Source: Pyronema omphalodes
Lineage: Eukaryota; Ascomycota; Pezizomycetes; Pezizales; Pyronemataceae
DNA: 64,000 bases
Direction of reading: 5' to 3'
NCBI GenBank assembly: GCA_024516155.1
Contig: JAJJXM010000055.1
Span: 186,001 to 250,000, forward strand
Both the position numbers and the translations under genes were made by a program. The notes beneath the pieces were generated by a model. That model was not told the DNA's origin. It made no database searches and saw nothing but the letters and a program-made list of their open reading frames with translations. Positions 1 to 64,000 of the stretch are shown here, one piece after another. The stretch's first letter is position 1. Each line of letters starts with the position of its first letter.

Positions 1-752
1 ATGTGCTAATACAACCAATAGCTTCGAGGATAAATTCCGCTACGACGAACACAACGTCCCCCGCGTCTGGAAACCCACCGATGACATTGAGGGAGCCTAC
101 GCCAAAGCTCTTAACGCTACTTTGGTGTTGATTCCCCGTGTCTCCCAGTTCACTCTTTCAACTACCTCCTCACCCCCCGACGTTGTTGGCTACATCGGTG
201 AAGCACCCGCTGCCGACGACTTTGATGAAGAGCCAGTCGATTCCACATCCTTTGAGATTTTGTCCGAGGCAAAACAGCACGATCTCACCCAGCGTTTCAA
301 GCGTATGGCGGATTCTGTATTCATTGAGGCGAAACGCTCTGCCATTGGAGGTGTTGCACAGATTCCTACTTGGATGTATGGATTACTCCTTGCACTTGGA
401 TGGAATGAAATTTGGGCGGTGGTTACTAGTCCGTTTTATTTTATGTTTTTGATTATGCTTGGTTTGGTCGGTTATGTTATTTACAGTTTGAACCTTTGGG
501 GGCCGATATATAAGGTTGGAAATGCGGCGGTGGAGCAGGGTGTGGAGGTTGGAAAGGTATGTTTTTTTCGGCTTTCATATACGAAAGTATTGATTGCTAA
601 TGATGTCACAGGAGAGACTACGTGAGTTTTTGATGCAGCAGAACGGAGGCAGAGTACCAGCGGCTTTCGCTGGAAGATTGGAGAGGGAGACTGATAACAT
701 TGCTATGGACAACCTTGATAGCAAGGGAGCCAAGAAGAGTCACGACGAGTAG
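1..752 (+). CDS. SEY1: Sey1/RHD3-family ER fusion GTPase, C-terminal part (5' truncated by window)
   Basis: Dynamin-like GTPase of the Sey1/atlastin class, which fuses endoplasmic reticulum tubules. Only the C-terminal part is present. Reading is open from base 2. Exons are 2-556 and 612-752, with intron 557-611 (GTATGT...CACAG) and stop TAG at 750-752. The visible protein holds the end of the helical-bundle domain, then two closely spaced hydrophobic segments around IPTWMYGLLLALGW and the following VTSPFYFMFLIML/GYVIYSL. These form the family's membrane hairpin. After them comes a short, charged cytosolic tail that begins EVGKERLREFL. The GTPase domain would lie upstream of the window. Family assignment rests on the hairpin plus the GNAAVEQGVEVGK-like tail. 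The final exon starts immediately after a clear acceptor, and the joined frame stays open to the stop. Confidence 0.9.
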
Positions 753-2297
753 CGGGGCGTTCGTTAGTGGTGTTGCTGAATTGAACACGTAGGAGAAAAC
801 AAGCGTTTTTTGTTAGGGTCTGTTATTAAGTACATTTTTAAATGGTTTTTTTAGAGCGGGGGAAGGGTTGGTTGGTTAGTTGGGCACAATATTATTTCGG
901 GTTTTTTTTTTAGTTTATCTTTTCTAGCATCAATTTTTTAGGGAAATGAGTTTTTCTTATTTTTAATCTTTTCTTTGTCTTTTTTTTCTTCTTCGGCAGA
1001 TTCGTAGGGTCGTAATAGGGTGGAGTGAATATTGGGTTTAATAGTGGATGCTGGGGGAAGTAAATTGAAGTCGGAGAGATACAGATAAATGGGTCTTCTA
1101 AGGATAGAAAGCATCATTCGTTTGAAAACTAGGATATAAATGCCATTTTTCGAAAGGTATCATTTTAAACAAAAAATTCGTACAGCCTGGATATGTCTGA
1201 TTTATTTTTCAACCCAGTCCGTTGGATGTTTGGAAATGAAGTTCCCCAACAGGTGTTTGTGCATAAGCCACGCAACTGACGCGCGGGAACACAGCAAGCG
1301 CAAGCGAGCGCGATACGATGCAGCCACTGCAGTATATTGAGAAACTTTTGAGATTCATCTATTTTTCTGCTCATTATGATCAGCTTCTGTTTGTTGGAAT
1401 ACATTTTTGATACTTCCAGTTGTGATGGATTGGACTATGTACTTTGATAACTCTCGCTTCACGTTCACTAATCCTCACAATATCTGCGTTTCTCCATCAT
1501 CCTCCACTTCACCACCAACAATCGCCAGCTTCATCTTGAGTTTCTTCCTCTACCGAGTATGTTAAACCCGGACTGGCCTTGCCTTACAACCATGACACAC
1601 CATCCCGATGACTATACGGATATTCCAAGTTCCGAATTCCGACTTCTCCACCGCCCGAGTCGATACCGCCTGGATGCCACACAGCACTTCTTCAACGTCG
1701 CGGTTGGCCGTACTTTCATATCCTGTGCACAATTCATCACACTGTTTCCGGTTAGTTCACAATGTAGACACCCCACACAATTCCGCCTCGCTAATCTAAT
1801 TCAGACGGTATTCGGAGCACATCGAAGCGCACGGCGAAATCTCCACGGCGTCTCGTTGGATGAATCTTTTCCCGTCCCGGTAGGTTAAACTCCGCATCGA
1901 TATCCGGAGCAGCGGGCATGTCGTTGCCGAGGTTTGAAACGTCCTCTGTTCTCCGCACCGCTCGCTTCAAGCTTCGTCGTCCCCGAAGGCGACGTTTCAG
2001 GAACAAAGTTGCACCGCGCCTAGGCCCATCGGCTATCCACTGCGGTCATCGGTTGCTAGCGCTCATCGGACATCGACATCCTCGCTATCTAGCCATTTCG
2101 GGAATTGGATGACATATCTGGTGCGGGTTCTCCACATTTCGCTAGACCAGGGCCGCTAAAAACACAAGCTTGGGAAGACAAGACAAAGACGGCGCGGGAA
2201 AAAAATCACTCCCTCCTCTCCCTTCAGCAGCAGAAGCAGCAGCAGCAAGCAGCGCAGCTCCTCCGAGTCGCAACAGCCTGCGCATGTCCAATGTCAG
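753..2297. other. Intergenic region, SEY1 3' flank and upstream of the Zn2Cys6 gene
   Basis: No convincing gene. The left third is T-rich (runs near 905-1000) and fits a 3' untranslated region. An open frame at 1559-1888 (+) has no recognisable domain and no supporting splice structure. The stretch 2190-2260 is pyrimidine-rich, then CAG/AGC-rich, and is probably leader of the downstream gene. A stop at 2157-2159 closes the frame of the following start codon. Confidence 0.5.
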
Positions 2298-4254
2298 ATG
2301 TCGGTAGTGAGAAGAGGACCCGCTTCTAGGTCAAGGATTGGTACGTCACATCATTTGTTACTTCTCATGAGCTTCTCCAGCTCTCCGAATTACCCCGACT
2401 AATTATGATTCGCACGTGCAGCATGGTAAGTCCTACGAATGAACTCCCGGTTTGTTTCCAGGATGCGCGGGATGTTGGTTAACGCTACATATATAGCAAG
2501 AGATGTAGAGACCGCCATATCAAATGTAAGGATTCCGAAGACCAAGCTATTGACACGGGCTGACTAAATCTGGGCAGGCGACCAAAAACAGCCTTGCGAC
2601 AGATGCCAAAGGGACGGGGTAGCTTGTTCCTACGGCGATCAGACCACGTTTACTGTCAAAGGTAGGTGCTACCTTGATTGGAACTATGTTATGGATATTG
2701 CTAAACGTGCGCAGAATGGAGCCCCGAAGAAGTTGGTTTACCACGTATCGAGCTGGCAGTTGGCTTCGCGGTGGTTGACGGAATAGCTAGATCAGGTAAG
2801 GACACCATTGATTAATGGAACGTAGGACATAGCCCTGACAGAAATAAGCTTCATACCAGTTTGTCAACGAAACACCCATTATCGAGGACCAGTACATTAT
2901 CACAACCGAGACGCTCTCCCCAGTGTTATCACCAACAATATTACAGCATAAACGTACTCCATCAGTAGCTCTATCCTCACCGTCACCTTCCGCACAATAC
3001 TTGCCTCTCTACCGACCTTCCAAACCTGTTACTTCTGAGCTCGATGCATTCTTTCTTGATCGATATTGCCATATCGTTGGGCCATGGTTCGACCTGCTCG
3101 ATTCCGAGCAACATTTCTCATATGTTGTACCTCACCTAGCACTATCACACCCGCTACTACTTCTATCCGGCCTGGCGTGCGCAGCTAAACAATACTACCT
3201 TACGTCGACACAACGCGGAGATACAGCCTTTGCTTACTATGATGATGCACTGCGCATGCTTACGGCTGCACTAGAAGATGTTTCACGTTCCTCATCGACC
3301 GCTGTCTTTGCTTCCTGCTTGCTGTTGGCTCATTGTGAGATGATTGATGCTAGTAACCAAGACTGGCATCTTCATCTTAGCGGTACCTATTCTCTTGTCT
3401 CTACGCAAGGCTGGAATGGTCGTAGTGGAGGGCTATCTCAAGCGTGTTTCTGGATCTACTGCCGTATGGACGTTTTGTCTTCTCTCGCAACTGCTACACC
3501 GACACGGCTAGACACATCAGTCTGGCTTCCAGGTGACGACGTACAACCTGCAGGTGGATGGACTGTAGACAGCTGGTCAAACTACGTTGTGCTTCTTCTA
3601 GCCCAAGTTCACAATTTACTCTGTCGGGTACGACGGCACCATCCTCCTTCAACTGCACTCTTCGAAGAATGGAATTCGCTGCAGGAACGTATTCTAATTC
3701 ACGAAAGACGAGCACCATGGCAATTCCAGCCACTTGCTCTGCTACAGCCAGACCTACTAAACGAAGAGAACCCTTTTTGCTCGACTCGATACGTCAGTGA
3801 TGCAGTGTGTGCAGGCGCCCAGATGTTTGATCTGACGAGGTTTCTGCTGATTCTTGCTCGGCCTGAGAATACAAGAAGTGAGCGTATGTCACGATTTGCA
3901 AGCCAGGAGGAAGTAGCCACGCGGTTTGTTGATGCGGTTATTGCTAATAGTGTCTTCAACCGTCGAGATATCAGCTGGGTTAATGCAGTGCAGCTACTAA
4001 CCTCCGCTGGTCTTGCCTTGGTTGGTTGGCCAAAGAGAAAGGCTTTACTGAGATGTCTTCTGGATATTCATGCCCGTACTGGTTGGAATACTAAAGGAAA
4101 TGTCGATAGACTATTAGATTGGTGGGGATGGACAACACCACTCCGGGAACGTGGCTTGGAATGGAGAGATGTGAATGAAGAGGTTGGGTATGTTGAGACT
4201 GTTCATGGGTGGCTTGGAAGAGTTTTTGAGTTGAATTATCAGGCGATAATATAG
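2298..4254 (+). CDS. Zn(II)2Cys6 transcription factor with Fungal_trans_2-like (ARCA-like) domain; contains a 4-nt exon
   Basis: Nuclear DNA-binding regulator. Exons: 2298-2340, 2422-2425, 2497-2525, 2578-2661, 2715-2795, 2849-4254; 548 aa. The joined N-terminus gives a perfect binuclear cluster, C16-x2-C19-x6-C26-x5-C32-x2-C35-x6-C42, in the context IACKRCRDRHIKCDQ. Ala15 and Cys16 come from a four-base exon (CATG) between two canonical introns (GTACGT...GTGCAG and GTAAGT...TATAG). Without it the first zinc ligand is lost. The rest resembles the Fungal_trans_2/ARCA-like regulators, with a segment around LDAFFLDRYCHIVGPWFDLL and the conserved HPLLLLSGLACAAKQY helix region. The start is the only ATG in the open frame after the stop at 2157-2159. 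Targets are unknown; the nearest downstream gene is a sugar transporter on the same strand, but a link is inference only. Confidence 0.85.
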
Positions 4255-6268
4255 GCATGGCCCAGAACTTTATTTTGTGGATTTGGTGAAGTTGGAACTT
4301 AGTTGGATATGTTATACCCTGAAATCTGTTTTTTTTTTTGTCGTTGGCAGCGTGGCGTTGGATTCGGAATTCAATTTCCGGTGTTCTTGTCTGTTTTTTT
4401 GTTTTTTTTTGTGGTTTATTATCTGGATTAATGGAATGAATTATGGCCCTGGTACTCGGGGAAAGTTACTCCCCCGGGCCTGGTCACATGTTACCCGTTT
4501 CGCCCCGATGAACCATTGTTTCGGGTCCAAGACTGGCAGTGAGCTCGTACATATGGTGCATACATATGGTGATTGCCTGGACATAATGAATCGAAGTTCT
4601 AGAACTTTTCTGCCTGTCTGTCTTGCGATCTTCCTGACCACCATCATCTCATCATATTGCTTCTGAAATTGCCTAGACATATGTACAAACTGCATCATCG
4701 GAAACTTTACCCTGGTTGTATATATATGGTTTTTGTGGGGAATAGGGAGGTTTGTATAGTATGTAGAGGTTGCTTTTATGTATGGGGGAAATGGAATTGG
4801 GGATGTCTTGTCTATTTCTTTTTTTTTTTTTTTTTTTGTTTTTTGGGGGGTAAGAGAACGGGGAGATTATACCGCGACTGGAGCCTTGGGGCTGGAGGAT
4901 TGCTTATCGATTCTTCTACTTTTATTTCACTTTAATTTGACTATGTATGTATGTATCTATTATTCACCCATGGCATTATAGCTATATTCATGATCGCACA
5001 ACCCCCCAGCGCTTCCTTCGAGAATCATTCATATACACATCCGTATATTTATTTCATAGCTAAAATCACGTTGCACCATATGATTATGTTGCACCATATT
5101 ATAGTGTTATGCTCGTTGTTTCAAAACTTAACTTTCAACTTCCTATGCTTTGGATTGGATACCCGGAAGGTAATTCCCCCCGTTACTCCTCGTCGCTCGT
5201 CGCTCGGTGCAATCCGATGCCTGCCTGCCTGCTATGTAATCCAGCACCAGCTAACCCAACACCAGCTAACCAAACTCCAATTAACCGTGCTAACCCAACA
5301 CCAGCTAACCCAGCAACAGCACCAGCTAACCCATCCAAGCCAAGCGCGGGAACGGAGTCGGAAGGAAGTCCACCCCGAGACCCCGTAACGTTAGCGCGAT
5401 GTAGGGGGGGTTAGCGGATGATCTTCGGCTCGGCGGTGGATGGTGGATGGTTTGTTATGGATTTTGGGTGCTGGGGTGCTGGGTGCTGGGTTATTGGGAG
5501 CTTTCCTGTCATGGGGTATTTACGGGGGAAATGCTTTTGTATACGCTATGATATTGAAGAGGTGGGATTGATGAGGTTTGTGGATAGTATGGGGTTTTCG
5601 GGTTTGTATGCACTACGTAGGGACGAATTTGGAGAATGGAGATGCTGAAGGGATAGGGATAGGGAATGGGTATCTGGGGGGTTTTTTTTTGATCTTTTTG
5701 ATTTGGATGGATTTTTTTTCTTTTGCTTCAATCCTAAGCCTGTTTGTTATAAGCTTTCTGTATAGTAACATGGACTATAGACTACCATCATATGGTGTAT
5801 AGAAGTAAACCCCAAAATTTCCATGCGCAGGAATCATACATAGTCCAGTGAACCGGTGGTCCAGTTTCCAGTGGCCATTTCTCGGTAACGAATCTCGGGG
5901 AAAGGGGTATGCATACCGGGGTAAACTGTGGAGTGTGGGGATACAGATGCGGAGTATGGGGTCCCCAGTCTTAAGTCTCAAGGCAGCTGTTTACGCGAGC
6001 TGCAGAAAACGATAGGGTGCATTATTATACATAGTACAATTTTTGTAGAAATTAGTGCCCAACCGGTAATAAACTATCGCCTTGATATCGCTTGGGGGGT
6101 GTCATGTATAAGACTGACGGTGATTCCGTGATCTTTTTTATGCACTGTACTTTTTGATAAACTTCGCTGCTTCCTGTCTTCGTCGGTGTTGGCTTTGGAA
6201 ATATACGACTTTTTTTTTACCCTTTTCTTTTTTATTTTACAAAGGGCATTTGGGATATTATTGGCAAG
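4255..6268. other. Intergenic region with low-complexity sequence
   Basis: No gene supported. It contains a T run near 4819-4839, a degenerate CCAGCTAACC minisatellite at about 5238-5332, G/T-rich stretches at 5440-5700 and a T-rich segment before the transporter start. The right end is the presumed promoter of the MFS gene. Confidence 0.5.
5238..5332. repeat. Degenerate minisatellite, unit about 15 bp (CACCAGCTAACCCAA)
   Basis: Repeated imperfect copies of the CAGCTAACCCAACAC pattern are visible, with internal variants such as CCAATTAACC and GTGCTAACCC. No coding role is seen. Confidence 0.6.
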
Positions 6269-7900
6269 ATGGGGCTTTCTTGGGGACTTACCCCGTATAC
6301 TATGACCATGGGGGGTCTGAGAGGTACAGCTCTGCAGTTAGCTGTTGCATCGATTGGTATGTTTTATTTCTTAATTCCTCAATTTTTAGCAATGTCATTG
6401 CATCAATAAATCAACCTACTGACGAAAAAAAAAACAGCCACATGTGCCTTTTGGCTATTCGGATACGACATGTCAGTAATGGGCGCATTAATCACCGAAG
6501 AATCCTTCCTTTCCGTATTCCCCGAAACCAGAAACGCAACAACCCTCGGAATCACCATTGCAGTTCTCGAACTCGGTGCTCTTATCGGTGCTCTTGCGTG
6601 TCTCGACATCGGAGATCGTCTTGGTCGTCGTATGACTGTGTTTATCGGAATGGGGTTTATGCTTGTTGGAGGTGCACTCCAGGCTTCGGCTTGGGGGTTG
6701 GGACAAATGATTGCTGGACGCATTTTATCCGGTGTTGGGCTAGGACTACAGGTTGCTACTATTCCTTCATGGCAGTCGGAATGTGCTAAGCCTACCTCTC
6801 GCGGAAAATGGGTTATGATTGAGGGAGGACTACAGACTACTGGTGTTGCTTGTGGACAGTGGGTTGGATATGGTTTCTTCTTTGTCACAGGACAACTACA
6901 GTGGAGAATGCCGGTGGCGATTCAACTTATCCCCGCCGCTATTGTCTTCTTCTTCATCATGTTCCTTCCCGAGTCTCCTAGATGGCTTATCAAGAAGGGA
7001 AAGTTCGAAGAGGGAGTTTACAACCTCTGTGCCCTCCGCGGATTACCAGAAGATGACCCAGCCCTAATCGAAGAGCGGGACGCCATCTTCGCCAGTTTCG
7101 AAGCCCAAAAATCCGAAGCCCCCTTCCAACTAAAGGAACTATTCCAGCAGGGCAACACCCAAACCTTCCGTCGTGTCTGTCTTGCATTCTTTATCCAATC
7201 CGCTCAACAGCTCTCAGGAATCAACCTGGTATCAACCTACGCAAACCAAATCCTTCGCACCTCCTTTAACCTCGACACCGGCCTCTCCCATCTCATCGCC
7301 GCCGCTGGAGGAACAGAATACGCAATCTGCTCTATCCTCTCTGTTCTCCTTATCGAAGGTCTCGGTCGTCGTCGCGCTTTCATGATCACCGCCGGTGGTA
7401 TGACCGTTTGTTTCGTCATCATATCCATTCTTCTATCCACCGGGCAACGAACCCCTCAGCTCGTAGCAGCCGGATTCCTATTTCTATTCAACACGTTCTT
7501 CGGACTAGCCTGGGTTGGAGGACCATTTTTATACTCTGCAGAAATTGCACCTCTTCGTTCCAGGGCTGCTGTAAACGGTGTTGCTTCCGCGGCGAATTGG
7601 ATCTTTTGTTTCCTGGTCGTTATGACCATTCCAACTTCTTTTGCTACGATTGGTTGGAAAACTTATATCGTCTATGCGGTGCTTAATGCTGCGTTTATGC
7701 CCATTATTTACTTCTTCTTGGTGGAGACGAAGGGTAGGTCTTTGGAGGAGTTGGATGTGATTTTTGCGGCTCCTGGTGACCCTGTTAAGAATGAGAAGAG
7801 TATGCCGAAGAATATTGATATTCATGAGGCGAGAAGAGTTCTGGGATTGAGGAATGGAAGTGATGATGAGAAGAGTATGGAGGTTGAGATGAAGGCGTAA
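6269..7900 (+). CDS. MFS sugar-porter family transporter
   Basis: Plasma-membrane major facilitator of the sugar porter family, about 516 aa, with 12 predicted helices. Exons 6269-6356 and 6438-7900; the intron (81 nt, GTATGT...AACAG) splits the codon giving SIATCAFWLFGYDMS. Family signatures are in order: a GDRLGRR loop between TM2 and TM3, the AGRILSGVGLGLQ segment, PESPRWLIKKGK after TM6, QQLSGINLVSTYANQI in TM7, a GLGRRRAF loop and VETKGRSLEELD after TM12. The start at 6269 gives the usual short N-terminus before TM1; the first downstream ATG (6470) would lose TM1. Substrate cannot be read from sequence; hexose, disaccharide or quinate-like substrates are all possible. The tail after TM12 is charged and short. 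Confidence 0.9.
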
Positions 7901-8647
7901 TGTGGAGGGGTTTAATGATGATGTAGATGATAATGTTTTTCCTTGTCTTTTTTTTTGTTGCTTTTGTTTAGCATTGTAGAGATATGGTTATTGGGGTCAA
8001 TATATTCTGGTTGATCAGATTAAATCTTCTTTTCTTCGTGTGGTTTGTAAAACTGTGAATATCTAGAGAAATTCCCTTCCTCAAGTGGGTATCAAGCAGA
8101 AACTGTTTTTCCACAACTGCCTACAACCAAGCATTTTCCAAAAACCTCCTCTCAAACTTCTCCACATAAAACCTCAAATAGAAAAAACCACATCATCTCT
8201 CCAATCCGAATTCCCCGCAACAATCAAACTACAATCCCCCAAACACAAATACAATCTATTATTGCAGTCGCAAAACGCATCCACATCCACATTCAAAGCT
8301 CAAATCTAAATTTTCCGTCATATTCTACGCCTATTCCATCAGCTCCCTGCATGGAATATACATATGCAACTAAAACATTCCCCGCTCACAAAACATACTC
8401 CACCGGGGAAACAAAAACTGATCATCTCTGATTACTTCCGGATTCAGGTAGCTGATATGATATGATATATCCCGAGGCTTTTCCCTGGATTCCTAGACCC
8501 CTAGCTTCCATTAATATGGCCTGGAAAGGATTTTCATGGATTCGGCATAAGAAAAAAGAAAAGAAAAGAAAGGTCATCTAGGCCAGGAACTCGGAAATGC
8601 TGGATTAGCTTGATACATATCCACAAATATCCCACTATATTCGTTTC

Positions 8648-8674
8648 TGTATGTATGTATGTATGTATGTATGT
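8648..8674. repeat. (GTAT)n microsatellite
   Basis: About six uninterrupted GTAT units are visible, followed by GTACC. Confidence 0.85.
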
Positions 8675-9204
8675 ACCATCATACACGCGAGAAAATACGA
8701 TGCCCAGCTGCATGTCCAGGGTACGTAGAATGATATCCTTGGATAAACCACGTTTTTTTTTTTTTGATACATACGTACATAAGTACATACTTTCCTACCG
8801 GATATAGAAATATTCCAGAACAATTTTTTCTATGAAGATCTTTATCGTAACTCTGTTGATTGTTTTTTTCGTTTCGGAGATTGTACATATATGCAAACCC
8901 AGACTTGAATATCTCGAAGGGATTAGAAGGGATTAGGGTATAGGGTTTAGTCGGCAGCGGGCACCGGGCAGCCAGCTCGGTTACGCTCAGCTTAGCATAA
9001 CTTAACCCTCCCCACATTCCCTTCTCCCGAAAGTCCAGCATCGCGGGGAAATTGTGGAGAAATCGTTATGTATGAAGCTTGAATTTTATGGGCGCCTTGG
9101 TAAAGACTCTCTCAGCTGAAGTTCAGTTTCCTTTTTCAGCACCACACTGTACCGGCTGAGCCGTTAGTTTCCCCGGGTGGTGAGGGTTAGGGTTTGGGGG
9201 TTTT

Positions 9205-9300
9205 ACTGTTGCTGGGTTGCTGTGTTGCTGGGACTTGCTGGGACTTGCTGGGGTTTGCCGGGGGCCTTGCTGGGCATGGCGGGGCTTTGCCGGGCTTTGC
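9205..9300. repeat. Degenerate TTGCTGGG / TTTGCCGGG repeat
   Basis: Several imperfect copies of a 9-11 bp motif (TTGCTGGGA, TTTGCCGGG, TTGCTGGGC) are arranged head to tail. Confidence 0.55.
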
Positions 9301-9630
9301 GAAAGACGGAAACTAGCAGGGGTAGCTAGCGATGTTCATCAGGATGGTAGGGAGCTCCGTGTCGCACGACCGCAGATGCGACCCCGCTGATGAACCGATG
9401 ACATACGGAGCATTGTCGCCTGGGCCACGAGTTTGAGAGAAACAATTCCGGGGGATATTCCTTCCGTGAACGCGTCCGGAGATTGAAGCTCCGCGCGCGA
9501 TGCTGGAAGTTTTGGTGCCGAGAGTTGTTGAAATATATATTCAAGAGCCTACGGTCTGACTGTGGAGGTTTTCTTTCAGTAACTTACGAAGAGGTGAATC
9601 TACGGAGCTGACGGAACGGAATTATACACA

Positions 9631-11057
9631 ATGGTTAATCAGTGGAATGGAAAGCCTTTGAGCATCAAGGTCCTTGGTACCAATGCTGGTATGAGCTCTC
9701 TACTCCTTCGATATTGATGAGCAATAGCTAACAGAAGTGTTGATAGGTACCTCTATGGACGGTCTTGATATTGCCCATATGCACTTTACTCAGGAACACC
9801 CCGAGGCCGTCCTCAAGATGGAGCTTCTCCACGCCGGAGAGGTTGCTTTCGACGGAGCTCTCAAGAGTACGTCTATCTACATTCTACCGCAGCAAGAACC
9901 CCATCTAGAACCCCGCTGACTGAAGAACAGAGCGTGTCATGAACCTCATCAAGACCAACAAGACCTCCCCCGAGGAGATTTCCATCGTCAACATCCAGCT
10001 CGGAGAGTTCGCCGCCGACGCCGTTATTACCTTCGCCAAAGAGCAGGGCTTCAACCTTCAAGAGGAGGTCGACATCATTGCCGGACAAGGACAGACCATC
10101 TGGCACTTACCCCTCCCCGAGATGTTCGAAGGAGACCAAGTCCGCGCTCACTTGGACATGGGAGAGATTGCCATGATTGCCGCTAAAACCGGAATCACCG
10201 CTCTCTCAGCATTCCGTGTTTCTGACATGGCACTCGGACGTCAAGGATGTCCTCTCTTCGTTGCCTGGGACTCTCTTTGCGCCACCCACCCCACCATGAA
10301 CCGCGCCGTCCAGAACATCGGAGGAATCGCAAACATCACTATGCTCCCCGCTGGTGACAAGAAGAAGGGATACGACTTCGACACTGGTCCAGGAAACGTC
10401 TTTATCGATGGAGCTATGCGTTTCTTCACCGAGGGAAAGATGCAGTATGACCGTGATGGTCTCTGGGGTGCCAAGGGAAAGGTTGACCAGGCTGTTGTCG
10501 ACGAGATGCTAGCCGGTCCTTACTTCGTCCATGATATCCCCAAGACCACTGGACGCGAGACCTTCGGTGATACCTGGGCTGAGGATATCTGCAAGTCCAT
10601 GCTTGCAAAGGGTGCCACCCCCGAGGACTGTGTTGCCACCATCACCCGTATCACTGCCAAGTCATTGGCGGATGGATACGAGCGCTGGGGACCCGAGGGA
10701 GGAATCGCAGAGATTTATCTCGGAGGAGGAGGATCTTACAACCCCAACATCATCAACTACCTCCGTGAGCGCTTCCCCAACACTAAGATTGACTTCCTTG
10801 ACAAGATTGGTATTCCCACTGGATCTCGTGAGGCTATGTCTTTCGGTTTCAAGGGTCTTGAATGCATTGTCGGACGCTCTTTGATTGTTCCTACCCATGT
10901 CGAGTCTGACAGGGCTGGTATCATCGGACAGATTCAACCTGGTTCGGGTGTTCAGTACCATAAGCTCATGAAGCACGTTCAGGACTTCTGGGGTGATTAC
11001 CCTATTGAGAAGCGTATGAACCCAGTTCTTGAGATGGAGGTTGTTGGACGTAAGTAA
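9631..11057 (+). CDS. Anhydro-N-acetylmuramic acid kinase (AnmK/UPF0075) homologue
   Basis: Cytosolic sugar kinase of the ASKHA fold. In bacteria, AnmK cleaves and phosphorylates 1,6-anhydro-MurNAc during cell-wall recycling. Exons 9631-9688, 9747-9866, 9931-11057; 434 aa. The diagnostic phosphate-binding start GTNAGTSMDGLD lies at residues 16-27 and is split by intron 1 inside the glycine codon before TSMDG. Further family motifs are DIIAGQGQTIWHLP, an RVSDMALGRQGCPL segment, QNIGGIANIT, DFDTGPGNVFID and AEIYLGGGGSYNPNI followed by GSREAMSFGF. Length is somewhat above bacterial AnmK. Fungi lack peptidoglycan, so the substrate here is unknown; scavenging of bacterial wall fragments or a different anhydro-sugar is inference. 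The family has members in other ascomycetes. Codon use is biased, with many GGA glycines, suggesting good expression. Confidence 0.9.
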
Positions 11058-13605
11058 TTGTTATTTTTTTGCGGGTTAAGCAAAGTTTTGGATCGTTTCT
11101 TGTATAAAGTTTGGAGTTTGGGTTGTTTTGGTTTGCTTTAGAGATATTATGTAAAAATTTACTATTTTATTCATCAAATCCGGTTCGAAAATTGATTGAA
11201 GTGAAGCGGAATAATTCGATTGTGAAGCCTATTTGGTTTGGTTCGATCCGCCATTAACTATCAGCGCATCGTATGTATCCAAGATCCCACAGCATCACAA
11301 CAATCACTCGCACCTCCAAACCCAACATCATAGTATCAGAACCCCAGCTATGTACCCAACTACTTCAAGTCTTCAACAATCTTTCCTATATCAACATAAT
11401 GCATCATAATTTTCCACAACCGCATCTAAACCTCAGCAAACCCCATCAGAATCCCATTGATACCCCCAAGCAGCAGACTGCCATATAGAACCATCCCTAT
11501 CCTCTTCCCTCCCACTAAATACACAACTACCCCATCCTCTTAGCTGATGAATCCTGTGTTAAAAGCACTAGATCCCGGAAATCAATATAGCGGTGCGGTG
11601 CAAATATACTGATCAAGACTTTCCAAGAGCTTTCTTCATATGTGGAAATAAAACTATGCTATGCTAAGCTAAGCTGATATATCAACACTGAACCCTTGGA
11701 TATACTTAAAGCTTCTATAATTCGTGATTTCTGGGTTCAAAACAAAAATCAAAATAGCATCAGGGTTATAGCTTTCTTATAAAAAGGAAATATGCGATGG
11801 TATACCTATCCAGCAGCGTCTATGGGATGGGAATTTACAGCATCGGGAATACCATGAGGAGATAATAGTTACGAAAATTACGGCATTTAGGACATCAGGA
11901 TATCACTATCAAATTCCTAAGCGGTGAAAGATTACAATTTAGACTTCGATAAATCATAATCGTGGAAAAACAATCTAGAATCCAGCTAGCACCTACACAC
12001 ATCCCTACCCGTCGTCAAATTTTTTTTTTTTTTTTTGGCCGCTCTCGAATTTCGTATACAGAACACTTATGCATATACTGCCGTATCTATTGCAATTTCC
12101 TTCAGAGGATCATAGACTGCTGCAGACTTCTGTTTGTATGTTTCATCGTTGTGGTTATATTATTTTCTTTTTCTCGGCTCGGATAATGGTATATGAAGTA
12201 TATAAGTATATCACCATATCACCATGTCACGATCTTTTCCCGCACCATATTAACACACAATTACATTCTTCATACCGCAAAATTCGAATCATAGTTCATC
12301 ACCAACTATGCATAAAAAAAGGATTTCAGCTTTATATGTTCCAAGCCGAAGACAAGCCAGGTCGACTATAAAACAAAATTTTACACAGAAACAAAGCCGA
12401 CCACAGAAACAAAATCGATGGTTAACCAAAAAAACATACCAAAACAAAGCCGACTACAAAACAAAACGGGGGGGGGGGGGGGGGGGACATAAAAACCAAA
12501 GGGAATACAAAAACAAAAAGCAACTACCAACAGAAGCAAAGAGAAACAAGACAGACATCCGAAAAAAAGATCCGAAGTTTTTATGATACAATGATATCAT
12601 CCACAGCACGAGTTATATGAGAAAAAATCCAAAACTTCGAAATACATGATCCAAAACACAAAAACGTGGATAATCATGGCAATGCATGTTATTAAACGTT
12701 CTATCCGGGGTAAAGAAAGGAGATACTCCTTGTTTATTCGATTACTAAATGACTGGAATAGAAAATAAAAGGAAAAAAAAACAAAATCCCATTCAAGAAA
12801 TAAAACCGTGCAGGGGCTATGCCAATTTACAGAGCCCGTGTTATTGGGTGTATTCGCTTAGATAATCGGGTTTCTAAGCACTGGATATAGTGGGGGTAAT
12901 TGACTCCGGAAGAGATGAGTTAGATCTTGTAAAACACATGTCACAATAGCTATTGGTTGAGTCTCGTATTATGCACATACCCATTCCAATTCTATGGGCC
13001 GTCTGTAGTTTAGTAATTAGTCGTTCTGCTTGGGCTGGGCGTGTTTTCAAGTTTCATGGAAGCTTGAAGGGCCTACATGAACTCTGGGGTGCAGTTACAG
13101 AACCCTCGGTGTCGTTTTATACCCCTCAGTGCACATAGTTAGAAACTTGGCCCTGAGGGAGATACAACACCTGGGCGGAACAACAACTGAGGGCAACAAA
13201 TGAGAATTGACGGCAATTCAATAGCAGCACTAGCTATAACAATCAATTACTGAAACAGCCCAAGCTAAACACCAAATGAATTTCTTGATATCGCTCCAAA
13301 AAAAAAAGAAAAAAGAAAAAAAAGAAAAAAGAATCCGAAAAATCAGTATCCTACAAATCCCACAAGCAGTACATGACAAATTTTTGGCATCTGTAATCCC
13401 GCCACATAGCATGCAAATGGTTTGAAAAAACTGAAAGAAGAACTCTGCGTATTGAATCTTACTCCATATCCTATGATATCACCTACGATATCATCTACAA
13501 CCCCCTCCAAACTTCCTTACAACACTCGCTAGTCCACCCCCTGCCCCCCCTTCCTCCTCCCCGGGATCCACGCTTCTCTTGGCTTTCCCAGATTTATAAT
13601 ACCTT
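11058..13605. other. Intergenic region, A-rich, with a 19-G run
   Basis: No gene supported. Contents include a T run at about 12019-12036, an A-rich stretch from 12380 with an uninterrupted run of 19 G at 12468-12486, and A/AAAAG-rich sequence at 13297-13330. The two flanking genes converge here, so this is shared 3' flank. Confidence 0.5.
12468..12486. repeat. Poly-G tract (19 G)
   Basis: Nineteen consecutive G are seen inside A-rich DNA. Length may be affected by sequencing error. Confidence 0.85.
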
Positions 13606-15442
13606 CTATGCTAACCCTAAAGTGCGTTGAATATGGACACATACAATCTGTCTGGTAGCCATACAATCCTCCACGACTGAATGGTTCTCGTTCCCCTTGG
13701 TTGCATCTCTCATAACCATTCCACCAATAGTCTTCGCAAGAGATACTAGGCTAGATCTCGACCCATTTTCCTTCGGAAACAGCAAGCTAGTATCCAAGAT
13801 CTTCGAATGTAGTAGACGTAGCTGAAACAAATCCTGTCGTAAATCATGTCCAATTATGATTGTTTCAGAATCAACGAAACTAAGGACCTTTGTTCTTGCT
13901 GCTTCCCAGTTGACAAGAATGTCACCTGCATCCTTGGCTGCACTGAAGAACTTTGATGTAATGCCAGAGTACGTCGTGTTGAGGTGGCGGAGCTCTTTGT
14001 TTGGTGTAACAAGATCGCACATCAAAACCTGACCCGTGTAAAAATCCATTAGACAGACTTGGATGAGCTCATAACCTCCATCTTTGTTGACACCAAGTTC
14101 ACAGTCCAGTACGACAGCATTACGGCGGAAGATCCTATGGGCTCGGGGTGGGCTTTGAACAAACGATAACGATGAGGAAACTGTCTTGAAATCTTCATAA
14201 AGATGGTGCTTGGTGTTAACACACTCTTTGGTTCCTTTTCCGACGCAGCAGGTGTAGGCGACTGGATTGGTGGTTGTGGAGAGAGGGTCGCTTTCCGGGA
14301 TGCCGGGGGTTTTGGGAAGTATGGGGTTGCCGAGATGGTACAAGCAGGGATATCCGAAGCAGATTATGTCGACTTGTTTACCTATACTGTGTTAGAGCTG
14401 GCTATACAAAAGAAAAGAACAACCTACGGTGGCAGTTTATGCAGTGACGTTCACCATCCAACATCTCTCTTGAGGGGGGGTCAATAATATACTCCATTTT
14501 CTTGAGAAGATCTACGCTGGGTAACATCTTCTCAAGTGCGGCATGGTAGTGCACTCTCCAAATTTTTTCGATATAAATAAGGTTATCCGGTGCACGACCG
14601 TTGAGCATCTTTTTCTTGTCATTGTAGTATTCCAGATGCGCATCAACATTCGTATTAGTCGGAAAGTACTTTTCGCATTTTGTACATTCCAAGGGATTCT
14701 CCGAAACATCCGTCAACGGATCGGACATCAATTGCATTCTTTTCTTGAGGCCATGTTGCTGTTTCTGCAATATCCGAGAATCTTCCCAAATCTCTTCCCC
14801 ACAACCAGTGCAAACATGTTTCGGAATCCGTACCGCGAATACCTTGCCACTAGGTTCATGCAAAAATATCTTAACATCCTTCATGTAGGACGAACCTTCA
14901 CACTGGGCGCAGTTCCACAGATCCGGGGAACGCCACCAGTGCTCCAAATCGTAGTAGAGATGCTGTAGACGTTCATTGACAGTGTTGAAGGTGCGATTGC
15001 ACTCGACACAGTCAAAGGGTGAGTGCCGTCCCTTGCTGGTTGTGGCCACCATGTCGTGTAGATTTTTTGCGGCCCCACTTGGAAAGAATCGATCACAGGG
15101 TTCGCATCGATCCTTTGTCGATATCTTATCTTCTGAAGCCACTATGTTGTTTGTCGTCGGACAGGTGAATTGGGGAGGACTCAGTCGACCTCCGCAACGG
15201 CACAAGAAGCTATCAACTTCGATCGGAATACTAGGTGCTTGTATATAATCGGGATAAAGATTGGGCTGGAGTGTTGAATGCTGATGTTCTTTGGTTAGTT
15301 CATGAGACCGTGTTGAAGTGTCGATACTGACCTGAGTGGAGCGAGGTGGATGATGGCATGGAGCAAACAAGACTTGTTTGGCCTTGTCCGTGGGCAGGGT
15401 TGACTGTTTCCTCATTTGATGGCGGTTGTTATGTCTCTTCAT
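13606..15442 (-). CDS. DEDDh 3'-5' exonuclease (REXO/RNase T-like) with N-terminal Cys-rich zinc-binding region
   Basis: Exons on the minus strand: 15442-14428 and 14372-13606 (55-nt intron), about 593 aa if a further 51-nt candidate intron (15331-15281) stays in. The C-terminal domain carries the DEDDh catalytic set: D428 and E430 in VVLDCELG, D515 in IIGHDLRQDL, and H569 with D574 in HSVVEDC. The N-terminal half has several CxxC or C2H2-like knuckles (CEPCDRFF with a later H, CVECNRTF...H, CAQC, CTGC, CTKCEKYF...H, CINC), suggesting RNA or protein binding. Such C-terminal exonuclease domains occur in RNA-processing enzymes of the Rex family. The start is the first ATG of the open frame. It runs tail-to-tail with the kinase gene and head-to-tail with the next gene. 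Exact substrate is unknown. Confidence 0.8.
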
Positions 15443-15815
15443 GATGTAAATGTTCTACAATGAGCACAATCTCAAAGGCAAAGTGGGCTTTTTATACAGA
15501 TCTTGGGGATTCAAGATGCGAGGAATATTCTCCATTGAAACTTGTGAAACTGACAGTTACATAGCATGTTGAGTGGCGTTTGAGTCTTGATTTGCTGATA
15601 TTGAATACTCAATTACTTCGTGATGAACGATGTAAATTCAATGGTGTACGCCTTTTTACCCGTACCCTCCATTGAATGATACGGGTCCAATTGAACTTTT
15701 GATGAGATAAAGTTCTACCATACTATTTATATTCTAGCTATATATACCCATGATTCTGTTATTTCTATGTCCTACATAGGCCTGGTACTCTACAACACAG
15801 TTTCTAAGTGCTACT
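15443..15815. other. Intergenic spacer (presumed promoter of the exonuclease gene)
   Basis: 373 bp between the start of the exonuclease gene and the stop of the metallopeptidase gene, both on the minus strand. No open frame or clear regulatory motif is recognised. Confidence 0.5.
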
Positions 15816-17635
15816 TTAATTCGAGACGTACTCGGCCCCCAATCCAAGTACCCAGCTGCCAACGTCCCCAAAGACAGCAATGAGACGACAGCCACCAGGT
15901 GCTACAGCGTCCATGTAACCTCCGCCGCTACCCCCAAACCACTCGCTGGATCTCAAATTAGTTCTTATACATACTGCATCTACCCATGCACCACACTTCA
16001 CTGAAAACCCACGCAGCTCCTCTCCAGGCTGCATCACAAATACAGCCTTTCCACCACCACGTGTACCAAACAACACGGGGTTGCCAGAGTTACTAAAGAA
16101 CTCTAAGCCATCAAGTGCTGCGCCATGATGAATAACAATACGTGTCAGGGGATATGGAATAACAGCTCGTTGAGCAGTTCCCTTTCCACTACCACATACC
16201 ACTGTCCGGAATATTCCCTTATTTGGCATTATTGCGGCACTTGAAGGGATGGTCAATGTGGGACAACCGCGAGAGAAAAGCTGGATATTTGTGTCCACCG
16301 GTGGAAACGGAATCACAAATGAAGGTTTGTTTGGTTCCAAAGTCGATGTTGGATACTCCGATCCGTTTGTGCGGAGTTCCACAAGGACTACTGGAGAGGG
16401 AGAAGTAATAAGAATTCCGGTGGGAATCGGAAGAGCTGAAATAAAACCCGGTGGGTATGGCTTATCGCTGGGCAACGAAAAGCACGGGTGCCGCAAGAAG
16501 CGGAGTGTGTCAAGGCGATTCCAGTGACAAAGTTCACCCGGAGCGAGCGTGAAGGAGCGGTTTAGCCGGACGTAATCGCGGAGCATTACTCCATCAGGTT
16601 GATGTGGACAGCCAAAGAGATGGCCACATTCATGTAGGAAGGCGCCTGTTTCTATTAGTTCTGGGAGTTTTGGATAAGGGATTGTATACCTATTCCAACG
16701 TTGGCGGCCATCATGTAATTATTCCCCTCTCCATCAATACAGCAGTGTTTAGTGTCGACAGGGCGAGTGTCAGAAAATGCCTTGACAACATCTTCAATGC
16801 AGTCTGGCCAAGCAAATAAGGAATGACTTCCAAAAATTGCCAAAGCAAGACCCCCACCGGCATCAGATCCTCCTAGAGCTGCATGTGCCGTGACAGTCTT
16901 GTGTTTCTTATCCCACATAGAATCCAAATATAGTACGGCAACATGTGATTTCTCTCCAGGCGCCGGCTTCAACTCGGGATGTTCCCGTATGGCTTCTGCC
17001 GCAATATGGTAAAGGCCTTGTTCTTCAGTCCTTCCTTTATACTGCTGTGCACGGCACGGGTCTCGAAGATGCGCAGTCGAGTACTTTGAGCGTAGTACAG
17101 TAATCTTTGCAGTATTACGGCGTGGAGAATCGACTCTGCTCAACGTATCATGAAGCCAGGCTTCATCGAGTCGGAATGTTCGGTGTCCATGACCTTGGGC
17201 GTGCATCTCATTTGCTGTGTATGCTTGCCATAGGTATGCTGCCATCCGAAGCTTCTTTATGGCAGTATCAAGATTCGCAGGTACACCAGGAACTTCATCG
17301 TATCTCAGTGGAGAATCTTGTCCGATAAGAATAGCTAGGTGGAGTGGCGGATTTTGGAGCAGTGGAATATAGGTAACATCAAAGACGGCCTGATTACTTG
17401 AATTGTTTCCGGAGCAGCGAAAGTCTAGAGTTATGCTATTCTCACCAGGAGATAAGTGCAATAACGCTTTGAAGGCACTGTTGCGGACAGGGAAAGATTG
17501 AGGCGGAAATGAGTTCGCATGAGAAAGGACCCATAGGTCGCCGTTCTGGTTTCCGACAGTAATGAGCCCAGATACGAGGAGAAGCCGTGAATGAACGGTG
17601 GATGCTGGCAGGTGCGACGTGATTTGTGGATACAT
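15816..17635 (-). CDS. HExxH zinc metallopeptidase (YIL108W-like) with C-terminal jacalin-type lectin domain
   Basis: Exons on the minus strand: 17635-16690 and 16645-15816, 591 aa. The 44-nt intron (GTATAC...CTAATAGAAACAG) joins NVGI to GAFLHECGHLFGCPH. This restores the zinc signature HExxHxxGxxH with H320, E321, H324 and H330. A closer acceptor (ending CTAATAG) would add two residues (ET) but needs a 38-nt intron. The N-terminal part is the conserved, substrate-unknown region of this fungal metallopeptidase family (YIL108W-like). The C-terminal 140 residues look like a jacalin-related beta-prism domain: the GKGTAQRAVIPYPLTRIVIHH strand pattern, GNPVLFGTRGGG, then GEELRGFSVKCGAWVDAVCI. No signal peptide is evident, so a cytosolic location is likely. 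It is divergently arranged with the SET gene across 361 bp. Confidence 0.85.
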
Positions 17636-17996
17636 TACTGTAGCTGTAGCTAGTCGGTGATGGTGATGTTGCGGAAGGTTGTTCGTGTCAGACCAAGATG
17701 GTCAAAGTCATAGTTTTGAAGTGAGCTGCCCCTCGCATCGTGTGCGGAAGCTTAGGGAGGCCGCGTCATATTGGTAAATCGGCGCTAAAATTAAACGAGA
17801 GCGCTACTCTACAAAGAGTAGCTTAGTCATTAATAACTTACCCTACGATAAGCCTCATTCGACCTCGCTGCACAATGTTCTCCATGTTTGTGCTTCCACA
17901 CAGACCCAGACAGCCTTCTGGTTTATCTACCTATTTCATCAATTCCAAGTCCATCGCGAGCCAGTCGCACTTTTCACGCTCTACAGTCAAATAAAG
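17636..17996. promoter_or_regulatory. Bidirectional intergenic region between metallopeptidase and SET-protein genes
   Basis: 361 bp between two head-to-head start codons, so it must carry both promoters. No TATA box or named site is claimed. The right half is pyrimidine-rich, as is common upstream of ascomycete starts. Confidence 0.5.
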
Positions 17997-20430
17997 ATGC
18001 TCGTCCGTCGGCACGCTGCTAATCCATCTATATTCGCCTACGACGTTAGTAGGCGTCTTTCGAGGGCTCCACTAGCCGTGGCGGCACACCAACGCAACCG
18101 TGATACTACCACAAGGTCTCCTACCACATCCCGTCAATGGTCTGGCATTAGTCATCCTGGAGTTACTCGGGGCTGGACTATCAGCCGGATACTACCAAGT
18201 TTATATCAAGGTGTCCCGCAGACCTGTCCAGTTGGGCAACGTTACTTTGGATCCTCCTTCGTTCCTCGCGTGCCAGAGACGTCATGTTTGGAGTTTTTCG
18301 TGAAGACTTATCTTGATGATATCGACATTATCAACACAAAACATTCATTTGCGCACACACGCTTCCGATACCTGGTTTTGAAATTGACGACTCCGGTATA
18401 TACTGAGCAAAAATACTCCTCGGCCTGGGTCATTGATGAGCATGGAACAGAAGCAAAGTTGATTTTAAACAGCATCATTCCACCGAAGGGGCTTAAATTG
18501 GAACAATACTTGAAGGAATCCATAACTATCTTACTGAAAGAACCAGTGATCACCAGAACACAAGACCATCTGACGCTTACTTGCGACAACGATCAACTGC
18601 TTGTTGTGATGATTGACGCACCAGAACACTTGCCAAAAGAATGGGATAATTTCAGCGGGGATAAAGACTCCCTGTTGTCTCAGGGAGAAGAGCTCGGACA
18701 GTCAGAGTCTCCTGAATTAATTTGGGACGCTATTTTACGGTAAATTACTTTCTCGCCAGTATAAAATTATAGCAGAGGCTGAAGATTGCAGTTCCTCGGC
18801 TGCCCTACGACAAGCAAACACCTTATCCAGGACCACCGCTCAGATGGCTCTTGTTCATCGAGCCTCTGCATACCTCAAATTGGGCCATTATGATCGCGTA
18901 ATTAAAGACTGCTCTCGGATGGCCACCGCAAGTATAACTGGCGGTAGATTCGCATTGGAACGAACCGCGCTATACAAACTTAGACGTTACGACGAATTTA
19001 TGCAGAAACTCTCGCAGATTTCCGATCAGACTGCCAAAAACACCTTTCGTACAGAATTTCAGGCAAGGATTGACGAATCTAACGGCATATTCAACTTCAA
19101 GGCCTTACGAGAAGCCCAGAGGCAAGGGCTGCAATTAGATGATCATGCTGATTATGTATCACCCTCTGTATCCGTAAATCCACCAGGTAGTTCAGAGTAT
19201 GGATTATACGCTGTGAAAGATGTGAAGGCCGGAGAGTTGTTATTATTTACTAGGGCCTTCAGCACGGGCGAAAGTGTCGAAGAGGTTATATCCAAAGCCG
19301 TCCAAGAGTTATTCACAAATCCTTCGCGCATCGAAGAGTTCTCCAAGATAGCAGGGCCAAACACCGGATTTCCATCAGTCGATGATATACGGTTCATGGA
19401 TGGAAAGCTCATTTGTGACGACTTCGTGGTAGCTCTGTTTCGGCATATCTATGCAATTCATCCGCTTCGGGACATGTTTGACAATGGATCAAAGCCGAGC
19501 GACGAGAATACTTCCATCTTGGCCAGGATGCGTCTAGAGACACCAAACCCCAAATTGGCGTTTTGGATTATCCCATCAGCAATCAGACATTCATGTATTG
19601 GAAATATTGTCTATGCATCTATTGGAGACTTTGGGATTTTTCGGGCATCAAAAGATATTGCGGCCGGCGAACAAATCTTCATGCAGTACTCAGAAAAACA
19701 ACTCAGGATCATGGAAAAATTAACGGGGCTCAAATGTAGCTGTAGCCACTGTACAATGGCACAAAGTCGCAGGACGAGCAAAATTATAAAAGCAATGCTT
19801 TTAAAAAAATGGTTTTCTTTATCGAAGGATTTGAGAAGCAGGTTTAACCTTCGTGAATTGTCTGTCATGGAAGTAGTGAAAGCAACCCAAAATGTTTTGA
19901 CCGTGTTAGAAGAAAGCTACAATTACCAGCCTTCTTCAGAACATCCACGACTGGACCTTGGACCTGCTTATTGTCAAATAGCAATCCTTCGCCTTTTGAA
20001 ACAGGATTTCGACGGTGCTCGCTCTGCGATAATGCGAGGTCTTCTGGAGCTCGGATACGAAATCAACGAATCCAACCATATTAGTGTCATACAGAAGCAT
20101 GGGACGGTCAATGTGTATGGTGAAGGAATCATACTTGCATGCTTGCAAATGTCATGGCTTATGCAAAACCATCTTGTCCGAGGTAATCCTTCTCGTTAGA
20201 ATTTATTTTTATTATTACAAATGAATCCTAAACATAAGTAACATATAGGCAGCACCAGTCGCAAAGCACTGGCGTGGGAAAATGCAGCAAAGGATATATA
20301 CAATATTGTGCATGGCGAAACGTCCTCATTCGCGAACGTTGCAAAAAAAGAATATCAATGCTGGAAGTCTTTTGTCTCTATTTCGGCAGACTTTGCTATA
20401 GCGAATCGAGACTTTGGTAATCTTTTCTAG
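17997..20430 (+). CDS. SET-domain protein (SMYD/SET5-like, TPR-containing type)
   Basis: Exons 17997-18739, 18792-20182, 20249-20430; 771 aa. The middle carries a helical repeat (MALVHRASAYLKLGHYDRVI, TPR-like) followed by a split SET domain. Its start is GLYAVKDVKAGELLLF; then an insertion; the core IRHSCIGNIVYA; and GEQIFMQYSEKQ with the catalytic-type tyrosine. A post-SET zinc cluster is present (CSCSHC). Proteins of this kind methylate lysines on histones or other proteins. Oddity: the usual NHSCxPN core reads RHSCIGN, so the first asparagine and the proline are replaced, which may weaken methyltransferase activity. The N-terminal 240 residues contain a conserved-looking region of unknown function after a basic, possibly low-conservation start. 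Both introns have standard borders (GTAAAT...TTGCAG, GTAATC...TATAG) and keep phase. Confidence 0.85.
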
Positions 20431-22797
20431 AAAAAAAAATGGATCGGTTGTAGCATGCACATGCTGGGATTTTCCGCACTCTTATCTTCATTCCTACGTT
20501 TGACATGATTAAAACCGAATCTGATTTATATCCTGAACTATGTTTTCGTATGAAATAGGCGATGTTTTCTGATTATTCCGGACAGAATTTGATGGAACAT
20601 GTTTTGTACATAGATACGATTGATTTCTGACGACTTAAAGTGATTCTTGTTTAAGGAACTTTTGGGTGGATCTTGTTAATACAACTCCAGCAACCCCCAA
20701 AATTCCTGTTTACATACATACGCATTCTTTTATTTTAAGTCGGCGTCCTGGTTACGATGGGGATTTAACGAAGATACAAGAATGATTCGTGATGACGGAG
20801 GTAGGCCGTATTGGATTTGATGACCCTCAAGATGCATCATGCCGTATTTAACAGGTACTGACTAACAATACATTCGGCAGTATCATCATAATCATCGAGT
20901 CCTTCAGAAACACCAACTAGTATCGTAACAGTTTCCTATTGCATAACCAATTTACAGAATCCCACGGCAGCCCTGTGGCATCCAACAATCTACCCGCCTA
21001 GGCCATCCTAGCAGGTACATGCTTACCTATAATTTATCAATACAGTAGCTATCAGTCACCACAACTTCCAAGACATCCGACCTTCCACCTTTTTTATATA
21101 CCCTCCACCCCAATGGTAACCATGCAGGTAACTCCAAAACCCTATCACAGTTTTATCATTAACTGTTAACCCGCTATATTCGGGTGCATTACCTCATTCT
21201 CCACAGCTAGTATCAAAAGCTTGTGCCTTCTACTTTCCTAAATATATAATGACATCATACCATTTCTATTCAAATTTTTAGTTTCAAGACACCACAAGAC
21301 CTTGGAAGTTCATGATATCCATCTGATTTTACAAGATAGGGGTTCGTATTCGATGTTAGGATTAGCTTATGGGGTCAATAACCCAGCTCATGACATGATG
21401 GAACCTTCTACATAGAGAGCATGAATTTGGGTCCCGGAATTTCTTTTGTCTAAGGAAGCTTCGTTGTAGTAATTTCTTTTTTCCAGCGTAAATGTAGTCC
21501 AACGCAGTATTGGAGTGTTGGATTTCTCATACATACGGCATACAAGTTTCCTTTTTTTTTTTTGCGTTGTGGTAATTGTTAATGCCTGGTTGGCGATTGA
21601 TTCCCGGTGAACATATATACATCATACAAGATCATTCGTAATCCCGTTCTCGGAAATTTGAGTAGGACTCCCATAGAGCTATTACAGCCGATCCCCGATT
21701 ATCTAGCCTCAGCTATACAAGAAAAGAGTGAAAGCCGTTTTAAAAGGTATTTAACAACATATTTCCAGTCTTACATAATTATTCTTTCAAGTTTTATTCG
21801 AACCCCCCAAAGACATACATACCTATATCCACACCACCATCAAAACCATACCAACAAACCCCACCTCAAACCCCATCCATATCCCATAACCCATCAACTC
21901 CTCATCATAAAAAGAAAACGACAAACAAACCACTCAATTCAACAACCACAATACCCTCTTACAAAACCACATCCAGGTACCTCCAGGTACATAGACACAC
22001 ACACATAAACCACCATATTCCACCCCATCACCATTACCATCACCATTACCATTTCCATTACACTACCGACATCACCGCTTATTTATCATCTATCATCTAT
22101 CATCTATCCATCACCAACATCCCACAAAACCCACAAAATCCCACGATTTTGTTTTCAGGAGTAGGTATCACAGCACCTACAACAGCCGCAACAAGATATC
22201 CCACCCCTTACATCCCGCCACCCCCCCCCCCCCCCCCCCAACCCCACCCCCGGCCCGCCCTGCAGAATCAAGCCATAACGTCTGTGCAACAAAACGCTCT
22301 GACCACTCGGAAGCTTTCCAGGGCTGAGTGGGTGGCTTGCATATAGTGGCATCATACAAACCCTACAAACCCTACATAACCGATTTTCGGGATGACGAAT
22401 ACGATACCCGAAAAGTCTTCTGATGTGGACTGATTGCATAGCATAAACCGGTCGGTAATCATTGGGTATGAGTTGCGGATCATTCGATGGTCAGGGTTGG
22501 TAGTTATACATGACAGACTTTTTTTGAGTTTTTACAGCCCACATATACTTATGGATGTCACAGACTAGAGTCCAATTGTATGTACTATCATATTGTTTCC
22601 ACAAAGCTTTCATGTCAATTACCAATTATCTTCCCACTATTCCTCAACGCCATCCGTCATTAGGATATATACAAATCATTTCATTACAAGACCCTGGTTG
22701 ACACAACCGAAATTTCCATGGCATATTAAATAGGAGACCACTCCAAATGTAATAAGAACTCAAAAAGTCTAAAAACCAAAAAACATCGTAGAATAAC
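20431..22797. other. Intergenic region with a 19-C run and AT-rich stretches
   Basis: No gene supported. It separates the convergent SET and CYP51 genes. Contents: an A run at 20431-20439, a T run at 21551-21562, CCAT/ACCATC-rich sequence around 22015-22120, and an uninterrupted run of 19 C at 22221-22239. Confidence 0.5.
22221..22239. repeat. Poly-C tract (19 C)
   Basis: Nineteen consecutive C lie within a C-rich surround. Confidence 0.85.
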
Positions 22798-24525
<1,728 letters not shown>

Positions 24526-25282
24526 TTTCGGTGGCGAAAGAACGACGAGGTGTTGGAGAGTCGACTCGAGCCCGGTCAAGCTGAAGATGACTTATGGGAT
24601 GAAGTGTCCTTAGAGAGCGGAGCACTGGCGGATTAAAAGGAGTTGGTGACAAAAATGTCGCGAGGCATTGAGCAGGGATGTTCCGGCACGTAGCCCAATC
24701 ATCTCTGCGCTGTACAACGCAAGCAAGTGCCCTGCCAAGACGCTAATAGCCAACCATTCATGAGCACAACCGCCGGTTCGTCCGCCGAATTGCGCGCCGG
24801 AATCCCGAATACGCGAACGCGTGCAGATTCGGATACGGAAACGAATACAGAGAATGAGCGGGTGAGACAGCTTCCGATGAGGTCCGAGTTTAAAAAGATT
24901 AAAAAAAGATGAAGAAAATAAATATTCCCTTCGTAATTTTATAAAACTGCTAATCCATGCTGTAATTTAGGTGCGGCGTCTACGTGACGAGCATGATTGG
25001 TATGAGATCATAGACTATCACTCTACGGTTTCTGTCTAGCTATTCGCTGAAGGTTGTCATGAATGGAGGGAAATGCAAAGGATGATGAAAAGGCTCAATG
25101 TCAGTAGTTAGTTTCCAAAACTGACGCATACTACAAATACATGCAGAGAGAAAACGAGGCGAGAGAGCGTAATAGCTAAACAATAAGAATGACTGAAAAA
25201 CGCCGGCCAACCATAACACAGTCCAACAACTGAATCTAATAACCAAATAACAAACAGTAACAGAAGAAACAACAAAAGAAAT
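24526..25282. other. Intergenic region upstream of CYP51
   Basis: 757 bp holding the CYP51 leader and promoter on the right of its start and the 3' flank of the next minus-strand gene. A sterol-response element cannot be claimed by eye. No other gene is seen. Confidence 0.5.
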
Positions 25283-27388
25283 CTAGAAATGAGGCCAGTA
25301 ATCAGCCCACCTGGGGGTGTCAAATGTAGTTGGCGGCGGGTCACGAATGCTTACATAAGACTCATAAGTAATCATCAAAATACAAACCAGATACCCAAAT
25401 CCCAAACAAACACAAGTCATAATAAGAAAAATATGGCCCCATAAAGTGAGAAATCTATTTCCAGGACTTGCCCCCTGCTTACGACGAACCATGCCCATAT
25501 CGTAGACACACAATAGTGCATGCCAAATCCATTGCCAGCACTGATACTCTGCAAACGCTAGGTACCATAACATCTTTGACAAATCATTATGATAGGATCC
25601 CAGAGAAGCTATCATAACCGCAGGTAAAGGACAGGCAAACATTCCGATACAGGATAATCTCCATGCCAGGCGTTCGACTTTGGTTGGGAAGTATGCGTTC
25701 CATGCTAGTCCGTGTAGAAATGCAATGACACAGATGAACACTCCTTCAACAAACATTCGTTTATTCCCCATGCTACGGTCAAAGTTTGGTCTTTTTTGTG
25801 TCTCTTTTGAGATTTGAGGGATTAGAGTTGTTGATTCGTCACCGAGGGTTGATGGTGTTGTTGTTCTCTCGCAGTGTGAATACCATAAAATCGTTTTTGA
25901 CATGTCCATTCCTGACATCTGGACCATAGTCTGAAAATTCGAATTTTGGGTCGACTTTGACTCGGTTGCCAACTCATTTACACGTGGCCTTGGCTTTAAC
26001 CCCTCGGGTGCTTGGATCATGTCCTCAGTTATTGTACCGCCGGTGATGTAGAAGACTATGTCGTGAAGAGCCCGGGCTTTCGTACCGTTCCAACCCTGCG
26101 ATCTTGTAATGGTGAAAGGACGCCGTAAAGGATGAAGGTATCTCCAATCCGGGGTATCCGCGTATGGTGTAATTAATCGATTTACGTTTGAATCCGCAGT
26201 GGACGCTGTAGTTCATTCTGTGGTTAATGCTGTATAAGCAGCGTTTTTGTGTCCCTTTTCAATATCCGCCGGGTTTGGGTGAGGCAATGGCTCATTAGCA
26301 ATTTCAACCCCCTCCATACTGGTGAGAATTTTAGCAATCTCTTCTTCCGTGCGACCCTTTTCAATGTACTTTATTGGGGTAAGCGCCAGATTGTCGCCGT
26401 CGCCTTTTTTGACGAGATTGAGGAGAATAGGCTCGTTTACATCCAGTGGTTTATGCCACCAGAAGTAAATGATGAGAGCCGTACAAGCGACCTGAATGAG
26501 CATGTGAATCTCCAGTAAACTATCAGATAATCAGTACTAACCGCGCTATTCGAGGTTTAAAGAGAGTACTTGCGTTACATTCAAACCCTGATGCCACCTC
26601 GCGGCTGACTGAACCAGCAGCCAGACTGCCTGTGATGCGGAGAGGGCCTTGGCGAGAGTACTTTTCTTGCCTTTATCCGCAATCTGAGCCCTATCGAATT
26701 GTGGGTTTTGAAAATCAAAGTATCCTTCATGGAGATACTTGATGAATCCAGGAGGAGTGAGTGTGGCCGTAAATCTTGAAGGTTTCCTTGGATAAACTTT
26801 ACTGTATTTTTTTATAAGTGGCGTGGTAATATTTTCCGTACATTTGTGCTTCGAAACATCGAGAATAAAACCACCCATAACAACGAAGAAAGCACCATCC
26901 ATGCCTAACCATTCCGATATTTCCCTTGCCTTTTCTTTTTTAACTTTCTCGGTAGAGTTTTCTGGCAGTGGGTCCAATTTTTCAAAATAGTTATTGATAG
27001 CTTGCTGTAACAATCGCGCATCCCGCCATTGTCCATACGCACTAATCACCACACCCTCAGGGTTGATAGCCGCAATAACCATTGCCACAGCTTTATGAAT
27101 TGTTCTCGTCCACAAATTCGAATCCGAGAGAACATTCGGATGCACAGCGGTCCAGATGCAGAACAGAAACGTCAAGCTGCAACTAAGTAAAATCCCAATG
27201 GTTCCTCGACCTTTTGGCTCAGGCTCAAATCTGAAGCGTCCGACTGTTATGTTCAGACTGACGAAATCGGCATCAATGGCTGAATCTTTTTGGCCGCGCG
27301 CTACGAAGATAGACGAGAATATGATAATGCCGGCTATAGTCGAGGCTAGGACAATGTATAAACATGTATCGCGGTGAATTATTGCCAT
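25283..27388 (-). CDS. Polytopic membrane protein of a fungal-specific unknown family; GC-AG intron and in-frame TGA in an optional intron
   Basis: Preferred exons on the minus strand: 27388-26574, 26519-26320, 26205-25283; 645 aa. The first intron (26573-26520) needs a GC donor (GCAAGT) to join NVT to LLEIHMLIQVACTALIIYFWWHKPLD, the family-typical segment. The second candidate intron (26319-26206, GTATGG...CTACAG, 114 nt, divisible by three) removes an in-frame TGA at 26213-26215. If it is retained, the frame is otherwise open throughout, so a truncated protein results. Hydrophobic segments include LYIVLASTIAGIIIFSS, GILLSCSLTFLFCIWTA, the WWHKPLD helix, and a C-terminal group around VFICVIAFLHGLAWNAYFP and FLIMTCVCLGFGYLVCIL. 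The end (SIRDPPPTTFDTPRWADYWP) matches the pattern seen in fungal proteins of this architecture. Function is unknown. It may be a functional gene with an alternative splice form, or a gene beginning to decay. Confidence 0.7.
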
Positions 27389-30300
27389 TGTTACACAGCT
27401 GGTGTAAACTATTACATTCGATGGTGGTCAGTTTTTTTGTGCGCATACAATCCAAGAGGATGCCTCCTACCGAATGAATAATGAAGCAGGCTGATTTGAC
27501 TGAAATTACCTCGGTCCCGGCGCGTGATGTTTCGACAGTGTTGATCACTTCCAGGTAGAAACAATAAATTCAAGGGCGGTATCAAGAAGAAGATATATCC
27601 CCTCAGAATCCTACCGTATGCCGTAGACCGTTAACGCTATCACTAAACCGATACGTAGCACATCCCCACCGATAACGACACTCACAAGGCCAGTTACAAT
27701 ACCCATCGTACTTCTACATATGTACAAAAAAACACCTATGACGACCATACACATCACATCCCAATCCACGCTCAAATCATAGCAAGCACGATCACCGGCC
27801 GAGACTCCGGGATCCTTGTCAGCAATGTAGTAATATCGGCGAGCTTAAGCACTATCATCGCGCATAAAAGGCCAACTCAATTAAAAAACAAGTCAAGCCA
27901 AGACAAAAAACGGTTTTGATATGTATAATAAATATTTTGAGATGGCATTCTAGTCTTGAAGCACAATTTGACTGCGCTTCTACATATGTAGTTTGATAGG
28001 TGATGCTATAGTGCGTATGTACTAGCAAATCCCGGTTCTGAATAACCGCTTCACTATGCATCGTATACATACGTGTATAATGCCGGTCACTTAGTCAAGG
28101 CTATAGCGTGACAGGTGTCATCAAGCAGCTGAAAACAACGCTACCCCACTCCAACCATCCTATGTTCCACCTTGTGATAAAAAGAGGGTTGATGATTGAA
28201 TAATAGAGATCCTGAGGAACAATTCCTCTTCATCATCGTTGTGATTCAATTTAAAAGCGTGGTAGTGCAGCTAAGCTAAAAATCAGTCCAGAAGTTCACC
28301 TCATGTTTTGACATACATTCAGACGGTTGAATTGGATAGACATCACTATGGTACAGCATACGCAGATCCGCGGATACACCAATCCTATTTAGGTAAAGTA
28401 TCCGCGAGTGACATTGCATGATGACATATGAAATCGCATCATCATGCATCACTCGACGCTTACTGCAAAATGGGCATTTGCAACCCTCATAGTCACTATC
28501 CAAAATAGGCCTTAAAGGTCCCAAGCACCGTATCAGAAAATTTAAATACATTTGCCAAACTTTGCCAAGACTTTATCTCGACTGAATGTTCAGCACCCCC
28601 ATACATAGTTCAGCTCGTACGCACCCTGCGCCTACATACATGTATGTACTCCGCATTTCAGCTCATCTTAGCTCAGCTGCATCTATATCTTCACGTATAA
28701 CTAGTCCAACCATCAATAAGCCTCCATCAATCACCATGCAGCATCAATCCATAACTCAATCTTGGCAAGTATGCACATAGCGTCTGAAACGGTGTTTGTT
28801 ACATACTTGGGGCTCTACACATGCATGTGTATGTAGGATTCAATTTTCATACGCCTATGTATGGGCCAGCTTGAGCAGTGTAGAAACATGATTGATCATC
28901 GTGCCGATGCGGGGCCTATTCTATTGTTACAGTCTTACAGAGGAGATTTGTGTGTGCATTTGTGTGCAAATGCGCTTGTTTGCACGTGGAGGGGAATGGG
29001 TGGTTTGCTAATGTGTTACACATACCGGCCGGGCTATATATAACTCTATATAGCTGCGCGTGTTGGTTTACCTTTTTATCTTCTGATCGATCATTGCGCA
29101 TGGCAAATAATTGGGCGCCGGTAACCGGTTACTGATAGTTGATAACTTGGTTGTTGGTTGTTGACAAATATATAACCCAAGTTTTAAGCATATTATTATA
29201 TGAAGGTTCCATGAAAAAAAGAAAGAAAAATAGGGAACAAAGGCAGGGAGAATATGAATCAAAGGAACAAAAATAAAAGATTCTCCATTATGGAAATGTC
29301 ATTTCTTTTTTTTCTTATTTTTTTATCACCGTTTCAAGTAGAAGTTGAACATACCGCCTCTCCTCCCCCACAGCCCATCCCATCCGACTTTTGCATCTAC
29401 ACAGACGTATCCATGATAAACATCATCTCGTCTATACACATACCAAGTTCCATTACCCAATCCAGATTCCACTCCAATCCTATCTATGTAGCTACGAAAT
29501 CCCAGCTCCCCGGCACCAGCAAACCCCTTATGTCATCAGGTACGCATCCATGATTCAATGGAGACAGCAAAACAACCCCCATTTCACCACTACAATCACC
29601 TAGACACCTATCCACTAAGCGTCATGTAACTTCTTTAATTTCACTTAATTCTCATTCACATACCAAACCTTAAGGTTATGACATGTGCTATAATTTCAAT
29701 CCATGTTTTGAGACCCTGCACTAGCTTTTACCTCGGCGTCTTATTGGATTCTGGAATTCGCCCTGGGGCGTACATCTTATTTTGGGCTTGTAGCCTCTCT
29801 TCTTCTTCTTGATACTGGTTGTCTCCTCGTTGGTATATTTTAAGCTATATCTGTTCGTTCGTTCTCCTCTATAACTATTTCTTCTTCCCTCTACTTCTCG
29901 CCTCGCCTCTCTCTCATGTTCTGTCACTCTATGCTCTGCTCCCCTTCCTACCTGCTGTCTTTCTGTCCCTCTCCTGTCTCATACATCACGCATTCTCTCC
30001 TCGGCACATCTCTCTTACATCGTCTTCCTCACTTTATTCTCCCTTCAATTATCTATATACCTCTCCATCTATCTCCTATCTATCTATCTCCTATCTATCT
30101 CCTATCTATCTCCTATCTCCTATCTCCTATCTATCTATCTTCCATTTTCCCTTTCTGTTACTCCTCCTTCATAAAACAATAACAATATACCTACCCATCC
30201 CCATCCCCATCCATACCATACCATTTCTTCTTCTTTCGAAATTTCCGAATCATGTTCAAAAGCAGAAGCATTACTTGTCTGTTATATTCCAATTTCCCGT

Positions 30301-31176
30301 AGCTATATGCACTGTGCAGCAGCAGTCTGGGTGTTGACGTGTATATCCAGTCCCGGTGGAGGATGGTTCCAGCCCCTGGCCTTCTGAAAAGGGAGAGGAA
30401 AGTAAGTATAAGTATATATAATATGGCGTAAAATGGAAGGAATCGTAAGGGGGGTAGAGAAAAGAAATCATAAAATCCGTATATCCAGAAACGATTCCAT
30501 AGTTAAACAGATATAACCAATATTGCATTTAGTTGCACCCAAAACCACGGATTTTAGCGTTTTCAGCTGTGGAAATAGACCAAAAACTAACTAAACGAAC
30601 CTTTAGTAAGGAAATAGTAAACCCTGTGACATGGGGTTAAACCATCGCTTTATTGAGGGTAGACGCGGGCTTAAACGGAGGATTAAAGCGCTTAAATTTT
30701 ACGTTTTTATCTCACAAAAGGGCACCTAAAGAAAGAAAAAAGAAACAAAAAAAAGAAGTTGTATTACTAAACTACCAAACTATAAAACTAACAAACTATA
30801 AAACCACCGAACCACCGAATCACCAGAAAACCAGAAAACCAAACTACCAAGCCGCTAAACAACTATACCACAATCATAACATAACATCATCCATCGACTG
30901 CCCAATTACCAATGACCAACGAACCGACATAATAACCCGATTATTACCTGCCACCCAATAAAAGAAACCCTCCTGCTAACCTCTATAGCATTTTGTATCG
31001 CTATGTTCGTAATTTTTCTCCATCGTTGCTATTACCTCTTCTCCAGTCTCTTCGATCCTACTTCTTCTTTTGCACCTCCTTCTTCTTCTTCTCCTCGCTC
31101 CCTAGCCTCATCTTCACACTCTCTACTACATCCCCTTCTCCCTTCTTTCCTTCAACTTCCCCATCTCTCTTCCCAT
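27389..31176. other. Gene-poor intergenic region, 3.8 kb
   Basis: No convincing gene. The open frame at 28276-28551 (-) has a CxC-PFC...H...C pattern but no supporting structure. A (TATC)n/TATCTCC microsatellite occupies about 30060-30142, and pyrimidine-rich sequence fills 29790-30240 and 31000-31180. Confidence 0.5.
30060..30142. repeat. (TATC)n / (TATCTCC)n microsatellite
   Basis: Repeated CTATCTATCTCC units with small length variants. Confidence 0.8.
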
Positions 31177-33551
31177 CTAACAAACCTGTCTCCACTCTCT
31201 CTCACCCACATAAACATCACACCTATGTTTCTGCGTCTTCTCCAAATCATCAAAAATCGTATCACACCACCTACACCAAAACCTCCAATCATGTTCCTCA
31301 ACCTCATAATGATTCAACAGCTCCCGTTCGGTACTGTAGATGACTCTACAAGAGGTACAAGCCCACTGAACTTTAGGGTATGTATCCATTAGCTCTTTAC
31401 ATGGTTTTGGGATTGTTGCCAAGATGGCGTTTTGAGTAGAAGCGCGTGGGGCAGATGGGGAAATTAGGGAGCTTTGACGAGTTCTGATGGCTTGTGGTGT
31501 TGATGTGGTGGATGTGGATTTGGATAAGCTGGAGTTGATTTTGGATAATGGTGATGCCCTAGGTGATGGCCGGGGGATCTTCATGGGTGTACCGTCCTTG
31601 TTCTTTTTCGGAAGAAGCTCCTGTAACATCTTCTCGGCTGCCTCGTGATCTTCCGCCAGTTTCTTGGAGAAGAGGCGGAGCTGTTCTTGTTGCTCAGCTT
31701 CAAAGGCTCGAAGGACGGCGAGAGAGTCTGGGGTTAGCTCGCTGTTGTAGTCTATGGAAGTACTGGAGTTCTTGGGGGTTTGAAGGGTAGAGACGTGGGT
31801 TTTCTTTTTGGAGACTGGGGTGACAGTGACAGAAGGAAGTTGGCTCCTATCGAGGATGTTGCTCTGCTTCTTAGGAGTACCCTTAGTAACACTTCCTGCG
31901 GGGAAGGCTGAATCCGCGGTAGTTGTAGCGATGGTAATTCTGGGTGTTCCTGGGGATACTTCAGTAGCCTTAATGGGAGTTGCATTTTTGGCTGCTTGCT
32001 TCTTCGATTTAACAGATTCTTTCTGTTCTTTAACAAAATCCGCGAATTTTCCCTTTCCTTTTTTCGGAGTCTCTTCCAATTTGATTGGAGTTCCGAGAGT
32101 CTTGTCGAAAGAATTAAACGGGACATGCTCCGCCATAAACTTCAGAACCTCCAGCTTCCGGGAAGCATTAAGCGACAGCTCCGCTAGAACCTCGCTGATT
32201 TCAGTAGACGACAGCTTAGTACCTGGAGGATAGTTATTCATCATAAAGATCTTGAATTCAGCCGTCAGTTGATCTCTCTGCATATCCCACGTCAACCCTG
32301 CCAAGGGGTCCTTTGGTGCAACAGATTCATCATTCTTGCCGGGAGGTGAAAGCCCATCGATACCTTCCTCCATTTTCCCATCATTCTTATTGCAGCCCTC
32401 ATTGTCATTATCACCTGGCGCACGTACAGGCATCGTGGGTTCGTTGCAAGCACCACAAAACGGCGTATCACTCATCTTCACAAGTGGTTTACAGTAAAGG
32501 GGATCATCTTTCTTCCGACAAGAGATCATACTCGGATCATAGTATCCGGGCATTATATTAGCATCCCCAAAATCATAGTCCTTGAACTTCTTAATCAAGG
32601 ACGTCAATCCGGGAAACTCGTGATCGTCGGGCCCATCGGTGTTAGGAGGCTTGACAATTGGAATTGCCTTTGGTCCTGGCTTTGGGACGCGTTTAACTGA
32701 ACCCACCCTAGAAGGAGGAGCAGAGACCAAAGGCTTCCCTATGGGAGGTGGTGTGTCATAACGCTCCAGGGTCCCAATACATGGTCCGAGTGATGAAGTA
32801 AGAGATGAAACACGAGTCCCTTCATCTTGACTAGAAGCAGCCATAGGTGAGACGTCTTTGTACTGAGTTGCGTACTGGTCTGCAAATGGTGGCTGTGACA
32901 CGGTCCGGAAATTCGCAGAAGTGGATGTTTCGAAGTTATAAAACTGCTGGCCAAACTGAGACGCGACCTGACCTTGGAAACCAGCGGCAACAGACATATC
33001 GAATGATCCCATCTGCCCAGAGCCCATTGGGAAGCCATTGTATTGGGCAACCTGGGGCGCAAAAACTTGGGCTTGGGGGTGTCGCTGGTAACTCTGATTG
33101 ACTGTGACATGATAAGCATCCATATCGGAAGTAGAAACGTCTGTTTAAACATACCATTTCCCTGCTCTGGAATTCTTGGGGGATACACCTGTGTGCCATA
33201 TGCACCAAACTGGTGGAAGTTCTGATGGGTAGGTACCATAGCCTTTGGGCCTCGCGGAACAGCGGTTTGGAAAGTCCTATAGTTCTCCGTAGTTCTGTAG
33301 TGATTCTGAGCTTGTGCTTGAGCAACCGGCATTGAAGCTGAGCGGGGGATGACGCTGGGGTCGTGAAAGCTGGAGAGGCGCTTCTTGACGATGGATTCGA
33401 AGTTGAAGGGTGCTGTTATATCCACATTCTGTTCGTGGGGAGGAGGACTGAAGAAAGGATTATCCATCTTATGCTTTGTTGGTGTTTCGAGAGAGTGCAC
33501 ACTGCGTGTGAGGTCTCTTGAAGCGTCTGTGCTGAAGCTTTGACGTGTCAC
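31177..33551 (-). CDS. Uncharacterised protein with C-terminal zinc-finger pair, largely disordered
   Basis: Exons on the minus strand: 33551-33155 and 33101-31177, joined across a 53-nt intron (GTATGT...TCACAG) in phase; 773 aa. An in-frame ATG at codon 29 (MDNPFFSPPP) could be the true start. The N-terminal third is rich in Gln, Pro and Ser. A central region has a CRKKDDPLYCKPL...CGACNEP pattern that may bind zinc. A long low-complexity, Lys/Thr/Ser-rich part follows. The last 70 residues contain two short finger-like units, WACTSCRVIYSTERELLNHY and WCRWCDTIFDDLEKTQKHRC. The layout suggests a nuclear regulator or nucleic-acid binding protein, but no named family is recognised. The gene is isolated, with kilobases of repeat-rich DNA on either side. 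Confidence 0.75.
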
Positions 33552-34426
33552 TCGCGTCGATGATGATGCTTATCGTTTGATTAATCTATATCAGAGACGG
33601 CTATTGTTGAATTAGCTAGCAATAAACAAAGCCAACAAACGACGGGACAGAAGGAGTGGTGAGGGATACAAACAGTGGTGAAGTTGGATGAATTGCGCGT
33701 TTGTGGGGATGGAGATCGGATGGAGAATGGATGGAGAGTGCAAGGAAAGCTAGTCCTGCCGCAGCAGAAAGTCAGCTTCAAGATGAACCGTAGCCCTTGC
33801 GGAATAAACCATGTTTCCGGGCATTCTGTGTTGTTTGACCCTCAGGAATACAATCGACCAACTGCGGATGGTGATTGCTACAACCAGGCACCAACACAAT
33901 ATATCACTCTATGCTTGGTTATGTCACGTGATATGCAACAGACACCTATGTAGATGGGGAGCCTCGCTAGGTGGCCTTGGCTACGAGGGCATGATTAGGG
34001 CTTTTCTTTTATCCTGCATAAGGCCTTGAAGGCCTCGATCGGTGTATGATCGAAATCAAATCAAGTCCCCCACCTTGATGCAGCTGTCGAAAAAGTAACT
34101 CTACCATCCAAAATACGTACAATAACAGAATATTCAAACCCCACAACTTACATCACGGAGGGAAAGAGCAAATGACCACCCTGCCGACCTTGTCGACTAC
34201 TCTGGGGTGTTTTCCAGTGGGCTCCAGGCACATGCTCGAATCCAGATGCATTTGTAATACAAGGCTATGTCATGACTTGAGGACTGGAGGATTGAGTACA
34301 TTAACGCTAAAATAAATTCATAGATAAATCCACAACTCAAAGAAGCTACATATATAAGCATCAACCATTCCCGTATCATATAACAAATCCATTCACAAGT
34401 CTCTAAGTAAAGTCATACCGCAGCAT

Positions 34427-34507
34427 CCAATCCCCCAATCCCCCAATCCCCCAATCCCCCAATCCCCCAATCCCCCAATCCCCCAATCCCCCAATCCCCC
34501 AATCCCC
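34427..34507. repeat. (CCCCCAAT)n microsatellite
   Basis: About ten nearly identical 8-bp units in a row. Confidence 0.9.
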
Positions 34508-34548
34508 AAACCGTCCACCTCCACAGCCATCACATCACAACCAATCCA

Positions 34549-34565
34549 CCCCCCCCCCCCCCCCC

Positions 34566-34598
<33 letters not shown>
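34549..34598. repeat. C18-A32 homopolymer junction
   Basis: Eighteen C are followed without interruption by thirty-two A. It may include assembly or polymerase slippage error. Confidence 0.8.
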
Positions 34599-34601
<3 letters not shown>

Positions 34602-35749
34602 GCATACCATTTCCAGTACATTGTACATTACACAGCAACATAACCAATAACCAATAACGGAATCAATCCAAGGTACGGCAACGCATCTGTACATGGAGGG
34701 ACAAAAAAACTTTGCATTTTTAATTTGCATTTTCCATTTTCCATTTTTCAGGTTTCATCTGTTGCGACGCAACGACACAGCCACACTGCTGATTAGGGTT
34801 ACCCTAACCCTGCTCTCCCCAGCTATCCCCTGCTCTCCCCTGCTCTCCCCAGCTCTCCTCTGCTCTTCTTTTCTCTCCGCTTCTCTCCTCACCGCTCTAC
34901 TTCCGTCTTCACCGCTCCTCGTCTCTCCGCTCCTCTCTTCTCCACTACTCTCTTCTCTGCTCCGTTTCACTCATCTCCGCTCCCCTTCTCTCCGCCTCTC
35001 TCACTTCGCTCTAGCCTTTTTCCTATTCTTTTCAGACTTCTCCACTCGCCTCTCTTCAGTTTTCGTCTCATCCTTTTCTCTTCTGCCTCGCACTTCCTCT
35101 ATTCGGCTTTTCTGGCTCAATACTCATTTCTCGCTTTTGCTGTCCTTCGGCTATCTAGGTACTTAATTATGTATCTGTCTTTAGTGTTTTCTGTTTTTTT
35201 TTACAGCATTATACGTCTTGTTCGATCAGAACTGCTTCATGCTCGTTCTCAGATTTGATCAGTGTTTCCCAACCTATTCTTCTTCCTTCCGGGTCATCCT
35301 CCATAGCGGGAGCATTGCTTACCTGTATCCACTCTGCGGCGGCAATCTTGGTAGTAGAGACCATGGTGGAGAAAACTCTGGTGCATGACGCGGAGAAACG
35401 ACAAACCTGAGATATAGAGATACAGGATAACATTGTAAAATAACACATAACACGTAAATTCAACATTTAATTCATCTTTGAATGCCCAAGTAAAGTATCA
35501 CGCTGTGTCTTCAAGTGTTGAAGCAAAACCGCATCTCTGCGCACTGCAACAGCGGTACGCGCTTGCGATTTTGTGATGCGCATCTGTTAGTGTTTTAGTC
35601 AGCGGTGTGGCTGCGTCGTTGTGGCGATAATTTATTTTGGTAGGTGGGCACTCTTCCTCTGTTGCACTGCTGCGTTGCAACAGATGAAAAGTGAAAAGTG
35701 TAAATGCAAATTAAAAATGCAAAGTTTTTTTGTCCCTCCATGTACAGAT

Positions 35750-35754
35750 GCGTT
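35750..35754. repeat. Target-site duplication GCGTT (left copy)
   Basis: The same five bases occur at 37233-37237, directly outside the inverted ends of the inner element. Confidence 0.65.
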
Positions 35755-37232
35755 TACGGCAATGCATTTGTACATGGAGGGCCAAAAGAATTTTGCCACA
35801 AAACCAACACTCCATGCATGTCGCATGCACAACATCCAACAAGTGCACTTTCAACTACCCATGACCTACAAGCCACAAACACCGCTGACTAAACCACAGG
35901 CTGTGGCGCTCCATAAAATCGGAAGCGCGCAGCAAGTACATTTGTTATCTAAATGGCACAGAATATTGTTAAGCGCAAATAAAACAATGATCAAATCGAT
36001 GATATCGGTATTTTAAAACGCACATAACGCAGTAGTTAAAAAAATGAATAGAAAGGCAGTAATGCTACAGAAAATTTTGTATAACAGCGCGTATAAAAGT
36101 AAATAATGATCAGTAAAATATAGAGATTCTCTTGGGGTCGAAGCTCAGAGTAAGATATTAGAGAATTAGAGGTATTACTGTTTTTACCACTGGCAGAGAA
36201 GAAATCAAGACCGTACTGTTGTAAATATGACTTAAAACAAATAATAAAGTCATCATCAGTATGGTTCTTGCTTTCATTTTTCCTTTATTTTGTCTTTTCT
36301 CTACAGATTCTTGCTTATTATGTCCGTGAAGATCTCTTTAGCTCCTTGAATAGGTAAATCTTGATATGCATGTCACAAAACTTTCAAAAATACATCACAC
36401 ATATAGAATTAGCATTACTCTCGCGTCTAAAAGAATCACACAAAGCATTCTGGATAAAAAAAACCCCTAAATTTAAAACCTGAACAAAAGCTTATGATGC
36501 CACGGAGAAAAGAATGATTTCACCGTCAATCAAATCAAAACGCCTCGCATTTCCCTTCCTTCGATCGCCACTAAATCATTCCACTATGTATATACAGTGA
36601 AGAAAGAAAGCATTAAATATACATGGAGCAGCCGCTTCTCAAGGCAATCAACCGTGACATCATTCCGTTGCTAAAAGAAAAGTTTGTTGTTTCTATGAAG
36701 TTTCAATACGTGCTGTGGTGTTTCTATGGGGGGAAAACTACGATAGCTCAGAATATCAGCAAGAAAATCCTTTTTCCACTCCATTTATCTACTATTCTTA
36801 GGGCTGTAATGTAAAATCTCATCCTGCATCACTCCATTAGTATTCATTCATCGTACAGACTGCTTTATCTGCGCTCATAGAGTATTCTGTTCGATCTAAA
36901 TCACCACTATCTCAACAGCCACTGCAGAACCGTCCATCAATTCTTTTAAAATGACAACTGTGTTGTTTGCGCTTATAGTCTTGATGTCTTTTACTTAACA
37001 ATTGTTTGATTTACGCTTAAGAATATTTTGTGTCATTTGGATTACCACTATATGTAATGCGCGTTTCCGTGGTTTAGTCAGCGGTGTGGTATGGTTGGGG
37101 CAACGGTGTCTGTGGCTGGTGGGTGGTAGTGCGCGAAAGTGCACTTGTTGGATGTTGTGCATGCGACATACATCTGGTGTTGGTTCGGTGGCAAAATTCT
37201 TTTGGCCCTCCATGTACAAATGCATTGCCGTA
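35755..37232. mobile_element. Second, related non-autonomous TIR element nested in the right TIR of the first
   Basis: The ends are perfect inverted repeats over 45 bp (35755-35799 and 37188-37232), starting TACGGCAATGCATTTGTACA. Similarity continues, imperfectly, to about 98 bp (to 35852 and 37135). The outer element shares the motif TGTACATGGAGGG, so both belong to one family. The insertion is flanked by a direct repeat GCGTT at 35750-35754 and 37233-37237, which is part of the outer element's end. The 1.48-kb interior has no long open frame. The subterminal ACACCGCTGACTAAACCAC at 35879-35897 is inverted at 37069-37087. Confidence 0.8.
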
Positions 37233-37395
37233 GCGTTGCCGTATCCAAGACTCTTATATTACTTTTATTACTTTTATTACTTTTAATACTTTAAAAAAAC
37301 AACACATTTACATTCTCGAAAAAAAAAAAATTTCATGGGCCATAATGTAATGTTCTTATTGGCTATATTAGCTATTTTCACCAGAGTTTCGTCAT

Positions 37396-37600
37396 ATCAG
37401 TTTTATTTTTCGGGTTTTATTTTTCGGGTTTTATTTTTCGGGTTTTATTTTTCAAGTTTCATCTTAGTACTTCGTACTTTGTACTTCCAAGTTTTATTTC
37501 TCAGGTTTCATCTTCATACTTTCAGGTTTTATTTTTCAGGTTTTATTTTTCAACTTTCGGGTTTTAACTTTAACTTTGTACTGCCAGGTTTCAACTTTCA
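37396..37600. repeat. Degenerate tandem repeat, unit about 15 bp (CGGGTTTTATTTTT)
   Basis: Four close copies are at the left, followed by diverged copies (CAGGTTTTATTTTTCAGG, CAAGTTTC). Confidence 0.7.
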
Positions 37601-40600
37601 ACTTTCATCGTATTCCTATGTAGATAGATATATCTCGTACGATAGAAATCTGTATTCTCATCGAGGTTATAGAATGGTGATCTTATATGTATATGTATAT
37701 GCAGAGGTCATTCCTGTGTTCTTGATCTTCTGGTATTCTGGGATTATTGTATTCTGGATGTTCTGGTATTCTTGTATTCTTGTATTTTGGCTCCCCCACT
37801 TCCCCACTTCCACACTCGTAACTTGTGACTCGTCCACTCGTCCACTCGTAACTCGTATACCTTTTCAAGCTGGAAGTTTCAGCAGGTACGTGATACATCA
37901 ACATCAACAACAGATAACAGATAACAGTAAATAAATACATAGCAGGTCTGGTCAGTGCATATGTATCTTGTTCCCCTTTATGTATCCATCTGAAGCCAAA
38001 TCAGGTTGCTATGTATTTTGCTATCACGGTAGCCAATAAATTAGTAAGTTAATCAACGCACCAGTTACAGCTCGTTACAGTAACATCAATAACCTTCCAC
38101 CTCTCTCATTCTTCAGTGCGTACGGGTTTCTCTTATTTCCAGCCTGTCTTTCTTCTCTTCAAAGTTCGGTAAACGTACAGCTAAGCTTTTCACCATGTAG
38201 AGGATTCCTCTCTTCCCTCCCCTCACTTCCTCATTTCCCTACAAACCCTACATAGCAAGCATTACACCATACAAGATCCACAGTGTACTCGGGATCCAGT
38301 GTCGTGGAAACCTGAAACCTGAAACCTGAAACCTGAATCCGGAATCTGGAATCCGGTATCGGGGATAATGCATAGCAAACCTACCCTCTGAACTCCTGAC
38401 AACCCAACCAACCAACCAACCAACCAACTAACTACATAGCCCTAGTCGGCATCGGCGGTAGCATTGGTAGCAATGGTAGCGGACGCCGAGCCCCAGACCT
38501 AGACCCCAGACCATAGATCCAGGTAAACCCGGTTCGGCCGGCTTTGTGAGGCGAGGTTTCAGTTCCGAGAATCGTATGAGGTTCGGGATGGCGATGTGGC
38601 GAAAGGCAGGGCAGAGGCGGAGGGATGGGGCGGATGGGATGGGGAGAGGCAGGTAAGGTAAGGTAGAGGCGGAGGGAGGTGGAGGCAAGGCAGAGGCGGA
38701 GGGATGGAGATGGGATCTTCGGAAGGTGAGGAAAAGAAGCAAAACAAAGACAAGAAAACGAAGACAAGAAACAAAAGAAAATTGTATGTATGGGTAGGAA
38801 GCCATATCCGCCCGCGATGTGAGCCTCATTCTACATCTACACATATGCATTCCTATTCTACATTTCCTTTCTCACCTCCCCGGCCGATGCAAGTCATCCA
38901 TGATTCCATCCATCTTTCATCATTATCATCTTTCGTGTAACTGTGCAACCACAGAACACAATCCACAAAACATAAACATAATCACATGCAAAAAAATCAT
39001 AAATCCAAAGTAAGATAAACATGCATGAATCGGCAGGCACAGCAGGAGTGATCGGCGGGAGCACAAAAGACAACAGATCGTGCTACATATTCACAGTTAC
39101 AGTTACGACGGATGTGTTGCGGATAATGATAGTGATGATATTGATAACGAGGGTGATAATTGTGATGATGATGGTGATAGTTGTGATGATGTGCTCTGCT
39201 TGGCTTCTGTTCTGCTTGGCTGCTGGTCTGCTGGTTTGCTGGTCTGCTGGTCTTGCCTGGTTGTTGAGCCGCCTTGCCTTGCCTTGCCCAGCCTACATAT
39301 GTATGCCACCATATGCACCCGCGTCTAAGGTAACGCCTCGACTTGCCTCGGTCACAGATGTTAGACTTGTCAGACTTGTCAGTCAACAACAGCAACGTCG
39401 ACCGCATCACAGAGCACGTTGGATTGCTTCACTTCTGTTTCGGGGAACTGTTTCGGCTACGGTTGAAAGGAAGTTATGTGTGTGTATCTATCTGTGTGTC
39501 TGTCTTATCACCTATCACCCGCCATACTTATCAACAGCTTGCCATTCTTGATTCGTTTGGGCATGCGTGTGCTGAGATGTTGGAACTTGGAACTGCTTTG
39601 TCGACTTTGTCGAACTTTCTCGAGATTCCACTGCTCGACGCTGCTGCTGTCAGAAGGTAAAAATGGAATTGCCAAACCAAAAGTGCAGCTTCCACATCAA
39701 CCAGTCAGATATCGTCCGGCGATCATGATAATCCCACCTCTCAGCTATGCATTTTGTTTTGCAAATCCTCTTTCGTTTTTATTTGTATTTTCTCCAGATG
39801 CTGTTGAGTTCACTCAAGCTTCGCAAGCTTCACATTTGCTTCTCCATGTCTCGCACTCTGTCCTCTCGCCGCCCAAACGGTTGGGCGTCAGAAGAATTGC
39901 CAACGTTGGGCGTCTCAACAAAATTTGGACCCTGCGTTGTGTACCATCCCTATTCAGGTACAGCCCCAGAGGACCCTCTTGGCGATCCGATTTTTTCTCC
40001 CCCAACGCGAACCCTGCAAGCGCCAGAAGCTGGTGAACGTGAAAGAAGCGAGAAAACAAAAACTCTCAAAATCGAGAAGGTTGATAATCAATGAAGAACG
40101 CATTGGCTGACCAAAATTGAACTTTGAGTGGAAAGCTGGGTGGCAATCCAGTCCCAGTTTAGAGTCGAGCTTTTTTTTTTTTTTTTTCCTTTTCCTTTTC
40201 CCTTTTGTATCTTTATCCGATGGTGCGACTAGATGTACGCAAAGGCAGAGCAAGATACGAGGTGTGCTGGCAGTGGACACACAATTCGAGGTCTCAGATG
40301 TGAAAAAAAAAAAAAAAAAAATTCTAAATACACGCCGTCCAACAAGGCAAAAACAGTACGAAAACAGACCCAAAATTGCTCAAAAGGGTAATTGCTCGTT
40401 TTCTATTCGCCATGCTCTAGCTACATCCCGATAAGGAGGGTTCAGGGCTCTCCGCATTTATTTCCCGCTAGGCTTTCGTCAGAAAAGACAGAACACCATC
40501 TGTCCAACTCAAAAGTCCCCATCTCCCCTCTTCTCTCCCTCCCTTTTTCTCGCTACCCTTCCCGCCGATTACCCAGTCGACCAAGAGGTGAACCCCACTA

Positions 40601-40636
40601 GTTTCTTGAGCAAAGCCCTTCGTTTCTGTGCTTAAG

Positions 40637-40688
40637 GTCAGTTAACTGAAAGCTGTTATTTCAACTTCCCTAGCTAACTCAATTGTAG
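40637..40688 (+). other. Candidate 5'-UTR intron of the desaturase gene
   Basis: Between the pyrimidine-rich leader and the start codon lies AAG|GTCAGT at 40634-40642, a branch-like GCTAAC at 40673-40678 and TTGTAG ending at 40688, ten bases before ATG. Removal would leave a normal short leader. Confidence 0.55.
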
Positions 40689-40697
40689 TGCTTCGCC

Positions 40698-42194
40698 ATG
40701 TCCGACTCTCCTATGACCCGTTCCCGCGCTCGCCGCTCTGGCAGCATCTCCGCCGCGTCCACTCCTCTCTCCGCCTCTACCTCTGCTTCTACCTCCGCGT
40801 CGATGAACTCCTCTTCGACCTCTCTCTCCTCCATGGGAACCGAGACCAAGGGAAAGCCCCTTCTCGACACCTACGGAAACGAGTTTCAGATCCCCGACTT
40901 TACCATCAAGGACATTCGTGATGCCATTCCCAAGCACTGCTTCAAGCGTTCTGCCATCCGCTCTCTTTCCTACGTCGCCCGCGACCTTGTTCTCCTCGCC
41001 GGAACATTCTGGGGAATGCAGAACTACGTTGTCCCCGCCATCGCTGACCAGTCTGTTCTCGTTCGCGGTGCCGCCTGGGCTGTCTACGGATTCACTCAGG
41101 GACTTTTCGGAACTGGAGTCTGGGTTCTTGCCCACGAGTGTGGTCACCAGGCCTTCTCTGAGTCCAAGGTCCTCAACGACACCGTTGGATGGATCCTTCA
41201 CAGCTCTTTGTTGGTTCCCTACTTCTCCTGGAAGATCTCCCACGGAAAGCACCACCACTCCACTGGAAACTTGGAGAAGGACATGGTCTTCGTTCCCAAG
41301 ACCCGCACTGAGTACATCCGTCGTTACGCTGGAGGACTCGCCCACGACGTTGCCGAGCTCACCGAGGAGACTCCCATCGCCACCCTCGCTCACTCTGTCG
41401 CCCAGCAGCTCGTTGGATGGATTCTTTACCTCTTCACTAACGTTACTGGACACAACTACCACCACCGCCAGAAGGAGGGACGTGGAATTGGAAAGAGAAA
41501 CGGATACTTTGGAGGAGTTTCTCACTTTGACCCCAACTCTCCCTTGTACGAGGCCAAGGACGCCAAGTTGATTGTTTTGTCCGACATCGGAATTGCCTTG
41601 ATGGGATACGCCTTGTACACTGCTTGCCAGAAGTTTGGAGCCTTTAACGTCTTCCTTTGGTACGGAATTCCCTACCTTTGGGTTAACCACTGGCTCGTCG
41701 CCATTACCTTCTTGCAGCACACCGACCCCTCTCTTCCTCACTACAACCCCGAGACCTGGAACTACTGCCGTGGAGCCGCCGCTACCATCGACAGAGAGTT
41801 CGGATTCATTGGACGCCACCTTATGCACGGAATTGTCGAGACTCACGTTCTCCACCACTTTATCCCCTTGATTCCTTTCTACCACGCCGATGAGGCCTCC
41901 GAGGCCATCAAGAAGGTTATGGGACGTCACTACCGTTCCGACACCAAGGGTGGAGCCATTGGTTTCATCAAGGCTCTCTGGAAGTCTGCTAGATGGTGCC
42001 AGTGGGTTGAGCCCAGCGAGGGAGCTGAGGGTGAAGGAAAGGGTGTTTTGTTCTTCCGTAACCGTAACGGTCTCGGAGTTAAGCCTCTTCCTAAGGAGAA
42101 GTTTGTTCACCGCGAGAAGGAGATTGAGAACATGATCGCCGTCGGTGTTTTGAAGAGAGAGGAGGTTGAGAAGGCTGGAATCAAGATGGAGTAA
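40698..42194 (+). CDS. Membrane fatty acid desaturase, oleate delta-12 (FAD2/OdeA-like)
   Basis: ER enzyme that introduces a second double bond into oleate, using cytochrome b5 and a di-iron centre. Single coding exon, 498 aa. The three histidine boxes are in their family positions: HECGHQ at 146-151, HGKHHH at 182-187 and HVLHH at 383-387 (ETHVLHHF context). HGKHH and SPLYEAKDAK-type segments match delta-12 rather than delta-9 enzymes (no fused cytochrome b5). An omega-3 desaturase is the main alternative. The N-terminal 55 residues are Ser/Ala/Thr-rich and low complexity. Codon use is extreme: glycine is almost always GGA and third positions are strongly biased, a sign of high expression. 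The bias produces a long spurious open frame on the opposite strand. A leader intron is probable. Confidence 0.93.
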   Translation: MSDSPMTRSRARRSGSISAASTPLSASTSASTSASMNSSSTSLSSMGTETKGKPLLDTYGNEFQIPDFTIKDIRDAIPKHCFKRSAIRSLSYVARDLVLLAGTFWGMQNYVVPAIADQSVLVRGAAWAVYGFTQGLFGTGVWVLAHECGHQAFSESKVLNDTVGWILHSSLLVPYFSWKISHGKHHHSTGNLEKDMVFVPKTRTEYIRRYAGGLAHDVAELTEETPIATLAHSVAQQLVGWILYLFTNVTGHNYHHRQKEGRGIGKRNGYFGGVSHFDPNSPLYEAKDAKLIVLSDIGIALMGYALYTACQKFGAFNVFLWYGIPYLWVNHWLVAITFLQHTDPSLPHYNPETWNYCRGAAATIDREFGFIGRHLMHGIVETHVLHHFIPLIPFYHADEASEAIKKVMGRHYRSDTKGGAIGFIKALWKSARWCQWVEPSEGAEGEGKGVLFFRNRNGLGVKPLPKEKFVHREKEIENMIAVGVLKREEVEKAGIKME

Positions 42195-42862
42195 AAGAAA
42201 AACCTCCAGTCCACCACTTTATTGTGTCTGGTCTGAACTTGGTTTAAAGATTCCAGTTGATTGTGAGGGGGACTGAAAAAAACCAGTGTGACGATTTTTT
42301 TATATTTTTGCTTTTGGTTCAACTCGGGGATGATTAAAGGGGTAATGGGGCGTTCTTTTATTTTCTGTCTTTTTTTTTTTTTAGGGATTTGCTTTTTTGT
42401 TTGTTTTCTTTGGTGTTTTGTTTCTTTTTTTACTTCTTTTTTTTTACAGATTAGATGAGATGAGATGAGATTAAAATGGGGAAACGAGTTGAAAAAATTA
42501 ACAGCTTTGGAAATAACTCGTATAAGTTTTTCTTTTTTTTCAAAGAAAAAGAAGATGTAGATTTATATATTCCCCCGTGATGGAAAATCTATGGGGATGA
42601 AAGTATTTTTTATTTTTTTCTCTTTTTTTCGGGAAATTAAACGTTTTATGAAATCTCCACTCATCTTATGTGGTTGTGCTTGTGTTTGTGTTTGTGGTTG
42701 TGGTTTTCGTGTGCTTTTTTTGTGCTGTGATGGGAATTGTGCTGGCGTGCTGCTGCTTACTCCATCGTCTAACATGAAAAACATAAAACCGTAAACAAAT
42801 TCATCCCAAGCCAATATACATACATGCTTCATATCTGCTATGGTTATTGAAGGGATATAACA
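42195..42862. other. Desaturase 3' flank
   Basis: T-rich with several T8-T13 runs and short GATGA repeats. No gene seen before the tRNA. Confidence 0.55.
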
Positions 42863-42936
42863 TCCCCCGTGGCGCAATTGGCTAGCGCGTCTGACTGTTA
42901 ATCAGGAGGTTGGTGGTTCAAGCCCACCCGGAGGAG
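42863..42936 (+). tRNA. tRNA-Asn (anticodon GTT)
   Basis: A 74-nt cloverleaf without intron. Acceptor strand TCCCCCG pairs with CGGAGGA with one C-A mismatch at the fourth pair. D stem GCGC/GCGC, anticodon stem TCTGA/TCAGG with loop CTGTTAA (GTT at 42897-42899), five-base variable loop, T stem GGTGG/CCACC with loop TTCAAGC, discriminator G. A T-run terminator follows directly. Confidence 0.92.
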
Positions 42937-42937
42937 C

Positions 42938-42948
42938 TTTTTTTTTTT
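42938..42948 (+). terminator. RNA polymerase III terminator of tRNA-Asn
   Basis: Eleven T begin two bases after the discriminator base. Confidence 0.85.
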
Positions 42949-43162
42949 GTTTTTGTTTGATTTTGATTTTGATTTTGATTTTGATTTTGATTTATTGAAG
43001 AAGAGTACTGTATGTACTGTATGTACTGTGCTGCGGTTAAATTAACAGGTGCTATGGATAGTTACACTCAGTATCACTCGGTTTGTTATGTACATACATA
43101 CATGAAAGGTGCTTGGGTTTGCTGTGTACATAGTGGCGGCGGCGGTGGTGGTGGTGGTGATG

Positions 43163-43276
43163 GATGTTGATGTTGATGTTGATGTTGATGTTGATGTTGA
43201 TGTCAATGTCAATGTCAATAGCGTGGGTGTGGGGTGGGTGTGGGGTGGGTGTGGGGTGGGTGTGGGGTGGGTGTGG
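43163..43276. repeat. Adjacent (TTGATG)n and (GTGTGGGGTGG)n arrays
   Basis: Two different short tandem arrays lie back to back, separated by a short TCAATG variant of the first. Confidence 0.85.
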
Positions 43277-44190
43277 TTATTTATCCTCCCTCGTTTATCC
43301 CGTCTCGTTTTACTACGCCGGTGACGAACTAGCAGATAGCAGATAGCAGCTAGCAGATAGCAGATAGCTGAATCATCACTATTTTTCGTTGTTATTGTTA
43401 TGGGGATTGTTATGGGGATTGTTATGGGGATTGTTAGTGAGGAAAAGAATTGTGATCCTGACCCTGACTCAGTGATGGAATGGGATGGGATGGGATGGGG
43501 TTTGTATAGACTTTGTATATGTGGAGTTACTGGAATTAATGGATGTGGGTATTGCTGAGTTGAGTTGAGTTGAGTTTAGTTGAGTTTGGGATGTTATGGA
43601 CATGTGTATAGGAAAGGGGCTGGCTGGGGTGTTTGGTTTTATGGGTGGTAATGGTGGATGTTATGTAGCTTCTCGTTGTATTCATTGTAGTCCTTTATTC
43701 AATCAATTCTTGGTTTACGTTTACCTTGAGCTTTGTATTCTCTTCTTGCTGCATGCAATGTGTGCACTGTAACATAATTACTCTGGATAACTCATTCCTG
43801 GAGGGTTTGGTCTGCTGGTTTTTATGATATCTGAATTCCGATTGAAACTTGAAACTAAAATGAAAACAAAACAAAAAACAAAACAAAACTAAAACAAAAC
43901 AAAACTAAAACAAAACAAAACTAAAACTAAAACAAAACTAAAACAAAACAGTAAAAAGTAAAAAGTAAATAGTAAACAGTAAACAGTAAACAGTAAACAG
44001 CAAACAGCAAACAAAATCCGCAACAACAAAAACAAACGACTCCCTCACTGAAGCTATCCCACAGTAAAAAACCAACTTCTTGCATACCAAGAATTTCCTC
44101 CATCCCCATTGTAACAAACGTATATAACACCCAGTATCTTATACCTATCATCATTCCCAGCGAGTCATGTTTTTTTTTTTTTTCTACCGC

Positions 44191-46266
44191 CTAATATTTC
44201 TTCCCCTTACCCTTACCCTTACCCTTTCTCTTACTGGCGGGAACCTTCTTCTTAACAGGAGCTTTTCCTTTGCCTTTTGCTGCGGTGGTGGTCCTATTGC
44301 TATCCCATTAGCCCCAACTCCTGCTTCTTTTTCTTAAACCATCCCGTTACTCCAGCATCATAGTTGAGAATTCGGGTTCGTAACTACTAGGTACTTGGTA
44401 TTGGGTATTAGGTGATATAATAAGAAACTTACATTTTCCCCAGCCCCAGCCCCTGTTCCTGTTCCTGCTCCTCCTGCTCCTCGTCCTGGTCCATATCATC
44501 CTCCCCCTGCCCCTGCTCCTCCTCCTCCTCCGAAGGCTTAGAATCATCAATAACCCTCTCAGGCATCTTATTCATAACCGCACGGTTAGAGGTATTGATA
44601 TAACCCGAGGAAGCTAGTCCGGTTCGTTTTTTGCGGTTGTATCTTATTGGCTCTTGTTCCGGTTCTTCGTCGTCGGTGGCGGCTTCGTCGGTGGCATCGT
44701 CGGTGGCATCGGGGGCAGTATTGATATCATCCAGAGTACGAAATTTCTTAGCGCCAGTAACACCCGCAGGATCCAGTGAGTGAGGAGAACTCGGAGCACG
44801 ACGTTTCCTCTGGTTCGCGGTACTAATAGCTGCATTTGAAGGGCCGGGTGTAGCTGGTGTAGCAGGAGAAGGAGAAGGAGGAGGAGAAACACGAGGAGAT
44901 GCACGACGGTAGTAGTGCGGTGCACAGTCTAGAAGACCTTGGTGTGCTTCGTTTTCTAGGGCTTCACGGGCTTCACGGGCTGCACGGGCTTCACGGGCTG
45001 CTTGCTGGTGGTTATGGTGGGTTGCTTCGTCTTCTTCGGATTCGGCGTCGGCGTCGGGATCGGCTTCCTCCTCGTCGGCTTCCTCCTCCTCCTCCTCGTC
45101 GTCGTCTGCAGGTAAACTAGGCCTAGCATTAACAGCCGTAAACGACCTAGCCGCAACCGGCGCCTTGGGAACCTTCGCCCCCGATTCAGAAACCTCAGAA
45201 CCCTTAACCCCCTTCACCTTCACCTTCACCTTCACCTTCAACCCCCCACCATCCTTCTTCTCCACCGAAGACGCCAATTCATTCAAAATCTGTTCATCCG
45301 CCGAATCCTCCTGGTCCTGGATTTTCTCTTCGGATTTCTTGATCTTGATCTTCTTGGGGATCTTGGGGGGTTTCTTGGCTGGAGTTTTGGGGGTTTTGGG
45401 GGTTTTGGGGGTTTTGGGGGTTTTGGGGGTTTTGGCATCTTCGGCTGGCTTGGTGGGCTCGGTGGGTTCGAGGAGTTCGTCGTCGGATTCTTCGACGGGG
45501 TGCAAGTAGGCTGGTTGCTTGCCTTTGAGTTTAGATGAGAGTTTGGGGGCGGTGGTGGTGGTGGCGGCGGGGGCGGCGGTGTTGGAGGTGCTGGAGGTGC
45601 TGGTGGTGCCGGTGGGTTTCTGGTAGGAAGGATTAGTTAGTCAATATACAATAAAAACAACAATAACAATAAATCTCATAGCATGTCATAGCATGTCATA
45701 GCCTCCAGTATATCCGCAACCCAACCCAGCCCAACACACAAAAAACAAAAAAACAACCTACATCAACCCTAAGATGGTTCCAATCGGCGCGAGTAGATCT
45801 TCTACAGAACCCACAGGTAGTAGTAGGGATCCCCGAGGATTTATTCAGAAAGAAATTTAGGTTGCCTCTGCGTTGACATTTGGGGCGTTTGCAGGTGTAT
45901 ATGGGCTCGTTTTCGTTGATTTCGGGACAGGGGAGGGAGGGCATTGTGATGGGTTGAAGGGGTGAAAGTTGGGCAGGGCAGGGCAAGATGATGATGATGG
46001 TGAGGATTGGGTAGTGTTATGAAGAAGGGAAAGTAGAAGGAGAGGTAAAAGATGAATTGAAAAAACAATCCAGTCGTATATAAAATCAGAGGCGTATGTG
46101 ATGGTGATAAGAAACGAGACCGCAAAAAGGATGAGATGCAGGATATTTAAGAGATTTAAGAGATTTAAGAGATTTCAGAGAAACTTACAGCAGCAGTTGG
46201 GGCATCAAGAGAAGCTTTCGGAACAGATCGGTAGATGACAACTTGAGGGATCCATTTTGGTGGCAT
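44191..46266 (-). CDS. Uncharacterised nuclear-type protein: CxxC zinc knuckles, KTP repeats, acidic tracts and basic C-terminus
   Basis: Exons on the minus strand: 46266-46189, 45905-45762, 45619-44433, 44293-44191; 503 aa, all phases closing. The short N-terminal exon starts MPPKWIPQVVIYRSV. Exon 2 carries a four-Cys element, CKRPKCQRRG...CGFC. Exon 3 has Thr/Ser/Ala-rich sequence, five KTP units, acidic runs and a long helix-prone Ala/Arg/Glu stretch. The last exon adds TTTAAKGKGKAPVKK and a GK-rich basic tail ending KKY; it joins through a strong GTAAGT donor. Exon 1 to 2 needs a 283-nt intron with no AG dinucleotide for about 275 nt. The alternative is to start at ATG 45944 (490 aa), dropping exon 1. 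Composition suggests a chromatin or nuclear protein. I recognise no family. Confidence 0.6.
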
Positions 46267-46941
46267 TGTTCTTGTGCTGTAGGCGTTGTTCTTTGGTTGT
46301 TTTTGGTGGTGGGAGTTTCTTTGGCGGAGTTTCTTTGTTTTCGTGAAAGAGGAAGGAATTGAATGACCGTTGTGATGCTGGTGATACTGGTGATAGGTGA
46401 AGTCCAAGTTCAAGTTCAAGTTGATGAGATAGTATGTGATAAAGCAAGTGCGTCTTTCTTTTTTTGGTGTGTCGATGGGACGTGAAAGCCGCGAATGCTA
46501 GTACCACAGTTGAATGACGGAGTGAAAGAGTGAAAGAAAAGGAAAGAAGGAAAGGAAGGGGGAATGAAAGGTGTTTGCTAGGTAGGATTATGGGGGATCC
46601 CTGCGAGTGGGATGCGGTGATGGAAGTTGTTGATGAATGGACTGGATGAGAACAAACATAAACAGGTCTCAATTCAAGAGGTGCCTTATGGCCCGCCCCG
46701 CTCACCGATGAAAGAAACTTTTGATTGCTTTTGAAATTTGAATATACCATTGACCAGCAAGGAATTCGGACTTGATCACTTGAATTCGCACCCACCACAC
46801 CCCGCCACACCCCGCCCCCCTCTCCCCCCCTCTCCTCCCCGCCCCCCGATGTATCTACTCTGTCTATTGCTTCTTGAATTATTTTTTATACAGGTATACA
46901 CTCTTCGTTTTAATCATTATACATTAATCCAGCTCTAATAA
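46267..46941. other. Intergenic region between two minus-strand genes
   Basis: Presumed promoter and leader of the preceding gene plus the 3' flank of the LCCL gene. A C-rich stretch (CCCGCC, CCCCTCTCC) lies at 46800-46848. No gene seen. Confidence 0.5.
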
Positions 46942-48763
46942 TCATTCCGACGGTGGTATCCAAGTCCCATTCGCCATCACCGTCCCCGCATGACTGAAAT
47001 CATACGTATTAAGCCCGCCATTCTCCGTCATTTGCAGGTAGGCGATTCTCAGATACAATGGCTCACCAGGGACTCTAGAAATACCAACTTCCTCTGCCTG
47101 TCCTCTGTACATCTCTACATCATTCACCAACAGACTCACACCATCCGGCATCGCCGTCGCGTTCCATCCAATGGTGATGTTCTCGTTCGTAACCTCTGGA
47201 GTATTTAACTTTGGAACCTCCGAGAAGTACAGGCCATCTCCTCTCAAGGAGCTGTAAGTCTCGACGATACCGGCAAACCCCCAACGTGCAGTACCGTTGA
47301 TGAACAGCCCTACCAGTACTCCCTGATAAATTAAACTCGGCCTGGTAAGGATTCTAGTTCCAGGAAGTAGTATAATTGAAAGGATATAATGGTGAATTCT
47401 GAGTGCTGTACCGGGAATGGCAGCAAGTAGCCCAAGACTAGTTCCAATAGTTGCATATAACCCCAACATCTTCGGAAGCTGTCCAGATTGCCGAAGGTGC
47501 CAGACTTGAAAAATAATAACAAAAAAGAGGATAACGACGATGATTCCCAAGGCTGTTTTTGCTCCGGGTTGCTGGTTGAGATCTCGTGCTGTCAACCGTG
47601 AAATCGGAATGATTGCGTCAAAGGTTAAGTTGGTTAATGCTCCGACCCAGAGGCCGCCGAGGTAGAGGATTGTTCGCTCGACCTTCGGTGCTCGACTGTG
47701 CACCCCCGACAAGATATAGACCCAGAAGAAATGGGCAATGAATATTGCGGGGAGGAATCGAGATAGAGCAGTAGAAATGATGCCATATTTGCCCTTTGAA
47801 CCTGGTGCGTCAGAAGCAAGTACGACATGGAAGAAGACTCCAACGAATGTTGAGAAATAAGGAATTGCAGCATTGGACGATACAACTGAGATAATGGTAG
47901 TGAAAGGAATAGAAACAGCGAAGAGATGCCAGCGCAGATCTTGACACGAGCTGCTTTGAACATCACGCAAGAAGGTGTAGCTACTGGGAAAAGTCGCATC
48001 GAATCCAAGCGATTCAATACCATGTCGTTTCGTAGAGATATAATTGTTGTTGGCACCGACGAGCGACGCAACTCCACAACCGCCGTATCGGTTCGAAATC
48101 ACTCCAGCATGTATCGCTGCTGCACAGATAAACGAGTCTGAACGGTAAATTCCATAGTCAGAGGTCGAGCTATTAGCAGGGCCTCCAACAACAAGTGGCT
48201 GATAATTCGCAATTTGGTCTCCGATGGCATACGGGTTCAACAATTTTCCGGACTGTATGCATTTCGCTGGGCAACGGAATTGTAACGTGTCGTTTTCAAA
48301 TGGTCGACAGCGCTCCCCATTCATTCCACATCCATTGTCTTTGGACCTACAGGAGTCATCAGCAGCTATATATCTACTATTACAGAATGTACTACCAATG
48401 GTTCAAAGTACAGCTGAGAAAATGAGGTTCCTCGCCTTCAACTAAGGAGGCAAATCGCGAGTGATGTATGACAGCCACAAAGAGTAAGAGCCAGATAAAG
48501 AGATATAATGCTAATGCGAATAGCTTGTGCCAGTACTGCTTAAAAGCACTGCGGAAAGTTTCAGAAGGATATTCTTGTAGCACGGGAAATATTGGCTTGA
48601 ATGAAACGTTGACCGGGGGATCCGGCCCGCGAACCCATGCGATTGTAGCTCGGAGGTAACGACGGAAACGGGGAATTTGCTGAGGTTGACCCTCTGGCGG
48701 GGGTTGGAGGGGTAATGAGGAGCTGGTTTCCGAAACGACCGTCGGCGACATTTCCGGATGCAT
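46942..48763 (-). CDS. LCCL-domain polytopic membrane protein
   Basis: Exons on the minus strand: 48763-48396 and 48346-46942 (49-nt intron), 590 aa. The joined sequence gives NHWSKDNGCGMNGERCRPF, preserving a Cys-rich ectodomain. Order: a cytosolic N-terminus with the WVRGPDPPVNVSFKPIFPVL segment typical of fungal LCCL proteins, TM1 (LFALALYLFIWLLLFVAVI), a luminal region with a FRCPAKC motif and the LCCL domain (YGIYRSDSFICAAAIHAGVI, then GGCGVASLVG), then about six further hydrophobic helices and a beta-rich C-terminal domain. An in-frame ATG at 48841 would add a hydrophobic stretch that seems out of place, so 48763 is preferred. The LCCL module occurs in secreted and membrane proteins; its role in fungi is unknown. 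Confidence 0.85.
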
Positions 48764-49673
48764 GATGAGTCCTGCTGTTACTGCGTGTGAGAGATGAAGC
48801 AGATTCACCAGATGTGCAAAAATGACAAAGAACCAGCACACGAAATTAAGGCGGAAATCGCCCAGCGTTTGAGGTTGAGGCTGGGAATTGGCAGTCGCAA
48901 CTTACGCGGCTCCACAAACATCGACGTGGATTGTACTGCTGTATCTATAGGGCTAAATCGAGAGTTACCACAAAAGAAGAAGGTCGCTGAACGGAAAGTT
49001 CGGTCGGAGATCGCAGCTTACCTCTGCTGCCGCCGCTAAGCCCGGCTTGGAGCTCTAAACTTAGAACGGTTAGCACGGTAGAGAGGCTTGGCTATATCCG
49101 CTGGCAGCAAACCCACTGATTCGGTCCCACTAGCCTCAAAAGAACTAGCTTTCTTCTCTTCTTGGTATACGGTCACATGATAACGAGTTACCGGAAAATG
49201 ATCAATCATGAAAACTCGCTCGATAAAAGCGGAAAAGTTCAACTGTTTCGGAGATTACGGTTAGTACAAGAGCTGAAAACAAGACATAATGTAGGGTTAC
49301 GCATAGGAATTTTTCTTAATTTAGTATTTTACACCTCAGGAGTGTATGTACGGCAACTTACATTCGGGTATCCACGTTTTTTCGAACCTGATCCAATTGT
49401 GCAACTTTCGTCTTCCAAAGCATTCCCCCTGATGGAGTGTACCCTAACATGAATTATTCGAAAAATATAGACGGCTTCACGGAGAGATAGTTTATGCTCA
49501 GTCCTTTGTTAGAAATTTCAGGTTTTCCAAAATCAATGCAGTACGTACACATCAACACTATGGTACATTTTCGCCACCAAGATTGTATATGTTATACAAG
49601 TTCCCCACCAAAAAACATATACATGCGAAGAATCTAAACAGCATTTATACCGATCATTTGTTTAAAAATCAGA

Positions 49674-49853
49674 TTTATAATAGCATGTGTATAAAGATTT
49701 CATAGCGTGAACATTTATACAGGCAATTGTATAAGATTTTTCGGTTTATAATAGCATTTGTATAAATATTTCACTAGCGTGAAAATTTATACAGGCAATT
49801 GCATAAGATTCTTCGGTTTATACTGGCATATGTATAGATTTTCCATCATCGTG
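49674..49853. repeat. Tandem repeat, 71-72 bp unit, 2.5 copies
   Basis: Copies start at 49674, 49745 and 49817 (partial). Each begins TTTATAATAGCAT or close and contains AGCGTGAA...TTTATACAGGCAATTG. Base differences between copies are few. Confidence 0.85.
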
Positions 49854-51499
49854 CAAACACTCACAAGTGAGTCCATGGGGTTTTTGCAGCACATATGTTT
49901 ATTGATGATAATCTCTACCGATTACCATAGTGCACCACTCTTCTTGATTACATATTCCTTCCTCTCCCGATTGAATAATCCAACCAGTTCTTCAATAAAA
50001 TTGATTTCAATCATCTTCCATTGTCCCACGCGTGATTTGTATATTAACTGGCCAATCCGTCCAACAAGAAAATTCTTCAATGTATGCAAGATCAATTGTT
50101 TGGTCATCAGAAAAAGTGATTGATAAAAATATGTATCATACAAAATTACAAGACAGTTATCGACCACCATGCCAGAAAAAATAATGAAGATTTACTAATC
50201 TTTTTTACCATCCTCTTCATCTTCCTCAACCAGCAGCACCTCTTCCTCTGCACTGATCGCTGCCATATCCCCCTCGATCCCCATTACAGCATCTGTACTG
50301 ATCCCAGTTCATACAAACCCCCTCGACAATGTTCCTCGCCCCTCCGAATTCCCCCCATTTCTCAAGCTGCCTTATTAAAAGCACATGAGTCGTCAACATC
50401 ATACCATGGTATGTTCCTATTCATTCCCCATAGCTTGTCGTTATTGCTTCATCTCAACGATAGCTCTATGACATGCATCGCCATAGATAGTCTCAAACCC
50501 CAAGATATGGTCTCTCCTGAAATTGCGTTGATAGATTTCGCACCACTTTTGTAGTACCACATCTAAATTGCTGTGTATGACGGCACCCTTGAGTAAGAAT
50601 ATGTAGTAGTCGGCATTTCCTTCGATGCATTTGACTTGCATTGGTTTTTCTTTTGGCGGTTGCGGTGTATAAAGATTTCCGAACTGGAGCAACCACCTGC
50701 TGAATATCCACAGTGTTGGCAGAAGGGATAGAGCCTATACCAGCAAGTGGGGGCCCTGTTCATTGACGTCATAGTGAAACCAAATTTGGAGCTATGGTGC
50801 GCCGGCGAAAACACACATGAAGGGGGCTGTGGTGCGGCAGTGGGGAGACGGAGGTGGAACCCTGCTGAACAGGAACTATGCGTTAGCGCCGCCTTAAGCA
50901 AGATTGAGAGGAAGTATATCAATCCCCCGTCCACGAGTAGTTTGACAACGCTACATCCACCTCATCAACAACATCCTACTCTCCAATGTCTTTCTAATAC
51001 GGTACAGAACAACGATGAAAAAAGAAACGTACAATGTCATCAATTACCTGAGATATCAAACCCTGCCTGCACGATCAAAAGGATGACAATTCGAAATGTG
51101 TATATCACACCTCCCAGTTGTACAAACCAATTCGAAATGACGGCCAAAAGGTACTATATGGACTATAGGAATATGAGAACTGTACGGCGACCCAGTTCAG
51201 TTTACTGTCAGTAGTATGAACTGGTCAAACTGCAAAACCTAGTTAATCGAATGCAAGGCTTGGCAAACCAGGAGAACTGTTTAAAACTGCAAAAACTGGT
51301 TTGTCCAGAGGAAATGGTTTATGAAGTGGCAATAAATATTATTCGGCGCATACATAACAAAATTGTATACTGATTGAGTGTTCAGGAATCACAGCCGATG
51401 CCTCTGATTGAAGCTCTTAAGCCTACTAATGGCCTCCAGAGTATGCCTGCCTGCATTCAATGGCGGTCCAACATAATGATCTGCTTGCATTGGGCAACA

Positions 51500-51628
51500 A
51501 AATCTCTATTTTTTTAATTCTTTGATTTTTTTTTGTCTTTCCATTTTTTGTTGTTTTTGTTGTTTTTGTTATTTTTGTTGTTTTTGTTTTTTTTGTTGTT
51601 TTTGTTTTTTTTGTTGTTTTTGTTTTTC
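51500..51628. repeat. TTTTTGTTG-type low-complexity array
   Basis: Many TTGTTTTTG units with small length changes. In the reverse frame this reads as Lys/Thr repeats without coding meaning. Confidence 0.75.
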
Positions 51629-51748
51629 CAATATGTATAGTAGTGCTCGTCTGAATAAACAAAGATTCTACCACATTATTTCAATAAATCATTGGTAATT
51701 TAGCTAGTATTGTGATGTTTTCAGTCCGAATTTTTTGTTTACATTATA

Positions 51749-51880
51749 GAATGTTATATCTTTTTTTTATCTACGGGATTGTATATTTTATAGAATGTTA
51801 TATCTTTTTGTTGTCTACTGGATTGTATTTCTCGTGGAAAGTTATATCTTTTTGTTATCCCCGCGATTGTATTTCTTCTG
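51749..51880. repeat. Tandem repeat, 44-bp unit, three copies
   Basis: Copies begin GAATGTTATATC at 51749 and 51793 and GAAAGTTATATC at 51837. All continue TTTTTG..TCTAC..GATTGTAT with substitutions only. Confidence 0.85.
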
Positions 51881-52111
51881 TTGTGGTATAAACGGGTATA
51901 TCACATGTTTAAAAATGTATATGTAAATCATAAACCTGTTTTATCCCACTAGGCAAACATATACAGAAAAACTGTATAAAACTTATACCATTACATGTAC
52001 CATAGGGCAATCAAATTACATCATCCTCCCTGACCATTAAGACCCCTTCAAAACCGAGTAAAAATAATTTGCTGAAAATAACAGCCTGTACAAGTTTGGC
52101 CCGACTGATTT

Positions 52112-53848
52112 TTACCACATTCCTAAAACAATTGATCCCAAAACAACCCCCATCGCAAGCGCCTTTGGTACGGTCAACGCATTTCCGCTACCTTTTGGTT
52201 CATTGAGCTCAAAATTTTGCTCAGTAGGATTTGATGAAACGGTCGTGTCCTGTATCGGTGTTTGAGTTGCAGATGAGGGGATACTGTTCGAAGTTTGCAT
52301 TACAGCTGGGTGGGGCTTCCCAACGGTGGAATGAGCGGGGTGGTGGTTCACTTCGACGATAGGCTTGGTTGAAGAGGGAATGTGGTATAGCGAGGTACTT
52401 TGAGACGGAGGATGGTATGGCATGGCGGGTGTAGTGGTAGGCCAATGAGAAGAGCTGTAAGAGACATCCGGTGTCGGATGAGGGGGTGCACCGTGTGGAG
52501 TGTCTAAAGTGCCGTGGGAATGAGGTAGGCAAAGCTTCTTTGAGTCACCATGACATGGTTGATGAGCGGACACTGTAGGTTTTAGTGTAGGGAAGACCAC
52601 AGGAGGCGGAATGTAGGTTGGCTTCTCGATATGCGTTGTTGGAGAAGTCGAGCGGGTTATGCTAGTGAGGTTTACTGTTTCGTATGCGATGGTTGCGTGG
52701 ACTGCTGGTAGACTCGGGATAACATTGGGTGCTTCAGGTGCACTAGGAGTTGGTACTGAGGGGTGAATCACGGGCTTCTTCTGTGAAAGATGATTATTGA
52801 TTGCTACCGCGCAAGAAGGATGAAATAACTTACGTTGTCAACGTAATGGATGACTCCGTTCTTGAGAATGCCGTCCGACTGGACAATTTTGTTACCGTTT
52901 ACAAATATCAAGCCATCTTTCCGCTCGATTTTCAAAGAACTTCCACAGCTTGCCTTGTATGTTTTCCCGGATTCAAGATCTGGAGTATATCCCACAAAGT
53001 CGTAGATAACTTGCTGTCCGACATTTACATCGCCACCAACAGGGTTCAGAGGTGCAAAAACTGTGATTTTTGGATAGTTGTCAAGCTTCTCCATCAAACC
53101 GCTGTTCTGAATCGCATTGAAGAAGGTTGATGCATTGGCTTCGAGAAGTGTTTCTGAGAGTGATACTGGAAGCTTGATGACTCTATTTCAAATAAATTTT
53201 AAAATACAGGTCATTTAATCATCAGGATTATGCTAGAATAGCTACTCACCCGTTAACGGGAAAAATAACACCGTTTTGAAATCGAATCGGACCGCCAACT
53301 GTTCTGACTACTCCTCCTAACCCCGATGACACTTCGATAATCTTCGAACTGTTGTATCCGCAAGGTCGAGATTCATGGACTAAGCGTGAAACCAGCCTCT
53401 GTGGTACTCCAGGTCCCAAATTGACGTACATTGGATCATATAGTAGCGAGTCTCGAACACCAGTTTCATAGTCGTTTATGTATCTCTTGTTAGATCTCCT
53501 CTGGCCTTCAGGTGAATTCTCCCCCTTTACATGCATCTGACTTCGTCGTCTATCGACGAAGGTACAGGGATTCGGCGGAACATAACCGCCATAGTCGTCG
53601 CGCCGAGTTATGTTCAGAAAAAGAGGAGAGTCCTGGTTAATTGGTGCGTATACTCGAACTTGCTCTTCTGAAGATGAAATTTGATTTTTGAAGTCTTGAA
53701 ATACTGCTGCATCGCGTCGTAGATACTGTAGGAACTTAGACAAGTTTGGCTGTGATTCTAGAGCAGTTTCAATATCCGGTATCGCATAGACATTGTTGCT
53801 CAGCGAAAAAAGGAGTAAATAGAGGTAAAAAGGAGAAAACTTCTGCAT
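52112..53848 (-). CDS. Fasciclin (FAS1) domain protein, predicted GPI-anchored
   Basis: Surface protein. Exons on the minus strand: 53848-53250, 53182-52834, 52780-52112; 538 aa. An N-terminal signal peptide is clear (LYLLLFSLSNNVYA). A first, diverged FAS1-like part (VRVYAPINQDSPLF) is followed by a more typical FAS1 domain: FFNAIQNSGLMEKLDNYPKI, TVFAPLNP, then the H2-type ending GILKNGVIHYVDNV. The last 220 residues are Pro/Ser/Thr-rich and extended. They end GSGNALTVPKALAMGVVLGS plus a hydrophobic tail, which fits a GPI-attachment signal near the Ser-Gly-Asn site. Adhesion or wall association is the general role of such proteins. Both introns (67 and 53 nt) are canonical. Confidence 0.87.
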
Positions 53849-55097
53849 CCCTTTTCTGCCACAACGAGTGAGGAAAATGTGTTGGCGATATATGATTCAA
53901 TCGTCAAATGTCTTTATCTCTCTGTAATTCACAACCCCTATATATTGTAGGCAAACTCTACAACGTGCACAACCTCACATACAGTTGGAGAAAATAGGCC
54001 TGTATTACATGTTAATTTCAGCCTATTCAACCAATCAACCGCATTTGACAATCATTGGACACATGCGTAGTTCGTAACCCCTTTATTCCAAGTGCAATGG
54101 GATACGCAAACATGCTTTAGGTCTACGTATTATTGCTAAGAGATACCCGGATTTATAGCATGGTTTGCCCATGTAGATTTCATCTTCTGAAGGAAACGTA
54201 CCGCAGTGTAACACCAAAAGCTGTAGGAACTCTATAGTCTGTATTTTAATAATTCAAATCTTTTCTTCTATTATTTGTAGAAGAACGATTTTTATGAAAT
54301 CTTGATTCCCTAATTCATCTATAATTGGGATGATACGATGGGTGTCCTCTCCCGGGTCCAAATAACCCATGGTCATTTGCTTGCCGGAATACAAGGATAA
54401 AATACCATCGGAAATCTAGGGCTGCTCACAGATGTAAAATCTTGGGTCCGATCGTTGGAGTTACCCAAGATGCCCAAATTACGCAAGTGGCCTCATACTT
54501 TCGGAGTGGGAATACATCTTCTAATGCACCCTTGTTTCCACGTAAGTAGTTCAAAGGTGCATTTAAAACCTACCATGGTTACTTATAACACCGAATATGG
54601 TGAGCTAACTTTTGAATAGGTGAAATGGCACTTTTAACTAGTCCATTTGTAAACTGCTTTTATCTAGAAATTGACTCACACTGAAGTAATAAGTTCCTTC
54701 TAGTCCCGCGATATTCAAATACCCCTGAAGAAGTCAATTATTGATCAACAGTTTACTCTCGAGCAGTTGCACTAGTGATGCCCCCTATAAGCCCGTTTCA
54801 TAATTACACTGTTCAACCTGCATATTCCCGTCAACCAGAAGCGGGATATTAAGTATGGTAACACGGCAATCTTTGTCAATTTTTGCCGTTAAATATTACT
54901 TTCACTTCTCCAGTCCATCCTCTTGCAAGTCATGCAGATGCATATCATTCTGCTTCCTCATATTTTCGAAGTAACAGAGTTGTCGTAGAGTAGGAATATA
55001 CTGGGACCAAAGTTTCAGGTTCGTATATAAATCCCCTCATTCAATGCCTCAATTGACTGAGCATCAATAACTTGATTTTAGATTTGTTACTTCGACG
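53849..55097. other. Intergenic region between divergent genes
   Basis: 1.25 kb containing promoters of the fasciclin gene (left) and the membrane protein gene (right). AT-rich. No gene or repeat recognised. Confidence 0.5.
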
Positions 55098-57284
55098 ATG
55101 TCAGCAGTCCTTACGTACGGATACCAGCCACAAGATGTCGAACTTATCCTCGGGATGACGAAGTGGTTTTGGATACCCGCGAGTACAGGAGGCCTCATTC
55201 GCGCAGTTTCTGTCAACAGTTCGATTGCCAGTTACTGGATCTCTGGATACACTCTGATTAATATCCTGATATTTGTTGCCATTGCGAGGATTATCAAGGA
55301 CATCATCATCGCCATGTTTCCACTGCGCGGAAACGGAAATCGATACGCCATGTTGGTCGGATACTACAACACCAACGATCAGGTTTCCGTCATCATAACA
55401 GCATCGTCATACTGTTGGAAATGCCTTGTCCGTATCAAAGGAGACGGCCTATGGGGTATAGATTGGGGCACATTTGGGCTAGGGATATTGCTTGTCTTAT
55501 TTGCATCGGCACTATTGATAGCCAATTCTTTTGGCAGTATCTATGTTACTGGACAACTACGCCTCGGAAATATTGCCAGAGTAGCACCCGAAAGCATATA
55601 TTATGCCGACTTGAATCGTGCTCCAATGTCAGTGCGCCCGGAAGCTCTGCGTTATTTTAAACTTCCGGCATGTATACGGTCTAGTTCCGAATTGTCTGAA
55701 GCGAAGGATATTTTGAAGGACAGTTACAAGTTTGAGTTCAAAAGAGAGTGGGAGACTGGAAAAAAGCCCGATGAGCGTCGGCCGTCGATGACGTTTGACT
55801 ACCAATATACCATCAAAGGACATGAATTCGGATTTCAAAGAGCACCTGATCTTGAGTATAATGTTCATGGAATATGCAAGACAGTATACTCTTATTTCAA
55901 CAAGACTGTCCGTGGTCAAGAGCAATATGTTCTCTGGGACGACAGAAAGAATCATTTGTATGCTATAGACCCGGAAAACTATACCTTGCCTTTTGCGGAA
56001 TTCGTCAGCTCTAACCAGTTGCACACGGAGGTAGTCAAGAAATTCGCCCTGATACCCCATGTGGTCGGTCGCCGAAGCAGTACACCAAACCTAGAGGATC
56101 CGTGGTATTTGACAGAACCAAACGACGGTCAAGACAAAGATTTTTTTGCTTACAAGATCAAAACTGGTCGACCACCTATAGTCTGTCAACAATCCGACAC
56201 ATGGGCCTATAAAGGTCATAAGGTCGATTCAGTGACAAAACTCGAGCATTTAGTAAACATTACCGGGCTGCCAATTCACAAAGCTTACTGGGGGAGGCTT
56301 TTACAGGCCGAATTTGCTTACCCTTCTGTTCTTACCGTTGGTCAAATTCTTGGGTATTCGGCACTGGCTGTTTCGTCGAGTGCTGTTGCCTTCAGTGGAC
56401 GATTCGAGGTCAGTAATGCGTCAGTCAAAGAAGATCTCGAAAGAATAGTGCTTTCGACATTAGTATACTCCCGCGACGTCCTTCGTACTATGGCACTTGT
56501 TCCAAAAGAACGGCGGAAGGTTTACAATCTCCCAAATCTCCTATCTGAAGACGGTAACCATGTCTCCGATGACGTTGCAGACTTTGTCATACGATCTGCC
56601 AATGTTACGACGATGTCAGTGAAAGCACTTATTGCAACTCCTATTATCTGCCTCTTATTGTGGATTTTCATTGGCATGCGAGGGTCCCTGTTATGTGCGG
56701 ATATCCTGGACCATATCAAAAACAACGGTTACAGATCACGGTTTATACAGCGGACAATCGCATTATCAAGTATTCAACTATATCGGTATCTCGATGAACA
56801 ACTGAGCGGTGAACGAAGGTGGTCGGGCCGCTTGTCATTCACTCCATACATCAAAGATGTTTCTAGCAGTCATGATCGAAAGGTCTCCGAATTTGAGGAC
56901 ATTCGAGGTTCAGCATGTATTACAATACCGGAATCTGCAGTTACGCCACCTCTGTCATCGCAAAGTACTTCGTCTTTCAAGGAATCCTCCATCAATGTCG
57001 AGAGTCCACCGTATTTTCAGGCCATGGAACCCGAGCGCGGAGCTACAGAATTGACGAAACGGACCAGGACCCCCTTTGCAAGACCTGCCCTAATCCCGAT
57101 TCACGAGGACGCTATGGACGAATCTTCAAAAGATTCCCGCGACCCAATACCAGGAATTTCAACAAAAGATCATCGCTCTGGTGGTGGCAGGTACGAATTA
57201 GCGATGACACGGTACTGGCGACCTAATACTCAAAGATCTGGTGGTCGTATTGGATGGGACCGAATTCAGAGAGAATGCGAGTAG
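55098..57284 (+). CDS. Uncharacterised multi-pass membrane protein
   Basis: Single exon, 728 aa. No family recognised. Hydrophobic segments: one near the start (YWISGYTLINILIFVAIARI), a second about residue 120-147 (LGILLVLFASALLIANSFG), and a third near 510-530 (ALIATPIICLLLWIFIGM). Between the second and third lies a large domain of about 360 residues, with N-glycosylation-type sites (NKTV, NYTL, NITG, NASV). That makes an extracellular or luminal domain flanked by membrane helices likely. The C-terminal 180 residues are polar, Ser/Pro-rich and probably cytosolic. The start ATG has a good context; an upstream TTTTAG at 55074-55081 hints at a leader intron. The architecture recalls fungal-specific plasma-membrane proteins of unknown role. 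Confidence 0.75.
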   Translation: MSAVLTYGYQPQDVELILGMTKWFWIPASTGGLIRAVSVNSSIASYWISGYTLINILIFVAIARIIKDIIIAMFPLRGNGNRYAMLVGYYNTNDQVSVIITASSYCWKCLVRIKGDGLWGIDWGTFGLGILLVLFASALLIANSFGSIYVTGQLRLGNIARVAPESIYYADLNRAPMSVRPEALRYFKLPACIRSSSELSEAKDILKDSYKFEFKREWETGKKPDERRPSMTFDYQYTIKGHEFGFQRAPDLEYNVHGICKTVYSYFNKTVRGQEQYVLWDDRKNHLYAIDPENYTLPFAEFVSSNQLHTEVVKKFALIPHVVGRRSSTPNLEDPWYLTEPNDGQDKDFFAYKIKTGRPPIVCQQSDTWAYKGHKVDSVTKLEHLVNITGLPIHKAYWGRLLQAEFAYPSVLTVGQILGYSALAVSSSAVAFSGRFEVSNASVKEDLERIVLSTLVYSRDVLRTMALVPKERRKVYNLPNLLSEDGNHVSDDVADFVIRSANVTTMSVKALIATPIICLLLWIFIGMRGSLLCADILDHIKNNGYRSRFIQRTIALSSIQLYRYLDEQLSGERRWSGRLSFTPYIKDVSSSHDRKVSEFEDIRGSACITIPESAVTPPLSSQSTSSFKESSINVESPPYFQAMEPERGATELTKRTRTPFARPALIPIHEDAMDESSKDSRDPIPGISTKDHRSGGGRYELAMTRYWRPNTQRSGGRIGWDRIQRECE

Positions 57285-58146
57285 TTGACGTTATGTTTAT
57301 GATATATAAGAACATTGTAGATTGATGGGCCTAGAACTCGACGTTCGACATAGTGGACCTAGTCGACTACTTTCATTGTAATTTTTAATTGGTTGAGATA
57401 GTTTCATGTAGAACGAGTGCTTATTTGTGGTCATTTTATTTCCTTTGTAGCGCGTAAAACTGCATCATGAATTCCTACCTTTTCGTCTTTAGTGGATTTT
57501 TGTCCGCCTCGAAGGATTTGTGGTAAAACTTACAATGGCATGTATATTCCATGTATTTATTTCTGATTGTCAAAATCTTTTAACGCTTTGATAGAGTATC
57601 CGCCAAGAACTGCAGGGGATAATTCTGCAGTTAGATTTCACTTGGTCTCTTGGTTATAACAAATTCTATACAAATATGTTTTTCTTTTGGAGTTTATTTG
57701 TCAATATTTGGTATGCAAAGCCAAGAGATATCATCAACCGAAAGACTAAGCGCCAAGATAAATAGTTGAAATCAGCATAGCTGTATACCCTAAAGCACCT
57801 TAAACTGTATATGGCGTTTTTTAGTATAACACCACTTTATGAACCAAGCTAGTATTCGAGTAGAACAGTTGTTATTTCACCTCTGCTTTCATTTTCACTG
57901 GCCAGTTCATGATCACTGGGCTGTCTCCCGAGTGCGGCCTGTAATTTATTAGGATAACCGTCGCAACCATACTGCGCACTACAGTACCTCCAACCTTAGA
58001 ACCATTTTTTCAACGTCTTTAATGTATTTGAAAGAGCGAGCAAAGCAATTTGCTGTAATGTGCGATGTATGAGTCAAAAAATTCCAACTAAGTTGAATAC
58101 AAGTGATATACTGGTAGAAAAACACCCCTTATGACGTTTTCGCTTC
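57285..58146. other. Intergenic region between convergent genes
   Basis: AT-rich 3' flanks of both neighbours. No gene seen. Confidence 0.5.
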
Positions 58147-58782
58147 CTAATATCCACATGTCCTACAGGCTTTATTTACAACAACATCCGCATCTCTTCC
58201 ATACTGTGATAACCTGACATACCCGCCCTTCATATTCCAGCCATCTCTACAAATGCTAGCCACTTGTAAAACTGCTTGTCCAGCCGACCAGCATGGAATA
58301 CAATCTCCGTCATTTCCACAGATATGTACACTCGATTCTACTCCCGTAGGCTCGAGGGTGTACATATAAGTCGCGCATCCCTCGTATGAACCTGTTTCAG
58401 TGTGCAAAGGTTCACGAAGAATACAACACCAGTTACGTTTCGCTAATCGTCTACCGTCTAAAAACATGAAGGCATTGCTTCTAGTAACTGCATAGTTTGC
58501 ATTACGAGTGAAATCGCAGTGGGTTTTGCTGTGGGTTGGATTGTGGAGGTAATCTTGAGAGGTAACAGGGAGCATTATGGGAGACGGAAGACCGAATGCC
58601 TCTAGGTTGATCATTCCGTTTTCGGAGGAGTTGAGCTGAGAAAGAACCGAAGGAGCGAGGATGAGTCTAGGGATGGACTCTGGCGTAACAATGAGGGTTC
58701 CATTCTCATACTTGTGCGTGCCGTATGATATTATGGAGGCGCTGATGAGAGGCGCGAGAAAAAAGAAGCCGAGGAAGTTCAT
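58147..58782 (-). CDS. Secreted cysteine-rich protein, unknown function
   Basis: No intron; 211 aa from ATG 58782, the second in-frame start. It directly precedes a signal peptide (NFLGFFFLAPLISASIIS). The longer form from 58830 adds 16 polar residues and would hide the signal. The mature protein has ten cysteines: THCDF, a WCC pair, GCATY, HICGN, DCIPCW, ICRDG, and ACRTCGY at the end. The even number suggests five disulphides. One N-glycosylation-type site (NGT) lies near the N-terminus. No family recognised. Size, secretion and Cys content fit an effector-like or structural extracellular protein, which is inference. It sits alone in gene-poor DNA. Confidence 0.7.
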   Translation of the reverse strand: MNFLGFFFLAPLISASIISYGTHKYENGTLIVTPESIPRLILAPSVLSQLNSSENGMINLEAFGLPSPIMLPVTSQDYLHNPTHSKTHCDFTRNANYAVTRSNAFMFLDGRRLAKRNWCCILREPLHTETGSYEGCATYMYTLEPTGVESSVHICGNDGDCIPCWSAGQAVLQVASICRDGWNMKGGYVRLSQYGRDADVVVNKACRTCGY

Positions 58783-61227
58783 CGTGAATGAGCTTTGACG
58801 TCTTTGATTTTTGTTGATACCGGAAGCCATTAGTATCTTCTACTGCTATATATACCAAGTATGCAAAGTTAATTCATCGAGAATTAGCCTCTATAATACC
58901 AGACAGCATTTTCGTCAGATGCATGTCAAGATTTTGAGTTTTGGGTATTGCTGCTGAAAATGCTGCTGCATTCCCAAGGACCCGATTCTCATGGATCATA
59001 TGGATACCCATTGTATGGGAAAACCTTCTGCTATATCGGTAATAAATTCTAAATGCAGCCTAAGCGCAGAGAACTTACGCACCCGGGGCAATGGAGTGGA
59101 TTTTCTCAGCCAGTTTCCCTGGGCCTGATCTCGTAAAGTGTGAAATATGTACACTCGCATTTTTTCATGCGGAATTGATATTAATCATTATGCTCATGAT
59201 ATTAACGGCGAATTATGCAGAATTCTACTTTTGCTGTATATCTACCCATATTTCATTTCGGATTCCAACTCTCGAGAGATTCCGTAAGTCATATATCAAC
59301 GCTGCCGATGCATAACGATACCGGAAGCTAAACTTTATTGTCAGTCATTGGTACATAATTAGTGCCTCTTTTAGGCGTGCAGCAATTGTCAATTATGTTT
59401 TCAGAGCGCTTTATTCTTCTTTCATGGGAATTTTTGCATTTCCACAAGGGTAAAGGAGGCCAAGAATGTGAAAAACATTATACGATGTCTTTATGTCAAT
59501 TCCGCCCCCAAAGGAAGCAACCGTAATTGTTCCGGGCGGTAAACGGTATTTACACCCGGCTATTCCATCGTCTCCTAACAAACGACCAGAGGATAGATAC
59601 ATCAATACGAAGGTCTCTAGCGGAGACAAGCATCACATCCACGTATGTACCCGTTTCTTTATAATCACCGTGTTACACCTCCAAACAGCATTATAAGTAT
59701 GCTTACGATACCAGCGGTAATCCCCGCTTCAAGGTAGTATTTCCATGACATACTGCATTCGTCGTGCCGCACGCGCAATGACTATGACATCACTAGTTTG
59801 CGCTGGATACCTAGTCTCTAGTAACACCTCTCCATGACGGATCACTCGCGGCCGAAATCGACCCTTTCCACAACATCGTCCAAAATACACTCACAAGCCC
59901 GGATCTTAACTAATCCCAATCAGCCTTTATTCCAAGCCCTAAATTGAACCTGAAGATCCCAACAGCACTGCAATCAACTTGCATCAACACATCCAAAAAC
60001 ATCACCGAAATTATGACCTCCGGTAAAATACGCACGATCAGCCACGCGTCGGATCATATCTACTTTTCTCTCGTGCCTGATCAGCCCATGAAGAAATCCG
60101 AACTACCCACTGCACCGGCCGAGTATCGTTAACGCCGGACGGTATCATTTATGTTCCTAGTATAATTCCAAGTCGGCCGCGGTATATAAACGTAGTTCTA
60201 TGTATATATATACGTAAACTACACAGCGCGATGACGACGTCACGAAGTCAAGCCACGCGTGGATAAATCCCAATTCCAAGAAGTAATTTACCCAGAAATC
60301 TTGAATACCGACAAGCGAAAGCTTCTGGAAGTTCTTGGTAGAAGCTTCTTCTTGATCTTGACAATTTAGCCGCGAACTTTAACGACGCCGCCACCATCGC
60401 GTTGTCTTGTCGGCTATTTTCAAGATAATCCGAACCACGCGGACCACGCGGGCGGGGGGCCAAACTGCGGCTAAATTGTAATATATTTCCGCCGGCTAAA
60501 ATCCTTTGCTTATAATAACCATGGAAAGTTGGAACCAGTGGTTCAGCCCTACATAGCTACGTATTTAGCTAGATAGCTAAGAAATCTTGTATCAACATCA
60601 ACAACAACCATAGTGTACATATATAGTGAAGGTTGGGGGAGGGGGGTAGAGCAATTTTATTTTGGGGAAATGTAACTGGACTGCATGGCGTACTTGCATG
60701 TGTTTTTGATGGCATAGCTAGATATTTGAAATTAGACTACTGGACCACGGAAACGTCGAAATTCTGTGATGCAGAGATACTCTGGGATCCTCCGGATTAT
60801 CGAGATGATATGAGCTGATGTGACGATCCCCGGTGATCCTTTGGGATTTTCTGAAATCCTTTGGGATTCTCCGGATTATCGATATGATGTGAGGTGATGT
60901 GGTATGATATGCAAACACACGGACGAAAAGAATTAACCTTCGTGCTGGCCTGTGCTGAAATTCTGTAAACTGCATCTGCGGGGGATAGGAATAAGTAATT
61001 TCAAGAAGCAAGATCATCCAGCATGTGTTGTTGGTCTGGGTAGGTCCGATGATCTTGTAGCTCTAAATAAAATTCAGAAATACAATATAAAACCCGACAA
61101 AAAGTCGCTATTATATTGTAGATGCCGTTGGAAGGAGGAATAAGCTATCATATCCTGAACTCCTCTAGCTTCTCTACGATTTCAGAAAATTTCTCACTAG
61201 CCATTTGAAATCATCTATCTACCCATC
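58783..61227. other. Gene-poor intergenic region, 2.4 kb
   Basis: Several short open frames (for example 59091-59315 + and 59411-59629 -) lack signals or family resemblance. Two near-copies of TCCTTTGGGATTTTCTGAAA/TCCTTTGGGATTCTCCGGAT occur near 60837-60882. Confidence 0.5.
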
Positions 61228-62321
61228 ATGCAATTTCTACTCCTCTCCATCATCAGCCTTCTGGGCATCCTCTGTTTCACCACCGCAGCTCCTCGCCATC
61301 AGCGGCCAACAAACACCCGCTGCACTCCTCGGCGAGCCTGGCACACCTTCACCCCCCTCGAAAAACGTTCCTACCTTCGCGCCGAGCTCTGCTTAATGCA
61401 ACTCCCCGGGCGAGTCCGCACCGCACGAACACGCTTCGACGATCTTCTCGTCTGTCACCAAACTCAAGCAGATTTAGTCCACAACTCAGGCTGGTTTCTT
61501 CCCTTCCATAGATTATTGATAAGTGCGCATGAAAGACTGTTGAGACAGGAATGTGGATATCGTGGGTTTCAACCTTATTGGGATGAGGAACGGGATGCGG
61601 GGAGGTTTTTGGAGAGTGAGATTTTTGATCCGGAGATCGGGTTTGGGGAGGGTAGAGGAGGATGTATAAGGGATGGCCCGTTTAGTGGGTATTTGGTATG
61701 TTGTATCATAACGATGATATCAATGCACCAGATTGTGGAGTTGAAATTGCTAATACTGATGATGATGGGGGAAATGTAGTTGCATAATGGCCCGGGGTAC
61801 AATAACACGGAACATTGTATTTCGCGTGAGATTTCAGATGAAATCTCGCAGCAAACCAGTACGGAGGATGTGAATAGATGTCTAAGCCTAGATACCTTTG
61901 AGCAAGCTTGGCCTTGTATGGAAGCCAGACCACATTTCGGGGGCCATAGTGGAGTTGGGGGGGTTATGTCGAATGGTGTTTCCAGGTATGTTTCGTCTTT
62001 CCCGATTTCCTTACTCTTTACTTCCCATTATTTTCTACCAGAATTCTAATATTTTTTTCTTTCTTTTTTTTGTTCAGTCCCGGAGATCCAGTCTTCTACC
62101 TCCACCACACATTTCTAGACCGAGTCTGGTGGCGCTGGCAAATGCAAGACTGGGAACGGCGATCCAGAGATATCGCAGGCTACACATCCGGCAGCATGCC
62201 AGCGTCAGGCTGGGTTGATGCAAAGTTAGAAGACGAGCTGAATATGTTTGGGATTGTTCCGAATGCGACGTTGGCGGAGGTTATGGATGTGTATGGACCT
62301 TATTGTGTGGAGTATATTTGA
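61228..62321 (+). CDS. Secreted short tyrosinase (type-3 copper oxidase)
   Basis: Oxidises phenols to quinones through a binuclear copper site. Exons 61228-61695, 61780-61985, 62078-62321; 305 aa. Signal peptide FLLLSIISLLGILCFTTA. CuA ligands are H77, H85 and H94 in CHQTQADLVHNSGWFLPFHR. CuB ligands are H208 and H212 in PHFGGHSGVGG plus H235 in SPGDPVFYLHHTFLDRVWW. The conserved ECGYRGFQPYWDEERDAG and FDPEIGFG segments are present. It is short compared with long melanin-type tyrosinases and lacks their C-terminal extension; secreted small tyrosinases of this kind are common in ascomycetes. Introns (84 and 92 nt) have normal borders and keep phase. Nothing nearby suggests a melanin or secondary-metabolite cluster. 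Confidence 0.93.
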
Positions 62322-62580
62322 GATGAAGGGATATCCTGGGTTTGTTGAACAGGCTTGGGGTTAGAGTTTTTGCTGGGTTAATTTAAAAATGAAAGGGTGG
62401 TAGAATCATCAGACGTCACTAGCAGAGTTGTTTCGCTCGAGAGAATTCGGGGTTCGGGCATCGGATGTCACTCGTGCTTCGGTATATTTTGGAAAAAGAA
62501 ACTTTTTTTTAATAATATCGATAGCTGGATAAAGAAAAGTGGATAAACATAAATTCACATTGTTAATTGGGGTATCTTTA

Positions 62581-63068
62581 TTATCCTTCCGGTAGAGATA
62601 CCTTCATTTCCCACTTCCTGCCACAAATCTCTCTGGATTCGGTATCAAAACATCTCGCACGTATGTCCATAAAACTCCGGTATTCAGCAACATTAGCGAG
62701 AAAGCTTTCTAGAGTTTCAGGTAAGATAGTATCGGGTGACCATTTTCCTGTGATAATGCTTCGTTTCAGCCGTTCAGCTTGTCTTGTTCGACCGTCGGTC
62801 AAAGTATCTTCAATGAATCCCTCTCTGACCCCGATCTCCTAAAAGAATCTCATCTCCTGAAACAAAAACTGATCATGAGTCAATGTTTTAATCGTAATGT
62901 CATACACAATGCTGTTTGTAATGCAAAAAATTATTCTTGCAAAACTAAAACCACAACACCATGCCTTGGAACAAAATCGCTTTTGTAAAAGTCCAAATAC
63001 GTACCCTCTATCATTCTATCATTCATCATTACTGTAGTTAATAACAACAAAAGGAAGTAGCTCCACAT
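62581..63068 (-). CDS. Doubtful small gene, unknown product
   Basis: Tentative two-exon model on the minus strand: 63068-63033 and 62838-62581, 97 aa. The first exon starts with a hydrophobic stretch (MWSYFLLLLLTT) that could be a signal peptide. The second reads EIGVREGFIEDTLTDGR and continues with charged sequence to LPEG. The 194-nt intron (GTAATG...TTTTAG) is long for this genome. No family recognised. It may equally be a chance frame or a decayed gene. Confidence 0.3.
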
Positions 63069-64000
63069 TGATTTACCTCTCTATCAACATAAATCACCAG
63101 GCTCCAGAGATATCTCATGGATATTTATAAAGTATGACATCATTCCACCATCTGCTGTGTAACCGAACATTCCTAGAAGAGGCATCAAGCAAAGAAGTAG
63201 AGAAGCGAACAAGAAGAAGAAAAAAAGGAACCCCCAGCTTTTAGAGTGCTGGTACAATATATAAAAAGCAACATGCAGGAAGTAGGGTACGGACTCCGGC
63301 CATGCAAAGACAAACCTATGTAGTTACATACGTAAGCTCATCTGCCCGGATTCTATCATATCATATCATATTTCATTAATCATCTACAGTAGAGTGCACA
63401 TAGTGCTCTAAGAGGTACTTGGCGGAAAGATGATGATAAAAATGGAAAGGAAGGATGGGATACATAGGATAGGATAGGATAACATAGGCTTCTAGAAGTT
63501 CTTAGGTCCTGGACCATGGAGATGGTGTATGTAGGCGATGTCAGGCGTTGCTTCTACTGTCGACTGTACAGTAGGTATCCGGCCCGGCTTTTCATAGCCA
63601 TTACCATGACCATTGCCTACACACATATCTTACCATAGCTAGCTAACGGCGCTTGCAGACAGAGAGAACGTGCACACTTACTTCTTTTCTTACTTCCACC
63701 AGTCTAACGAACTACTATGGCATCATATAGTACTCCTCCCCATATGGTGCCATACTCTATGCATTCACCACGCACCACCCCCCTTAATCAACATAATCTC
63801 TGGTAAGCTACATAGATCCAAGCCGCAAGCGAATATTTCCGAAGCATCAAGCGAATCTAATCCCTGAATTTTCACGTTCCGTTCCGTTTAGACTGGACCA
63901 TAGTATCATAGTCACCGTAGTATCATACTAGAGCATAAACTAGAGTTTTCTAGCTGGCTACTGTGTGCTCCGAAGATTTTGACACATCCGCTCCGAAGCT
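63069..64000. other. Right-end intergenic region
   Basis: No gene seen. Contains short TATCA and GGATA repeats near 63355-63375 and 63455-63490. Confidence 0.5.

Follow-up and report, generated by a model that had tools for sequence, protein, structure and literature searches.

A putative four-nucleotide exon completes the first zinc ligand of a Zn2Cys6 regulator in a sugar-use neighbourhood of Pyronema omphalodes

The Trichoderma virens regulator Xlr2 carries a 20-nt microexon whose expression was found to be glucose-dependent by RNA-seq and RT-PCR, with exon 1 not joined directly to exon 3 in any read, according to the available part of that paper (PMC11121469). According to the same text, Xlr2 resembles the regulator described here in combining a Zn2Cys6 domain with a fungal regulatory domain, in having a non-triplet microexon that codes for cysteines of the DNA-binding domain and in its sugar-related function, and annotation had likewise missed its microexon (PMC11121469). 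The two exons differ in length (20 nt versus 4 nt) and in what they encode (two cysteines versus part of one), the regulatory domains differ as well (PF04082 versus PF11951), and expression of the Xlr2 exon was measured, whereas the CATG exon described here is predicted from sequence. In Rhizopus delemar, a two-amino-acid exon lies behind the missing sixth cysteine of the zinc-cluster factor I1CF81 in the CeGAL report, although this exon is larger than CATG and its support is computational only (PMC10141177, available portion). The one-nucleotide exon of CYP621A in Fusarium, supported by 20 orthologues and SRA reads, is like CATG an ultra-short fungal exon that restores the frame within a conserved motif, but it measures 1 nt and is located in a P450 (PMC12940212, accessible excerpt). 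Among plants, the one-nucleotide exon of Arabidopsis APC11 is also smaller than a codon and is constitutive, but it belongs to a plant gene in which GFP-fusion constructs were tested (PMC4674806, text in part). Small plant microexons share with CATG a length of at most 15 nt, conservation and frequent misannotation, but they concern plant genes and have 990 RNA-seq datasets behind them (PMC8831610, extract). Ultra-short fungal exons are already known from CYP621A, I1CF81 and Xlr2, and the CATG exon is notable for its size and position. Rhizopus belongs to another phylum. Judged against the literature compared, CATG would be one of the shortest coding exons so far put forward for a fungus, and a literature search combining microexon with the exact word Zn2Cys6 returned no paper.

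Here, we analysed a window of 64,000 nucleotides from P. omphalodes (contig JAJJXM010000055.1, positions 186,001 to 250,000 of the forward strand), and the features under study are listed in Table 1. We found that the original prediction had placed the CATG exon and both of its flanking introns correctly. Both introns have GT-AG borders and branch-like motifs, as it had claimed, and are near consensus; CATG stands between the canonical splice sites TGCAG and GTAAGT, which makes it an internal microexon by structure. It had also been said to encode part of Ala15 and Cys16, and precisely two of the three bases of each codon come from it. The spliced translation reads MSVVRRGPASRSRI-A-C-KRCRDRHIK..., with the cysteines spaced as C16-x2-C19-x6-C26-x5-C32-x2-C35-x6-C42. 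Zn_clus domains follow the spacing C-x2-C-x6-C-x5-12-C-x2-C-x6-9-C. The product fits this rule and matches Zn_clus (PF00172) at 36.5 bits over residues 15-48, above the Pfam cut-off of 21, and thus belongs to the Zn2Cys6 class; with a Pfam match to Fungal_trans_2 (PF11951; 62.5 bits, residues 148-363), it has the architecture of a Zn2Cys6 domain with a C-terminal PF11951. The cluster needs CATG, as predicted, but its completion also needs the removal of intron 3, which lies outside the span 2298..2525 that had been considered. The acceptor of exon 6 (ending at 2848) is AAG, which is unusual; the joined residues still agree with the deposited P. domesticum protein.

Table 1. Coordinates of the regulator gene and its sugar-related neighbours, as positions in the window
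Feature	Position	Strand	Details
Gene of Zn2Cys6-Fungal_trans_2 regulator	2298-4254	+	six joined exons give a 549-codon frame including stop; 548-aa product
Exon 1	2298..2340	+	codes MSVVRRGPASRSRI and base 1 of Ala15; family motif RGP[AS]SR in 19/20 aligned proteins
Intron 1	2341..2421	+	81 nt, GTACGT...TGCAG; branch-like ACTAAT 5′ of acceptor
Alternative weak donor GTCACA	2345..2350	+	joined to 2497 gives in-frame Gly-Thr for Ala15-Cys16; second-ranked form
Microexon CATG	2422..2425	+	4 nt; last two bases of Ala15 and first two of Cys16, which is the first zinc ligand
Intron 2	2426..2496	+	71 nt, GTAAGT...ATATAG; branch-like TTAAC
Exon 3	2497..2525	+	base 3 of Cys16, KRCRDRHIK, base 1 of Cys26
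Intron 3	2526..2577	+	52 nt; interrupts Cys26 codon (T|GC)
Exon 4	2578..2661	+	remainder of Cys26 through Lys53; ligands C32, C35, C42
Exon 5	2715..2795	+	agrees with P. domesticum protein P0001
Exon 6	2849..4254	+	Fungal_trans_2 domain and stop
Sugar transporter (Sugar_tr)	6410..7900	+	main open frame, stop to stop
Levoglucosan-kinase/AnmK-family sugar kinase	9631..11057	+	434 aa; introns 9689-9746, 9867-9930

Two ATGs were also observed upstream on the forward strand, opening a 7-codon frame at 2284 and a 12-codon frame at 2291, one in each of the other frames and together spanning 2284..2329. They are 7 bases apart, the second lies 7 bases from the main ATG, and both short reading frames overlap the main start, so that translational control separate from splicing is possible.

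We then compared the junction with deposited proteins. The P. domesticum protein FPQ18DRAFT_359281 has 548 residues, is 96% identical over 100% of the length and starts MSVVRRGPASRSRIACKRC, with the same residues at the junction as the CATG form. Because the length and the junction residues are the same, the deposited P. domesticum model very probably contains the four-base exon, and the expectation that exons of this kind mostly escape gene-finding programs fails for this closest relative. The 546-aa protein from Wilcoxina and the 525-aa protein from Geopyxis share the reading ...PASRSKIACKRC, with IACKRC at the junction. Cys16 was invariant in all 20 aligned relatives; the alignment comprised 20 of the 24 proteins found with PF00172 (69 proteins were found in all), P0029 and P0066-P0068 being left out. 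Enumeration of splice forms that contain no more than two GT-AG introns yielded 536 forms, of which 259 distinct products of at least 25 aa were scored against an orthologue profile built from 19 aligned proteins, with P. domesticum excluded and two of the 19 being Pyronemataceae. The CATG form ranked first with 86.8 bits, compared with 79.8 bits for the runner-up.

As a control, the 156-nt composite intron was subjected to 20,000 dinucleotide shuffles with the end signals kept and an internal exon of up to 30 nt allowed, under rules that were set after the site was seen. An x-Cys at the exact family spacing appeared in 196 shuffles with any GT/AG, in 19 with a loose donor and in 3 with GTRNGT donors, and in none of the 20,000 when consensus donors and branch motifs were demanded. 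When the exon could be of any length and the Cys only had to stand in frame ahead of KRC, the same series of rules gave 1163, 104, 26 and 1 shuffles. No relative of this locus was found in viral contigs with the P. domesticum protein as query, or in the genome and viral contigs with the 20-sequence alignment. When the genome was searched for a further copy of the gene, seven matches came up, three of which were the regulator gene itself and the others distant; the nearest of these others (L019) is 28% identical and has an uninterrupted frame. From the deposited proteins, the alignment, the profile ranking and the shuffles, we consider the four-nucleotide exon CATG very probably real.

To place the exon among other zinc-cluster genes, the genome (60.8 Mb, 232 contigs) was searched for the family, and 44 zinc-cluster matches were obtained, from which the regulator at 2298-4254 was absent. 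Having passed over this gene, the search would also overlook other clusters divided among short exons, and we therefore make no claim of uniqueness. All 44 matches were translated, and 13 with a frame break near the first cysteines were chosen. With introns of up to 200 nt allowed, one intron of 51-119 nt completed 11 of the 13, some with weak donors, while L037 had no solution and L054 was better completed with a 6-nt microexon (30.4 versus 24.0 bits). When longer introns were allowed, L054 was completed by one 224-nt intron at 38.7 bits and L037 by one 274-nt intron at 37.6 bits. None of the 13 other zinc-cluster genes with an early frame break needs a microexon. The introns of these two genes also rule out the argument that a single intron of 156 nt would be too long. 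In this generic screen, the CATG form of the regulator led on the raw as well as the combined score, with a raw gain of only 1.9 bits over the best one-intron form, which has no start codon. However, raw bits often slightly favour microexon forms because of their extra freedom, and at the 11 loci that a single intron completes, spurious microexon forms came out ahead by as much as 2.4 bits, so that the generic screen alone does not discriminate. The ranking by orthologue profile is the stronger test.

We further examined what other splicing of the region would produce. Skipping of CATG gives MSVVRRGPASRSRI followed by a frameshift and a stop after 38 codons, and this product carries no Pfam domain, which bears out the expectation that loss of CATG destroys the cluster. 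Retention of either intron runs into stops. In-frame methionines occur at residues 1, 217, 245 and later. No isoform lacking the DNA-binding domain alone is expected, because the next in-frame methionine, 217, lies inside the Fungal_trans_2 match, and no such alternative form of the Xlr2 type was found. With the frameshift and no suitable downstream methionine, skipping would therefore be a plain loss of function. The claim that a cluster appears only if CATG is included holds for the forms with a start codon, but two start-less forms also read CKRC. One of them, the join of 2340 to 2497 read in another frame, gives D-C-K-R-C, and this frame is untranslatable because an upstream TAG ends at 2329 and no ATG follows it. 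The other, in which intron 2 alone is removed, reads ...FARAACKRC, with stops just upstream and no ATG after them. A single in-frame one-intron alternative to the CATG form exists, with an intron at 2345-2496.

As can be read from the bases themselves, exon 1 gives the conserved RGPASRS arm, CATG restores the frame and adds Ala-Cys, and exon 3 carries the cluster on. In fungi, most introns are recognised as whole units (intron definition), and a Schizosaccharomyces pombe paper reportedly has intron definition as its subject. The introns of 81 and 71 nt are of ordinary size, and each may be recognised singly in this way. Because an acceptor and a strong donor stand four bases apart, where two spliceosomes cannot easily sit together, the two introns would be removed sequentially, and CATG would thus be included constitutively. 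Failed inclusion would yield a frameshifted, non-functional mRNA and no regulated isoform. The gene neighbourhood suggests that the regulator controls the neighbouring sugar transporter and the kinase of the levoglucosan-kinase family. We assign a probability of about 0.8 to this reading, in which three exons together encode the first zinc ligand, with CATG alone as the middle one and constitutively included, and the regulator controls the adjacent transporter and kinase. An exon that divides the codon of an essential zinc ligand would serve well for testing both intron definition and annotation methods, because without CATG the gene loses its DNA-binding domain and would seem to encode a regulatory domain only.

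Alternatively, inclusion of CATG might vary with carbon source or development, which would turn the factor on or off through frameshift and mRNA decay as in Trichoderma Xlr2. That precedent makes regulation of the exon possible, as the 20-nt exon of Xlr2 codes for two cysteines in the same type of domain and is expressed without glucose in the available portion of the report (PMC11121469); skipping or retention at CATG would abolish the zinc cluster, and the regulator is set in a sugar-use neighbourhood. However, both donors are near consensus, which suggests efficient splicing, and there is no downstream methionine that would give an isoform without the DNA-binding domain alone. We regard a regulated switch as unlikely, and constitutive inclusion of CATG appears most likely. 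That carbon source tunes the inclusion of CATG and thereby gates an anhydrosugar regulon (regulator, transporter and levoglucosan-type kinase) in a fire-associated fungus seems decidedly improbable; if it were true, a splicing decision on four bases would decide the use of sugars from pyrolysed cellulose.

It is still less probable that the apparent exon is an accident, the true transcript having a different first exon or the gene being in decay. The locus offers many alternative splice pairs, as the number of enumerated forms shows, and when nothing beyond bare GT/AG was required, 18,073 of the 20,000 shuffles gave some microexon of at most 30 nt, but the RGPASRS arm, the exact cysteine spacing, the intact 548-codon frame and the nearly identical full-length protein deposited for P. 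domesticum all speak against it. The least probable reading is a decoy form in which the donor at 2345 is joined to 2497, giving a DNA-binding-dead protein of the same length. This form is in frame, free of stops and second-best in profile score, but the better donor GTACGT is 4 bases away from its own weak one, and the Gly-Thr sequence occurs in none of the 20 aligned proteins.

The kinase model was picked from six open models by its NAGTSMDG motif. Its main exon matched levoglucosan kinase (4yh5) at 374 bits and bacterial AnmK at 145 bits, and is thus closer to levoglucosan kinase. A second kinase of the family was found in the same genome (L020, G000:C124:501067-502303), with two exons 44-45% identical to the window kinase; its first exon matched levoglucosan kinase at 289 bits over 223 residues, which is more per residue than the window kinase. 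Because of this stronger match, an anhydrosugar is only our best guess for the substrate of the window kinase. Four deposited models, two from Aspergillus lentulus and one each from A. fumigatus and Saxophila, fuse a related kinase to the regulatory domain of this regulator, and their kinase parts share 68, 67, 67 and 62% identity with the kinase of the window. They are probably run-on annotation errors joining adjacent genes, and the linkage of regulator and kinase is therefore probably old. The fused Aspergillus and Saxophila models P0034, P0043, P0046 and P0047 are missing the zinc cluster wholly or in part. In P0073 (A. fumigatiaffinis), a kinase of another branch, 50% identical, is joined to a different regulatory domain, PF04082.

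A massive response to fire has been reported for Pyronema (PMC7055920, available portion). The adjoining regulator, transporter and kinase at 2298-11057 of the window are a candidate cluster for anhydrosugar use in this fire-associated genus, and the neighbourhood would supply a candidate regulator, transporter and kinase for such use in Pyronema. Searches of the accessible literature returned no paper linking levoglucosan with Pyronema and none on levoglucosan, transcription factor, gene cluster and fungi together, and the word levoglucosan is absent from the available parts of PMC8579045 and PMC3778014. Binding sites of the CGG type were searched with all spacings from 0 to 18. CGG-N11-CCG occurs at 1878 and 1913 upstream of the regulator and at 9477 before the kinase, among 11 occurrences in the whole window, and a Gal4-like palindrome, CGGAG-N7-CTCCG, lies at 9477-9493, about 140 bases 5′ of the kinase start. 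The palindrome occurs 166 times in the genome compared with 129 for the reversed control, which is not clearly above background, and we rejected these sites as evidence. Among the palindrome matches listed for this genome (G000, e.g. C2, C7, C12, C28 and C35), the 17-mer CGGAGTGATCCACTCCG appears repeatedly, as such or as its reverse complement, often in pairs about 7.5 kb apart, which are perhaps the ends of a repeated element.
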